The notes below the pieces were generated by a model. The model saw only the letters and a program-made list of their open reading frames with translations, ran no database searches and had not been told where the DNA came from. Below, piece by piece: positions 1 to 49,920 of a DNA stretch of 49,920 bases. The DNA comes from an uncultured Sporosarcina sp. GTDB taxonomy: Bacteria > Bacillota > Bacilli > Bacillales_A > Planococcaceae. How positions within the stretch are numbered: position 1 is the stretch's first letter; every line of letters starts with the position of its first letter. The stretch covers positions 1-49,920 of the forward strand of contig CAOKMT010000015.1 of the NCBI GenBank assembly GCA_948469885.1, read 5' to 3'. Both the position numbers and the translations under genes were made by a program.

Positions 1-89
1 GAGTTTGAACTCCCTCTGATTTTAAATGCATTTTAGCATTCATCCCGCCACTTATAGAAGTGGAGGACTTCTGCTGAATCAAGTTAAAC
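1..89 (+). repeat. Interspersed hairpin repeat, copy 1 (IS605-end-like)
   Basis: This stretch aligns over its whole length with 8569-8658, and its 3' half aligns with 11636-11684. It holds short stems: GAGT/ACTC at the start, ATGC/GCAT around 27-40, CCACTT/AAGTGG around 50-65, and an alternative AGAAG/CTTCT stem. It ends in a shared 'CTTCTGCTGAATCA' tail. The layout resembles the right ends left by IS200/IS605 elements, but no transposase is attached, so that link is an inference. It may extend beyond the window. Confidence 0.55.
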
Positions 90-112
90 AAATAAAAAAC
101 TTGGGGTATAAT
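84..112 (+). promoter_or_regulatory. Sigma-A promoter of the structured RNA
   Basis: A perfect TATAAT at 107-112 lies 17 bases after TTAAAC at 84-89, a fair -35. Transcription would start near 119, just ahead of the structured region, and no coding sequence follows on this strand before the terminator. Confidence 0.5.
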
Positions 113-118
113 TCTCGC

Positions 119-304
119 ATATAGCACATATACTACTAATTCACAGAGGGGCGGCACATCTCTGTCCCGCGCAGGGGCACTTTCGGCGGAAAGTGGCAAA
201 GAATACTACGCCTTCCAACCGGGGTTTGCCCGGCAGTGCCGCAATTACATAGATGAAAAACGGCGAAACGAAATGGGCATCCCCTAATCGTCTCGCCGTT
301 TTTC
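119..304 (+). ncRNA. Unidentified structured RNA of about 185 nt
   Basis: GCGGCAC (151-157) pairs perfectly with GTGCCGC (236-242) and would close a multistem domain. Inside it are CACTTTC/GAAAGTG (178-184 with 189-195, loop GGCG) and CCGGG/CCCGG (219-223 with 229-233). CAGAG/CTCTG at about 143-163 could form an alternative stem. The unpaired core between the two inner hairpins is purine-rich. The RNA has its own TATAAT box and an intrinsic terminator. I compared it from memory with 6S, SRP, RNase P, glmS, c-di-GMP, TPP, THF, ZTP and fluoride RNAs and recognised none. It could be a free sRNA or a riboswitch whose gene has been lost. Confidence 0.5.
256..303. terminator. Bidirectional intrinsic terminator
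   Basis: AAAAACGGCGA (256-266) pairs with TCGCCGTTTTT (293-303), and ACGA/TCGT extend the stem inward. It has an A tract on one side and a T tract on the other. It ends both the + strand RNA and the CoA-transferase gene, whose stop codon overlaps its edge. Confidence 0.85.
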
Positions 305-1529
305 AGTTCTTTTCCTGTCCTTCAAAAATGACTTCCCGCTCTTTCAGTTCCGCAATTTTCTCGGCGCTGTAACGCAATAGACCTTTTAACACTTGCTCAT
401 TATGATGACCGAGCGGTGGGCCGATCCAATCCGTGTTCCCTGGCGTCTCGCTTAATTTCGGTACGATACCTGGTATTTTCACCGCGCCTAAATCGCCAAT
501 CGATACCGTTTCGATGAGATTCCGACTTTGTACATGTTCATCTTCTACGATATCTTTCACACTATATATTGGACCCGCTGGCACTCTCGCTTCATCCAGG
601 ATTGCAAGCGCATCTTTTAACTCGTGCTGACTCGTCCAAAGTCCAATCACTTCATCCAAATATTCAGCTTCCGCTACACGTCCGTCATTCGTTACAAACT
701 TCGGATCTTCCGCAAGATTTGGCTTTCCAATTGTGTACATAAGCCGTTTAAAAATCGCGTCACCATTCGCGCCGATTACAATATATTTGTCATGCTTGCA
801 ACGGTATGTATTGGACGGAGCGATTCCTGGCAAGGTACTGCCAGATCTTTCCCTTATATAATTGAACACATCGTATTCAGGCACCATGCTTTCCATCAAA
901 CTGAAGACAGCTTCATACAAGGCAACGTCGACATATTGCCCCTCTCCGGTACCTTTCACATCCCGATGATAGACGGCGAACATAGCGCCGATCACCGCAT
1001 ATAGCGCCGCGATCGAATCTCCGATACTAATACCGATCCGGGTCGTCGGGCGATCCGGATAACCCGTCAAATAACGCAAGCCACCCATCGCTTCTGCAAT
1101 ACTGCCATACCCCGCTTTATCCCGGTAGGGTCCATCTTGTCCATAACCCGAGACTCGTACCATGATGATGCCCGGGTTGATGCGTTTCAATTCCTCATAC
1201 CCGAGCCCCCATTTCTCCATCACACCCGGTCGAAAATTTTCAACGATGATATCGACTTCTTTCACCAAATCGTGGATGATTGTTTTTCCTTCTTCCGATT
1301 TCAAGTTGACAGAAACCGATTTTTTATTCCTCGATTGGATGTACCACCATAAGGATGTGCCTTTATGAAGCTTACGCCATTTACGAAGCGGGTCCCCGTT
1401 TCCTGGCGGTTCAATCTTTATCACTTCCGCGCCAAACTCCGCAAACAACTTTCCTGCAAATGGCCCAGCGATTAAGCTCCCCATTTCCAACACTTTCAAG
1501 CCTTCTAACGGCTTCTTTTTCAAATGCAT
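303..1529 (-). CDS. CaiB/BaiF (class III) CoA-transferase family protein
   Basis: This protein of 408 residues is a full-length class III CoA-transferase, which moves CoA between two carboxylic acids through an aspartyl intermediate. The N-terminal block around residues 8-40 (LKVLEMG, GPFAGKLFAEFGAEVIKIE) is the family signature. The IGDS segment places the catalytic aspartate near residue 171. Known members act on carnitine/crotonobetaine, formate/oxalate, succinate or bile acids. The substrate here cannot be read. A carnitine-like role is tempting because of the BCCT carrier and Rieske oxygenase 6 kb away, but that is inference. The start has GGAAAGGAA eight bases upstream. A 398-base gap separates it from the SDR gene, so it is probably its own unit. 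Confidence 0.9.
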   Translation of the reverse strand: MHLKKKPLEGLKVLEMGSLIAGPFAGKLFAEFGAEVIKIEPPGNGDPLRKWRKLHKGTSLWWYIQSRNKKSVSVNLKSEEGKTIIHDLVKEVDIIVENFRPGVMEKWGLGYEELKRINPGIIMVRVSGYGQDGPYRDKAGYGSIAEAMGGLRYLTGYPDRPTTRIGISIGDSIAALYAVIGAMFAVYHRDVKGTGEGQYVDVALYEAVFSLMESMVPEYDVFNYIRERSGSTLPGIAPSNTYRCKHDKYIVIGANGDAIFKRLMYTIGKPNLAEDPKFVTNDGRVAEAEYLDEVIGLWTSQHELKDALAILDEARVPAGPIYSVKDIVEDEHVQSRNLIETVSIGDLGAVKIPGIVPKLSETPGNTDWIGPPLGHHNEQVLKGLLRYSAEKIAELKEREVIFEGQEKN

Positions 1530-1927
1530 CTTCCCGTTCCTTTCCGTATGGTTTTATATCACCGATCATTAATGAGTAGAATCATTGGATTCATTTTACC
1601 GTCACTAAGATAATTTCTTTCAAGTTCATCATCGTTAAATTCTTTAAATAAATGCTCTCTAAGAAGTTTAAGACGCTAACTGCTTTCAAATTTCCAAAAT
1701 CTAATAGATAAACTAAAATTATATGTAAGCGAGTGATACCACATACCGACACCATTCGCGCACAAATGTTAATAGAAGTCGATATATGACGGCATACTTT
1801 AAATTTTTAATTGCTATTGGGTTGTTAATGAGGTGAAAAATTATCTATCACTACAATTTCCCAGGAAATATTTAAAAAAGTATACTCATACCATCCATTT
1901 TTGACATTTATATCCAATTGGTAACCA
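1530..1927. other. Intergenic, no gene seen
   Basis: AT-rich, with no open frame that carries a ribosome binding site on either strand and no convincing terminator. It should hold the CoA-transferase promoter near its left side and the end of the SDR transcript on its right, but I could not assign either. Confidence 0.6.
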
Positions 1928-2680
1928 TTAAAGCATCACATCTCCGCTATTCGGTCCAAGCGTTTGTCCTGTAAAAAGATTACCACCCGGATCACTTGCA
2001 AGTAGTACCGCAGCAGGTGCCACTTCTTCAGGTAACCCAAACCGTGGAATCGCCAACTCTTTCGCTTTCTGCTCTTTCCACTTACTGTCAAGATCACGGA
2101 TAATAGTTGTTTCAATAGGACCGGGTGCGATGCAATTCGCCGTAATCCCATATTGCCCAACTTCACGAGCAATTGATTTTGTCATCCCGATCACACCTGC
2201 TTTGGATGCACAATAATGTGCAAGTTCCACGCCTCCAATTTGCCCAAGCTGGGAAGCAATATTGATGATTCTGCCTGACTTCTGCCCCATCATGTAAGGA
2301 AGTGTTTCTTTTATACATAGAAATGGACCACGCAAATTGATCGCGATCATTCGATCCCACTCTTCGGTTTTCAATTCTCCGATTGGATATTGCGTCAATA
2401 TTCCCGCAGAATTCACGAGAATATCAATCTTTCCGAACTTCTCAATAGTGGCTTTTACTAAGCTTTTCACTTGCGCCTCATCACTTACATCAGCTTGAAC
2501 CACTTCCGCTTTCACGTCATACTCTTTCTCCAATAAACGGCGCAAATCCTCAGCCTCTTCGTTTGTATTAAAATGGTTGAGGACAATATTGGCTCCTTCT
2601 TTCGCATAAGCGATCGCTATGGCACGTCCAATACCTGTTGCAGCACCGGTAATCAGTGCTGTTTTCCCTTGTAATTTCAA
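1928..2680 (-). CDS. SDR family NAD(P)-dependent oxidoreductase
   Basis: A classical short-chain dehydrogenase of 250 residues. It has the TGAATGIG dinucleotide-binding motif at about residues 10-17, NSAG in place of NNAG, a catalytic Ser in INIAS and a YxxxK motif (YCASK), followed by the PGPIET segment. I place the start at a TTG because AAAGGGGAG sits at ideal distance before it. An in-frame upstream ATG would run over the neighbouring gene. The gap to the GTPase gene upstream is only 16 bases, so the two are co-transcribed with the small CxxC gene. It resembles 3-oxoacyl-ACP reductase/glucose dehydrogenase-type SDRs. The substrate is unknown. Confidence 0.88.
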   Translation of the reverse strand: MKLQGKTALITGAATGIGRAIAIAYAKEGANIVLNHFNTNEEAEDLRRLLEKEYDVKAEVVQADVSDEAQVKSLVKATIEKFGKIDILVNSAGILTQYPIGELKTEEWDRMIAINLRGPFLCIKETLPYMMGQKSGRIINIASQLGQIGGVELAHYCASKAGVIGMTKSIAREVGQYGITANCIAPGPIETTIIRDLDSKWKEQKAKELAIPRFGLPEEVAPAAVLLASDPGGNLFTGQTLGPNSGDVML

Positions 2681-2696
2681 TAGGAACTCCCCTTTC

Positions 2697-3713
2697 TCAA
2701 AGTTGATTTGCATACTCCAACATGGAAGCACCCGACCCGATAAAATTCTGGAAGGTCTCCAATGAATAGATGATCTCCTGCTTCTCAACATTCCGCATAA
2801 TGAAAATCAAATGAGATCTCGTATCAGATGAAGGCCATTCCGACAAATGTTGAGGAGGATGGATAATATGTTGGACTCCATTCAAGACAACTGGACCCTC
2901 CTGGCCCACATCAATCAATCCTTTCACCCTTAAAATATCTTCTCCTCTCGCATAAAGCAGCATACTTAACCATAAACCGAAAGCAGACCAATTTATGGCC
3001 TTGTCAAATGTCAATGAAACGGAATGAATTGGATTTTCTTGGGCCATCACGCTTGTTTCATTCAAATGTTTATAGTCTGCCAGGCCCTCATTTCTTTCCT
3101 CATTAATGATTTGGACAGCATCCAACTTTTCAAACGGAGAGACAATCAGATCAACAGTAGGATTTATATCAAGTATTCGCTGTTTCAATCCATCGATTTG
3201 TTCACGCGAAGCAAGATCCAGTTTCGATAATACAACTTTATCCGCACCTGTTATTTGCTTCACGGATTCTTCCTGTTTTTCAAGCTGAAGTAATCCGTTC
3301 ACGGCATCGACGACTGTCACGACACCCGCAACATAAAAATGATGCTTTAAGAGTGGATTTTTTAAAACGGTGAACACAATCGGGGCAGGATCTGCGAGCC
3401 CAGTTGTTTCAATAATGACCCTATCCATCTTCTTGCTTTCCGAAGCATCTGCCTCGTTCAACAACTTTGTTAGTTCCTCTTCCAAATCTTCACGTGTCGA
3501 GCAGCATATACACCCACCACTCATGAGAACTGTTTTCTCCTCCACATTTCTCAACAAATGATGATCCAATCCGACACTGCCAAACTCATTAACAAGGACT
3601 GCGGAATTCCGCATTTTTTCTTCACTTAAGATTTTGGAAAGCATCGTCGTCTTTCCACTCCCCAAGCATCCCGTCACAACGAAAATCGGATATTTATTTT
3701 CTTGGCTAAACAT
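2697..3713 (-). CDS. CobW/COG0523 family G3E GTPase
   Basis: Of 338 residues. G3E GTPases insert metals or move metal-bound cofactors. Motifs in order are Walker A GCLGSGKT (15-22), VNEFG (41-45), the metal-binding CICC (68-71) that marks COG0523, ETTGLADPAP near 105, VVDA, and the SKLDLAS base-recognition motif near 160. A CobW C-terminal domain follows. The start overlaps the end of the small CxxC gene by 8 bases, so translation is probably coupled. A GTG three codons earlier is an alternative. COG0523 members include zinc (ZigA/YciC), cobalt and nitrile-hydratase-linked proteins. No such client enzyme is adjacent. The metalloenzymes nearest are the PuuE-like deacetylase and the Rieske oxygenase. 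Confidence 0.88.
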   Translation of the reverse strand: MFSQENKYPIFVVTGCLGSGKTTMLSKILSEEKMRNSAVLVNEFGSVGLDHHLLRNVEEKTVLMSGGCICCSTREDLEEELTKLLNEADASESKKMDRVIIETTGLADPAPIVFTVLKNPLLKHHFYVAGVVTVVDAVNGLLQLEKQEESVKQITGADKVVLSKLDLASREQIDGLKQRILDINPTVDLIVSPFEKLDAVQIINEERNEGLADYKHLNETSVMAQENPIHSVSLTFDKAINWSAFGLWLSMLLYARGEDILRVKGLIDVGQEGPVVLNGVQHIIHPPQHLSEWPSSDTRSHLIFIMRNVEKQEIIYSLETFQNFIGSGASMLEYANQL

Positions 3714-4059
3714 TCGCTTCACTCGTCTCTCGGAGATTCTTGAGTAATTCGGGATTCAGTGGATTCGGCTTCATATTTGATAATTTTTCAACTGCTGGCC
3801 ATAAAGCCCCCAAGTCGTTCACAATTTCAGATTTCCCTTTTGCATTTCTTAAGACATATTTGCTGCCATTCCAATCTTCGAGCTTCAAATGGTAATGCTT
3901 GAAAATATCGTTCACCAACCTGACCTTTTCAAGCCTATTTCTTTTTCGATCTCTTTGATGGCTTCCGACTTTCACTTCCATGTCTTTGTCTCCGGTATAG
4001 CTCGGTGAAAAATCTGACCAATGGACGTCCATGACAAACTCTCCACATAAAATACACAT
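3706..4059 (-). CDS. Small CxxC protein co-transcribed with the G3E GTPase
   Basis: Of 117 residues. I do not recognise the family. It opens with MCILCGEF, a CxxC that could bind zinc or iron. A basic stretch (HQRDRKRNRLEKVR) and an alpha/beta middle (KYVLRNAKGKSEIV) follow, and the C terminus is rich in Pro and Leu. I chose the internal ATG because AAGGTGG lies seven bases before it; a GTG start four codons earlier would destroy that site. The overlap with the GTPase gene suggests it is a partner or client in metal transfer, but this is inferred from context only. Confidence 0.75.
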   Translation of the reverse strand: MCILCGEFVMDVHWSDFSPSYTGDKDMEVKVGSHQRDRKRNRLEKVRLVNDIFKHYHLKLEDWNGSKYVLRNAKGKSEIVNDLGALWPAVEKLSNMKPNPLNPELLKNLRETSEANV

Positions 4060-4089
4060 GTCCACTTCCACCTTTCTAAAAAATTAGTA

Positions 4090-4112
4090 GTTGTCCTTAT
4101 CAAAAGGACAAC
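4090..4112 (-). terminator. Hairpin after the deacetylase gene
   Basis: GTTGTCCTT (4090-4098) pairs with AAGGACAAC (4104-4112). Reading leftward, a T run follows only after seven bases, so it may be a weak terminator that separates the deacetylase gene from the CxxC-GTPase-SDR operon. Confidence 0.5.
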
Positions 4113-4124
4113 CACCTAAATTGA

Positions 4125-5003
4125 TTATTTTCTCGGGTGCCTTTTCGCGAAATCGTCCGCAATTTCATCGAATGTCGCCCACTTGACACCTTCATGCTTA
4201 TTGATATACTCAATCATCCGCTCATGCATTTTTAGGACTTGAGGACGCCCACTCACATCTGGATGGATTGTCATCGTGAAAACAGCATAGTCATTATTTT
4301 CATACACCCAGTCAAATTGATCGATCCACATTTGCTCGATGTCACGAGGATTAACAAACCCATGGCTATTTGGTGATGTTTTGATGAACATCATCGGTGG
4401 TAAATCATCCAAATACCAGTTAGCCGGAATTTCGATCAGATCTGTTTCTTCACCACGCACTAAAGGTTTCATCCAGTCTTCCGCATTTTTCGAGTAATCG
4501 ATTTTTGTCCAGCTATCCCCTTTACGGACATAGTAAGGATGGAAGTCATTATGCATCAAACTATGATCATATTTAAAACCATGTTCCAAGAGCAATTCAT
4601 TCGTAATATTGGAGAATTCCCACCACGGGGCTACATAGCCTGTCGGTTTTTTCCCCGATACTTTTTCGATTAATTCCATCGACTTCAAAAGAACATCCGT
4701 CTCTTGTTTTTCCGTCATTGCAATCGGGTTTTCATGCGAATAACCATGTGCACCGATCTCATGTCCCGCATCGACAATCATTTTCGTTTGTTCAGGAAAT
4801 GTTTCGATCGAATGACCAGGAATAAACCAAGATGTTTTCAAGTTGTATTTCTTAAACAAGTCCAATAGTCTAACCGTTCCGATTTCCCCCGCAAACATCC
4901 CTCTTGAAATATCATCGGGTGAATCTTCTCCACCATACGACCCTAGCCAACCTGCTACTGCATCTACGTCTACCCCATATGCTACAAATATTTCTTTTGT
5001 CAT
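4125..5003 (-). CDS. Polysaccharide deacetylase (NodB/PuuE-like) family protein
   Basis: Of 292 residues, with no signal peptide, hence cytoplasmic. The NodB metal site is visible: D12 and D14 (GVDVDA replaces the usual TFDDG) and the HxxxH pair H86 and H90 (AHGYSHENP). Further blocks are APWWE near residue 147 and a late MTIHPD. This is the HpPgdA/PuuE branch, whose cytoplasmic members hydrolyse allantoin-like or cyclic imide and amide substrates rather than peptidoglycan. A cyclic amidase or imidase role is therefore more likely than cell-wall deacetylation. AAAGGGAGTG precedes the start. It stands alone between two hairpins. Confidence 0.82.
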
Positions 5004-5141
5004 GAATCATACACTCCCTTTATTCAATATTTAAACTAGTCCAATAAATGGTAACATACTAGACTGGTAAAACTGAATTATTTCGAATACAGGCATATTG
5101 ATCTTCTTCCCTTTCTTAAGTCTGTTATGCCTATCTAAAGC

Positions 5142-5176
5142 AAAAAAGAGCCATCCATTATTGATATGGATAGCTC
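5142..5176 (-). terminator. Intrinsic terminator of the SEC-C gene
   Basis: GAGC plus CATCCAT (5148-5158) pairs with ATGGAT plus GCTC (5166-5176). Reading leftward, six T follow the stem. It lies about 85 bases past the stop codon. Confidence 0.85.
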
Positions 5177-5260
5177 CCCGTCTTATGATGCTTGTCTTGC
5201 TTTTTCACAGTAACTCAATGCCGATGGATTAAGCTAAATGCCGGCTGATCGTTTGCCTCT

Positions 5261-6289
5261 TCATCTTATCTCACCGATTTCATCGACAATTTCATATAAC
5301 TTGTCCGCATGCTTCATCATGGAACTTGTCGACACGTCGAATAAGTCCGCAATTTCGGCTTGCGTAAAATGATAAGGAGCCAATGCGCCACAATCGTAAG
5401 CGATTTTAAATATCGCTGCCGCAATCACTTCCGGCTTTCGAAAAATCGGTCGTTCTTTCATAAAATACGTAAGCGCGATCATCTGAATGAAATTTCCACT
5501 TTCCACAAGAAATTCAAGCATAGCTAACTCGGTTTCCAACACATCTAACACTTCTTGCTGCTGTTTCGTTAGATTTTGCTCGGTAAAATCCTCAAAGTTA
5601 TCCACTTCCAAATCCACAATCGCTTTATACAGATCAGCCATATGCACTTTAAAAAAGTCGTAACTCGTCGTTGCTCCACTTTCTTCTGCCATTTGTTTAA
5701 CTTTTTCAAGGAATACACCATTCGAGTTACGAATAAACATTAACCCTTCCAATACAAGAACTCCATTTGAGCGATTTCGATTGTCGGGTAAAACAGTCCC
5801 AAAAACTAGTTCATGTTCTTCATCCCACATATCTTCTTCTAATTTTAGACAGTATATGTTGTTCCCGAGTACTTCTTCAACATGTAAGTAGCCCCCGCGG
5901 ATATCGATCACTTCGGCGAATAATACAAACGGATTTTGCCATACTTCTACCACAGAACGGGTGGAAGATCGGATAAGGCCGTTTAACGTTTTTACAAGGT
6001 ACCTTTTCCACAAATCACGTCTTGCTATGAATAGAAAATACTCAACGACAAATTGTTCAATATCTTCTTCAGACATTTTGTCCGCGAGTTTATGGAGCCA
6101 TTCTCTCTTGTAACGTTCCAACTCGGCAAAAAGCAAAGGATCTTCAATTATCTTTTCGAAGTAGTTCACAATAATTTTTTCTAATTCTTCATCGACGAGC
6201 TCGCCATTGGATGTCTCGTTTTTCAAAGCACAACAACTTTTATACTTCTTTCCGCTTCCACACGGACAAGGATCATTACGGCCAACCAT
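5261..6289 (-). CDS. SEC-C metal-binding domain protein
   Basis: Of 342 residues. The N terminus is a SEC-C zinc motif, GRNDPCPCGSGKKYKSCC, at residues 3-20, the same module found at the SecA C terminus. A long alpha/beta middle follows. The last 60 residues (FTQAEIADLFDVSTSSMMKH) look like a helix-turn-helix, so it may bind nucleic acid. I start at the ATG of MVGRNDP because AAAAGGACG lies upstream and SEC-C sits at the very N terminus in relatives; the open frame extends 24 codons further without a good site. Function unknown. It is divergent from the small protein at 6391. Confidence 0.8.
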   Translation of the reverse strand: MVGRNDPCPCGSGKKYKSCCALKNETSNGELVDEELEKIIVNYFEKIIEDPLLFAELERYKREWLHKLADKMSEEDIEQFVVEYFLFIARRDLWKRYLVKTLNGLIRSSTRSVVEVWQNPFVLFAEVIDIRGGYLHVEEVLGNNIYCLKLEEDMWDEEHELVFGTVLPDNRNRSNGVLVLEGLMFIRNSNGVFLEKVKQMAEESGATTSYDFFKVHMADLYKAIVDLEVDNFEDFTEQNLTKQQQEVLDVLETELAMLEFLVESGNFIQMIALTYFMKERPIFRKPEVIAAAIFKIAYDCGALAPYHFTQAEIADLFDVSTSSMMKHADKLYEIVDEIGEIR

Positions 6290-6390
6290 CGCGTCACGTC
6301 CTTTTCTTCTTACTATACCAAAATTCATGCTACTATATAATGTAATTATGGGAATACTCAAAATGACTTTTCAAAAAAAGGGTTGAGCAA

Positions 6391-6609
6391 ATGAAAGAAT
6401 TTAAAGTGACTTACTTTTTTGATGAAGAGCATTATATCCGTAGATTTATCCATCTGGATTCTTTTGAAGACGCGAAGAAACTTATTCAAAGTGAACGCGA
6501 TCAGTATATCTCGTTTCAAGATAGTAGAGGCATTTATCACGAACTGCATACGAGGAATGTCCGTGTCACTCAAATTTCTGCGTACCACCGAGTTGATAAA
6601 GATATCTAA
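6391..6609 (+). CDS. Small conserved-type hypothetical protein
   Basis: Of 72 residues. A ribosome site AAAAAAGGG sits eight bases before the ATG. The composition (FEDAKKLIQSERDQYISF, then EL and VRVTQIS) looks like one compact alpha/beta domain with no signal or membrane segment. A divergent promoter region of about 100 bases separates it from the SEC-C gene. I do not recognise the family. Confidence 0.65.
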   Translation: MKEFKVTYFFDEEHYIRRFIHLDSFEDAKKLIQSERDQYISFQDSRGIYHELHTRNVRVTQISAYHRVDKDI

Positions 6610-6714
6610 AAAAGCTCAGTCGCTTATTCAGCTGTATCAGACAATAGACAAGAGGCGGCTCACGAACCGCTCCCAGCGGAAAATAACAGACTGCATTTTT
6701 TACTGAATAGAAAA

Positions 6715-6756
6715 AGACTGGGACAAACTCGAATATTTCCGAGTTTGTCCCAGTCT
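6715..6756. terminator. 17-bp perfect hairpin between convergent genes
   Basis: AGACTGGGACAAACTCG (6715-6731) pairs with its exact complement at 6740-6756. It has an A tract before it and lies between a + strand gene ending at 6609 and the BCCT gene ending at 6799, so it can stop both. Confidence 0.8.
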
Positions 6757-6758
6757 GA

Positions 6759-6787
6759 TCGAGTGTATACGATACACTCGACTTTTT
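6759..6787. terminator. Second hairpin in tandem
   Basis: TCGAGTGTAT (6759-6768) pairs with ATACACTCGA (6772-6781), followed by CTTTTTA on the + strand. It directly follows the first hairpin. Confidence 0.7.
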
Positions 6788-6798
6788 AGACTTTAGTA

Positions 6799-8415
6799 TT
6801 ATTCTGGTTTACGAAGTAGGATGTCAACCTGTGGTTCTTGCGAAGCTGCTCCTGATTTACTCTCTAGGCGGACGTTTTCCGCAGGCGTTGTCTCCATCTG
6901 CGTTTGTGTCTGAGGGTGAGAGTAGTCTTCCCTGAGCCATTTAAAGAGCGACATCGCGATAATAATACAGATGAACATGATTGGAAACCCCGTGATGACA
7001 GATAATGTTTGTAATGCTCCCAACCCTCCACCGAACATCAAGGTCACTGCAACCCCACCGATTAATAACGCCCAGAATACACGAATCCACCGTGCAGGTT
7101 CTTGCTCCTCTGTTACGGCTTGTGAAGACATGAAAGAAAGTGTATATGCAGCAGAATCAATCGTTGTTGCTAAGAAAATGAATGCTAATACGACAAACAC
7201 CGCAAGTAACGCAGTTGAGCCGAAAGGCATTGCTGAGATGATTGCAACAATCGCAGCAGGTGCGCCACTATTCTGTACAATATCCAAAACGGGAACAATT
7301 CCAGTTAACTCGAAGTACATACTTGTGTTTCCAAAGACGGCGAATGCTAGAGCACACCCCATTGTTCCGGCTACACACATGGCAATAACAACAGAACGTA
7401 TTGTTCTCCCTTTTGATATACGTGCGGTGAACATTGCCATAAATGGTGCAAGGGCAAACCACCAAGCCCAATAAAAAATCGTCCAGTCCTGTGCGAAGCT
7501 AGAACCGCCTACCGAGTCCGTATATAAACTCATACGTAAGAAATTTTGTAATAATAATCCCATACTATCTGTGAATTTATTGAAAATAAATACAGTCGGA
7601 CCGAATATAAAAAAGAATAACGCGAATAAGACATAAATCACAGTGTTGACATCACTTAAAATCTTAAGCCCTTTTTTCAGCCCAAAATAAACGCTGGCAG
7701 TAAAGAGGAGGGTCCAAACGATTAAAATACAAATATCGAGAAATAATGAATTTTCCACCCCCAACAAAGTAGATGTAGCGGCAGAAAGCATCGGTGTTCC
7801 AAGTCCAAGCGAAGTCCCGACTCCACCTACAATCCCGAACATGAACATAACGTCAATTGCTTTACCCAATTTTCCGTCCACTCGATCGCCGAGCACTCCG
7901 CGACATGCTGAACTTAAACGAAGACTAGGTACTTTTCGTACATAAAGGACATAAGCAAGTGCAATACTTGGTAAACAATAGATTGAGAAGCCCATAAAGC
8001 CCCAATGGAAAATTCCATATGTAGATGCCCATTCACCTGCTTCTACACTCTCAGGCGTAATACCGAACGGGGGAGCTGTGTAATAATAGGACCATTCGAT
8101 GAATCCCCAATACAACAAACTGGAACCCGCAGTAGATGTGAAGATCAATGCAATCCAACTTAGTGTGGAAAACTCAGGCTTCGTATCTCCAAGTCGAATT
8201 CTTCCATACCTACTAACTGCCAAAAAAATAAGGGTAGCAAAGATGGCAAACCCAACCAATAAATAAAGCGCACCAAATTTCCCACCAATTAACCCTAAAA
8301 CAGAATTAAGAAACTGATTCCCTTTTTCAGGACTGATCAATACCGGAAGTGTGAATATACTGATAATTATAAGCGCACCGAAAAATATCGAACGATCCAC
8401 TTTCGCATTTTTCAT
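6799..8415 (-). CDS. BCCT family transporter (betaine/carnitine/choline type)
   Basis: Of 538 residues with about twelve membrane segments, the full size for BCCT carriers. The tryptophan-rich substrate segment is visible (YWGFIEWSYYY near 110, and FYWAWWFALAPFMAMF near residue 310). BCCT carriers bring quaternary amines into the cell with sodium or protons, or by exchange. I start at the ATG of MKNAKVD because AGGGGG lies six bases upstream. The next gene upstream on this strand is the Rieske oxygenase, so carrier and oxygenase probably share a substrate. A repeat-like insert lies 9 bases upstream of the first in-frame codons, so the carrier may have lost or replaced its original promoter. 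Confidence 0.92.
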   Translation of the reverse strand: MKNAKVDRSIFFGALIIISIFTLPVLISPEKGNQFLNSVLGLIGGKFGALYLLVGFAIFATLIFLAVSRYGRIRLGDTKPEFSTLSWIALIFTSTAGSSLLYWGFIEWSYYYTAPPFGITPESVEAGEWASTYGIFHWGFMGFSIYCLPSIALAYVLYVRKVPSLRLSSACRGVLGDRVDGKLGKAIDVMFMFGIVGGVGTSLGLGTPMLSAATSTLLGVENSLFLDICILIVWTLLFTASVYFGLKKGLKILSDVNTVIYVLFALFFFIFGPTVFIFNKFTDSMGLLLQNFLRMSLYTDSVGGSSFAQDWTIFYWAWWFALAPFMAMFTARISKGRTIRSVVIAMCVAGTMGCALAFAVFGNTSMYFELTGIVPVLDIVQNSGAPAAIVAIISAMPFGSTALLAVFVVLAFIFLATTIDSAAYTLSFMSSQAVTEEQEPARWIRVFWALLIGGVAVTLMFGGGLGALQTLSVITGFPIMFICIIIAMSLFKWLREDYSHPQTQTQMETTPAENVRLESKSGAASQEPQVDILLRKPE

Positions 8416-8423
8416 TAGAATAC

Positions 8424-8568
8424 CCCCTAGATAATCTATCACGCCTCGGCGTGGTTGCGTCCAGATTTTTTCGAGTCTGAGGCCAACGGGATGTCGCTCA
8501 CGCAGGCATTGGCATTGGCATTGGCGCAGGACGGGACGATCTTGACCTGTATTCCGTCAATTAGCAGG
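8424..8568. other. GC-rich insert-like segment upstream of the BCCT gene
   Basis: It starts with a short palindrome CACGCCTCGGCGTG (8440-8453) and carries a (TTGGCA)3-type microsatellite near 8507-8527. A stop-free + strand frame crosses it and ends inside the hairpin repeat at about 8592. That frame includes SEANGMSLTQALALALAQDG. There is no start with a ribosome site. The segment runs directly into hairpin repeat copy 2, so the two together look like one small mobile or decayed element. Confidence 0.4.
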
Positions 8569-8658
8569 GAGTTTGGACTCCCCCTGCTTTGAAATGCAGG
8601 TTGGCATTCATCACACTACTTTATAGAAGCAGGAGACTTCTGCTGAGTCAATTTAAAC
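8569..8658 (+). repeat. Interspersed hairpin repeat, copy 2 (IS605-end-like)
   Basis: It aligns end to end with 1-89. The same stems are kept with different bases: GAGT/ACTC, ATGC/GCAT around a different loop, and AGAAG/CTTCT, then the CTTCTGCTGA tail. No transposase is attached. Confidence 0.55.
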
Positions 8659-8661
8659 TTA

Positions 8662-8675
8662 TGAAAGCACTTACA
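8662..8675. promoter_or_regulatory. Possible CcpA (cre) site
   Basis: TGAAAGCACTTACA matches 13 of 14 positions of the consensus TGWAANCGNTNWCA. It lies between the Rieske gene end and the BCCT gene, about 250 bases from the BCCT start. A link to carbon catabolite control of the carrier is inferred. Confidence 0.4.
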
Positions 8676-8777
8676 TAACTGAATGGACCCTACCGACAGC
8701 TTTTATGAATGCAGGTAGGTACGCTCTATGATTCAACTTTAACGAGCGTACCCAACTATGATGCAAATGGCAGATTC

Positions 8778-9815
8778 CTATTGCCCTGGCAAATCCATTG
8801 TTTCGCGATATTGTCTATGGAATTCTTTTAAGCCATGCTCTGTTGGTGAGTAAATCCCTTTATCAAATGCTCGTGTATGGAAACCTGTTTGCAATAATTC
8901 AACAAGTTCAAAGTCCTCTGAACGGACTTGATCGACAAATTCAATCAGTTCCTGTTGTTTTGGTGTAATTTCATCCGTGCTGAAAAAGTAGCTATAAATG
9001 GCAAGTGATTTATTGGGAGCGATTGGGAGTATTTGGCTCGTCGTAATATTTCCCTCTTCCCCAGGATACACGCTGATCATGAGGTTCGGCCATACCCAGT
9101 AAAAGAAAGCAGGGTCAGTCGCATCGCCTTGTTTCATTTCAGAATATTGGCATGTGAATCGGTCAAACGTATCAATATTATAGTTCTCCATATCAAATGT
9201 TTTGGCAAATGCCGGGTGTGCAATTTTACAGTGATCGCATTCCAAATAATTGTCAACTACCGCTTTCCAGTTTGCGTCGATTACTCTTTCCGTCACACGC
9301 AAACTTTTTAAAGAATCAAAGAACGTATACTGTTTAAGACTATCGACAAGCTCTTTATATTCTTCTTGGAAAGGTGTTGCATTCGGATCCAAGTTGATAA
9401 AAATCAAGGATTGGAAAACTTCGATGTTAATGTGCGTCATACAGTTATGATTGCCTAAACTCTCTTTATCAAAGTTTGGTGCACGATTCACTGAACCATC
9501 CAATTTGAATGTCCATCCATGATAGGAACAAATGAAGACTTTCTTATTACCCGACTTCCCTTTCTCAACACGTGTTCCGCGATGTGGACAAACATTATAG
9601 AAAGCATTGATCTTTTCCTCTTTATCTTTGCTAATGATAATCGATTCATTGGCAATTTCAAATGTAAAAAAGTCTCCCACTTTAGCCACCTGGCTTGCAT
9701 GGCCTACGAATATCCATTGTTTCGCAAAAATCTTTTCTTGCTCTTCTTGAAAATATTGATCTTCCACATAGTGTTTATACGCTAACGTGTGATTGATTTT
9801 ATTTGCCGTTGTCAT
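8778..9815 (-). CDS. Rieske non-heme iron oxygenase, quaternary-amine type (CntA/GbcA-like)
   Basis: Of 345 residues. The Rieske cluster motif CPHRG ... CSYHGW (CxH-x17-CxxH) lies at about residues 80-105. The mononuclear iron site is DNYLECDHCKIAH near 205, with the glutamate seen in carnitine monooxygenase rather than the usual bridging aspartate. The C-terminal half also follows the carnitine/glycine-betaine oxygenase pattern. Such enzymes cleave or demethylate carnitine, betaine or stachydrine and need a separate reductase, which is not in this window. The start at 9815 has AAAGGGATG, and the sigma-54 promoter lies just upstream, inside the longer open frame. The neighbouring BCCT carrier and sigma-54 activator complete a catabolic cluster. 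Confidence 0.88.
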   Translation of the reverse strand: MTTANKINHTLAYKHYVEDQYFQEEQEKIFAKQWIFVGHASQVAKVGDFFTFEIANESIIISKDKEEKINAFYNVCPHRGTRVEKGKSGNKKVFICSYHGWTFKLDGSVNRAPNFDKESLGNHNCMTHINIEVFQSLIFINLDPNATPFQEEYKELVDSLKQYTFFDSLKSLRVTERVIDANWKAVVDNYLECDHCKIAHPAFAKTFDMENYNIDTFDRFTCQYSEMKQGDATDPAFFYWVWPNLMISVYPGEEGNITTSQILPIAPNKSLAIYSYFFSTDEITPKQQELIEFVDQVRSEDFELVELLQTGFHTRAFDKGIYSPTEHGLKEFHRQYRETMDLPGQ

Positions 9816-9870
9816 TCGATCATCCCTTTCGATTTTTATATGATTTAAAGTCTTCTTAGGAAGAATACAA

Positions 9871-9887
9871 TGCAACTTCGATGCCAA
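9871..9887 (-). promoter_or_regulatory. Sigma-54 (-24/-12) promoter of the Rieske oxygenase gene
   Basis: Read on the minus strand it is TTGGCATCGAAGTTGCA, matching TTGGCAC-N5-TTGC with GG and GC separated by exactly ten bases. Transcription would begin near 9860 and leave a leader of about 45 bases. The divergent gene encodes a sigma-54 activator. Confidence 0.8.
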
Positions 9888-10075
9888 CCTCCACAACCCT
9901 ATTAAATCAAGCATTTTCAAATTCGAACGCAAATTATGTATCGACAAACGAGTTTTATTTAACTCAGTGAGTGCAATAAAACTCACAACCTAGCCAACTT
10001 AATACTAGAATGCGATTCCCAAGACCTCCCTTGCCCACTTGCGCTAAATCTGAATGAAGCTATAATAGATTTTAA

Positions 10076-10101
10076 GTTCAAATTATTGCAATAATTTGAA
10101 C
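10076..10101. promoter_or_regulatory. 26-bp perfect palindrome, candidate enhancer site
   Basis: GTTCAAATTATTG followed directly by its own reverse complement, with no mismatch. It lies about 190 bases upstream of the -24/-12 promoter and about 180 bases before the activator gene, a typical enhancer distance for a sigma-54 activator. Binding by the adjacent regulator is inferred. Confidence 0.65.
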
Positions 10102-10239
10102 ACTAGAACAAAATATACTGACTACTATTTAACCGTATTGCTAAATAAGATGAAAATACCTTCTAAAGTATTGAATAATGAAGATTCTTTGTACTCTGAT
10201 TCCAAACGACCAGAACATCGAACTAGTGTATAAGCTTAC

Positions 10240-10259
10240 TTGAGTTATAAACAACTCAA
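10240..10259 (+). promoter_or_regulatory. Inverted repeat in the leader of the activator gene
   Basis: TTGAGTT (10240-10246) and AACTCAA (10253-10259) flank a six-base gap, just before the ribosome site of the activator gene. It could be an operator or an mRNA stem. Evidence is limited to the symmetry. Confidence 0.35.
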
Positions 10260-10277
10260 ATCGAAAGGGGTCTTCAC

Positions 10278-11630
10278 ATGGAGCCAAATCAATTTTCAAA
10301 CTTGGACATGGGAACATTGCTTACAATATTGGATTATTCATCAGATGAAATTTTTGTGTTAGATGAAAATAGAAAAATTATTTTTGTAAACAATGCTTGT
10401 GAAAAGCATTACGGCTTAAAAAAAGAAGATGTCATTGGCCGAGGAAGTGAAGAGCTCGTTAATGAAGGCTATTGGACTCCCTCTATTTTCCCCACAATCC
10501 TTGATCAAAAAGCGCCAATCTTTGTAAAACAAAAAACGGTATTAGGTGCAGAATTGCTCACCTCTGCAATTCCTATTTTCAATGAGGACAAGGAAGTAAA
10601 ACTTATCGTTACAACAGCAAGAGAGGTACAAAACTATAAAAAATTGATTACGCCGGATGAGAAACTGAAAAAGGATGAAGAGGAAGATTACTTTGCTACT
10701 CGAATGGTCACCAATAATAAAAAAATGAAAGAAATTAGGCGCTTTGCATTTAAAGTAGCCAAAACAGATTCCACAATTCTAATTCAAGGTGAATCGGGTA
10801 CTGGAAAAGGTGTTCTTGCACGCCATGTCCATAACATGAGTCATCGTAAAGAAAACCCTTTTTTAACGTTAAATTGTGCAGCGATTCCAGCACACCTCAT
10901 AGAGTCAGAGTTATTTGGGTATAGTGCTGGATCATTTACGGGTGCAAATAAAGAAGGTAAAGTCGGGTTGATTGAATCAGTAGAGGGCGGCACATTATTT
11001 CTCGATGAAATTGGAGAATTATCACTTCCACTACAAGCCAAATTATTACAAGTGATTCAAGATAAATCTTTCATTCCCATTGGAAGTACTACTGAAAAGA
11101 AAGTCGATATACGCATTATTGCAGCAACAAATCAGGATTTAATTGAAATGGTCAAGAATCGCCAATTCCGAGAAGATCTATTTTATCGCTTAAATGTCAT
11201 TGATCTTAAACTCCCTTCATTAAAAGAACGGAAAGAAGATATTATCCCGCTAACCTATAAATTTCTTTATAAATTCAATGAAGCTTATAATGTGAATAAA
11301 GTGATTTCAGAAGAATGTATAGATTTGTTTACACGCTATGATTGGCCAGGAAATATTCGTCAATTGCAAAATCTAGTCGAACGCCTTGTCATTACAAGCG
11401 ATGATGTCATCGACGTAGGCGATTTGCCACCGTTAATGTACGACCAAATTGAAAAAGGAGAAGACGCGCTTCCGGCAACGATGAAAGAGGCAGTAGAACA
11501 AACGAAAGCAAAAATGATTCGCCACTCTTACGAAAAGCATCGAAGCTCCCGCAAAGTTGCCCAAGACTTACAAATCAGCCAAACCCAAGCTTCCAAACTT
11601 ATACGTGAGTATTGTATGGATGTGGATTGA
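10278..11630 (+). CDS. Sigma-54-dependent transcriptional activator with PAS domain
   Basis: Of 450 residues. A PAS sensor (residues about 12-120; DEIFVLDENRKIIFVN) is followed by an AAA+ domain and a C-terminal Fis-type helix-turn-helix (about 415-450; SRKVAQDLQISQTQASKLI). Walker A reads GESGTGKG (171-178), with Gly where most relatives have Glu. The sigma-54 contact loop GSFTGA (about 217-222) is intact, and Walker B is LFLDE. It is therefore competent to activate sigma-54 polymerase. It is divergent from the Rieske oxygenase, whose promoter is of sigma-54 type, and probably senses the oxygenase substrate through the PAS domain. AAAGGGG precedes the start. Confidence 0.93.
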   Translation: MEPNQFSNLDMGTLLTILDYSSDEIFVLDENRKIIFVNNACEKHYGLKKEDVIGRGSEELVNEGYWTPSIFPTILDQKAPIFVKQKTVLGAELLTSAIPIFNEDKEVKLIVTTAREVQNYKKLITPDEKLKKDEEEDYFATRMVTNNKKMKEIRRFAFKVAKTDSTILIQGESGTGKGVLARHVHNMSHRKENPFLTLNCAAIPAHLIESELFGYSAGSFTGANKEGKVGLIESVEGGTLFLDEIGELSLPLQAKLLQVIQDKSFIPIGSTTEKKVDIRIIAATNQDLIEMVKNRQFREDLFYRLNVIDLKLPSLKERKEDIIPLTYKFLYKFNEAYNVNKVISEECIDLFTRYDWPGNIRQLQNLVERLVITSDDVIDVGDLPPLMYDQIEKGEDALPATMKEAVEQTKAKMIRHSYEKHRSSRKVAQDLQISQTQASKLIREYCMDVD

Positions 11631-11635
11631 GTCGT

Positions 11636-11684
11636 GATGCATCCCCCCGCTTACAAAAGTAGGGGGACTTTTGCTGAATCAAAT
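11636..11684 (+). repeat. Interspersed hairpin repeat, copy 3 (partial)
   Basis: It matches the 3' half of the repeats at 1-89 and 8569-8658. Here the AGAAG/CTTCT stem is AAAAG/CTTTT, so both arms changed together, and the upper stem is CCCCC.CTT/AAG.AGGGG. It begins five bases after the activator stop codon. Confidence 0.5.
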
Positions 11685-11687
11685 GAA

Positions 11688-11715
11688 AAACTCAGCCATT
11701 TATTCGGCTGAGTTT
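11688..11715. terminator. Bidirectional terminator between convergent genes
   Basis: AAACTCAGCC (11688-11697) pairs with GGCTGAGTTT (11706-11715). The OsmC stop codon lies inside it. It serves the activator gene on the + strand and the AbgT-OsmC operon on the other. Confidence 0.8.
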
Positions 11716-12137
11716 AAACCATCGCCCTCTTCTGTTCCATTCAAAATCAATTTGAACTGAACATCCGCTTTCAATGAATCCGATACAGAACAATACTTCT
11801 CTTTGCCAAGCCGGATCGCCCGCCAAACCTTTTTGCTGTCGATCTCCCCATCAATGATGAAAGTGACTTCAACAGCTACGAATCCTTTCGGAGGTTCCTC
11901 TTTCCGCGTGCCCTCCGTCATGATTTCAATTTTGTCGATCTTGTCCAAATGAGGTCTCAAAATCATCGTAATATCAATTCCGATACAGCCAGCGACAGCT
12001 CCAAGTAGCATTTCTGTCGGGGTCGCCCCTTTCCCAAGTCCGCCATAAGCTTCAGTCGCATCCATATTGATATCATAGCCTGAATCTCCAACCGCTGTAA
12101 AAGCGCGGCCCCCTGTCCAAATCGTCTTCACTTTCAT
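11700..12137 (-). CDS. OsmC family protein
   Basis: Of 145 residues, the usual length of OsmC/Ohr-fold proteins, which reduce organic peroxides through two cysteines. The likely redox cysteines are C51 (GAVAGCIGID) and C116 (KYCSVSD). The GATPTEMLLGA helix before C51 is typical of the YhfA-like branch. AAAGGGTG lies upstream of the ATG. It follows the AbgT gene by 16 bases in the same operon, so the two are made together. Why an OsmC protein travels with an aminobenzoyl-glutamate-type carrier is not clear. Confidence 0.88.
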   Translation of the reverse strand: MKVKTIWTGGRAFTAVGDSGYDINMDATEAYGGLGKGATPTEMLLGAVAGCIGIDITMILRPHLDKIDKIEIMTEGTRKEEPPKGFVAVEVTFIIDGEIDSKKVWRAIRLGKEKYCSVSDSLKADVQFKLILNGTEEGDGLNSAE

Positions 12138-12153
12138 TTCTTTTCACCCTTTC

Positions 12154-13692
12154 CTAATAATCCAAACGCGTGCCTGGTCCAACCGGAATACCGAGCAGAT
12201 ACCATAAGACAAAAAAGATTGTCCAACTGATCAAAATGATAATGGAGTATGGCAACATAAGTGAAATCACGGTGCCTACCCCATTATTTTTCCCATAACG
12301 TTGGGCGAAAGCGACGATGAGCGGAAAGAACGGCATTAAAGGAGAAATAATATTCGTCGCCGAGTCCCCAACTCGATACGCCACTTGTGTCACTTCGGGC
12401 GCGATTCCCATTTGCATGAACATCGGCACGAATACCGGCGCCATGATCGCCCATTTTGCTGAATCTGCCGCGATGAATAAATTGATAATCGCTGTGATGA
12501 AAATCAATGCGACAAGTAATGGTGCACCTGACAAGTGAATCGCCTGTAAAAAATCTGCACCTTTTACCGCAATAATCGTCCCTAAATGGGTATAATTGAA
12601 AAGTGCCACAAATTGTGCCGCAAAGAAAATAAGCACCACAAACCCGGCCATCGTTTCCAACGATGACGACATTAAACCGGCAATGTCTTTATCATTCCTA
12701 ATCGCCTTCGTTATCATGCCATATACCACACCCGGCACAAGAAAAATGAGCATCATGAAAAAAATGATACTTCTCATGAAAGGCGATTCAATAATACTTC
12801 CGCCTTCCCCTCTTAACACACCATTTTCAGGAAGTACAAGTAATGCGATGGCGATGATGGTGATCAAGATGGAAATGTTCGCCCAAAAAAGTCCCTTCTT
12901 TTCAAGAGGGGTAATCGTTTGTTGCGGTTCGATTCCTTCATCCGGAACGTATTTCCCTAATTTCGGTTCAATGAGTTTCTCAGTCACAAACGTTCCGACA
13001 ATGACGATGAGGAAAGTCGATATAAACATATAAAACCAGTTATCAGTCGGATGGACAACATAAAGAGCATCCAAAATATGTGCAGCTTCCGTTGTGATCC
13101 CGCTTAATAACGGATCATTCGTCCCCAAAAGCAGATTGGCGGAATAGCCACCTGCTACCCCTGCGAATGCAGCCGACAATCCAGCGAGCGGGTGTCGATT
13201 AAAACCTAAAAAGATAATAGCCCCTAAAGGAACAAGTACGACATAACCGACGGATGCCGCGACATTCGATAACACACCCATCAGGACAACGATCGGCGTC
13301 ACGAATTTCTTCGGGGCTTTTGTCACCGAATTCGTCATCAATGCACTAATATAGCCGGTTTTTTCTGCAACTCCTACACCAAGCATGGCCACAAGCACCG
13401 GACCCAAGGCGACAAACGATGTAAAATTCGTGACAACATTTGAAAACATGTAAGCGATTCCTTCGGGGACTAGTAAGCTGACCGCTTCGACGGTGAGCAT
13501 CTCCATTTGTCCCGTTTCATTATTTACACCTTCAAAACTGACACGCACGCCCATTAAATGTAGAATATGAGATAATATAATGACAAGCAGTGTAAAAATG
13601 ATAAAAATCGTAACAGGATGAGGGAGCTGATTCCCTTTCTCTTCAATAAAATTCAACAATCGAATCGATCTTGATTTTTTAGCCTGATGCAT
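12154..13692 (-). CDS. abgT: AbgT family transporter
   Basis: Of 512 residues with 11 or more membrane segments, the full size for AbgT carriers. The opening FIEEKGNQLPHPVTIF and the VALGPVLVAMLGVGVAEKTGYI block are diagnostic. The family imports p-aminobenzoyl-glutamate in E. coli, and some members export sulfonamides. The AbgA/AbgB peptidase pair is not adjacent, although M20 hydrolases that could take the AbgB role lie 3-13 kb away. The ATG at 13692 has GGAGGGGCGAG before it. The promoter lies at 13716-13744, which rules out the earlier in-frame start. Confidence 0.9.
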   Translation of the reverse strand: MHQAKKSRSIRLLNFIEEKGNQLPHPVTIFIIFTLLVIILSHILHLMGVRVSFEGVNNETGQMEMLTVEAVSLLVPEGIAYMFSNVVTNFTSFVALGPVLVAMLGVGVAEKTGYISALMTNSVTKAPKKFVTPIVVLMGVLSNVAASVGYVVLVPLGAIIFLGFNRHPLAGLSAAFAGVAGGYSANLLLGTNDPLLSGITTEAAHILDALYVVHPTDNWFYMFISTFLIVIVGTFVTEKLIEPKLGKYVPDEGIEPQQTITPLEKKGLFWANISILITIIAIALLVLPENGVLRGEGGSIIESPFMRSIIFFMMLIFLVPGVVYGMITKAIRNDKDIAGLMSSSLETMAGFVVLIFFAAQFVALFNYTHLGTIIAVKGADFLQAIHLSGAPLLVALIFITAIINLFIAADSAKWAIMAPVFVPMFMQMGIAPEVTQVAYRVGDSATNIISPLMPFFPLIVAFAQRYGKNNGVGTVISLMLPYSIIILISWTIFFVLWYLLGIPVGPGTRLDY

Positions 13693-13715
13693 CTCGCCCC
13701 TCCTCGCCAAGCGTA

Positions 13716-13744
13716 TATATATAAGTATTGCACCAAGACTTCAA
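13716..13744 (-). promoter_or_regulatory. Sigma-A promoter of the AbgT-OsmC operon
   Basis: On the minus strand TTGAAG, a 17-base spacer and TATATA. Transcription would start near 13708, about 16 bases before the ATG. Confidence 0.6.
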
Positions 13745-13808
13745 TCTAAAACATAATAGTCCGTTGCTTATCCAAACGCGGCGCAAGATATAGGCGTGAA
13801 ACTGATCA

Positions 13809-14010
13809 CTTTGGGCGCGGGAAGGCACTCTTTAGGCGCGAGTTTGAAAACTTTGGGCGCGGAGAGGCACTCTTTAGGCGCGAGCTTGAAAACTTTGGGC
13901 GCCGAGAGGCACTCTTTAGGCGCGAGTTTGAAAACTTTGGGCGCGGAGAGACACTCTTTAGGCGCGAGTTTGAAAACTTTGGGCGCCGAGAGGCACTCTT
14001 TAGGCGCGAG
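13809..14010. repeat. 42-bp tandem repeat array, 4.8 copies
   Basis: Unit CTTTGGGCGCGGAGAGGCA plus CTCTTTAGGCGCGAGTTTGAAAA, repeated with single-base changes. Each unit is itself two diverged 21-bp halves that share CTTT(G/A)GGCGCG. The array is GC-rich against an AT-rich background. A + strand frame would read LGAERHSLGASLKT, but it lacks a ribosome site. It lies between the AbgT promoter and the DUF421 terminator. Confidence 0.9.
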
Positions 14011-14020
14011 ATTAATTACA

Positions 14021-14055
14021 AAAAATTCAGCCCGATTCGATCAGGCTGAATTTTT
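14021..14055. terminator. Intrinsic terminator of the DUF421 gene
   Basis: AAAAATTCAGCC (14021-14032) pairs with GGCTGAATTTTT (14044-14055). It starts five bases after the DUF421 stop and works in both directions. Confidence 0.88.
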
Positions 14056-14060
14056 GAGGG

Positions 14061-14774
14061 TTATGGTTTTTCCCGTTCATCAATAAACAGTGAACCGTCC
14101 GTTTGAATTTGGGCGTAAAAAACATCTTTCACATCGTGAATATTTTTCTTACGTAATTTTTTCAGCACCCACTCTTCCGTTAAATCAAGTTCTTGTAAAT
14201 TTTCATAAACCAACTTTCCATCTGCTATAATATCTGTTGGAAAATATTGGGGTTCAACCGAGGATGCCTTGACATCTTGCCGCGTCGCTTCAAGTTGGCT
14301 TGTTTTCTTTAGTATACTTAGTTGTCCGTTATTTTCCATAATTGCCCAATCAACATCATTTATTGAAAAAACGCATTGTTCCCTTAACAACATCATGACA
14401 TCGTCCATATGCAAGCGCAAAGACTTCAATGAACGTTCTAGAATTTTCCCTTCTTTAATAATGATTGTTGGTTCATCGTCAAGAACTTTCCGGGCTTTTT
14501 TCCATTTCAGCAAAATATAACTCATAATCATCGTGAAAACAAACCACCATATAAGAGCGATGAAACCATTAATGAAATGCGTTTCGCTCTGTGCACTAAT
14601 TTCACCCGCGATCGACCCTATGGTAATACCTGTAATGTAATGAAAATAAGAGAGCTGACTCAATTGTTTTTTTCCCATGATTCGTGTCAACAATAGAAGC
14701 GTGACAAAAGTGACAACCGACCGAAGTGTCATCTCCCACACATGAATTTCCGAAATTGCCTTCGCTACATCCAT
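14061..14774 (-). CDS. DUF421/YetF-type membrane protein
   Basis: Of 237 residues. Three membrane helices fill residues 10-90 (LLLLTRIMGKKQLSQLSYFHYITGI is the family signature), and a cytoplasmic alpha/beta domain follows with DDEPTIIIKEGKI and RLHMDDVMMLLREQ. YetF/YdfR/YrbG-type proteins are common in Bacillus and are linked to spores and the envelope, but their activity is unknown. The start at the internal ATG is supported by AGGAAAGGACG; the open frame extends seven codons further. It is a single-gene unit. Confidence 0.88.
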   Translation of the reverse strand: MDVAKAISEIHVWEMTLRSVVTFVTLLLLTRIMGKKQLSQLSYFHYITGITIGSIAGEISAQSETHFINGFIALIWWFVFTMIMSYILLKWKKARKVLDDEPTIIIKEGKILERSLKSLRLHMDDVMMLLREQCVFSINDVDWAIMENNGQLSILKKTSQLEATRQDVKASSVEPQYFPTDIIADGKLVYENLQELDLTEEWVLKKLRKKNIHDVKDVFYAQIQTDGSLFIDEREKP

Positions 14775-14857
14775 TTTTAATCGTCCTTTCCTCACAAGTC
14801 ATTGCGTCCCATTAGATTGCAACAGATGGACATACTTATGCAGAAAACTTCAAAATA

Positions 14858-14888
14858 AAAAGAACTGTCGTTATTTGACAGTTCTTTT
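14858..14888. terminator. Intrinsic terminator of the YfcC-M20 operon
   Basis: AAAAGAACTGTC (14858-14869) pairs with GACAGTTCTTTT (14877-14888). It begins 12 bases after the YfcC stop codon. Confidence 0.85.
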
Positions 14889-14900
14889 GGCAATTTTAAT

Positions 14901-16313
14901 TTAAAAAGGTCCCCATCCGATGGAAACCGCGACAACAAGCATAATAACCGCGATGATACACCATATGATAAATAAAGGAAGCATCCACTTCACCCATTTT
15001 ATCCACGGTACACCCGCAACTGCAAGACTTGCCATCAACACACCAGACGTTGGAAATATACTATTTGTGAAACCGTCACCGAATTGGAACGCTTGTACTG
15101 CAACTTGACGCGTAATACCGATCATATCCGCAAGTGGCGTTAAGATGGGCATCGCAATCATCGCTTGACCGCTTCCAGACGGCACGATGAAATTCAGCAC
15201 AGCATTCGAAACAAACATACCGAGCGCGGCCAGCACAGGTGGCATCGAACTTAACGGTGCAGCCAACGCGTTCACAGCCGTATCCAAAATCATTGCGTCT
15301 TCCATGATAACCAGAATCGCCCGTGCAACTCCAATAATCAAGGCACCATATACAAGTTTTTGGCATCCTTCCAAAAATACGATTGCAACCTTATTGTAAT
15401 TCATCCCTCCGATAACACCCGAAACAAGTCCAATGATAATGAAGAACGCCGCCATATGGTCGATACTCCATTGGAATTGAATTGTTGCAAATACGAAGAA
15501 TGCCAACGCAAGACCAACAAAACTTAAAATTAGCTTATGGCGAGTTGTAAAAGATGCATGCAACTCTTCTTTATCCCCATTGGACGGTTCCAATATCCCG
15601 ACCAAACTTTTCGATGGATCGGCCAAAACCTTTTTCGCATATCTCCAAGTATAATAAATCGTGACGCCTACAATAATGATAAACGTAATCACCCGTAGCA
15701 ACATACCCGAAAACAATGGCAGCTCCGCTATCGACTGGGCAATCCCCAATGAATAAGGATTCAGAAAGCCCACGTTGAACCCGGCAAAAGTCGCCCCGAA
15801 TGTGATTGCGACCGCAATGATTGCATCCAATTTCAACGCTCTCGCGATAATCACCCCGATTGCGACAAAGGGGATGACAGAGTTGGCAACCGCCCCAATC
15901 GCACCGCCAAGTGCAAATAGAATGGAAATGAGCGCAATGAGTAAAAACTCTTTCCCTTTTGTTTTATTGACGGCTCTTAATATTCCGCCTTTAATGGCAC
16001 CTGTCCGTTCAACCACTTCAAAAGCACCACCTGCGAAAAGGACAAGGAAAATCAAACTACCTGATTGCACCATACCTGTTTGCAATGCAAGAAAGATATC
16101 CATGAAACCGGCTGGATTACTTTCCGTTTGACTATATGTATCCGCTACGACTCTTTCGACGCCATCTACCGCTTCCCTTTCAAAGGACCCCGCCGGTACG
16201 ACGTAAGAGGCAACAACAGCTAATAACAATACAAGAAAAAGAATGACATAAGTATCAGGCATTTCCCACTTTTTTTTCACTTTGTGTTGACTTTTCTTTG
16301 TATGAGCACTCAT
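14901..16313 (-). CDS. YfcC family transporter (DcuC/ArcD-like)
   Basis: Of 470 residues with about twelve membrane segments. The N terminus is basic and cytoplasmic, then YVVPAGSF, the signature of the YfcC/ArcD family. The MEDAMILDTAVNALAAPL and VPSGSGQAMIAMPILTPLAD blocks also fit. Members are annotated as amino acid or C4-dicarboxylate carriers, with little biochemical proof. It follows the M20 amidohydrolase gene by 29 bases, so it probably imports the N-acyl or peptide-like compound that the hydrolase cuts. GAAGGGAA lies before the ATG. Confidence 0.88.
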   Translation of the reverse strand: MSAHTKKSQHKVKKKWEMPDTYVILFLVLLLAVVASYVVPAGSFEREAVDGVERVVADTYSQTESNPAGFMDIFLALQTGMVQSGSLIFLVLFAGGAFEVVERTGAIKGGILRAVNKTKGKEFLLIALISILFALGGAIGAVANSVIPFVAIGVIIARALKLDAIIAVAITFGATFAGFNVGFLNPYSLGIAQSIAELPLFSGMLLRVITFIIIVGVTIYYTWRYAKKVLADPSKSLVGILEPSNGDKEELHASFTTRHKLILSFVGLALAFFVFATIQFQWSIDHMAAFFIIIGLVSGVIGGMNYNKVAIVFLEGCQKLVYGALIIGVARAILVIMEDAMILDTAVNALAAPLSSMPPVLAALGMFVSNAVLNFIVPSGSGQAMIAMPILTPLADMIGITRQVAVQAFQFGDGFTNSIFPTSGVLMASLAVAGVPWIKWVKWMLPLFIIWCIIAVIMLVVAVSIGWGPF

Positions 16314-16342
16314 CTATATTCTTCCCTTCGTCTATCCAAATT

Positions 16343-17518
16343 CTAAGCAAGCAACTTAAATGTCGCTCGAACGAACATTTTCATGCCAATTTCTAAAGCA
16401 CTTTCATCAATGTTAAAACGTGGATGATGATGCGGATAATCCGTCTCCAATTTACGATTGCCCGATCCGGTGAAGAAATAAGTGCCTGGCGCTTCATTCA
16501 GAAAAGCCGAAAAATCCTCGCCCCCCATATTCGGCCTCACCCGTACGACCGCATCCTCTCCAAAAAGCTCAAAGACCGTATCTTCGACGACCTCTGTCAC
16601 TTTCGGCTCGTTCACAACAGGATCTGAAGCCGCTTCGTAAGTAAACCGATATGTGGCGCCATGGGCTTCGGTTATTCCTTTGATGACCCTTTCCATCGCT
16701 TCTTGAATCTCCGAACGAAGTTCAGCGTTCAAAAGACGAACCGTGCCAGCGATTTCAACCGTGTCAGGAATGATATTCAACGCTGTCCCACCTGTGAATT
16801 TCGTAATAGAAAGCACAACATTTTCCAACGGATCTACTGTACGGGATACGATATGCTGTAAATTCGTAACCACTTGCGCACTTGTGGCAATCGTATCGAT
16901 TGTTTGATGTGGCAAACCCGCATGTCCCCCTTGACCCGTAATCGTCATTGAAAATGTATCTGGTGAAGCCATTACAGGTCCTGCGGCCAAACCGATTTTA
17001 CCTGTTTCCAAAGGCGACCATAAGTGAGTGCCGATGACTAGATCAACGTCCTTCATAACGCCTGCACCCACCATTTCTTGGGCACCTCCAGGAGCTAGTT
17101 CTTCCGCATGTTGGAAGAGAAAACGGACTTCACCTTCAATTCGCTGCTGTAAAGAAGATAGTATTTTAGCGCTTCCCAACAAAATAGCTGTATGACCGTC
17201 ATGACCACAAGCATGCATGACACCTGGATTTTTAGATGCGTAGGAAACACGATTCTCTTCTTGGATCGGCAATGCATCGATATCTGCACGGATTGCAAGG
17301 ACCTTTCCCGGTCGAGTACCAATAAGACGCGCCATAACACTTGTTTTGGTAGGGCGTGAAACTTCTAAATTATCGAAGGACTGAAGCGTTTCATAGATAT
17401 ACTGAGACGTTTTAACCTCTTGGAAGGACAGTTCTGGATTTTCATGAAGATGTCTTCTCCAACGAATGACCTCTTCCTTCACCTCTTCAATAAGATGATC
17501 GAATTCAATATTTTTCAA
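16343..17518 (-). CDS. M20 family metallo-amidohydrolase
   Basis: Of 391 residues, full length for the M20D group (N-acyl amino acid, IAA-amino acid and YxeP-type hydrolases). Metal-site motifs are AIRADIDALP (D79, D81), HACGHDGH (103-109, with C104 and H106), QHAEE near 138, GTHLW near 165 and a late HHHPRFN. The gene starts at TTG with a perfect AGGAGG seven bases before it. It heads a two-gene operon with the YfcC carrier and is followed by the regulator at 17750-19054 on the other side. Likely reaction: hydrolysis of an acyl-amino acid or modified peptide in the cytoplasm. The exact substrate is unknown. Confidence 0.9.
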   Translation of the reverse strand: MKNIEFDHLIEEVKEEVIRWRRHLHENPELSFQEVKTSQYIYETLQSFDNLEVSRPTKTSVMARLIGTRPGKVLAIRADIDALPIQEENRVSYASKNPGVMHACGHDGHTAILLGSAKILSSLQQRIEGEVRFLFQHAEELAPGGAQEMVGAGVMKDVDLVIGTHLWSPLETGKIGLAAGPVMASPDTFSMTITGQGGHAGLPHQTIDTIATSAQVVTNLQHIVSRTVDPLENVVLSITKFTGGTALNIIPDTVEIAGTVRLLNAELRSEIQEAMERVIKGITEAHGATYRFTYEAASDPVVNEPKVTEVVEDTVFELFGEDAVVRVRPNMGGEDFSAFLNEAPGTYFFTGSGNRKLETDYPHHHPRFNIDESALEIGMKMFVRATFKLLA

Positions 17519-17650
17519 TTGCCAACCTCCTAAACTTCACAGTAAAAATAATTTTGGGACTATTTACGGTCATGTCCCTTATTATAAAATGAATAAGACG
17601 GTTAAGTCTAGTGTTAATTTTCTAAAAAGGTGAAATATTAGTCTCCAAAT

Positions 17651-17678
17651 AAAAAAACAAGACCACAAATGATCTTGT
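17651..17678 (-). terminator. Intrinsic terminator of the regulator gene
   Basis: On the minus strand ACAAGATC pairs with GGTCTTGT around a six-base loop, then seven T. It lies about 70 bases after the regulator stop codon. Confidence 0.75.
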
Positions 17679-17749
17679 CCTCAATTAATCTTTTTTCGGT
17701 ATCGTAGCCATACACCGTGAAGTTTAGTCATTCAACGCAGCACCCAATT

Positions 17750-19054
17750 TTACAACTTAATTTGATAGATTCGTCTAGGCCTACCTCTTGGATGAAGTGT
17801 TTCTTCTGCGACAACTTCGGCTAACCCATTCCCCTCCAGCACCGTTAAAATTCTCCTTGCACTTCGAGGCGTCACGTTCATGTACTGTGCAAGATCATGT
17901 GCGCTTATTTCTTTATCGCCTATTTTTCTTAATATGGCTTGTAATTTACTTAGCGTAGCAACGCTAAGGGAGGTTTGCGTACTAATTGATTGCAGATGTT
18001 CCGAAGCGGCACCGTATTGGATTTGTATAGGTTGTCCCAATGGTCCCCTAATTGTTTTGTCGTCAAATACGACCATCCAGGATTCAGCGCGATAATCCCT
18101 AGCATGTAATAACGCAATACCTGCATTGCTTTCCGCTTCATACGCCGTTTGTCCAATACCAATTCCACATGTGACAGCATCCTCTCCAGCTAGCCGCAAA
18201 ATATCTTGATCGGGGATGCCGGTAAAATCTTTCGTAATTTCCTTTAGTAGGCCACGTGTCGTAAATATCATGTAGCGCCCCGGACCAGCAGATTTCAAGG
18301 AACCGTTCACTTTCTTCGTGTAATCCAAGAGCTTTTCAGTCATTTTAATTTCAATTTTATGCAGATCATCTGTCAAAAAAGTATCTTTCGACAAACGGGA
18401 AAATGAATCGAATTCAATCATTTGCACCGCAATCTGCGAGTCTTTGAAATGTAATGTTTCATACGTTTGCCTCATAAGTGCTAACGTAGAAATAATAGCA
18501 GAATGGGCCGGTAAAACACGAAAAGAAGGAACCCCTTTCTGTAATAAGGCATGCTGGGCATTTTTCAGACAAGTGACCGCAGCCAGTGTCTTACCTTCTT
18601 TCCATAATTGATAATGATAGTGCACAACTTCCTCTGTCGAAATCTCTTCTTCATAATGCTTTAAATACTTCGGTTGAAAATCGATTTCAGACTCAGTGAA
18701 TACTTGTTTCAGCTCGGATGGATGAAACGTATCAAAACTGAGACGATCGAACGGGATATTCCGTTGACAAGCAATATGCAATAATGCTCGATACAAACTG
18801 GAACCGGTCGAAGGTACGTAAAACATCGGCTGATCACTCTCGAACCATTTTTTTGCATAACCGTAAGGGATTTGACCAGAAAAAAGCCACATATCCACAT
18901 CTTCCCGATATTCATTTAACTTATCGATAATTTCTTCGTCACGCCAATAAGAAATAGACACGCAGCTGAATTCGGGAAACGGTAAAATAACAGACTCCAT
19001 AATTTCTATGGAATCTTCTGCACCAAATAACCCCAAGCGGATTTTCCTACTCAT
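17750..19054 (-). CDS. Regulator with C-terminal winged helix-turn-helix
   Basis: Of 434 residues. The N-terminal part (IRLGLFGAEDSIEIMESVILPF) looks like a Rossmann-type sensing domain. The middle contains CGIGIGQTAYEAESNAGIALLHAR near 305-330, which resembles the degenerate GGDEF-like segment of CdaR/PucR-type regulators. The end (ISAHDLAQYMNVTPRSARRIL) is a winged helix-turn-helix, followed by a basic RPRRIY tail. I do not know a named family. The position beside the M20/YfcC operon suggests that it controls it. GTGGGGGG lies before the ATG. A different N-terminal fold assignment is possible. Confidence 0.75.
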   Translation of the reverse strand: MSRKIRLGLFGAEDSIEIMESVILPFPEFSCVSISYWRDEEIIDKLNEYREDVDMWLFSGQIPYGYAKKWFESDQPMFYVPSTGSSLYRALLHIACQRNIPFDRLSFDTFHPSELKQVFTESEIDFQPKYLKHYEEEISTEEVVHYHYQLWKEGKTLAAVTCLKNAQHALLQKGVPSFRVLPAHSAIISTLALMRQTYETLHFKDSQIAVQMIEFDSFSRLSKDTFLTDDLHKIEIKMTEKLLDYTKKVNGSLKSAGPGRYMIFTTRGLLKEITKDFTGIPDQDILRLAGEDAVTCGIGIGQTAYEAESNAGIALLHARDYRAESWMVVFDDKTIRGPLGQPIQIQYGAASEHLQSISTQTSLSVATLSKLQAILRKIGDKEISAHDLAQYMNVTPRSARRILTVLEGNGLAEVVAEETLHPRGRPRRIYQIKL

Positions 19055-19186
19055 ATGATCCCCCCACTTCTTTTTTCAATCGCGCATTCAGTGCATTTAT
19101 TATACAAGCTTTTGGTTTCTTGTCTATTCTAAATCAACTGGTTGCACAAACAACGCTGAAATGCTTTCAAGCGAATGGCATCTTAC

Positions 19187-19221
19187 AAAAAAGGTGAGTT
19201 CAATGAAAATAAACTCACCTT
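19187..19221 (-). terminator. Terminator left after a decayed amidase gene
   Basis: AAGGTGAGTT (19191-19200) pairs with AACTCACCTT (19212-19221). On the minus strand six T follow. It overlaps the end of the amidase-like frame and has no other gene to serve. Confidence 0.7.
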
Positions 19222-19345
19222 GCGTCGTATTTCTTCCTCCCCACTTTTCCAATCCCTTCACGCTCATAAGCAAGAGCGCTTCGATAAAGTTGACGTTCCC
19301 CGTAAAATCTACCAGTCAATTGGAAGCCACTTGGTACGTTCCTTT
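19215..19345 (-). pseudogene. Remnant of an amidase (GatA/amidase-signature family) C terminus
   Basis: The minus-strand frame reads NVPSGFQLTGRFYGERQLYR and then SALAYEREG. This matches the end of amidase-signature enzymes (typically G(L/V)PVG(L/F)Q(L/I)xG..F.E..LLR.A.AYE). About 43 residues remain, the preceding catalytic part is absent, and the gene's terminator still follows the stop. The upstream boundary is approximate. A 72-codon frame from 19433 includes unrelated residues and has no ribosome site. Confidence 0.65.
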
Positions 19346-19433
19346 CCAAAACTATTTTGTCTTTCCTTACAATAATTTGAAAGGATTCCAAAAGTTGATG
19401 ATTCATATACAGACTATTTAAATAGATTCCCAT

Positions 19434-19475
19434 ATGGTATGATTACTTAAAAATTAATACCATCATGACTGGTAT
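19434..19475. promoter_or_regulatory. Repeated GGTAT/ATACC boxes before the LysR gene
   Basis: ATGGTAT (19434-19440) and ATACCAT (19457-19463) form an inverted repeat, and GGTAT recurs at 19471-19475. LysR proteins often bind such dyads near their own start, so self-control is possible. Confidence 0.4.
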
Positions 19476-19491
19476 AAAGGAGGTCGCGGCT

Positions 19492-20391
19492 ATGAAAGAA
19501 CAAGACTGTATTCTGTTGACAACCATCGCCGAAGAACAAAATATAACAAAAGCTGCTCAGCGCCTTTTTATTTCGCAACCAACTGTGACATACCGTCTTC
19601 AACAACTGGAACAAGATTATGATATTAAAATTATTAATAGAGAGGGGAATAAAATTTCATTTACCCCCGAAGGACAATACTTATTAGATTTTTCCAAAAA
19701 TCAATTGATTGAATTAAGAAAAATGAAAGATCATCTTAAAGTATTAAAAAAAGACGCTACCGGTACCATTCGAATAGGCGTCTCAAGTAACTTTGCATTA
19801 TATAAATTGCCACCATTACTAAAGAAATTCCTTGAAATTCATAACAAAATCCAAGTAAAAATCAATACAGGCTGGAGTTCGGAGGTCGTCCATTTACTGA
19901 AGAACAATGAAATCCAAATAGGCATTGTCACAGGGAATTACAATTGGTTTGGAGAAAAAAAGTTATTGAACGAGGATCCAATCACTATTATTTCTAAACG
20001 ACCTTTCGAAATATCCGATTTACCGTATTTACCGATGATTTCCTACCAGCCAAATAATTTAATAAGAAAAACGCAAAAACCTACCAATCCCTTATCTCAG
20101 CTTGTTAGTAACTGGTGGCAAAATAATCTTAAGACTGCGCCTCTTGTCATTATGGAGCTAGACAAAGTCGAAACTTGTAAAGAAATGGTCCAAAATAATT
20201 TAGGGTATTCAATTTTGCCAAAATCTTGTTTAACCCCAGATGACTCTTTTTACACGTATGACTTAAAAGATGAAAACAATCAAAACATTTCTCGAAAAAC
20301 ATGGTTACTTTACAGGGAATCGTCTTTGGAATTGGCAACAGTGAGCAACTTTATTAACTATATGAAATTAAAACTTATCACGGAGCACTAA
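19492..20391 (+). CDS. LysR family transcriptional regulator
   Basis: Of 299 residues, the usual LysR length. The helix-turn-helix is at about residues 15-35 (NITKAAQRLFISQPTVTYRL), with a linker helix (QLEQDYDIKIINREGNKI) and then a substrate-binding fold starting with GTIRIGVSSNF near 87. AAAGGAGGT lies seven bases before the chosen ATG; an earlier in-frame ATG lacks this. It is convergent with the Dpp operon, ending 8 bases from the dppF stop with no terminator between, and probably controls that operon. The ligand is unknown. Confidence 0.9.
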   Translation: MKEQDCILLTTIAEEQNITKAAQRLFISQPTVTYRLQQLEQDYDIKIINREGNKISFTPEGQYLLDFSKNQLIELRKMKDHLKVLKKDATGTIRIGVSSNFALYKLPPLLKKFLEIHNKIQVKINTGWSSEVVHLLKNNEIQIGIVTGNYNWFGEKKLLNEDPITIISKRPFEISDLPYLPMISYQPNNLIRKTQKPTNPLSQLVSNWWQNNLKTAPLVIMELDKVETCKEMVQNNLGYSILPKSCLTPDDSFYTYDLKDENNQNISRKTWLLYRESSLELATVSNFINYMKLKLITEH

Positions 20392-20399
20392 AACATTTA

Positions 20400-21398
20400 T
20401 TAATTCAGCGGATAATGGCATGCAACAAAGTGCGATGGATACACTTCTTTAAATTCTGGAACTTTTTGCTTGCAAAGTTCTTGTGCATATGGGCATCGCG
20501 TGTGGAATTTGCATCCAGCTGGTGGATTAACCGGGCTCGGCATATCCCCTTCTATGACAACTTGGTCTCTCGCTTTTTGTCTCTGATCAGGATGAGAGAT
20601 AGGCAACGATGATAAAAGGCCACCTGTGTAAGGATGTAGTGGGCGCTCGAACAATTCATCCTTTGAAGCTAATTCTACGACATTCCCTAAATACATGACG
20701 CCAATTCGATCACTAATATACTTAACAGCCGGTAATCCATGTGCGATAAAAATATAAGTCAAATCATATTTTTCCTGCAATTCCTTCAGCAAGTTTAAAA
20801 TTTGCGCTTGGATTGAAACGTCTAATGCGGAAACAGGCTCATCGCAAATAATTAATTTGGGTTGTAAAGCAAGCGCCCTGGCAATACCAATCCGCTGCCT
20901 TTGTCCACCACTAAACTCATGCGGAAATCGATCTGCGTAAGAGACATCTAACCCTACGTCAGTCATTAATTGGTAGACTTTTTGTTGAAGCTCTTGTTTC
21001 TTCATTTTTTGATGGGTAATCAGCGGCTCTGCTATCAAATCAAATAATCGCATTCTCGGATTTAACGATGAAAAGGGATCTTGAAATATCATTTGATAAT
21101 GAACACGGTATTTCTTCAATTGTTTTTCTTTTAACCTAGAAATTTCTGTACCTTCAAAATAAATTTCACCCTCTGTCGGCTTCAGTAATCCGACTATCAA
21201 GTTCCCTAGGGTTGATTTTCCACAACCTGATTCTCCAACAATGCCTAACGTTTCGCCTTTTAGTACTTCTAATTGAATGCCATCTACCGCTTTTAAATAT
21301 TCTTTATCTCTTTTAAATGTTTGTCCGCCGATTTCAAAATGCTTTTTCAAATTTTTGATTACCAAAATCTCTTTATCTAGTACCGCTTGTTCTGACAT
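20400..21398 (-). CDS. Dipeptide/oligopeptide ABC transporter ATP-binding protein (DppF/OppF-like)
   Basis: Of 332 residues. Walker A GESGCGKS is near residue 55-62, the signature FSGGQRQRIGIARAL near 163 and Walker B LIICDEP follow. The C-terminal oligopeptide extension contains CKFHTRCPYAQELC. This cysteine-rich segment is typical of the Opp/Dpp type. The gene is the last of the operon, three bases after dppD, with AGGGGGTG before the ATG. It powers uptake together with the DppD-like subunit. Confidence 0.93.
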   Translation of the reverse strand: MSEQAVLDKEILVIKNLKKHFEIGGQTFKRDKEYLKAVDGIQLEVLKGETLGIVGESGCGKSTLGNLIVGLLKPTEGEIYFEGTEISRLKEKQLKKYRVHYQMIFQDPFSSLNPRMRLFDLIAEPLITHQKMKKQELQQKVYQLMTDVGLDVSYADRFPHEFSGGQRQRIGIARALALQPKLIICDEPVSALDVSIQAQILNLLKELQEKYDLTYIFIAHGLPAVKYISDRIGVMYLGNVVELASKDELFERPLHPYTGGLLSSLPISHPDQRQKARDQVVIEGDMPSPVNPPAGCKFHTRCPYAQELCKQKVPEFKEVYPSHFVACHYPLN

Positions 21399-21401
21399 TT
21401 G

Positions 21402-22382
21402 TTACACCCCCTGCTCACTTTCATATAACCAACATCTAACTTTATTATTTGTATGCTCTTCTACCTTAAGTTCAGGCATTTGGGTTCGACAAATTTGCAT
21501 TGCTTTTGGACATCTAGGATGAAAAAAGCATCCGGCTGGCTTTTGGCTCGCCGAAGGTACATTGCCTTTGATGGAAACCAACTCTTCTTTGCTATTCTCT
21601 ATTTTAGGTGTACTGTTAATTAAACCTTGGGTATATGGATGTCTAGGATCGGAAAATAGAGAGAATACATCTCCTTCTTCCACGACTTGCCCAGCATACA
21701 TTACGATCACTTTATCGGCCAACTCAGCGACGACACCAAGATCATGCGTAATTAATAAAATCGAAGTATCATAATCACTTTTCAGCTCTCGCATCAGCCT
21801 CAAGATTTGTGCTTGAATTGTAACGTCAAGCGCTGTTGTAGGCTCATCTGCAATTAATAATTTGGGATTACAAGACAACGCCATCCCAATCATAACTCGC
21901 TGTCTCATTCCTCCACTTAGTTCATGTGGATAGGATTCATATACTTTCTCCGCACGGGGGATCCCCACTTTCTTCAACATTTCAATACTCGCCAATCTCG
22001 CTTCTTTTTTGGAGACTTTTTGGTGTAATATAAATGATTCGTTAAGTTGGGTTCCAATTCTTAATGTGGGATTCAATGAAGTTAAAGGTTCTTGAAAGAT
22101 CATTGAAATTTCATTGCCCCGAATAGCACGCATTTCTTTTTCACTCAGTTTCACTAAATTCTTACCTTCAAATTGGATTTCCCCACCAACAATCTTTCCA
22201 GGAAAATTTACCAATTGCATGATGGAATAAGATGTTACACTTTTCCCACACCCAGATTCCCCAACAAGTGCCGTCGTCTCTCCTTTATTCATAGTAAAGG
22301 AGACACCTTCTACTGAAGGTACAACGCCATTATCAGTATAAAAGTATGTTTTTAAATCTTTAACTTCTAGTAAATTATTCAT
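21402..22382 (-). CDS. Dipeptide/oligopeptide ABC transporter ATP-binding protein (DppD/OppD-like)
   Basis: Of 326 residues. Walker A GESGCGKS is near 38-45, the signature [16 protein letters not shown] near 150, and Walker [13 protein letters not shown]. The C-terminal [14 protein letters not shown] segment is the Dpp/Opp extension. It is the partner ATPase of the following gene. TTGGAGTG lies before the ATG. The gap after the permease gene is 17 bases. Confidence 0.93.
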
Positions 22383-22399
22383 TTAAAACACTCCAATCC

Positions 22400-23335
22400 T
22401 CAAGATTTCATCCCTTGTGATTTTGGATCTAACACATCCCGTAACCATTCGCCTAAGAATATAATACCTAGAACAGTCATTGTAATCGCAATACCCGGGA
22501 ATGTTGCCAACCACCAGCTCGTAGCCAGATACTCCCTACCTTCACTCAACATAATTCCCCATGAAATAGTCGGCGGTTGAATTCCTAAACCTAAAAAGCT
22601 TAATGAGGACTCTGTGATAATCGTTCCGGCAATACTTAAGGTTGAAATGACAATAATAGAAGATGTCACGTTCGGCAGAATATGACGCGTAATAATTTTA
22701 AAATTGGATACCCCCATCGTTCTTGCCGCTTTAACGTACTCCCTTTCCCTTAAACTTAATGTCTCTCCTCTAACAAGTCTTGCATACATTACCCAGCTTG
22801 TAACCCCTATAACAAGAATGAGTGTAGTCAAACCCGGATTCAAAACAGTTAAAAATACTAAACAAAATAAAATTGTCGGTACAGCTAGAAATGCATCTAC
22901 TAAACGCATCACAAGATTATCAATAATGCCCCCAAAATAACCGGCGACTAATCCAAAGAAGACGCCTATCGTCCCAGCAACAATGACAGACATAATACCG
23001 ACGATAATTGAAATACGTGATCCATATATAATCCGACTCAAAATATCTCTTCCTAAATTATCCGTTCCAAGTATGTGTTCAAAGCTACCTCCCGCACTCC
23101 AAGCGGGAGGAGTTAATAATTTCGCTGTATTAATTTCGTTTGGATTATACGGAGAAATAAATGGCGCGAAAATCGCAACAAAAAATAACGCAAGTACAAT
23201 GAGTAATCCCAGCAGTCCTGTTTTACTTTTTAATAGTTTAGATAGGAGCAATTTGTATTTAACAGATTTTTGACGTTTTGTAACTTGTCTATCTGCTTCA
23301 TAGGGAGTTAGTTCTAACTGATTTCTAGACACCAT
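22400..23335 (-). CDS. Dipeptide/oligopeptide ABC transporter permease (DppC-like)
   Basis: Of 311 residues. A cytoplasmic N terminus of about 30 residues is followed by six membrane helices. HILGTDNLGRDILSRIIYGSRISI is the DppC/OppC hallmark, and REREYVKAARTMGVSNFKII is the EAA loop that docks the ATPase. The ATG at 23335 has AGGGAAGG ten bases ahead. A TTG three codons earlier touches that site and is less likely. Confidence 0.92.
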   Translation of the reverse strand: MVSRNQLELTPYEADRQVTKRQKSVKYKLLLSKLLKSKTGLLGLLIVLALFFVAIFAPFISPYNPNEINTAKLLTPPAWSAGGSFEHILGTDNLGRDILSRIIYGSRISIIVGIMSVIVAGTIGVFFGLVAGYFGGIIDNLVMRLVDAFLAVPTILFCLVFLTVLNPGLTTLILVIGVTSWVMYARLVRGETLSLREREYVKAARTMGVSNFKIITRHILPNVTSSIIVISTLSIAGTIITESSLSFLGLGIQPPTISWGIMLSEGREYLATSWWLATFPGIAITMTVLGIIFLGEWLRDVLDPKSQGMKS

Positions 23336-23351
23336 TGAATACAATCCTTCC

Positions 23352-24269
23352 CTAGTTATATTTTATCCTTGGATCCAACACACGATAAAGAATATCTGTA
23401 AGCAAATTCATTAATAAAATAATAATTGCGGTGACAAATACCGCAGCTTGAATAATCGGCAAATCTTTCTCATAAACAGCTTGAATGATAAGTTGTCCTA
23501 CACCTGGCCACGAAAAGATCATTTCAGTGATAAATGATCCCCCTACTAACGAAGCCATCTGAAGCAACGTGATCGTGATGACTGGCACGAGAGAATTTCT
23601 AAATGCATGCTTAAAGATGATGACAAGACTTTTTTGCCCTTTACTCTTGGCTGTTCTAATATAGTCTTGCTGTAAGATTTCGATCATATTCGAACGTACA
23701 AGGCGCGTGATTTCTGCCGACATTGCTGTCCCCAATGTAATAGCTGGAAGAACAATATGCTTCCAACTTCCTGTTCCCGAAACAGGCATAACTTTCAAGT
23801 TGACAGCAAAAATTAAAATCAACATAATCCCTAACCAAAAATTCGGAACCGCCTTTCCGATAGCAGATAGTCCAGTGGCAATTGAATCGATTAAAGTATT
23901 AGGTCTTACAGCAGAGATAACCCCTAATGGAATCGCAATGGCAATTGCAATGATCATCGATGCTGTCGCTAACTCAATTGTCGCCGGAAGTCGATCGAGC
24001 ACTAAAGATAAGGCAGAAACTCCATATTGGTAAGATGCTCCGAAGTCTCCGATTATCACATTCATTATGTAATGTCCAAATTGAACATGAAAGGGTCGAT
24101 CAAATCCTAATGCTTCCCTAAACTGTTGTATTTCCTGGGGTGAAGCGTCGGCGGATAACATCATCGCAACTGGATCACCAGCAATATAAACTAATATGAA
24201 AATTAGAAATGAAATAATGAGGAGCACCAACGGAATTTGCATGACCCTAAATGCAAAATATTTCAACAT
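23352..24269 (-). CDS. Dipeptide/oligopeptide ABC transporter permease (DppB-like)
   Basis: Of 305 residues, with six membrane helices. Diagnostic blocks are IPLVLLIISFLIFILVYIAGDP near residue 10, LGFDRPFHVQFGHYI, and the EAA loop QQDYIRTAKSKGQKSLVII. The chosen ATG has GGAGAGGAT in front; 19 more in-frame codons upstream run into the terminator-like hairpin and are not expected. It pairs with the DppC-like permease 16 bases downstream. Confidence 0.92.
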   Translation of the reverse strand: MLKYFAFRVMQIPLVLLIISFLIFILVYIAGDPVAMMLSADASPQEIQQFREALGFDRPFHVQFGHYIMNVIIGDFGASYQYGVSALSLVLDRLPATIELATASMIIAIAIAIPLGVISAVRPNTLIDSIATGLSAIGKAVPNFWLGIMLILIFAVNLKVMPVSGTGSWKHIVLPAITLGTAMSAEITRLVRSNMIEILQQDYIRTAKSKGQKSLVIIFKHAFRNSLVPVITITLLQMASLVGGSFITEMIFSWPGVGQLIIQAVYEKDLPIIQAAVFVTAIIILLMNLLTDILYRVLDPRIKYN

Positions 24270-24306
24270 ACTATCCTCTCCATTCAACTTGAATGTATCT
24301 TGAAAT

Positions 24307-24336
24307 AAAAAAGGAGGCAATCCCACCTCCTTTTTT
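24307..24336 (-). terminator. Intra-operon terminator between the binding-protein and permease genes
   Basis: AAAAAAGGAGG (24307-24317) pairs with CCTCCTTTTTT (24326-24336), with T runs on both strands. It overlaps the stop of the binding-protein gene and lies 38 bases before the permease gene. Partial read-through would give more binding protein than permease. Confidence 0.75.
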
Positions 24337-25879
24337 ATTTTCTCTTAATATCTGGAATATATAATAATTCATCCAGTCGCGGTGTCAGTTCAACTTTTTT
24401 GTTTACCCCATAAAACTGATCCACTTGAAATAACGGAAGGATTGGCAATTCCTCGGCGACAATTTTCTGTACTTGTTGATAGTTTTTCATGCGAAGCTCT
24501 TGATCTAATGAAAGTTCAGCCTCTTCAAGTAACTGATCCACTTCAGGATTGCTATAACCGTTAATACTTTCAGCTCGTTCAGTCTTGTAATACTCCAATG
24601 ATTGTCCGGCATCAAAAAAAGATGAGCCTAAAGCGATTAAATAGCCATCTTTATGCTTTTGTTGTTCGCGCAGCTCTACAAAAGGTCCCCATTTTTGAAG
24701 GTTCATGTTCGTAGTAACGCCGACTTCCTCAAGCATTCCAGCAACCAATTGTAAAACTTCTCGATCTTTCAAGTAACGCCCTGTTGGACCTGCCAATTCT
24801 ATCGTCAAACCATCCGCGAATCCGGCTTCGGCCAATAAAGTCTTTGCTTTTTCAACATCATAATTGTATTCACCAAATAGCGCTTCATCAACACCTAAAT
24901 TCCCTGGATTAATTCTCGTTAAAGTCGGTGTTCCCCCACCATTTAATGTGCTTTCAACAAGCGCTTTATCGTCAATGGCGTAGTCAAATGCTTGTCTGAC
25001 TCTAACATCGGATGTCGGCCATCCTTCTTGCGCCCTTAAGAAAATCATATATGTTCTATTGGAAGGTCCGTTCACGATCATACTATTTTCCGATCCGTTC
25101 ACCCGATCCCAATCATTTGGCGGTACATTCGCGACAATATCGATACTATCCGTTAAAAGCTCTGCCACTCTAGTGGACTCCTCTGGAATCGCTCTAAAGA
25201 CTACTTGATCCCAATCAAGCTCAATGTCTTTGAAATAATCGTCATTTTTCTCTAATACAACCCGATTATCTCGCTTCCATTCTACAAATTTATAAGGTCC
25301 CGATCCGATGGGAGATTCTTTAAAGTGATCCCAGCCATTTTCTTCAATATACTCTTTTGGCAATATCCCGGATGCCTGGCGTGATATCCTACTTAATAGC
25401 ATAGGATCAGGTTCTGACGTAATAATTTGAAAATTCAAGTCATCAATGACCTTAACTTCTTTAATTGTTTTGTAGTCACCATGACTTCTTAATTTATTGT
25501 CTTGTGCTACTCTTTCCAAGGTGAATTTCACATCATCTGAAGTTAAATCGTCACCGTTATGAAATTTAACGCCTTCATTTAATTCAAACTCAAAAGTTAA
25601 ATCATCCACTTGTTTCCAGTCTTTTGCTAAATGAGGCTGAATATCCCCTTCACTGTCTCTCATAAGTAAATAATCGAAAACGTTTACATGAATGGTTTCC
25701 GTCGTTGTTGTAATATGGTCATGAATATCCCAAGTCATCAAATCAGGACCGACAGAGATATTCAATACTTTTTCACTTCCAACAGAGACCTCATTACTTC
25801 CTGTTGAAGTAGTGGCACAAGCGGAAATAAGTAAGATCGTTGATAACATAAAAGTATAAAAAAGATTTCTTTTATTCAA
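24335..25879 (-). CDS. ABC transporter substrate-binding lipoprotein (family 5, DppA/OppA type)
   Basis: Of 514 residues. The start is a TTG with GAGGAGGGG upstream. The signal peptide ends in the lipobox ISAC at about residue 21, so it is anchored outside the membrane. The SBP family 5 signature FHNGDDLTSDDVKFTLERV is near residue 110, and the late EWKRDNRVVLEKNDDYF also fits. The operon also carries an M20 amidohydrolase, so the ligand may be an N-acyl amino acid, a dipeptide or a modified amino acid. The ligand cannot be read from sequence. Confidence 0.92.
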   Translation of the reverse strand: MNKRNLFYTFMLSTILLISACATTSTGSNEVSVGSEKVLNISVGPDLMTWDIHDHITTTTETIHVNVFDYLLMRDSEGDIQPHLAKDWKQVDDLTFEFELNEGVKFHNGDDLTSDDVKFTLERVAQDNKLRSHGDYKTIKEVKVIDDLNFQIITSEPDPMLLSRISRQASGILPKEYIEENGWDHFKESPIGSGPYKFVEWKRDNRVVLEKNDDYFKDIELDWDQVVFRAIPEESTRVAELLTDSIDIVANVPPNDWDRVNGSENSMIVNGPSNRTYMIFLRAQEGWPTSDVRVRQAFDYAIDDKALVESTLNGGGTPTLTRINPGNLGVDEALFGEYNYDVEKAKTLLAEAGFADGLTIELAGPTGRYLKDREVLQLVAGMLEEVGVTTNMNLQKWGPFVELREQQKHKDGYLIALGSSFFDAGQSLEYYKTERAESINGYSNPEVDQLLEEAELSLDQELRMKNYQQVQKIVAEELPILPLFQVDQFYGVNKKVELTPRLDELLYIPDIKRK

Positions 25880-25907
25880 CTTTTTCCCCTCCTCATTAGA
25901 TTGTTCA

Positions 25908-27095
25908 TTAGGCAAAGCTGAGTTGTTCGCCTTTTGCTGTTAAAAACTCTTCTTTTATACGGTACTGTAATGGTTCTGAATGAATAACATCCAAACATGT
26001 AGCCGCAAGTGTTTTCGCTGCTGCTATAATTGCCTTGTTCCCTGCTTCGCTGTTGGAAGCTACCACCCAATCTTTTGTATGATTGGATACGCCCAACGGG
26101 ACAAAGGACACTCGAATGCAAGCTCCTGGGACTCTATGAGTGACGATGCTAAAGTCCGTCGAGCCGGTCCTTTCTCTAGGCGGCGTAATATTATCCGCGC
26201 CGGCTAAAGCTGCATTTTTCAATAGCACGTCATTTAATGTCTGTACATTCAACTTACTTTCTAAGGATTTTATTTTCTCTATTTTCACAGACGTCCCTGT
26301 TGTAAGCGCTGCTCCTTTCACTACATTTAAAGCTCTTTCCACTACTTGATCTAAATACTTACGATCCGCCGCTCGGAAAGAAAATTTAGCCGTCGCTTTT
26401 CCAGGCACGATATTCGGCGCACTACCTCCATCTGTAATAATTCCATGAATTCTTACATCAGAGCGCACATGCTCTCTTAAATATTCCATGCCATTGAATG
26501 TCATGAGAACACCATCCAATGCACTAATCCCTTTTTCAGGGGCGACTGCCGCATGGGATTCTTTTCCTGTGAAATCAAATTCGAAGTTATCTACTGCCAA
26601 AGATCGACCATCCACAGTCGTTCGATCTCCGGCATGCATCATAAGAGCAATATCTAAATGATCAAAACATCCTGCTTTTGTCATCGGGATTTTTCCACTT
26701 GTCGTCTCTTCCGCAGGAGTTCCGATAACTTCTATTGTGACCGATTGATCCCCTACTATTTTCGCTAAGGAAAGTGCTGCCCCTACTACCGACGCTGGCT
26801 GAAGATTATGGCCACATCCATGTCCTAAATCCGCTAACGCATCGTACTCACAAATTAAACCAATTTTAAAGTTTCCATCGCCCTTTTTATATGTAGCTTT
26901 AAAAGCAGTATCCAAACCAGCTAAACCTGTTTCAACTTCAAAATGGTTCGTACGTAGAATGTCAGTAATCGCCCGAACTGCTTGATGCTCCTCATTACCT
27001 AGTTCAGGGTGCGAGTGAATGAAATCACTTAGTTCAAACAACTCTCCTTTCATCCCTTCAATTAACCGGAATACACTTTCTTTTTGCTCATTCAC
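25908..27095 (-). CDS. M20 family metallo-amidohydrolase (first gene of the Dpp-type operon)
   Basis: Of 395 residues, starting at GTG with AGGAGAGAGAT upstream. Motifs: IHSHPELGNEEH near 26-37, ICEYDALADLGHGCGHNLQPAS (D85, C94, H96), GTPAEE near 130, and FDFTGKESHAA in the dimerisation domain. It belongs with the AbgB/PepD-like carboxypeptidase-amidohydrolases that remove an acyl or aminobenzoyl group from an amino acid. Being first in the operon, before the lipoprotein and four transporter genes, it probably processes the imported compound in the cytoplasm. The gap to the lipoprotein gene is 28 bases. Confidence 0.9.
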   Translation of the reverse strand: MNEQKESVFRLIEGMKGELFELSDFIHSHPELGNEEHQAVRAITDILRTNHFEVETGLAGLDTAFKATYKKGDGNFKIGLICEYDALADLGHGCGHNLQPASVVGAALSLAKIVGDQSVTIEVIGTPAEETTSGKIPMTKAGCFDHLDIALMMHAGDRTTVDGRSLAVDNFEFDFTGKESHAAVAPEKGISALDGVLMTFNGMEYLREHVRSDVRIHGIITDGGSAPNIVPGKATAKFSFRAADRKYLDQVVERALNVVKGAALTTGTSVKIEKIKSLESKLNVQTLNDVLLKNAALAGADNITPPRERTGSTDFSIVTHRVPGACIRVSFVPLGVSNHTKDWVVASNSEAGNKAIIAAAKTLAATCLDVIHSEPLQYRIKEEFLTAKGEQLSFA

Positions 27096-27121
27096 ACTAT
27101 CTCTCTCCTTTATTATACACA

Positions 27122-27135
27122 CGGAAACGCTTACA
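27122..27135. promoter_or_regulatory. CcpA (cre) site upstream of the M20-Dpp operon
   Basis: On the minus strand TGTAAGCGTTTCCG, matching 12 of 14 positions of TGWAANCGNTNWCA. It lies 27 bases before the GTG start, and a TATAAT (27112-27117) is beside it. Repression of the operon in rich carbon is inferred. Confidence 0.6.
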
Positions 27136-27631
27136 AGTTTTTCACAGAATGGTTAGATTACTCTGTGTTTTAACGATATAATATTTACGACTTATTGTGA
27201 AATCGAAATTTCATTGATTCGATATTAAAAAACTTAATCGCTCAGTTGGCGTATCGTTTTTCATACTTACAACGAAATATCACATACAACCAAAAGGACC
27301 TATTACAGTGATACTAAAGTCGGAGTTTTCAATGAAGCGCCCAGTTCATCCCCTATCTATGTTACGGTGAATATGTCGATATATTTCAATAACTCGTCAC
27401 TTTCAGTAATAAAGACGAGATAGATGGGAGCGGTCGAACACGTGGAAAGTTGTTTAAATAACCCTAGTTTCAATCATCATTAGCTGAACAAACAGATCAG
27501 TCCTCATTTAAAATCCAAAGCTAAAAAGCACATTTTTTCTCTTCTACTGACTCGCATACTCTCATTGAGTCAAATTATTTAAAATCCATTTTTAACTGTA
27601 ATTGGTAAATAACTTAGGGGGAAACGTATTA
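27136..27631. other. Intergenic region between divergent operons
   Basis: About 500 AT-rich bases with no frame carrying a ribosome site on either strand. It must hold the promoter of the OpuAC-like gene and part of the promoter of the M20-Dpp operon. No convincing -35/-10 pair or repeat is visible. Confidence 0.5.
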
Positions 27632-28543
27632 ATGACATTGTTCAAAAAATTAACAGGGCTCGGAACAGCTGCACTTTTAACTTTAGGGCTTGCAGCTTGT
27701 AGTGATGATTCAACAAATGCAAATCCGGAACAAGATGGTTCAGCTAAAACCGTTGGTGATTTAGTTGACTATGAAATTATCGGGATCGATCCAGGATCTG
27801 GTCATATGCAAGCGACTGAAGAAGTAATGGTCGAGTATGGGTTAGACGATTGGAAACTTACTTCAGGGAATGGTGCGGCCATGACCGCAGCATTGAAAAG
27901 AGCTTACGATAAAGAAGAACCGATCATCGTTACAGGTTGGAATCCGCATTGGAAATTTTTAACGTATGATTTGAAGTTTTTAGATGATCCGAAATCGCTG
28001 TACGGAGATGCTGAGCAAATTCATACGTATGGACGCGTCGGTTTAAAAGATGATTTACCTGAAGCCTATACCATTCTCGAACGCTTTCACTGGGAACCGG
28101 AAGACATGGGAGAGATTATGATTGAAATAGAAGACGGTGTAGATCCGGTGGAAGCCGCCCAAAACTGGGTGGATGACAATCAGGAAAAAGTGGCAGAATG
28201 GACAGATGGCGTTGACACTGTCGATGGCGATGAGATCACGCTCGTCTATGCACCGTGGGACAGCGAAATCGCCAGCCATAATATGATTAAAATCGTTCTG
28301 GAAGATATGGGGTATAACGTCACTTTAACTTCAGTGGAACCAGGACCCTTATTCTCTGCTCTTGCAGATGGGGGTGCAGATGCCTCCGTTGCCCCATGGT
28401 TGCCAAACACCCACAAAATCTATGTGGATCAATATGAAGGACAGCTGGAAGATCTTGGCGTTAACATGACCGGTGTCAGACAAGGATTAGTTGTGCCGGC
28501 TTATATGGAAGACGTCAATTCCATTGAAGACTTGGCAAAATAA
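27632..28543 (+). CDS. Glycine betaine/choline ABC-type substrate-binding lipoprotein (OpuAC-like), orphan
   Basis: Of 303 residues. The signal peptide ends in the lipobox LAAC near residue 22. The following domain has the OpuAC pattern: a LTSGNGAAMTAALKRAYDKE block near 75 and PIIVTGWNPHWKF near 95, with tryptophans that box the quaternary ammonium. No OpuAA ATPase or OpuAB permease lies beside it, so it must work with a distant transporter or act as a stand-alone receptor. AGGGGG lies ten bases before the ATG; an in-frame TTG ten codons earlier is not supported. It sits with the BCCT and Rieske genes in a betaine-themed region 18 kb away. Confidence 0.9.
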   Translation: MTLFKKLTGLGTAALLTLGLAACSDDSTNANPEQDGSAKTVGDLVDYEIIGIDPGSGHMQATEEVMVEYGLDDWKLTSGNGAAMTAALKRAYDKEEPIIVTGWNPHWKFLTYDLKFLDDPKSLYGDAEQIHTYGRVGLKDDLPEAYTILERFHWEPEDMGEIMIEIEDGVDPVEAAQNWVDDNQEKVAEWTDGVDTVDGDEITLVYAPWDSEIASHNMIKIVLEDMGYNVTLTSVEPGPLFSALADGGADASVAPWLPNTHKIYVDQYEGQLEDLGVNMTGVRQGLVVPAYMEDVNSIEDLAK

Positions 28544-28557
28544 CGTAAAAAATAGTC

Positions 28558-28606
28558 ATGCCACGTTTTAACACAAGGCTACACGGTGTTAAAACGTGGC
28601 ATTTTT
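28558..28606 (+). terminator. Strong intrinsic terminator after the OpuAC-like gene
   Basis: A 17-bp perfect stem: 28558-28574 (ATGCCACGTTTTAACAC) with 28586-28602, followed by TTTT. It isolates the gene from modABC. Confidence 0.92.
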
Positions 28607-28679
28607 CAATCCAGTTATAACAACAGAATCATTAGATTTGGATTTCAATTACTCATGTGACTGTCTCTTGCAATCTATG

Positions 28680-28685
28680 TATAAT
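28680..28685 (+). promoter_or_regulatory. -10 box upstream of modA
   Basis: A perfect TATAAT 22 bases before the modA ATG. No good -35 hexamer lies at 16-18 bases upstream, so the assignment is tentative. Confidence 0.4.
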
Positions 28686-28707
28686 AGAGTTTCAAGGAGG
28701 GGAAACG

Positions 28708-29508
28708 ATGAAAAGGACTTTTCGATTCTTGATTTTATTATGTGTAATGCTCATTCCGCTTGGGTGCTCAAATGACAATCCATCATCCCCAGAGACAGAA
28801 AAGCAGCCGGATCCAGTTCAAGAAGTGGAGCTGATGATTTCGGCAGCGGCCAGTTTGACGGATGCTTTAGATGAAATGAAGCCTTTATTTGAAAGCGAAC
28901 ATCCCGACGTCAGCCTGAAATTCAATTTTGGTAGTTCAGGAAAGTTGGCACAAATGATTACGCAAGGCGCACCAGCCGATGTATTTTTATCAGCAAGCGA
29001 AAAAGATATGAATACATTGCAAGACAACAATTTGATCATTGAAGAGACACGGTCACATTTCACTGAAAATGAACTCGTCCTCATTACAAACAAAGAGAAC
29101 CCCGTAAGTCTCACTTCTTTCGAAGAAATCGATGCGGCAACGGTTGAACATTTTTCGATTGGCGAACCTGAAAGTGTGCCCGTCGGAAGATATACGAAAG
29201 AAATGCTCGAACATCTTGGGTTATGGACATCGCTCCAAAACAACCTCGTGTTCGGTTCGGACGTGCGGCAAGTGTTAACCCATGTGGAAATGGGCAATAC
29301 GGAAATCGGAGTCGTCTATGCGAGTGATGCGCAAATTTCACCTAAAGTCAAAGTGATCGCAACAGCTGACGCCGACTGGCACGAGCCAATCGTCTACCCG
29401 GGCGCTGTCGTTTCCGAGTCTCTTCATGTTGAGGAAGCGAAGCAGTTTCTAACTTTTCTAACGGGCGATGAAGGGAAAACAATTTTACAAAAATATGGAT
29501 TCAAATAA
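28708..29508 (+). CDS. modA: Molybdate ABC transporter substrate-binding protein
   Basis: Of 266 residues. The ATG has AAGGAGGGG before it. The signal peptide ends in the lipobox PLGC near residue 18, so it is a lipoprotein. The ModA pattern is clear: ISAAASLTDALDEMKPLFE, NFGSSGKLAQMITQGAPADVF, the SVPVGRYTKE oxyanion-binding stretch, and EIGVVYASDA. It delivers molybdate or tungstate to the ModB/ModC pair directly downstream (modB begins 15 bases on). Confidence 0.93.
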   Translation: MKRTFRFLILLCVMLIPLGCSNDNPSSPETEKQPDPVQEVELMISAAASLTDALDEMKPLFESEHPDVSLKFNFGSSGKLAQMITQGAPADVFLSASEKDMNTLQDNNLIIEETRSHFTENELVLITNKENPVSLTSFEEIDAATVEHFSIGEPESVPVGRYTKEMLEHLGLWTSLQNNLVFGSDVRQVLTHVEMGNTEIGVVYASDAQISPKVKVIATADADWHEPIVYPGAVVSESLHVEEAKQFLTFLTGDEGKTILQKYGFK

Positions 29509-29523
29509 AAGAAGGGGATGCCT

Positions 29524-30213
29524 GTGAACGGAACGGATTACACACCATTATTATTATCACTGAAAGTGGCAGGCATCTCGACCGTCATTGTTTTCGTTCT
29601 TGGCGTCTTCTTTGCGCATGTCTTCGCACGAAGAACATTCTTTGGAAAAGGCGTCATCGAGTCCCTCTTCCTATTGCCGCTCGTCTTGCCACCGACCGTC
29701 GTCGGTTTTGGTTTGCTTATCCTTTTCGGGAAAAAGGGATGGATCGGCAGTTGGCTGCTGAATTGGTTTGACATTCAAATCGTCTTTACATGGATCGGCG
29801 CCGTCATCGCATCGATCGTCGTCTCTTTTCCACTCATGTACCAAAGTGCAGTGGCAGCATTCGAAAACTTGGACACGCGGTTGGAAAATGCGGCGCGGAC
29901 AATGGGCGCTTCGGAATGGCGCGTATTCTGGACGATCTCATTTCGACTTGCTTGGCCTGGTCTGCTTGCAGGTCTCGTCCTTTCTTTCGCAAGAGGGCTC
30001 GGCGAGTTCGGGGCTACGCTTATGTTGGCAGGCTATATTCCAGGTAAAACCGACACGATTCCGATGGCGATCTATTTTGCGGTGGAATCAGGACAAATGG
30101 AAAAAGCGACATTTTGGGTCGTCATCATTGTCGCACTCGGTTTCAGTACAATCATGTGGCTGAACTGGTGGAGTCGACGTAATATGCGGAGGTACAAAAA
30201 TGATGTTGGTTAA
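29524..30213 (+). CDS. modB: Molybdate ABC transporter permease
   Basis: Of 229 residues with five or six membrane helices. PLVLPPTVVGFGLLILFG and the docking loop ENAARTMGASEWRVFWTI, then GLGEFGATLMLAGYIPGKTDTIP, are ModB/CysT-type signatures. I prefer the GTG at 29524 because AAGAAGGGG is six bases before it; an ATG two codons earlier touches that site. It is 12 bases from modC. Confidence 0.93.
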   Translation: MNGTDYTPLLLSLKVAGISTVIVFVLGVFFAHVFARRTFFGKGVIESLFLLPLVLPPTVVGFGLLILFGKKGWIGSWLLNWFDIQIVFTWIGAVIASIVVSFPLMYQSAVAAFENLDTRLENAARTMGASEWRVFWTISFRLAWPGLLAGLVLSFARGLGEFGATLMLAGYIPGKTDTIPMAIYFAVESGQMEKATFWVVIIVALGFSTIMWLNWWSRRNMRRYKNDVG

Positions 30214-30225
30214 GAGGTGGATGAC

Positions 30226-30867
30226 ATGCTTGACGTAAATATCAACAAACAATTGCCGCATTTTTTATTAGATATCGCTTTCCAAGTCGAAGATGAAATC
30301 CTCGTCTTATTTGGGCCATCCGGTGCTGGCAAAACGACAATCTTGAATATCATTGCTGGATTGGAACACCCCGATACCGGTCACATCCTGTTAAATGAAC
30401 GTTCTTTTTTTCAAAACGGACACAAACCATTACCGACTCAAAAAAGAAATGTCGGCTATCTTTTTCAAGACTATGCCCTTTTTCCGCATATGACTGTTGC
30501 GCATAATATTGCTTATGGTGTGGACAAGAAAGCGCAGGCAGAGGCTTCGCTGCTGATCAATCAATTGGTGGAAGTGTTAGGCATCCCTCATTTACTGCCC
30601 AAATACCCTCACCAAATTTCAGGTGGCGAAAAGCAAAGAGTCGCCCTTGCTCGTGCCTTAGCGACCGCACCTTCCCTCTTGTTGTTGGATGAACCCCTAT
30701 CCGCTTTGGATCGTGAAACACGTTTGGAATGTCAAAAAGAATTGCTTAGGTTACACCAAATTTGGAAAATCCCATTCATCATCGTAACCCATGATTTGGA
30801 TGAAGCGAAAAAGCTCGGCGACCGCATTTTATTTCTTGAACATGGGGCGGTTCGCACCAATAGATAA
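30226..30867 (+). CDS. modC: Molybdate ABC transporter ATP-binding protein, short form
   Basis: Of 213 residues. Walker A GPSGAGKT is near 38, the signature ISGGEKQRVALARAL near 130, and Walker B LLLLDEP with the switch histidine VTHD follow. The molybdate-sensing MOP/TOBE domain of typical ModC (about 350 residues) is absent, so feedback by molybdate may be lost. AAGAGGTGG lies five bases before the ATG; an upstream in-frame GTG overlaps the site. The pattern continues the Mod operon. Confidence 0.9.
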   Translation: MLDVNINKQLPHFLLDIAFQVEDEILVLFGPSGAGKTTILNIIAGLEHPDTGHILLNERSFFQNGHKPLPTQKRNVGYLFQDYALFPHMTVAHNIAYGVDKKAQAEASLLINQLVEVLGIPHLLPKYPHQISGGEKQRVALARALATAPSLLLLDEPLSALDRETRLECQKELLRLHQIWKIPFIIVTHDLDEAKKLGDRILFLEHGAVRTNR

Positions 30868-30917
30868 CACCCTCTCTCAACCGCTTGATTGCAAAACGGT
30901 TGGGAAAGGGTGTTTTT
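30867..30917 (+). terminator. Intrinsic terminator of modABC
   Basis: AACACCCT and CAACCG on the left pair with CGGTTG and AGGGTGTT on the right, with a short internal bubble, then five T. It overlaps the modC stop. Confidence 0.85.
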
Positions 30918-30957
30918 CTCTATATGGATGGTTATTTCTCTTTGATTCTCACAGCGT

Positions 30958-31941
30958 CTACTCTTTACTCCAAATCCGCCTGTTTAGCCTGAACTCTTCC
31001 ACAATATCAAAGTACAACATAAAATCCGTATAAATTTGGTTCAACGTTTTTTTATCATTATTTTCGAAGAACTTTCCTTCAAAATGATTTTTATTCGTTT
31101 CCGTAAACAAATACATCTTCGAGTCAATAAAAGAAATTTTGACTCCGCCTTTCGCACGGTTATTGAACTCCATAATTTTTCGCATTAAATTGGAAGAAAG
31201 TATATAGCGAGCTTCGATATCATTCGTCGTCATCGCCTGGAAAGCGCTGTTGAAATCATCATCTTCCAACTCGATTGTAAAAACCCCTTGTGTACGGAGA
31301 CGCCATTTATCTTTCCCTAACAATTTTTTTCGAACAAGAAACGTCTCTCCTTGAAAGTCTTTATGAAAGTCCGCAATAAAGACAATCCCTTTAAAAACTT
31401 TTTTTATTTTTTTATGTTCTTTCCCATCTTTATCTGTATAGGTTTCTTCTCTCTGCAAGTCGATTTCGGAAAACTCGAATGTCGTTAAACCAATTTTTCC
31501 GCTTGTGTAATCTTCTCCTTCTAAATCTGTAAAATCTCCGACAAGTTGGCTCCGGCGGATATCCAAACCGCTAACGTTATAACCTGGTCTAAAGTGCGCA
31601 TAATATTTATAATCTGGCTCGTCGACTGGCGGTGTGATATTTTTAAATAACGTTGTCACCATACCACCGACAAGTTTACGGGAGTAATTATGACGGAACT
31701 CATTCACACCTCTGAAACTTAAACCAAGCAGTATACAAGAACCGAAAAACGCAATGGCCAACATCGTCCCGGTCAGCGAAGACGATTGATTATACAATAA
31801 ACTTAAAAATAAAAGTCCCCATAAAATAAGACCAATGATGCCATTACGCAACATTCTCTTTTGCGCTCGTTTTCTGTTTTTCTGTGATTCTTCCAAAGCA
31901 GGTTCCAATAATGGTAAAATTGATTCAAAAGAGGGAAACAT
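30958..31941 (-). CDS. DUF3137 membrane protein next to LemA
   Basis: Of 327 residues. A coiled basic N terminus (LEESQKNRKRAQKRM), two membrane helices near 32-75 and a long cytoplasmic part with VAGIVFIADFHKDF-type blocks mark DUF3137. This family nearly always lies beside LemA, as here. The ATG abuts the LemA stop without a gap. Membrane-associated function unknown. A GGGGCG site precedes the start. Confidence 0.85.
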   Translation of the reverse strand: MFPSFESILPLLEPALEESQKNRKRAQKRMLRNGIIGLILWGLLFLSLLYNQSSSLTGTMLAIAFFGSCILLGLSFRGVNEFRHNYSRKLVGGMVTTLFKNITPPVDEPDYKYYAHFRPGYNVSGLDIRRSQLVGDFTDLEGEDYTSGKIGLTTFEFSEIDLQREETYTDKDGKEHKKIKKVFKGIVFIADFHKDFQGETFLVRKKLLGKDKWRLRTQGVFTIELEDDDFNSAFQAMTTNDIEARYILSSNLMRKIMEFNNRAKGGVKISFIDSKMYLFTETNKNHFEGKFFENNDKKTLNQIYTDFMLYFDIVEEFRLNRRIWSKE

Positions 31942-32529
31942 TTATTCGCCCCGCAATCTTCCGCGAAGGTCGACATCCTGTCTTTTCTCTTCCGTCGCTT
32001 TGAACATTTCCGTTTTCTTGAAGCCCATAATCAGTCCTATTATATTCGTAGGGAAATGTTGTAATTTCGTATTAAATTTGTAGACATTCGCATTATAGCT
32101 ACGTCGACTAGCGGATAGTTTTTCCTCGATATCATTTATCGCTTTCGTCAAATCTTTGTACACTTCCGTCGCTTTCAACTCGGGATATCTTTCAATTTGG
32201 ACGCGCATCTTCGATTCAAGCCCTTCCACTTCATTTGCCGCCTGAACCTTTTCATCCGGTGACATCTCCCGGTAACCAGAACGAATTTTCGCCAGTCTCG
32301 TATGCGTATCTTTTTCATGATCCGTATACGAGGCAATGGCATCCGCCAACTTCGTCAATTGGTCAAAACGTTGTTCCAAGTACGCATCGATTGCTCGAAA
32401 TGCCTCTTCCACACGGTTTCGCAAAGAGACGAAACGGTTATACGTCCCTACGAGGATTAAAATGACGAGTACAATTCCCGCCACAAGTATCCCAGTCGGT
32501 GTCAATAAAAATTGAACAATTGTCTCCAT
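31942..32529 (-). CDS. lemA: LemA family protein
   Basis: Of 195 residues. One N-terminal membrane helix (residues 6-27, LLTPTGILVAGIVLVILILV) is followed by a long coiled helical domain with RNRVEEAFRAIDAYLEQRFD, LKATEVYKDL and IEEKLSASRRSYN, the LemA core. LemA proteins are envelope-linked scaffolds of unknown activity. AAAGGAGTG lies before the ATG. It is the first of two genes with DUF3137. Confidence 0.92.
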   Translation of the reverse strand: METIVQFLLTPTGILVAGIVLVILILVGTYNRFVSLRNRVEEAFRAIDAYLEQRFDQLTKLADAIASYTDHEKDTHTRLAKIRSGYREMSPDEKVQAANEVEGLESKMRVQIERYPELKATEVYKDLTKAINDIEEKLSASRRSYNANVYKFNTKLQHFPTNIIGLIMGFKKTEMFKATEEKRQDVDLRGRLRGE

Positions 32530-32666
32530 ATGAACACACTCCTTTTCTAAATGTATGTATCTATGTTACGGTCAAAGCCTATGAGAGTTTCGAATTTAGA
32601 CATACTTCCTCAAATTAAGACAATTGAAATAAGTCTTTTATACCAGGTAACTAGATCATCAACCAC

Positions 32667-32695
32667 AAAAAAGCCACCTTGTGAGTAAGGTGGCT
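32667..32695 (-). terminator. Intrinsic terminator of the 226-residue gene
   Basis: AGCCACCTT (32672-32680) pairs with AAGGTGGCT (32687-32695). On the minus strand six T follow. It lies about 22 bases after the stop of the hypothetical gene. Confidence 0.85.
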
Positions 32696-32717
32696 GATCT
32701 AAATCGTTTTCAACCCG

Positions 32718-33398
32718 TTATATATTCGGAAATGTAATCATTAATTTTCCATCTATATTGACCGTTTCCATAATTTCTCCATTAAATAGATAAGGCGTAT
32801 CCTGGTCATCTTGCGGTGTGATTTTCTCATAGATGTTTTGAACCGATAAGATCGGAAACGTTACAGGGATATAGCGCCCTTTGCTCAACGTTTTCATATT
32901 TCCCATTAAAAACAATTCTTTACTCGATGCCGCGAAACTTAAATGCCCAACTTCCCGGCGCGCACTGCCCGATAACAATTTAACATCTTGCAATAAAGAT
33001 ATGAGACATAACATGAAGTCATTCATCACATCAGCCGGCAATTTTCGATACCCTAACTTCAAAAATAATGCATTGAATCCGTTCCGCATCTCTTTAAATG
33101 AAAATAAATGCTCAATCTTTCTCGGTTTTTCTGTTTTTTCGAGATTCGTAATAATTTCCTTACACATATCAAGATACTCTTCCACATAGCCTATGCTATT
33201 TTCCCGGTGGACAATGAAATGCGCAAGCGCTTGAACAGCCTCAATCTCTTGCGCTTCCTCTCCGACCAATACGAGAAAACTATAAAAATCTTTTTCGTCA
33301 AAGTCTCTTGCCTCAAACTTATGATAATAGTAGTTAAATAACTGCGATTTTTTTCGATCCAAAGTTGTAAATCTGCTACTAAAAACATAGAAAAACAT
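32718..33398 (-). CDS. Hypothetical protein, possibly 5'-truncated by the TnpB element
   Basis: Of 226 residues. No family recognised. It is helix-rich (KDFYSFLVLVGEEAQEIEAVQ, then FLMGNMKTLSKGRYIPV) without signal or membrane segments. The ATG is next to the right end of the TnpB element, no ribosome site precedes it, and the frame runs straight up to a stop inside the element. The start may have been replaced and N-terminal codons lost. The intact terminator shows that the gene was functional. Confidence 0.6.
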   Translation of the reverse strand: MFFYVFSSRFTTLDRKKSQLFNYYYHKFEARDFDEKDFYSFLVLVGEEAQEIEAVQALAHFIVHRENSIGYVEEYLDMCKEIITNLEKTEKPRKIEHLFSFKEMRNGFNALFLKLGYRKLPADVMNDFMLCLISLLQDVKLLSGSARREVGHLSFAASSKELFLMGNMKTLSKGRYIPVTFPILSVQNIYEKITPQDDQDTPYLFNGEIMETVNIDGKLMITFPNI

Positions 33399-33399
33399 A

Positions 33400-33528
33400 G
33401 AGGTTCTTCTACGCTAGACACTTTCCTGCTTCTTCGTACCCCGCCTCGCCACTTGCCCGCTACTACGGTTGGCTTAGCACTCCACAGGCGTAAATTTGGA
33501 TGTAGCCCACCCTATTCATCCACGGCTT
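33400..33528 (-). ncRNA. Presumed omega-RNA (reRNA) and right end of the TnpB element
   Basis: On the minus strand the region after the TnpB stop is GC-rich and structured, with CCAACCGTAGTAGCGGGCAA and then GGCGAGGCGGGGTACGAAGAAGCAGG. TnpB proteins take their guide RNA from the element's 3' end, overlapping the coding end. The guide would come from the sequence after the right end, that is, from the neighbouring gene. The exact end of the element is uncertain. Confidence 0.5.
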
Positions 33529-34695
33529 TTATGAAGTCACAACCGTGTATTCGTTTGTATATTTCAAATTTAAACTGGCATTGAAGTCCCGGTCCATTTC
33601 CAACTCGCAGCTTCTACAAGAGAAAATGCGGTCCGTAAGGGATAAAGACACATTTTCTTCTCCGCAGCTCGAACAGCGTTTAGAAGAAGGGAACCATCGA
33701 TCAACAAGACGAACCTCAATTCCAATTTCCAAACACTTTGCGATCAGAAACTCCCTGAATTGGCTGAAGTTTTGTCTAGCGATTGCGCGGGCTAAATGGC
33801 GGTTTTTCATCATGCCTTTGACGTTTAAATCTTCAATGGCGATGTAGGCTGGCTTGGTTTTCATCAGCCTACTTACGACAAATCGAATATATTCTTTACG
33901 CATATTGGCGAGTCTAGCGTGCAATTTTTGCACAACTTTAAGTTGTTTTCGACTGTTTTTAGCGCAGAATTCACCTTCCTTTCGTTGTTTATTTTGTTCG
34001 TAACTTCTACTTAATTTACGTTGTTCTCGTTTCAATCGCTTTTCTAGCTTAATAATCCGTTCTTGCTTATTTACATTTTCAAAAACAAGGTGGTTACTAC
34101 AAACAGCAAACTCTTTAAGACCAAGGTCTATGCCGATTCCGTCAGTTTCACTTTTATAAACTGTTTTACTTTTAACAACTTCGCATAACACAGAGACAAA
34201 ATAGCGACCAGCCTTCTGTGACATCGTACAACTGATGACTTTTGCATCTGTTGGAATATAACCGAATTCTTTCAGACGCACCCACCCAAACGTCGGGATT
34301 TTGATCCGATGACGTTCGACTGTGAGGTCTGTTGGATTGTTTTTCGGAAAATAAGCTTTCACATCTTCATTTCTTTTCTTTTTGAAACGAGGAAATTTGG
34401 CTAACCCCCTAAAGAAATTTTTAAACGCGCGATCTCCGTTCATAATGGCTTGTTTAATGGCTTTACTGGACACGTCTTTAATCCAGCGATCCGTTTGTTT
34501 CGTATGCACATTGTTCAGCCATTTCGAAAAATCATAGCCTGACAAATGTTTTTTCGTTTCTTTGTAGTAATTTTGTGCGGTTTCGAGGTAAAGGTTATAA
34601 ACATATCGACAAACACCAATTGTTTGGTTCGCTTTTTGTTGTTGGGCAGCGGTAAGGAGCACTTCAGTTTTATAGGCTTTCTTCAAAACAAGCAT
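33529..34695 (-). CDS. tnpB: TnpB, RNA-guided nuclease of an IS200/IS605-group element
   Basis: Of 388 residues, complete. The RuvC-type triad is intact: D190 (GIGIDLGLKEF), E288 (AIEDLNVKG) and the Asp near 370 (MDRDFNASLN). The zinc ribbon is C341/C344 and C360/C363. A basic N-terminal half (KAYKTEVLL..QQ) is typical. TnpB is a programmable DNA nuclease that helps the element persist. There is no TnpA, so the element can move only with help or has been domesticated. AAAAGGGG lies a few bases before the ATG. Confidence 0.93.
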   Translation of the reverse strand: MLVLKKAYKTEVLLTAAQQQKANQTIGVCRYVYNLYLETAQNYYKETKKHLSGYDFSKWLNNVHTKQTDRWIKDVSSKAIKQAIMNGDRAFKNFFRGLAKFPRFKKKRNEDVKAYFPKNNPTDLTVERHRIKIPTFGWVRLKEFGYIPTDAKVISCTMSQKAGRYFVSVLCEVVKSKTVYKSETDGIGIDLGLKEFAVCSNHLVFENVNKQERIIKLEKRLKREQRKLSRSYEQNKQRKEGEFCAKNSRKQLKVVQKLHARLANMRKEYIRFVVSRLMKTKPAYIAIEDLNVKGMMKNRHLARAIARQNFSQFREFLIAKCLEIGIEVRLVDRWFPSSKRCSSCGEENVSLSLTDRIFSCRSCELEMDRDFNASLNLKYTNEYTVVTS

Positions 34696-34959
34696 CCCCT
34701 TTTATTTTGGCTAATGCGAGGTATTACTTCATTAACAACCTTTACCCGTTCCAATGCATTTCCAACCGCCAATCTACCTTAACTAACGTATCTTTTTCTA
34801 CAATTTTATATCTTTTTCAACGTTTTCGTTAACAGAAGACAACTCCTTTCAAAGAACCTATTCTAATAGAAGGAAAAGGGTTCCCCCTCCCTTACCTTTC
34901 CCCATATCATACCATGTGTCGGCACTTCCTTTCTCTCAAACCGATGCCATAAATTTGAA
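34696..34959. other. Upstream flank and likely left end of the TnpB element
   Basis: AT-rich with no gene. The TnpB promoter and left end must lie here. I see no reliable hairpin or target tetranucleotide that marks the boundary. Confidence 0.4.
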
Positions 34960-34999
34960 AAGCCCCCATCGACTAAAATATTTTTGTCGTTGGAGGCTT
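34960..34999 (-). terminator. Intrinsic terminator of the DUF3231 gene
   Basis: AAGCC.CCATCGAC (from 34960) pairs with GTCG.TGG.GGCTT (to 34999) across a loop of about 12 bases. On the minus strand it is followed by TTTTC. It lies 36 bases past the stop. Confidence 0.7.
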
Positions 35000-35034
35000 A
35001 GTTTCACTTTTCTTTGTGTAGATCGGATTTTCCT

Positions 35035-35547
35035 TTAGCTTTTCTCAGGTGTATTCAACTGTAAAGGAGGTGGGATGACCCAACCTTTTTCTTTATTTAA
35101 TCTTAATAACTTAGCGCCATACATCGCTCTTTCCGTGTGAAATCGGCCAAACATCAAGGCAATATCTTCACGCAAACATTGACCCATCACTTGACTACAT
35201 GAAACGAGACCTTGCCCGACGTTGATCGAAATAGCCGCACTAATTTCAGGATCCATGAACCGAGCACCGACAGGAATTTCCTCGGCTGTTGCTTTGGGAC
35301 GCTCGGGCAAAGATGGAGGCGGCGCAATGCCATTGTCTTTCAACAGTTTCTCAACCTCTTTGCTTTCCGATTTCATCATTCTGACCGCGTCTTCCAAAAG
35401 CTTGATCAGTTCGCGATCACCTGCATGGTTCACGAAAGCTTCATATGCACTGATCAGCCCTTTATTCGCCCCAGCAAAAGCCCATAATCCAATCACTTCA
35501 CCATAATGCATCGGTTCATTTTTAGGATTTCCATCCATAATTCCCAT
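35035..35547 (-). CDS. DUF3231 family protein
   Basis: Of 170 residues. EPMHYGEVIGLWAFAGANKGLISAYEAF and SESKEVEKLLKDNGIAPP are typical of DUF3231, a ferritin-like, CotF-related four-helix fold that is common in spore-formers. Most members have two such repeats; this one has a single copy. The ATG has GAGGAGA at good distance; 13 in-frame codons upstream lack a site. Probable spore or stress role is inferred from family taxonomy. Confidence 0.85.
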   Translation of the reverse strand: MGIMDGNPKNEPMHYGEVIGLWAFAGANKGLISAYEAFVNHAGDRELIKLLEDAVRMMKSESKEVEKLLKDNGIAPPPSLPERPKATAEEIPVGARFMDPEISAAISINVGQGLVSCSQVMGQCLREDIALMFGRFHTERAMYGAKLLRLNKEKGWVIPPPLQLNTPEKS

Positions 35548-35727
35548 GTATACGCTCTCCTCTTTCCAATTATTGAGCACCGTCAAACCATGGCACCGGA
35601 CGTAGTATGAGACAATACAACATTGTTATACTTTTTTCTCGCGTAGACCAGCTCATACGGCAAATCTTGTCGGCAAGAAGCGTTCAACAAAAAAAATATC
35701 GACTGCCCTTGGCACCCGATATCACTT

Positions 35728-35844
35728 TCATACATCATTATATTTCTTCTGGTATTTCTGATTTTCTTCCATCTCTGTTTGTTTCACGCATTCATCTTGT
35801 AGTTCTTCGTATAACTTTTCCAACTTAGTATTGACTTCATCCAT
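35728..35844 (-). CDS. Small acidic coiled-coil protein, 38 aa
   Basis: A frame too short for usual cut-offs. AAGGAAGAG lies four bases before the ATG. The product starts MDEVNTKLEKLYEELQDECV and continues KQTEMEENQKYQKKY, a single charged amphipathic helix. It begins 20 bases after the stop of the DUF3784-like gene, so the two are probably one transcript. No family recognised. Confidence 0.55.
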   Translation of the reverse strand: MDEVNTKLEKLYEELQDECVKQTEMEENQKYQKKYNDV

Positions 35845-35864
35845 CTAGCTCTTCCTTCTCAATC

Positions 35865-36152
35865 TTAGTTCGCTCCTTTAAGCAACACGAGCGTCCCGCA
35901 TACAATTGTAAGCGCATAGAGTGGACCTGTTAAAGCCCCTAAGTATTGTAAAGAAAATGGAAGTAAAAGGACTAAAATGCCCATCCCGCTCATCAATAAT
36001 CCAGCAGCTTTCGCTAATTTCGTTTGATTTCCTGTAAACTTCTCTTCATTAAAACCAACGACAAGCATCAATTTCCCTTTTTTCCAGATGAGAAAACTAA
36101 CCACAAAGCACATCATACTGACAGCTGTACAAAGAATGACGACACCCAACAT
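35865..36152 (-). CDS. DUF3784-like small membrane protein
   Basis: Of 95 residues with three membrane helices (about 4-25, 50-70 and 73-92) and a loop KKGKLMLVVGFNEEK that resembles DUF3784 proteins of Bacillus. I start at the ATG of MLGVVILC because GGGGTGG lies five bases before it. A longer frame begins at a TTG 13 codons earlier. Function unknown. Confidence 0.65.
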   Translation of the reverse strand: MLGVVILCTAVSMMCFVVSFLIWKKGKLMLVVGFNEEKFTGNQTKLAKAAGLLMSGMGILVLLLPFSLQYLGALTGPLYALTIVCGTLVLLKGAN

Positions 36153-36371
36153 ACAGGCCACCCCATTTTTCAAGTTTGTTGTGACAATCAACTATTTGTA
36201 CAGAAGTATACCCATCGTCACCAAATTTTAACGATTCAAACGAATAATCTTTGGAGAGCATGCATACGCCAAGCGGGAAATTCATTGCTTATCGCCGATC
36301 TAAGCTACAAAACTGAAATACAAAAACACCTCAAAACCAAAATAATGATTCTAAGATGTTCCCGCCAATCT

Positions 36372-36905
36372 TTATTGTGCATGTTTCCGCTTTTCATGTT
36401 GCTTTTTTATCTCTTCCACATCCGGTGCGATCACCGCCGCAAAATTCGGTAGTTCTTCTTCTGCCATTAGCACCGCGTCTTCCAGCAATTCAATATCTTC
36501 GTCGGACAGTTCTTCCACAAGCACACCGTCAACGAGCGTATTTCGCACTTTATTTTGCGCTCGCATGAAAACGACCGCATACCCCGCTTCCAGTGTCAAT
36601 GCGTGCCTCACTTCTTCATCTTGTATGCGCTCCGTTGTTTCATTGAACTTATCGTAAATGTCGGAAGCAACATTTTCATTCATCACACTTCGGTCTTCAT
36701 CCATATAGAAATGGTCAAGAAGTGCTCTCGCTTCCTGTTCCGCATTCTTTTCATTCTGTACTTGCTTCTCTTGTTGTCTGTTCGCTTCTTCGCCTTCCAT
36801 ATAAAAATATAAAGCTAGAAATCCGATGGCGAACACACCTAAAATGACGAAAGACAAAAACAGTCTCTTTTTCGTACTCCACTTTCCCGTTCGATGTTCA
36901 CTCAT
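36372..36905 (-). CDS. Hypothetical membrane-anchored protein
   Basis: Of 177 residues. A basic N terminus (GKWSTKKRL) and one membrane helix at about 14-34 (FLSFVILGVFAIGFLALYFY) place the rest outside. The outside part is acidic and helical, with GEEANRQQEKQVQNEKNAEQ and DEDIELLEDAVLMAEEE. AAGGGG lies before the ATG. No family recognised. It stands alone. Confidence 0.7.
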   Translation of the reverse strand: MSEHRTGKWSTKKRLFLSFVILGVFAIGFLALYFYMEGEEANRQQEKQVQNEKNAEQEARALLDHFYMDEDRSVMNENVASDIYDKFNETTERIQDEEVRHALTLEAGYAVVFMRAQNKVRNTLVDGVLVEELSDEDIELLEDAVLMAEEELPNFAAVIAPDVEEIKKQHEKRKHAQ

Positions 36906-37026
36906 CTTAAAAACCCCTTATCCTGCAATATAATTCCAAAGGATGGATTCTTCAAAGTGTATCATATACTCCTAAAAAATTGATTCCCCCCTCTCTTACC
37001 TTCTCCATCCCTTTGGATACAACAGT

Positions 37027-37078
37027 GAAAAATCCTTAATCGACAAGACGCCTTCCCCACGTCATGTCAATTAAGGAT
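37027..37078 (-). terminator. Terminator of the sugar-acid operon
   Basis: ATCCTTAAT (about 37031) pairs with ATTAAGGAT (ending 37078), with a large loop and inner GAC/GTC pairs. On the minus strand TTTTT follows. It lies about 45 bases past the dctM stop. Confidence 0.7.
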
Positions 37079-37123
37079 CTATGCTTTATTTTTTGATTGA
37101 AACGACTCTGCGCAAGTCTCTAC

Positions 37124-38413
37124 TCATCCTGAAGCTAAAAGGACTTCAGGTAAAAACAAAATAATTTGTGGGAACAGGGCAAGTACAATAATAAGAAGAA
37201 TAACTGCCCCCAAAAACGGAAGTGCACCTTTCGTGAAGTCTTTAACGGAAGTTTTCGTAATCGAGCATACCGCAAACATTGTCACACCCACCGGAGGGGT
37301 CATTCCACCCATCGTGATCAAAATGATCATCAATAGACCAAAGTGAACCGGATCAATCCCTGCCTGAATAATAACCGGCAAGAAAATAGGTGTCATCAAC
37401 AATGTGACAGCTGTTGCTTCCATGAATAATCCGACGACAAAAGTAAACGTCAAGATGATAAACAAGAGCAGTGTAGGATTTTCTGTAATCCCTGTTACGA
37501 ATTGAGAAGCGGTTCGCGGTAAGTTTTCATATGCAATTACATAGCCAAGAATACCTGCCGCTGCAATGATAAGCATGATCATCGCATTATCTCCAACCGC
37601 ATCGTGTAACGACTTCTTTAACTTCTTCCATGTCAATTCCTTATGAAAGAGGGTACCTACGATAATTGCATATACAACAGCTACCGCTCCCCCTTCCGAA
37701 GCTGAGAATATCCCAAAACGGATTCCGACAATTAAAATAACCGGAAACAACAACGCCCATATACTGCCTTTAAACCCTTCTATTACTTCTTTGAAAGAAG
37801 GCTTTTCATAATTTATATTTTGATCGTAACCATTTTTCTTGGCAACAACGTACGCCGCAATCATTAAAGTAATCGCCATTAGAATTCCAGGTACAATTCC
37901 TGCAATAAATAGCTTACTAATTGATACGCCCCCGATAAAACCATATAAAATCAAACCGATGCTTGGAGGTAATGTTCCTGTAATTAAGGAACTGACACCA
38001 ATCACTCCGACTGAATACCCTTTTGAATAGCCACGTTTCATCATATCATTTGTAAGAATTCGACTTTGCATAGCTGCATCAGCTGTTGCAGAACCCGAAA
38101 TCCCTCCCATCATTGTACTCAGTACGATCGAGACATGGGCAAGTCCCCCGACAAGATGCCCTGTCAACAAATTGGAAAAATGGACGAGTCGGCTTGTAAT
38201 CCCTGATACGTTCAAAATATGCCCCGCCAAAACAAAAAACGGGACTGCCAGCAATGGAAATGACTGCGTTCCAGTCGCCATTTGCTGAAATGCGAGGAAA
38301 CTCGGCAAATCTGGAACCGTCAGGAAATAAAGCAAACTCGAGATCGCAATCGCAAATGCAACCGGCATATTCAAAAATAACAACACGAAAAATGTAATTA
38401 CGACAAGTAACAT
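37124..38413 (-). CDS. dctM: TRAP transporter large permease (DctM)
   Basis: Of 429 residues with about 12 membrane segments. LNMPVAFAIAISSLLYFL at the start, GGISGSATADAAMQSRIL near 110 and PPVGVTMFAVCSI near 360 are DctM marks. It is the sodium-driven half of a TRAP carrier and works with the DctQ and DctP subunits upstream. GGAAGGAGGG precedes the ATG. The operon position after sugar-acid enzymes indicates a sugar acid as the cargo. Confidence 0.93.
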   Translation of the reverse strand: MLLVVITFFVLLFLNMPVAFAIAISSLLYFLTVPDLPSFLAFQQMATGTQSFPLLAVPFFVLAGHILNVSGITSRLVHFSNLLTGHLVGGLAHVSIVLSTMMGGISGSATADAAMQSRILTNDMMKRGYSKGYSVGVIGVSSLITGTLPPSIGLILYGFIGGVSISKLFIAGIVPGILMAITLMIAAYVVAKKNGYDQNINYEKPSFKEVIEGFKGSIWALLFPVILIVGIRFGIFSASEGGAVAVVYAIIVGTLFHKELTWKKLKKSLHDAVGDNAMIMLIIAAAGILGYVIAYENLPRTASQFVTGITENPTLLLFIILTFTFVVGLFMEATAVTLLMTPIFLPVIIQAGIDPVHFGLLMIILITMGGMTPPVGVTMFAVCSITKTSVKDFTKGALPFLGAVILLIIVLALFPQIILFLPEVLLASG

Positions 38414-38434
38414 CGTTGTCCCTCCTTCCTTATA

Positions 38435-38455
38435 ACCATTAAATCAGTTAATGGT
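38435..38455. promoter_or_regulatory. Inverted repeat between dctQ and dctM
   Basis: ACCATTAA (38435-38442) and TTAATGGT (38448-38455) could form a short mRNA stem at the dctQ-dctM junction, and may adjust relative subunit amounts. Confidence 0.35.
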
Positions 38456-38462
38456 AAATTGC

Positions 38463-38972
38463 TTATTCCACTTTAAGTTCTTGTCCAATGACCTTCATGT
38501 CCTTAGGAGTGCGTTCCTTGCTTTTCAAGCCTACCGTCATCACTTGAAGCTTCTGAATCGTCGTCATCAGCATTAACAAACCACCAACCGGCATCGATAA
38601 CGTAATAAAATAATAACCTACTGAAGTTCCACTAATGATACGACCTGTGTTTAAATAAACCATCATCGAGCCATATACAATCATACCTAGCAAAAATAAA
38701 GCGATGATTAAATACATCACAAACTCTATATATTGCTGAACTTTCTTTGGCAACATTTCTGTAATAAGATCCACGCCAACATGATTATCATTACGAAGCG
38801 CTTGATTGGCTCCGATAAAAATAAGCCAAATGAATAAAAGTTGAGCAATCCCGACAGACCATGTCGTCGGATATCCAATCGACCGTAGAACAACTTCCAT
38901 GAAGACAAGACCGACGAGGATCAAGAGAAGAGCTCTTGTCAATACCCCTTCTAGCTTAGCTATTACTTGCAT
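38463..38972 (-). CDS. dctQ: TRAP transporter small permease (DctQ)
   Basis: Of 169 residues with four membrane helices. VVLRSIGYPTTWSVGIAQLLFIWLIFIGA and NDNHVGVDLITEMLP are standard DctQ blocks. GGGGAGGG lies upstream of the ATG. It lies between the binding-protein gene and dctM, as in most TRAP operons. Confidence 0.92.
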   Translation of the reverse strand: MQVIAKLEGVLTRALLLILVGLVFMEVVLRSIGYPTTWSVGIAQLLFIWLIFIGANQALRNDNHVGVDLITEMLPKKVQQYIEFVMYLIIALFLLGMIVYGSMMVYLNTGRIISGTSVGYYFITLSMPVGGLLMLMTTIQKLQVMTVGLKSKERTPKDMKVIGQELKVE

Positions 38973-38991
38973 AACATAATTTCCCTCCCCA

Positions 38992-39984
38992 TTACTCTTC
39001 TAGGATTCTCAATACATCTTCTCTTGTTTTTTCAAGACCAAGACGGCTAAAAACATTTTTAGTCAGCTCACGAAAAGGCTCTGTATCAATTTCATGGAAT
39101 TCCACACCTTGTTCAATCATCAGCTCCTCATATTCAATGGATTGTTTTTCCGCCAGTTCAGAAGCAAGTATGCCTGCTTCATTGGCTGCATCAAGCACGA
39201 TATCTTGATACGTTTCCGGAAGTTTATCGAACCATTTTTCGCTGACAACGAGTGCAGAAACGAGAGAATAATGATTTGTTTTTGCAATATGATTGATGAC
39301 TTCGTATAAGCTTGATTCATAAATTGCCAGATTATGCGCTTCTACTCCATCGATGACCCCTTGTTGAAGACCCGCGTAAGCTTCTGTCCACGGCATGCCA
39401 CTTGGGGAAGCTCCCATAGCGGCAACACTTTGGTCGACAATTTGCGATCCGTTTGTGCGGATGACATTTCCATGGATATCGTCACTTTCAAGGACCGGCT
39501 TAATCGTTGCGATATTCCGTTCTCCTAGTAAAAAATTAAAAGAGAGAATGCGCAATCCCTTTTCGGAAAAATCATTGACCCAACCATCGAATAATTCAGA
39601 ATCCAAAAGTTTTTGAATTTCTATTTGATCTTTAAATACGTATGGAGCTTGAAGCATATAAAATACTTGTTCCATATCTCCAAGCATCGCAGCATCACTG
39701 ATTGTCCCAACACTTGCACCGACTGATGCCTGCTCAACCAAGTCAGGCACGCTTGCCAATTGTCCACTATGATAGGTTTCGACAAGGACATCCCCATTCG
39801 TCTGCTCCTCGACAACTTCTTTAAACTTCAAGAGTCCCAGATACTCGGCATTTACATCATTTTGAGTGATGCCAACTCTGAGTGTATATGATGGAACTTG
39901 GCTATTCCCTTTCGCTTGATTAGAACAGCCGACCACTACACTTATCAGTCCTAGCAACATCACGCCTAGAAGTATGCGTTTCAT
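38992..39984 (-). CDS. dctP: TRAP transporter substrate-binding lipoprotein (DctP)
   Basis: Of 330 residues. The signal peptide ends in the lipobox VVGC near residue 20. DctP-type blocks are VETYHSGQLASVPDLVEQ, NVIRTNGSQIVDQSVAAMGA with the binding arginine, and PWTEAYAGLQQGVIDGVEAHN. GGAAAGGGG lies upstream of the chosen ATG. The longer frame overlaps the dehydratase gene without a site. The ligand is probably an aldonate or uronate such as L-gulonate or D-mannonate, judged from the operon. That is inference. Confidence 0.92.
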   Translation of the reverse strand: MKRILLGVMLLGLISVVVGCSNQAKGNSQVPSYTLRVGITQNDVNAEYLGLLKFKEVVEEQTNGDVLVETYHSGQLASVPDLVEQASVGASVGTISDAAMLGDMEQVFYMLQAPYVFKDQIEIQKLLDSELFDGWVNDFSEKGLRILSFNFLLGERNIATIKPVLESDDIHGNVIRTNGSQIVDQSVAAMGASPSGMPWTEAYAGLQQGVIDGVEAHNLAIYESSLYEVINHIAKTNHYSLVSALVVSEKWFDKLPETYQDIVLDAANEAGILASELAEKQSIEYEELMIEQGVEFHEIDTEPFRELTKNVFSRLGLEKTREDVLRILEE

Positions 39985-40013
39985 TTTCCACGCTTCCCCT
40001 TTCCTAATACCCT

Positions 40014-41267
40014 TTATGGTTTTGCCGATGTTCCGTCGGGCTTCCGTGCCAACGTCCATTCGGGAATATCACCGCGAATTGGATACTCTTTTGCTTTTTC
40101 TTCATCGAAATCAATACCTAATCCCGGAAGTTCATTCACATACGCATAACCATTCCGTACTTCAGGACAACCCGGGAACACTTCTTCCAATGCATCATTG
40201 AAAGGTGTCCATTCTTGAATACCAAAGTTTGGTGTTGAAAGGTCTAAATGAAGATTAGCCGCAACGCCGACTGGCGAAATATCTCCCGGGCCATGCCAAG
40301 CTGTTTGAATACCAAAATTTTCTCCAAAATTCGCTAATTTCTTAGCAGGGGTGATTCCTCCAATCGCACTAACATGTGCGCGAATATAATCAATTTGCTG
40401 GTTGACGATGAGCGGCTTCCACTCATTGACATTCGTGAAAAGTTCACCTTGTGCAACTGGTATCGCCACCTGCTGTCGAAGCATCTTAAGCCATTCCAAA
40501 TGTTCTGGGGCAAATGGGTCTTCGAGATAATATAAATGATACGGCTCTAGTTTTTTCGCCAATCGAATCGCATCAATCGGTGTCACACGTTCATGTACAT
40601 CATGGATGAATTCTATATTATATCCGATCGTTTCACGCAAATGCCTAAATACATTTTCCATGCTTTTCACATACGCTTCCGGATCAAAGTAGACACCTGG
40701 TTGTACCTCTTCCGGTGAATGTTTTGGTTGTATGTTTTTTGCATGGGAAAGTTTTGCACCAATAAGTTGCGTATCTTCTGTGCCTGCTCCGCCATACATG
40801 CCCATCTGACAGCGAACAAATTGATATCCTTCTTCTACAAGTGCCCGCACACTTTGCTCAAGCTCAAATTCATCCCCACCATCTGCGTGACGATAAACCG
40901 CAACTGCATCGCGGCATTTTCCACCTAGTAATTCATAGACAGGCATATTTGCGAGCTTTCCTTTAATATCCCACAACGCCATGTCCATTCCTGATAGTGC
41001 ATTATTCATAATCGGCCCACTTCGCCAGTAACCGCTTACATGGGCACTATGCCATAAATCTTCGATTCGTGACGGATCTTTCCCTATTAGAAATGGTTTC
41101 AGATAGTTTTCTATTGCTGCTTCCACCGCGTATACCCGTTGCGTGAACGTCGCACATCCTAGACCATATAACCCTTCCTGGTTGGTTTCTATTTTCACAA
41201 CGACTAAATCAATTCCACCCGGTGCTGTCAGGAAGACTTTCACATCTTCAATCTGTAAATTTCTCAA
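40014..41267 (-). CDS. Enolase-superfamily sugar-acid dehydratase (ManD/RspA-like)
   Basis: Of 417 residues, TTG start with GAGAGGG before it. It follows the D-mannonate dehydratase (ManD) subgroup: VRCQMGMYGG near residue 160, metal ligands in HDVHERV (Asp), EDPFAPE (Glu) and AQGELF (Glu), and catalytic TAWHGPGDISPV. The C terminus is TLARKPDGT. The enzyme would dehydrate D-mannonate (or D-gluconate) to 2-keto-3-deoxygluconate (KDG). KDG kinase and KDPG aldolase are in the same operon. The RspA members and promiscuous ManDs are very similar, so specificity needs testing. Confidence 0.88.
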   Translation of the reverse strand: MRNLQIEDVKVFLTAPGGIDLVVVKIETNQEGLYGLGCATFTQRVYAVEAAIENYLKPFLIGKDPSRIEDLWHSAHVSGYWRSGPIMNNALSGMDMALWDIKGKLANMPVYELLGGKCRDAVAVYRHADGGDEFELEQSVRALVEEGYQFVRCQMGMYGGAGTEDTQLIGAKLSHAKNIQPKHSPEEVQPGVYFDPEAYVKSMENVFRHLRETIGYNIEFIHDVHERVTPIDAIRLAKKLEPYHLYYLEDPFAPEHLEWLKMLRQQVAIPVAQGELFTNVNEWKPLIVNQQIDYIRAHVSAIGGITPAKKLANFGENFGIQTAWHGPGDISPVGVAANLHLDLSTPNFGIQEWTPFNDALEEVFPGCPEVRNGYAYVNELPGLGIDFDEEKAKEYPIRGDIPEWTLARKPDGTSAKP

Positions 41268-41297
41268 AATATATTCCCTCTCAATTCTCCCTTATTT

Positions 41298-42053
41298 TTA
41301 TCGGCCTAGCCATCCGCCATCAATTGCCAGCAAATGGCCGTGAATGTAATCCGAAGCGTTCGATGCGAGAAATACCGCTGCTCCTTTAAAATCTTCCGGA
41401 TCTCCCCACCGCCCTGCCGGAATCCTTTCCATGATTTGACGGCTTCTCACTGGGTCTTCAATTAATGCTGTATTCATTTCAGTTGCTATGTAACCCGGTA
41501 CAATCGCATTCACATTGACACCAACGGAAGACCATTCATTGGCAAGCGCTTTTGTCAGTTGGCCAACTGCACCTTTAGCAGCCGTGTAAGCAGGCACAAA
41601 CACACCGCCTTGAAATGAAACGAGCGAAGCGATATTTATGATCTTGCCACTCTTTTGCTCGACCATATGTTTTCCAGCCTGTTGGCAAAGTGTCCAAACT
41701 GCATGTAAATTCACTTGCAAGACGTCGTTCCAATCTTGTTCGGAAAACTCGACCGCTGGCGATCGCCGTTGAATCCCACCATTATTGACAAGAATATCGA
41801 CAGTACCCAATTTTTCAATCGTCAATGGGATTGCCGCTTTCACTTCTTCCGGATCACTTAAATCACACGGAATAATTTCACAGCGTACACCAAGAGCTAA
41901 CACTTTCTCTTTTGTCGTTTGATCGTCCGAGCGTTGTAAAAGTGCAATGTCAGCACCCGCTTCGGCAAGTCCAAGAGCGATTGCCTGCCCGATACCCCGG
42001 GTTCCACCCGTAACAGCAGCCACCTTCCCCGATAAATCAAATGCTTTCATCAT
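41298..42053 (-). CDS. SDR oxidoreductase of the KduD/UxuB-like type
   Basis: Of 251 residues. TGGTRGIG at about 17-24, NNGG in place of NNAG, a Ser in NIASLVSFQGG and YTAAK for catalysis. EFSEQDWNDVLQVNL, NVNAIVPGYIATEMN and IPAGRWGDPEDFKGAAVFLASNASDY follow KduD closely. In this operon it may act as 2-keto-3-deoxygluconate 5-dehydrogenase, or reduce D-fructuronate to D-mannonate as the SDR-type Bacillus UxuB does. AGGAGT lies seven bases before the ATG. Its start overlaps the dehydrogenase gene by 17 bases. Confidence 0.88.
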   Translation of the reverse strand: MMKAFDLSGKVAAVTGGTRGIGQAIALGLAEAGADIALLQRSDDQTTKEKVLALGVRCEIIPCDLSDPEEVKAAIPLTIEKLGTVDILVNNGGIQRRSPAVEFSEQDWNDVLQVNLHAVWTLCQQAGKHMVEQKSGKIINIASLVSFQGGVFVPAYTAAKGAVGQLTKALANEWSSVGVNVNAIVPGYIATEMNTALIEDPVRSRQIMERIPAGRWGDPEDFKGAAVFLASNASDYIHGHLLAIDGGWLGR

Positions 42054-43074
42054 GTTCGTCACTCCTAGGATCAAATAATATTTTTAATGATTCATTCGGA
42101 TTTCCCATCAGATCGAAGCCTTTTTGAATCTTGCTTAACGGCAAGACATGCGAAACAAGCAAATCCACATTCACTTTATTTTGTCCAAGCAATTCAATCG
42201 CTTTTGTAAAATCGCCAGATTGATAGCATCGCGTTGTGATCAAACCGATTTCACGGAAGTGCATCGCTGCAAGTTGAAGGGTCGGTGGTTCCTTATACAC
42301 ACTGACGACGACAACTTGACCTTGAAACTTAATGCATTCAATCATTTGATCAGCCGTTATTTGATTTCCTGCCACTTCGAATACGACATCTGCACCGACA
42401 TTATTCGTATAATCCTTCACCGTTTGAACCACATTTTCTTTCGTTGCATCCACTGCCTCGAAACCTAACTCCTTCGCAACTTGCAAACGCATCGGACTGA
42501 CATCGGAGATGAATATTTTCCCTGCACCAGCCCTTTCAGCAATCAATGCAATCAATAAACCGATCGGCCCCGCGCCAAGAATCGTTACCGTATCCCCAAC
42601 TTTCAAGGTCGAGCGACGCACTGTATGAATGGCGACTGCAAGAGGCTCAAGCATGGCTGCCGCTTTGTCCGTAACTGTATCCGGCATTCTATGTAAATGA
42701 TCCAATGGGGCCGTTACATACTCTGCAAATCCGCCATCCCCATCAATGCCGATATATTTCAGTTGAGCACAAACATGTGAATTTCCACTTTGGCAAGCAG
42801 CACAGGTACCGCAAACAAGAATGGGCTCAACAGCAACGCGGTCTCCTTTTTTCACATAGGCATTTTTCTGTACTTCTTCCACAACACCGCTAAACTCATG
42901 CCCGAGTATTAAAGGTGCTTCTGCACGGGGATGTAGGCCGGAATAGATCATCATGTCCGTCCCGCAAATCCCAGCATAAGATACTTTTAGCAATGCCTCG
43001 TTTTCTTTGACTACCGGTTTAGGTGTTTCAACCATTTTCACTTTTCTTGGTGCTATGTATTTCCCTGCTTTCAT
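42037..43074 (-). CDS. Zn-dependent MDR dehydrogenase (RspB/L-gulonate 5-dehydrogenase-like)
   Basis: Of 345 residues. AGICGTD near 34-40 (catalytic Cys), GHEFSG near 60, four-cysteine structural zinc motif CGTCAACQSGNSHVC near 90-105, and the NAD fold GAGPIG near 170. RspB, sorbitol and galactitol-1-phosphate dehydrogenases are the closest types by pattern. Next to a ManD/RspA gene the best guess is L-gulonate to D-fructuronate. The ATG shares its first base with the stop of the aldolase gene (TGATG), so translation is coupled. GGAGAGGA lies upstream. Confidence 0.87.
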   Translation of the reverse strand: MKAGKYIAPRKVKMVETPKPVVKENEALLKVSYAGICGTDMMIYSGLHPRAEAPLILGHEFSGVVEEVQKNAYVKKGDRVAVEPILVCGTCAACQSGNSHVCAQLKYIGIDGDGGFAEYVTAPLDHLHRMPDTVTDKAAAMLEPLAVAIHTVRRSTLKVGDTVTILGAGPIGLLIALIAERAGAGKIFISDVSPMRLQVAKELGFEAVDATKENVVQTVKDYTNNVGADVVFEVAGNQITADQMIECIKFQGQVVVVSVYKEPPTLQLAAMHFREIGLITTRCYQSGDFTKAIELLGQNKVNVDLLVSHVLPLSKIQKGFDLMGNPNESLKILFDPRSDEHDESI

Positions 43075-43727
43075 CACACTGATTCCTCTCCATTCTTAAA
43101 TACCGAATGATATGCATCCATGAACTTCTTCGCCATATCTTTTATTTCTAATGGATTATCATATTGATAAAGCGCTCCGCCAACACCTACACAAACCGCG
43201 CCGTTCTTTACATAAGCAGCCATGTTAGTTAAATTGATACCGCCTGTGGGCATGAGTGGGATATGCCCGAGGGGTCCTTTGACATTTTTTAAATAATCCG
43301 GTCCTAACGAATCGGCCGGGAACACTTTGACGAGATCTGCACCGGCTTCATATGCCACATGGATTTCGGTCGGTGTCATAGCACCTGATGCGATGAAACA
43401 CCCCCGCCTTTTTGCAACACGGATTGCTTCTTCAGAAACAATGGGTGTTACGATGAAATCTACACCTGCGTCAATCGCAAATTCCGCTTTTTGTCCATCC
43501 ACTATTGTTCCTGCTCCAAGTAAGATGGATTCTCCAAAATGTTCTTTGACAACTTTAATGGCGTCCAGTCCCCCCGCATTTTCCACAGTAATCTCAATCG
43601 CTGTCACTCCACCATCTTGGAGGGCCTGTACAGTCTTAACCACATGCTCCGGTGTCATATTCCGCATGACAGCAATGACGCCGGCATTTTTCAATCGACT
43701 CATGATATGTTCACTAGTTATAGGCAT
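43074..43727 (-). CDS. kdgA: KDPG/KHG aldolase
   Basis: Of 217 residues. Class I aldolase of the Eda family: ITVEN with Glu45, GAGTIVDG near 71-78, GAMTPTEI near 115, and the Schiff-base Lys134 in LVKVFPADSLG. It splits 2-keto-3-deoxy-6-phosphogluconate to pyruvate and glyceraldehyde 3-phosphate, the last step of the operon's pathway. AAAGGAG is upstream of the ATG. Confidence 0.93.
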   Translation of the reverse strand: MPITSEHIMSRLKNAGVIAVMRNMTPEHVVKTVQALQDGGVTAIEITVENAGGLDAIKVVKEHFGESILLGAGTIVDGQKAEFAIDAGVDFIVTPIVSEEAIRVAKRRGCFIASGAMTPTEIHVAYEAGADLVKVFPADSLGPDYLKNVKGPLGHIPLMPTGGINLTNMAAYVKNGAVCVGVGGALYQYDNPLEIKDMAKKFMDAYHSVFKNGEESV

Positions 43728-43764
43728 AAGTTAGCTCCTTTTATGTATTTGGATCCGACTTTGA

Positions 43765-44712
43765 TTACCGATCAATCAATTCTCTTTCACCTAGTAATAC
43801 CTCCATGTCTTCTTGATAAGGAAGGCCTTCATTATCTCCTGGAACTCCGATGACGTAAGAGGCAACAGCATTTGCAAAATGGAGTGATTTTTCAAGCGAC
43901 CACTGCTGAACCAAACTATAAATATAGCCGGCTGCGAAACCATCACCCGCACCGATTGTATCGACAACCTTTGTTGACACAATCGCCGGAGACTCAATCA
44001 TTTCATCGGCTCTATATCCAACTGCCCCTCTCTCTCCTTTTTTTAACACGATATGAGAGACGCCCGAAGGCTTCAAGCCAGCAATCAATTCGGTTAAATT
44101 GGAGGTGCCAAATAATAACTCTGCCTCCTCTTCCCCAGTCAAAATCACGTCAACGTAAGGGATGAAGGACAGCAAACATTCTTTCGCTTGTTCCTTCGTC
44201 CATAACTTCAAGCGTATATTCGGGTCGAATGTAACAAGTACATTATGTTTTTTGGCTAATTTCAGTAATTGGAGAATTACCTCTTTGTTTGTCTCATTTA
44301 TCGCTGGAAACACGCCACTAATATGGATGACTTTTGCTTTTCGTACATACTCTTCACTAATCGCTTCGGCTGTTAATGTGTTTGTCGGCGAATTGTCCCG
44401 ATAATAGTAGGAATTGATCCGATCTGCATCAAAGATTTCCTTAAAGTAAACAGAAGTTGAAAAACCTTCGACAAACTCAACTTGGCTTGTATCGATCCCT
44501 TCTCCTCTTACATAATTTCTAATGTAACGTCCAAATTCATCTTTCCCCAGTCGGCTAATCCATCCAGTCTTGAGTCCGAGTCTCGAACAACCAATGGCGA
44601 CATTCAATTCAGCGCCTCCGACTTTTCGCTCAAAAGTATGCACAAAGCGCAATGGACCATTCGTCAATGGATCCATCGTAATAAGCGCATCTCCGATGGT
44701 GATTACGTCCAT
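43765..44712 (-). CDS. kdgK: 2-keto-3-deoxygluconate kinase (PfkB family)
   Basis: Of 315 residues. GGAELNVAIGCSRLG near 30 and the PfkB signature DTIGAGDGFAAGY near 250 mark a ribokinase-fold sugar kinase. FDPNIRLKLWTKEQA near 160 is typical of KdgK. It phosphorylates KDG to KDPG for the aldolase downstream. AGGAGAGGAAG lies close before the ATG. The gap to the LacI gene is 19 bases. Confidence 0.9.
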   Translation of the reverse strand: MDVITIGDALITMDPLTNGPLRFVHTFERKVGGAELNVAIGCSRLGLKTGWISRLGKDEFGRYIRNYVRGEGIDTSQVEFVEGFSTSVYFKEIFDADRINSYYYRDNSPTNTLTAEAISEEYVRKAKVIHISGVFPAINETNKEVILQLLKLAKKHNVLVTFDPNIRLKLWTKEQAKECLLSFIPYVDVILTGEEEAELLFGTSNLTELIAGLKPSGVSHIVLKKGERGAVGYRADEMIESPAIVSTKVVDTIGAGDGFAAGYIYSLVQQWSLEKSLHFANAVASYVIGVPGDNEGLPYQEDMEVLLGERELIDR

Positions 44713-44731
44713 TACTTCCTCTCCTATCTTT

Positions 44732-45733
44732 CTATGTAGATTTACGCACAATCAACGTAGGCGAATAACGTATAATCTTATTCGCTTTCTTCTCTTTGTT
44801 CGTAACTTTCTCCAACAATAATTCGGCCGCATGTTTGCCTATCTCGAACGCAGGCTGCGATGCAATCGTTAAAGCTGGATCGAATATTTCTGAATACGGT
44901 ACCTCATCGATACTTACTAATGCGACATCTGCTGGAACTTGCAATTCTTTTTCCTTTAGAAATTTCAAAGCTTCTAACAACGCTAAATCATTCCCACAAA
45001 TAAGGGAGTCCGGCGGATTAGAGTGGCTGAACATCTTTTCCAATTCGTTTCCGATCTCCTCTTTTTTCACACCGGCATAATAGCAATCATTAAGAGGAAG
45101 TGAATGCTTGCTAAGACTTTTTTTATATCCCTCCAATCGTTCAACCCGGGGCGTAATCCGGCGTTCCAACGAAGAGGTGATAAAGGCGATCCTTTTATAC
45201 CCGTTTGCCACGAGATGATCGACAAGTATTTCCGAAGCTTTCATATTGTCCAAAAGAATCGTGCTTACATTCGTCTCCTCGACAATTCGGTCTACAAAAA
45301 CTAAAGGATAAGCTTCTTTGTCCATTTTTTTGTAAAGATCTATATTCCCGCCTGTTGGAAAAATAATAAGTCCATCAACTTGTTTAGCCCTAAGCATTTC
45401 AATATAATTACGCTCTTTTTTAGGGTTATCATCTGCATTACAGACAATGACGTGCACATTAGCGGTATGACAAGCATCTTCAATCGCTCGAATAACTTGT
45501 GTAGAAAATGTATGCAAAATATTCGCAACGACAACACCAATTGTGGACGTCTTTTTCCGCGTCAAACTTCTGGCAATATAATTAGGTCGATAATTCAACT
45601 CTTTAATTGCCAGTTCAATTCTTTCTTTCGTCTCGCTGCTCATGTATTGATACCGATTGTTGATATATTGAGATACCGTACTTTTCGAGACATTCGCTTT
45701 CTTAGCAACATCCGCCATCGTTACCGCTTTCAT
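44732..45733 (-). CDS. kdgR: LacI family repressor of the sugar-acid operon (KdgR-like)
   Basis: Of 333 residues. The N terminus (VTMADVAKKANVSKSTVSQY and NNRYQYMSSETKERI, then a hinge helix with NYIARSLTRKK) is the LacI DNA-binding domain. A periplasmic-binding-type sensor follows from VVVANILHTFS. It is the first gene of the nine-gene operon and its own promoter contains the 40-bp operator, so it is autoregulated. KDG is the usual inducer of KdgR-type repressors. GGAGAG precedes the ATG. Confidence 0.92.
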   Translation of the reverse strand: MKAVTMADVAKKANVSKSTVSQYINNRYQYMSSETKERIELAIKELNYRPNYIARSLTRKKTSTIGVVVANILHTFSTQVIRAIEDACHTANVHVIVCNADDNPKKERNYIEMLRAKQVDGLIIFPTGGNIDLYKKMDKEAYPLVFVDRIVEETNVSTILLDNMKASEILVDHLVANGYKRIAFITSSLERRITPRVERLEGYKKSLSKHSLPLNDCYYAGVKKEEIGNELEKMFSHSNPPDSLICGNDLALLEALKFLKEKELQVPADVALVSIDEVPYSEIFDPALTIASQPAFEIGKHAAELLLEKVTNKEKKANKIIRYSPTLIVRKST

Positions 45734-45767
45734 CTGTCAGCTCTCCATTTCTGATACTTCAACTTAT

Positions 45768-45807
45768 CTAAACCGATTTACTAAACCGGTTTAGTAAATC
45801 GGTTTAG
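45768..45807. promoter_or_regulatory. 40-bp perfect palindrome, three overlapping LacI-type operators
   Basis: CTAAACCGATTTACTAAACC is followed directly by its own reverse complement. The three CG centres at 45774, 45787 and 45800 are spaced by 13 bp, each in a TAAA(C/T)CG(G/A)TTTA context. It covers the transcription start of the operon, so repressor binding would block the promoter. Confidence 0.85.
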
Positions 45808-45811
45808 TGTT

Positions 45812-45840
45812 ATTGTATACTATCCGTTTATGTAAAACAA
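45812..45840 (-). promoter_or_regulatory. Sigma-A promoter of the sugar-acid operon
   Basis: On the minus strand TTGTTT, a 17-base spacer and TACAAT. The start point falls at the edge of the 40-bp palindrome. Confidence 0.75.
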
Positions 45841-46000
45841 GAACTTTTTAGATAATATCGAAGAGTCGACATTGAATGGTATTTTCACAATGCATCATTT
45901 AATTTCATATACCATGTCTGTATAGGCCTCCTTTTCCTGTTTCATAAAAGCTCTACCTAAGGATGCATATACGAATGAATTACCAGTACTCTAAAATTGA

Positions 46001-46044
46001 AAAAGACTGTCAATCCCACCTTTAAAAAGATGAGGTTGACAGTC
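46001..46044 (-). terminator. Terminator after the 52-aa gene
   Basis: GACTGTCAA (46005-46013) pairs with TTGACAGTC (46036-46044), with CCT/AGG further in. On the minus strand CTTTTT follows. It ends the relP transcript about 105 bases past the small gene. Confidence 0.7.
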
Positions 46045-46150
46045 CAACATTGAATTTTTTATAGGGTAAACAGATCACTGTTTAAGGTCCCCACGGCTGT
46101 ACTTTATATTTCTCTATTAAGAAGTTATCAGAGAACGCATCCTATGAACT

Positions 46151-46309
46151 TTAAAATGATTTAACTCTTTCTATGTGGATGCGTTTACATAACTGCACAT
46201 TAACCCCTTGTTGTTGGAGTTTTTCAGCAAGTTGTTCAGTCGTCAATAAACGTTTTCTTAAAATGGGATATTCAATTTTAGGTTTGGCTTTCACGTAGCT
46301 CACTTCCAT
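46151..46309 (-). CDS. Small basic protein, 52 aa, downstream of relP
   Basis: A frame below the usual size cut-off, with a perfect AGGAGG six bases before the ATG. It starts MEVSYVKAKPKIEYPILRKR and continues LLTTEQLAEKLQQQG, a helix-turn-helix-like helical segment. It is basic, with no membrane segment. It starts 40 bases after the relP stop on the same strand and shares its transcript. No family recognised. A modulator or partner of the synthetase is a hypothesis from position only. Confidence 0.65.
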   Translation of the reverse strand: MEVSYVKAKPKIEYPILRKRLLTTEQLAEKLQQQGVNVQLCKRIHIERVKSF

Positions 46310-46349
46310 AAAGATCCTCCTACTAGCTGAAACGTTCTTGTAAAGTTTA

Positions 46350-46997
46350 TTAATTTAACCTTTTGACCTCTTCGTGAATTCTCATCATTTTTTCATCCAT
46401 TAATTTAGCAGTTTGCGCTGCTGTCAGCAGTTCTTTTTCCAAATAACTAGGAATTTTTTTGTCATACTTATAATATATTTTGTGTTCCAAACTTGCCCAA
46501 AAGTCCATCGCTAACGTCCGCAGCTGTATTTCAGCATAAATGTTTTCTATGCCGTGGGACAAGGTTACAGGGATTTTGATAATTAGATGCAAACTTTGAT
46601 ACCCGTTCGGCTTTGGTGATCTGATATAATCCTTTACCTCGATAATTTTGATATCTTTTCGGTTTGACAGCTGAGTAAAAATATCATAGATGTCCGTCAC
46701 AAAGGAGCAAACGATCCTCATCCCAGCGATATCGAATATAGATTCCTTTGCATGCGGCAAGGTAGATACAATGTTTTTTCTTTCTAGTTTTGCCTTAATA
46801 CTTTCCACATTTTTAATTCTCGTTTGGATATGTTCGATTGGATTGTAGTCATTCAAATACTTTGCTTCCTCGGCCATAATATTGATTTTCGTTTTCAATT
46901 CATCTAACGCAAATTTATAGGGTAATAAGAAGCGTCTCCATATTTCCCGATTTTCCATTTCAAATTTCCTCGTGTCTTTGACTTCCGCTAACTTCAT
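46350..46997 (-). CDS. relP: Small alarmone synthetase, RelP (YwaC)-like
   Basis: Of 215 residues, a single RelA/SpoT synthetase domain with no hydrolase. KFALDELKTKI, NPIEHIQTRIK, DIAGMRIVCSFVTDIYDI, DYIRSPKPNGYQSLHLII and EIQLRTLAMDFWASLEHKIYYK are the SAS blocks, closest by pattern to Bacillus YwaC/RelP. It makes (p)ppGpp from GTP or GDP and ATP. In Bacillus, ywaC answers cell-wall stress sigma factors. Here a divergent TetR gene and five operators flank the promoter. AAAGAGGAG precedes the ATG; 11 in-frame codons upstream overlap operator 1. Confidence 0.92.
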   Translation of the reverse strand: MKLAEVKDTRKFEMENREIWRRFLLPYKFALDELKTKINIMAEEAKYLNDYNPIEHIQTRIKNVESIKAKLERKNIVSTLPHAKESIFDIAGMRIVCSFVTDIYDIFTQLSNRKDIKIIEVKDYIRSPKPNGYQSLHLIIKIPVTLSHGIENIYAEIQLRTLAMDFWASLEHKIYYKYDKKIPSYLEKELLTAAQTAKLMDEKMMRIHEEVKRLN

Positions 46998-47054
46998 AGT
47001 AAGCTCCTCTTTCCTAACTAAAAGTGACACCTTGTCATAATATAGCTTGGATTA

Positions 47055-47083
47055 ATAATAAATGACATCGTGTCACTTGTCAA
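47055..47083 (-). promoter_or_regulatory. Sigma-A promoter of relP
   Basis: On the minus strand TTGACA, a 17-base spacer and TATTAT. Operator 2 lies exactly within the spacer, so repressor binding should exclude the polymerase. Confidence 0.85.
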
Positions 47084-47114
47084 CAAATAATATGACAAGG
47101 TGTCACTCTTATTG

Positions 47115-47143
47115 TTGACCTATGACAAATCGTCATTTATGAT
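47115..47143 (+). promoter_or_regulatory. Sigma-A promoter of the tetR gene
   Basis: TTGACC, a 17-base spacer and TATGAT. Operator 4 lies inside the spacer, which predicts autorepression. Confidence 0.8.
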
Positions 47144-47197
47144 TAGGTTAATTTACGACATAATGTCATTTGGGTAACTAAATTGGAGGATGTGTGA

Positions 47198-47821
47198 ATG
47201 CCTAAACAAACCTTTTTTAATTTATCTAGAGACAAACAGGAAAATTTAATTCACTCGGCAAAGAAAGAATTTTCAAGAGTTCCTTTGTATGAAGCATCCA
47301 TTTCCAATATTATTAAAAACGCGGGAATCCCACGGGGTAGTTTTTATCAATATTTTGAGGATAAAGAGGATGTATTCTTCTTTATCTTGGATGAGTATGC
47401 TAAACAAAACGGCGAGCGATTTGCCTCCTTACTCAGAGAGTATAATGGCGATTTATTTGACTCTTTTCTAGGCATGTTTCAATCGATGTTAAAGGATTTT
47501 CAAAACGAAGAGAACCGTATTTTTTTTAGGAATGCCTTTTTAAACATGAATTACAAAGTAGAAAAAACGTTTACCAAAAATATGAACATCGGTAAATTAA
47601 AAGACCGTCATTTAGAAATTATAGGACTGATCAATATCGAAAATTTGAATATGGCTAATGAGCAAGATTTATTTCACGTCATCAAAATTATGATGGCAAT
47701 CACACTTCAAAATCTTATTCAAAATTTCGCAATGGACTTATCTTTCGAGGAATCTTTAAAAGACTATACATTGGAAGTGGAACTACTTAAAAAAGGGCTA
47801 TATCGCAACGAACATGAATAG
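47198..47821 (+). CDS. TetR/AcrR family repressor of relP
   Basis: Of 207 residues. The N-terminal helix-turn-helix (SISNIIKNAGIPRGSFYQYF and EDKEDVFFFIL) is of TetR type. The C-terminal half is a helical ligand domain with few cues (FRNAFLNMNYKVEKTF). TGGAGGA lies before the ATG. It is divergent from relP over the five-operator region and so probably represses both. The ligand is unknown; a hydrophobic drug, lipid or cell-wall intermediate would fit TetR habits. Confidence 0.9.
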   Translation: MPKQTFFNLSRDKQENLIHSAKKEFSRVPLYEASISNIIKNAGIPRGSFYQYFEDKEDVFFFILDEYAKQNGERFASLLREYNGDLFDSFLGMFQSMLKDFQNEENRIFFRNAFLNMNYKVEKTFTKNMNIGKLKDRHLEIIGLINIENLNMANEQDLFHVIKIMMAITLQNLIQNFAMDLSFEESLKDYTLEVELLKKGLYRNEHE

Positions 47822-47823
47822 GT

Positions 47824-47857
47824 AAAAGCGAATCCCATTATTTCAGGATTCGCTTTT
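47824..47857. terminator. Terminator of the tetR gene
   Basis: AAAAGCGAATCC (47824-47835) pairs with GGATTCGCTTTT (47846-47857). It lies three bases after the TetR stop and is bidirectional with the hydrolase gene that ends at 47878. Confidence 0.88.
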
Positions 47858-47877
47858 TATCCTAATTTGGTAATCAG

Positions 47878-49170
47878 TCAACTTAGACCTGATGGTTCCT
47901 TTCTACGTCCCGTCCTCCTTTTTGAAGACAATTCTTGATCAAAATGTAAAAGCGTGTTCCCCAACGCTTGGATTCCTTTTGCAACTTGACCGTAATCAGT
48001 CCATTCTTCAGGACAATGACTTTTACCGTCCTGACTCGGAACAAAGATCATGCCAACAGGCGCCACTTCTGCAATTTGCATCCCATCATGACCGGCACCA
48101 CTCGGCAAAAACATTGTTGCGCCAAGCGGCTGACAACTTTTTTCAATACCTGTCAGCACTTCTTCCTCCACAACAACTGGATCCGAGTGGGATAACTGAT
48201 TCGTCGTAATGGAAACACCTCGTTGCTGTTGAATTCGTTCCATTTCTTTTTCGAACCGTTCCATCATCTGCACAAACACGTCTTTATCGAGTGAACGAAT
48301 TTCAAATTCAAAAACAACCCGCCCCGGGACGATATTCGGTCCATTCGGCTTCACAGATAACCGCCCAACCGTACCTACCACTTGCTCTGCATACGACAGA
48401 TTCGAAATTTCTTCCAATTTCAAAACGAGTGCCGCGGCTGCTGTCAATGCATCATACCGCATATTCATCGGCGTGGTTCCCGCATGATTCGCCTGCCCCT
48501 CCACAATCACTTCATACCGTTGAATCCCAACAATCCCCGTGACGACCCCTAATACCTTCTCGTTCTGTTCCAACACAGGTCCTTGTTCAATATGCAATTC
48601 CAAATACAAAGACAAATCGCCGGCTTTCAACGCTTCTCTCTCGATTTTTTCAGGCCTGCCCCCCGCAAACTCGAGCGCTTCCCTTAACGTACAACCATCC
48701 GCGTCTTTTCTACCGAGATCCTCTTCCGTCAAATCACCAACCATCCCTCTGCTGCCAATTGTCGAAATGCCAAACTCGCTCGCTTCTTCCGCCGTAAAAT
48801 CAACAACAAGTAAAGGGTGTGCTAATTGAATATTTTGTTCATTCAATTGACGAACGATTTCAATTCCCGCCACAACACCGATGACGCCATCAAATCGGCC
48901 ACCGCCCACAACGGAATCCGTATGAGAACCGATCATGATCGGAGACAGATCAGGATTCGTTCCTTCTCGTCTTCCGACCAAATTGGACGCCGCGTCAATA
49001 TGCACATCAAGTCCACAATTCTCCATTTCTTTTTTCAACCATTCCCGACTCTCCGCGTACCATTTCGTAAAAGGTCGTCTTGTATACCCCGGCGCCGCCT
49101 TATCAACCATTGTAGACAACGTCAATATATCTTGCTTAATTCCCTCTTTGTTTTGCTCAAACATCCCCAT
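47878..49170 (-). CDS. M20 family Zn-dependent hydrolase (AllC/HyuC/AtzC type)
   Basis: Of 430 residues, full length. GSHTDSVVGGGRFDGVIGV (H83, D94), FTAEEASEFG (E128/E129), LELHIEQGPVLEQN near 195 and GAGHDGMQI near 370 form the dinuclear metal site of allantoate amidohydrolase, N-carbamoyl-L-amino-acid hydrolase and beta-ureidopropionase. Substrate is probably a ureido or carbamoyl compound. I place the start at the ATG of MGMFEQ, nine bases after AAGGGGGA; a nearby ATG two codons later is possible. With the PuuE-like deacetylase at the other end of the window it could degrade ureides, but they are 43 kb apart. Confidence 0.88.
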   Translation of the reverse strand: MGMFEQNKEGIKQDILTLSTMVDKAAPGYTRRPFTKWYAESREWLKKEMENCGLDVHIDAASNLVGRREGTNPDLSPIMIGSHTDSVVGGGRFDGVIGVVAGIEIVRQLNEQNIQLAHPLLVVDFTAEEASEFGISTIGSRGMVGDLTEEDLGRKDADGCTLREALEFAGGRPEKIEREALKAGDLSLYLELHIEQGPVLEQNEKVLGVVTGIVGIQRYEVIVEGQANHAGTTPMNMRYDALTAAAALVLKLEEISNLSYAEQVVGTVGRLSVKPNGPNIVPGRVVFEFEIRSLDKDVFVQMMERFEKEMERIQQQRGVSITTNQLSHSDPVVVEEEVLTGIEKSCQPLGATMFLPSGAGHDGMQIAEVAPVGMIFVPSQDGKSHCPEEWTDYGQVAKGIQALGNTLLHFDQELSSKRRTGRRKEPSGLS

Positions 49171-49504
49171 CCTACAAATCCCCCTTAACGACACATACTT
49201 TTTATTGACAATTAATTCGAATAGTTCTGTTATTTAATTTCTAGTATACCAAAAATTGCTAAGTATTGAAATTCCTATATGAAAATCATATAAATGCTTA
49301 CGCATCATTATGGGCATTGCCTGAAAAAATGACATGTTGTTACCGCAACGCACTTGGTTCTTGTCGTTATACCTCTTTTATTTTCAGAACAACCGGCAAT
49401 ATTCTCGGAGCCAGAAATCAAGACACATTTTTTACGAATGAGCAATTTTTATTCCCAATTCCTAATCCATCATTCATATAGCAAGACCTTTTATTGTCAT
49501 AACT
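49171..49504. other. Intergenic, no gene seen
   Basis: AT-rich, contains the promoter of the hydrolase gene on the left. No frame with a ribosome site on either strand. Confidence 0.5.
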
Positions 49505-49547
49505 AAAAAAACAAGCAAGACACCGCAAAAGCGTCTCACTTGTTTTG
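49505..49547 (-). terminator. Terminator of the MFS gene
   Basis: AAACAAG (from 49508) pairs with CTTGTTT (to 49546), with inner AGAC.CGC/GCG.TCT pairs around a four-base loop. On the minus strand TTTTTT follows. It lies about 30 bases past the stop. Confidence 0.75.
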
Positions 49548-49575
49548 CATCGAACATCTCAATAGCACTGACTTT

Positions 49576-49920
49576 TTACCTTCCCGCCCTGACTGGAGCA
49601 AGCGCAGTATCCCTCACTTTTTCACTCGAGACAGCGAGTACGAGGACGAGACCGGCTGCCATGAGCACGCCGTCTAGTAGGAGCGGTGTGCCCCAATTGC
49701 CGGAGCTGTCGCGAAGCACGCCCGAAACGACAGGGGAAAGAACCGCGCCAATTTCAGCAATCAAGTTCAACATACCGAACATGGAACCCCGATTTTCAAC
49801 AGGTGTCAAATCGGAAGCGAGCGCATGGGCAACTGGTTGCATCGCAAAGAAAAAAAGGCCCGAAACAAATAGTAGAATGGACATGATGACCGGACTTTGA
49901 TGCCCAAGCATAACGTAGCC
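49576..49920 (-). CDS. MFS transporter, C-terminal part (cut by the window end)
   Basis: The last 114 residues of a major facilitator carrier. Four hydrophobic stretches are visible: IMSILLFVSGLFFFAMQPVAHALA, then the MFS loop TPVENRGSMFGMLN with two helices around it, and LLLDGVLMAAGLVLVLAVSS at the end. The gene continues beyond the window; the open frame reads G-Y-V before the first internal Met. Cargo unknown. Confidence 0.8.
   Translation of the reverse strand, partial: GYVMLGHQSPVIMSILLFVSGLFFFAMQPVAHALASDLTPVENRGSMFGMLNLIAEIGAVLSPVVSGVLRDSSGNWGTPLLLDGVLMAAGLVLVLAVSSEKVRDTALAPVRAGR

What the first reader, a model, noticed from the sequence alone, without database searches (positions are those of the whole stretch)
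47025..47168. Small alarmone synthetase wrapped in five TetR operators at three-turn spacing
Seen: five TGACA-N3-TGTCA dyads (two with one change) lie between a RelP-like gene and a divergent TetR gene, centres 38, 30, 30 and 33 bp apart. Operator 2 fills the -35/-10 spacer of relP, and operator 4 fills that of tetR. Known: Bacillus relP/ywaC is controlled by cell-wall-stress sigma factors, not by a dedicated TetR. Inference: a ligand-gated switch for (p)ppGpp synthesis, with cooperative same-face binding. This could be an undescribed stress or antibiotic-sensing module together with the 52-aa protein.
Basis: partly seen in the sequence, partly recalled or inferred. Interest (0 to 1): 0.85.

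Follow-up and report, generated by a model that had tools for sequence, protein, structure and literature searches.

The report
TetR repressor controls an alarmone-making enzyme
In a Bacillus-related bacterium, a drug-pump-style repressor appears to hold a small stress-alarm (ppGpp) enzyme and a previously overlooked tiny protein switched off, and the same wiring recurs in related bacteria, which suggests that a chemical signal could trip this alarm directly.

Summary
Five TGACA-N3-TGTCA dyads lie between divergent relP (YwaC-like small alarmone synthetase) and tetR. Three are exact, the only exact copies in the 3.59-Mb assembly. All five top an operator matrix built from relatives. Operators 2 and 4 fill the 17-bp spacers of the relP and tetR promoters.

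Comparison supports repressor control of relP. In 52 other loci (distinct by contig) relP adjoins a TetR of this clade, and each has exact dyads upstream of its first gene; 28 relP loci without this TetR have no exact dyad. All 52 are same-strand. Only the window is divergent: two copies of the usual three-operator cassette, back to back, sharing the middle operator. In 53 loci without relP the neighbour is mostly a transporter, sometimes Spx-like or FtsH. The relP-linked TetRs are not one clade.

The 52-aa ORF belongs to an unannotated microprotein family, found in 26 of 40 relP-tetR loci of one bacterial family, with signs of purifying selection.

Not supported: 'three-turn, same-face cooperative' spacing. 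Untested: binding, ligand, microprotein function. Papers listed by five open-access searches, judged by title and abstract start, do not describe TetR control of relP.

The parts
46350..46997 (-). relP (SAS2/YwaC-like small alarmone synthetase), 215 aa, ATG at 46997 with GAGGAG upstream; the longer GTG start at 47030 would lie inside operator 1
   Evidence: sequence; Pfam RelA_SpoT 1.8e-34; best solved relative B. subtilis YwaC 6fgk 8.4e-65; of columns conserved in at least 97% of the other RelPs compared, 62 are kept and 9 differ
46151..46309 (-). 52-aa microprotein gene, second gene of the relP transcription unit, AGGAGG upstream
   Evidence: homologues in the same TetR operons; pN/pS in relatives; window copy has no Pfam, NCBIfam, PHROG or PADLOC match
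46004..46045 (-). intrinsic terminator of the relP-microprotein unit
   Evidence: hairpin -23.5 kcal/mol, z -5.2, followed by UUUUU
47025..47037 (.). operator 1, exact, between relP -10 and its Shine-Dalgarno
47063..47075 (.). operator 2, exact, fills the relP -35/-10 spacer
47055..47083 (-). relP promoter TTGACA-17-TATTAT
47093..47105 (.). operator 3, exact, shared centre of the two cassettes
47115..47143 (+). tetR promoter TTGACC-17-TATGAT
47123..47135 (.). operator 4, one change, fills the tetR -35/-10 spacer
47156..47168 (.). operator 5, one change, between tetR -10 and its Shine-Dalgarno
47053..47145 (.). imperfect 45-nt inverted repeat (71%) centred on operator 3: the two promoters mirror each other
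47198..47821 (+). tetR, 207 aa (TetR_N + TetR_C_19), GGAGG upstream
   Evidence: nearest solved relative 3vok/3vox/3vp5, which is HrtR
47826..47855 (+). intrinsic terminator of tetR
   Evidence: hairpin -13.0 kcal/mol, z -6.05, then UUUUU

Best explanation
The TetR protein is a dedicated, autoregulated local repressor. As a dimer it sits on RTGACA-N3-TGTCAY operators that cover the -35/-10 spacer and the start region of both the relP-microprotein promoter and its own. It blocks RNA polymerase, tightly at relP (three exact sites) and more loosely at tetR (two imperfect sites plus the shared one). A small ligand, most likely a membrane-active or pump-substrate-like compound since relatives mostly adjoin transporters, frees the DNA. 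RelP then makes (p)ppGpp/pGpp and the microprotein is co-expressed, so a chemical signal becomes a growth brake. Shown: gene content, operators, promoter and terminator sequences, conservation of the pairing. Inferred: binding, repression, autoregulation. Guessed: ligand class, microprotein role.
For: Operators in the spacers of both promoters. Exact dyads upstream of the first gene in 52 of 52 other relP-tetR loci: 40 of 40 plus 12 of 12. No exact dyad in 28 of 28 unlinked relP loci. 83 of 89 relatives' TetR loci hold an exact dyad. 77 of 90 loci have a dyad cluster, and in 70 of these 77 a dyad lies inside a sigma-A-like spacer scoring at least 9 of 12, against 310 of 3690 random triplets (the random places do not keep the dyad's letters). 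In six chosen genomes with the TetR, 14 of 15 RTGACA-N3-TGTCAY sites lie at the tetR operon, and a seventh genome without it has none. Unselected flanks are constrained: purine before and pyrimidine after the core in over 99% of 326 sites, and all five window sites comply. The segment IPRGSFYQYFED (recognition helix, by general knowledge) is shared with HrtR, a TetR repressor solved on its promoter DNA.
Against: No binding or expression data. The window TetR's nearest relatives in the tree are not relP-linked, so its own relP link rests on the operators here. The window RelP is a long branch that does not group with most TetR-linked RelPs. The link is a minority arrangement: 4 of 76 relP genomes in a class-wide sample, window included. 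6 of 89 relatives' loci have no exact dyad. The assembly is 88% complete, so other targets could be missing.
Confidence: 0.85

Rival explanations
1. The dyads serve tetR autoregulation only; relP next door is driven by cell-wall stress regulators as in known species and is a bystander.
For: Known relP control is by VraRS or WalKR. Relatives of this TetR mostly adjoin transporters.
Against: The three exact operators are on the relP side or shared, one in the relP promoter spacer. In 28 of 40 linked loci relP precedes tetR on the same strand behind the dyads, and in the other 12 it follows tetR on that strand.
Confidence: 0.07
2. The TetR is a heme sensor like HrtR, and relP answers heme toxicity.
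For: HrtR is the nearest solved relative and leaves its 15-bp site on heme binding. 5 of 53 partner proteins carry an FtsX-like permease domain, the domain type of HrtB by recall; hrtBA itself was not looked for.
Against: HrtR's two heme histidines (positions 72 and 149, recalled) align with G72 and L170 of the window TetR (alignment, second part weak). Partners are diverse. The 11 aligned relatives share another invariant histidine, H160, so some metal or heme role is not excluded.
Confidence: 0.1
3. relP plus microprotein is a toxin-antitoxin pair of the toxSAS kind, with TetR as its regulator.
For: The small gene lies upstream of relP in 26 of 40 linked loci, as antitoxin genes often do (recalled).
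Against: RelP is closest to YwaC among solved proteins; toxSAS families were not compared. The microprotein also goes with transporters and other genes (8 of 71 loci without relP), was not found in 14 of 40 linked loci, and in the window follows relP.
Confidence: 0.06

Closest known systems
HrtR (Lactococcus lactis heme-responsive TetR, 3VOX/3VP5)
   Same: Same N-terminal start and the segment IPRGSFYQYFED; TetR repressor of an operon that holds its own gene.
   Different: Similarity lies mainly in residues 1-127 (87.9 of 94.3 bits); heme histidines (recalled) absent; output here is an alarmone synthetase, not heme efflux.
relP/ywaC (SasA) under VraRS (S. aureus) or WalKR (B. subtilis)
   Same: Same kind of enzyme, transcriptionally induced by stress (PMC10117726, passages seen).
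   Different: There a two-component system acts on relP; here a one-component repressor encoded next door.
TetR-linked transporter operons of the same TetR clade
   Same: Same TetR clade and same promoter-operator cassette.
   Different: Transporter replaced by relP, with microprotein, DUF5392 or an Spx-like gene in some.
relP-relRS of Streptococcus mutans (recalled, nothing read)
   Same: relP beside its own regulator genes.
   Different: Two-component system, not TetR.

Membership tests
RelP/YwaC small alarmone synthetase | RelA/SpoT synthetase domain alone, about 210-250 aa, nearer to YwaC than to YjbM | tested here: met
   Pfam 1.8e-34; YwaC 221.7 bits vs YjbM 155.1 bits; NCBIfam YjbM equivalog below cut-off, 207.5 of 320
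RelP/YwaC small alarmone synthetase | synthesises (p)ppGpp or pGpp | not testable with these tools
   62 conserved columns kept, 9 differ; no assay
TetR family repressor | TetR_N HTH plus ligand-binding C domain | tested here: met
   TetR_N 1.3e-8, TetR_C_19 8.7e-33, both over cut-off
TetR family repressor | palindromic operator overlapping own promoter | tested here: met
   by sequence only, binding not tested
HrtR heme sensors | two axial heme histidines (H72, H149; recalled) | tested here: not met
   they align to G72 and L170 of the window TetR (second segment is a weak match of 8.4 bits)
toxSAS toxin-antitoxin systems | toxic SAS subfamily with cognate antitoxin | tested here: inconclusive
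   closest solved protein YwaC; PADLOC model PDC-S33 matches the RelA/SpoT stretch, 1.1e-23; no toxSAS comparison and no toxicity test

The most novel reading that the evidence does not exclude
A separate input to the stringent response: an efflux-type ligand sensor re-wired several times to an alarmone synthetase, working with a dedicated partner peptide of about 40 aa (core KLQ.QGVNA..CK(R/K)P) that modulates either RelP or the TetR, so that a chemical threat sets (p)ppGpp without starvation.
Probability: 0.35. Interest if true: 0.88.

Novelty: new variant of a known kind. Interest (0 to 1): 0.73.

Why it matters
Small alarmone synthetases are known to be induced by stress through two-component systems or sigma factors (recalled). 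A dedicated, probably ligand-gated repressor would let a single chemical set (p)ppGpp and slow growth, linking chemical sensing to tolerance. It gives a defined promoter and operator set with which to look for the ligand, and brings out an unannotated microprotein family tied to such operons.

Tried and rejected
Same-face cooperativity was examined by spacing and not supported. Heme sensing by the HrtR residues was not supported. RNA elements: no Rfam match in 45000-48500 at gathering thresholds. A wider regulon in this genome: exact sites only here, and 1-mismatch sites near the control number, 90 against 75. One origin of the TetR-relP link: an AU test on a quick tree rejects one clade, p 1.2e-7 (85 of 90 rows; the partial or long rows L017, L115, L118, L126, L127 left out). 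Plasmids: 22 records hold a RelP relative, all under 60% identical, neighbourhoods not examined. Solved relatives of the microprotein: nothing significant, best E 0.053.

Limits. Duplicate loci L054, L058, L064 and near-copy L009 were dropped from the set of 90. L118 begins 37 bases before its tetR, so its relP status is unknown though it was counted 'other'. Four duplicate rows were wrongly labelled unlinked and corrected. In 'upstream' means -450 to +100 of the first open frame, since small frames were taken from stop to stop; in L198 the third dyad overlaps a possible start codon. Among the 28 unlinked relP loci one, L020, has two one-mismatch matches. The 53 partner genes are 53 of 71 loci without relP, chosen by me as nearest plausible partner. 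The microprotein profile was seeded with nine sequences, eight of them from the loci searched, so 8 of its 17 hits in TetR loci match by construction. pN/pS used the 26 of 40 loci where the microprotein was found, 154 non-independent pairs, without a significance test. The microprotein-relP association (10 of 19 against 8 of 71) is not corrected for shared descent.

Full report
OBSERVATION. Between relP (46350-46997, minus) and tetR (47198-47821, plus) there are five TGACA-N3-TGTCA dyads, three exact and two with one change. No other exact copy exists in the 3.59-Mb assembly, which is 88% complete. Counts of scattered matches are at chance level, but five in this span are not (P about 3e-15 at genome density). 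A matrix built only from exact sites in other genomes ranks these five first in the window, 28.0 to 11.6, next 5.8. In those 326 sites the unselected flanking bases are also constrained (purine before, pyrimidine after, over 99%), and all five window sites obey.

ANATOMY. relP has promoter TTGACA-17-TATTAT with operator 2 in its spacer; tetR has TTGACC-17-TATGAT with operator 4 in its spacer (promoter-like matches as such are not enriched, 9 against 8.9). The near edges of the operators lie 28, 66 and 96 bp from the relP ATG and 30, 63 and 93 bp from the tetR ATG. The region is an imperfect inverted repeat centred on operator 3. So it reads as two three-site cassettes back to back that share the middle site. 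The relP side has the strong sites, the tetR side two weak ones, which predicts tight relP repression and looser autoregulation (inference). relP is followed 40 bp later by the 52-aa ORF with AGGAGG upstream, and then a strong terminator at 46004-46045; tetR has its own terminator at 47826-47855. The module's G+C is 34.0% against 41.1% for the window, and 2 of 481 overlapping windows of its size are as low, which fits acquisition but does not prove it.

PROTEINS. RelP: RelA_SpoT domain, closest solved relative YwaC; of columns conserved in at least 97% of the other RelPs compared, 62 are kept and 9 differ. TetR: TetR_N plus TetR_C_19; closest solved sequence 3vok/3vox/3vp5, which PMC12670364 names as L. 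lactis HrtR (passages seen). The segment IPRGSFYQYFED is shared; HrtR's heme histidines (positions recalled) are not.

RELATIVES. Of 89 relatives' loci put together hold an exact dyad somewhere in the locus. 77 of 90 loci (window included) have a cluster of two or more; in 70 of these 77 a dyad lies inside a sigma-A-like spacer scoring at least 9 of 12, against 310 of 3690 random triplets, which do not keep the dyad's letters. Neighbour genes at 53 of the 71 loci without relP: 23 MFS, 7 ABC, 6 ArsC-family (one of these tested, Spx-like), 5 FtsX-like, 4 RND, 3 FtsH, 2 DUF5392 and single others; one protein can count in two families.

RELP LINK. relP sits with this TetR in 4 of the other 199 family genomes, in 14 of the 80 GTDB loci, and in 40 of the 116 relP-bearing genomes among the 193. 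All 52 have both genes on one strand and exact dyads upstream of the first gene: 40 of 40 (31 with three sites) and 12 of 12. None of 28 relP loci without this TetR has an exact dyad within the flanks held, at most 1.5 kb; one of them, L020, has two one-mismatch matches. The link is a minority arrangement overall: in 398 class genomes relP (E <= 1e-55) occurs in 76 and is TetR-linked in 4, window included. In seven chosen genomes, the RTGACA-N3-TGTCAY sites all lie at the tetR operon in five, 3 of 4 do in a sixth, and the seventh, which lacks the TetR, has none; the reversed control gave 1 site in one genome and 0 in six. The window is the only divergent case seen. The relP-linked TetRs do not form one clade (8 changes on the 85-row quick tree, AU p 1.2e-7), so regulator and relP have been paired or parted several times; the tree cannot tell gain from loss. 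Orders among the 40: microprotein-relP-DUF5392-tetR 22, tetR-relP 11, microprotein-relP-tetR 3, relP-tetR 2, relP-DUF5392-tetR 1, tetR-microprotein-relP 1. Two of the 11 tetR-relP loci were read frame by frame (L232, L226): both have an Spx/ArsC-like gene between the two, confirmed as Spx-like in L232; the other nine were not read.

MICROPROTEIN. A two-round profile seeded with nine sequences found 17 small ORFs in the TetR loci (8 of them seeds) and one upstream of relP without this TetR nearby (L026), all at E 1.3e-7 or better, next hit 0.17. Each has at least one candidate start with a Shine-Dalgarno-like stretch under a loose rule without control. It was found in 26 of the 40 linked loci, with pN/pS 0.48 in frame against 0.88 and 1.21 in the other two frames. 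It also goes with transporters and other partners (8 of 71 loci without relP, against 10 of 19 with). The window copy has no Pfam, NCBIfam, PHROG or PADLOC match; relatives give PHROG matches of 0.02 at best and the profile no significant solved match. Weaker look-alikes exist elsewhere in the class.

MECHANISM. Site positions argue for simple steric repression with autoregulation. Partner genes (transporters, Spx-like, FtsH, alarmone synthetase) suggest that the signal is a compound that stresses membrane or proteins; this is inference. Helical phasing does not support a same-face row, though the narrow 28-30 bp group in relatives leaves some phasing open.

LITERATURE. Five searches of the open-access library listed 20 of 110, 20 of 31, 8 of 8, 2 of 2 and 13 of 13 papers. 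By title and start of abstract none describes TetR control of relP; of the relP papers I read passages only of PMC10117726, which names VraRS and WalKR as relP regulators. Six spelled forms of the operator gave no paper. The library lacks most subscription journals and the unlisted papers were not seen, so this is weak evidence of absence.

Noticed in passing
window 45769-45808: About three copies of the palindromic unit TAAACCGGTTTAG just upstream of a LacI-type regulator gene (44732-45733, minus): possibly its operators.
   Followed up: no
L026:2173-2340; near position 1500 of L130, L131, L132, L134, L135, L137, L141: Small frames with a similar L..QGINA..CK core occur outside this TetR clade, some near other TetR-like, PrsA-like or cardiolipin-synthase-like genes by eye: the microprotein family may be wider.
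   Followed up: partly
L232:1842-2252, L226:1851-2261, L097:4665-5084: Spx-like regulator genes beside TetRs of this clade, in L232 and L226 between tetR and relP: alarmone and Spx outputs under one repressor (L226 by eye).
   Followed up: partly
L103:4687-6510, L098:4614-4981: FtsH-like and YidC/SpoIIIJ-like genes directly downstream of TetRs of this clade.
   Followed up: no
L125:3562-3987 and others: DUF5392 protein of unknown function, in 23 of 40 linked loci between relP and tetR.
   Followed up: partly
window 47878-49164: Gene over the NCBIfam cut-off for N-carbamyl-L-glutamate amidohydrolase ErtE (550.8 against 520 bits).
   Followed up: no
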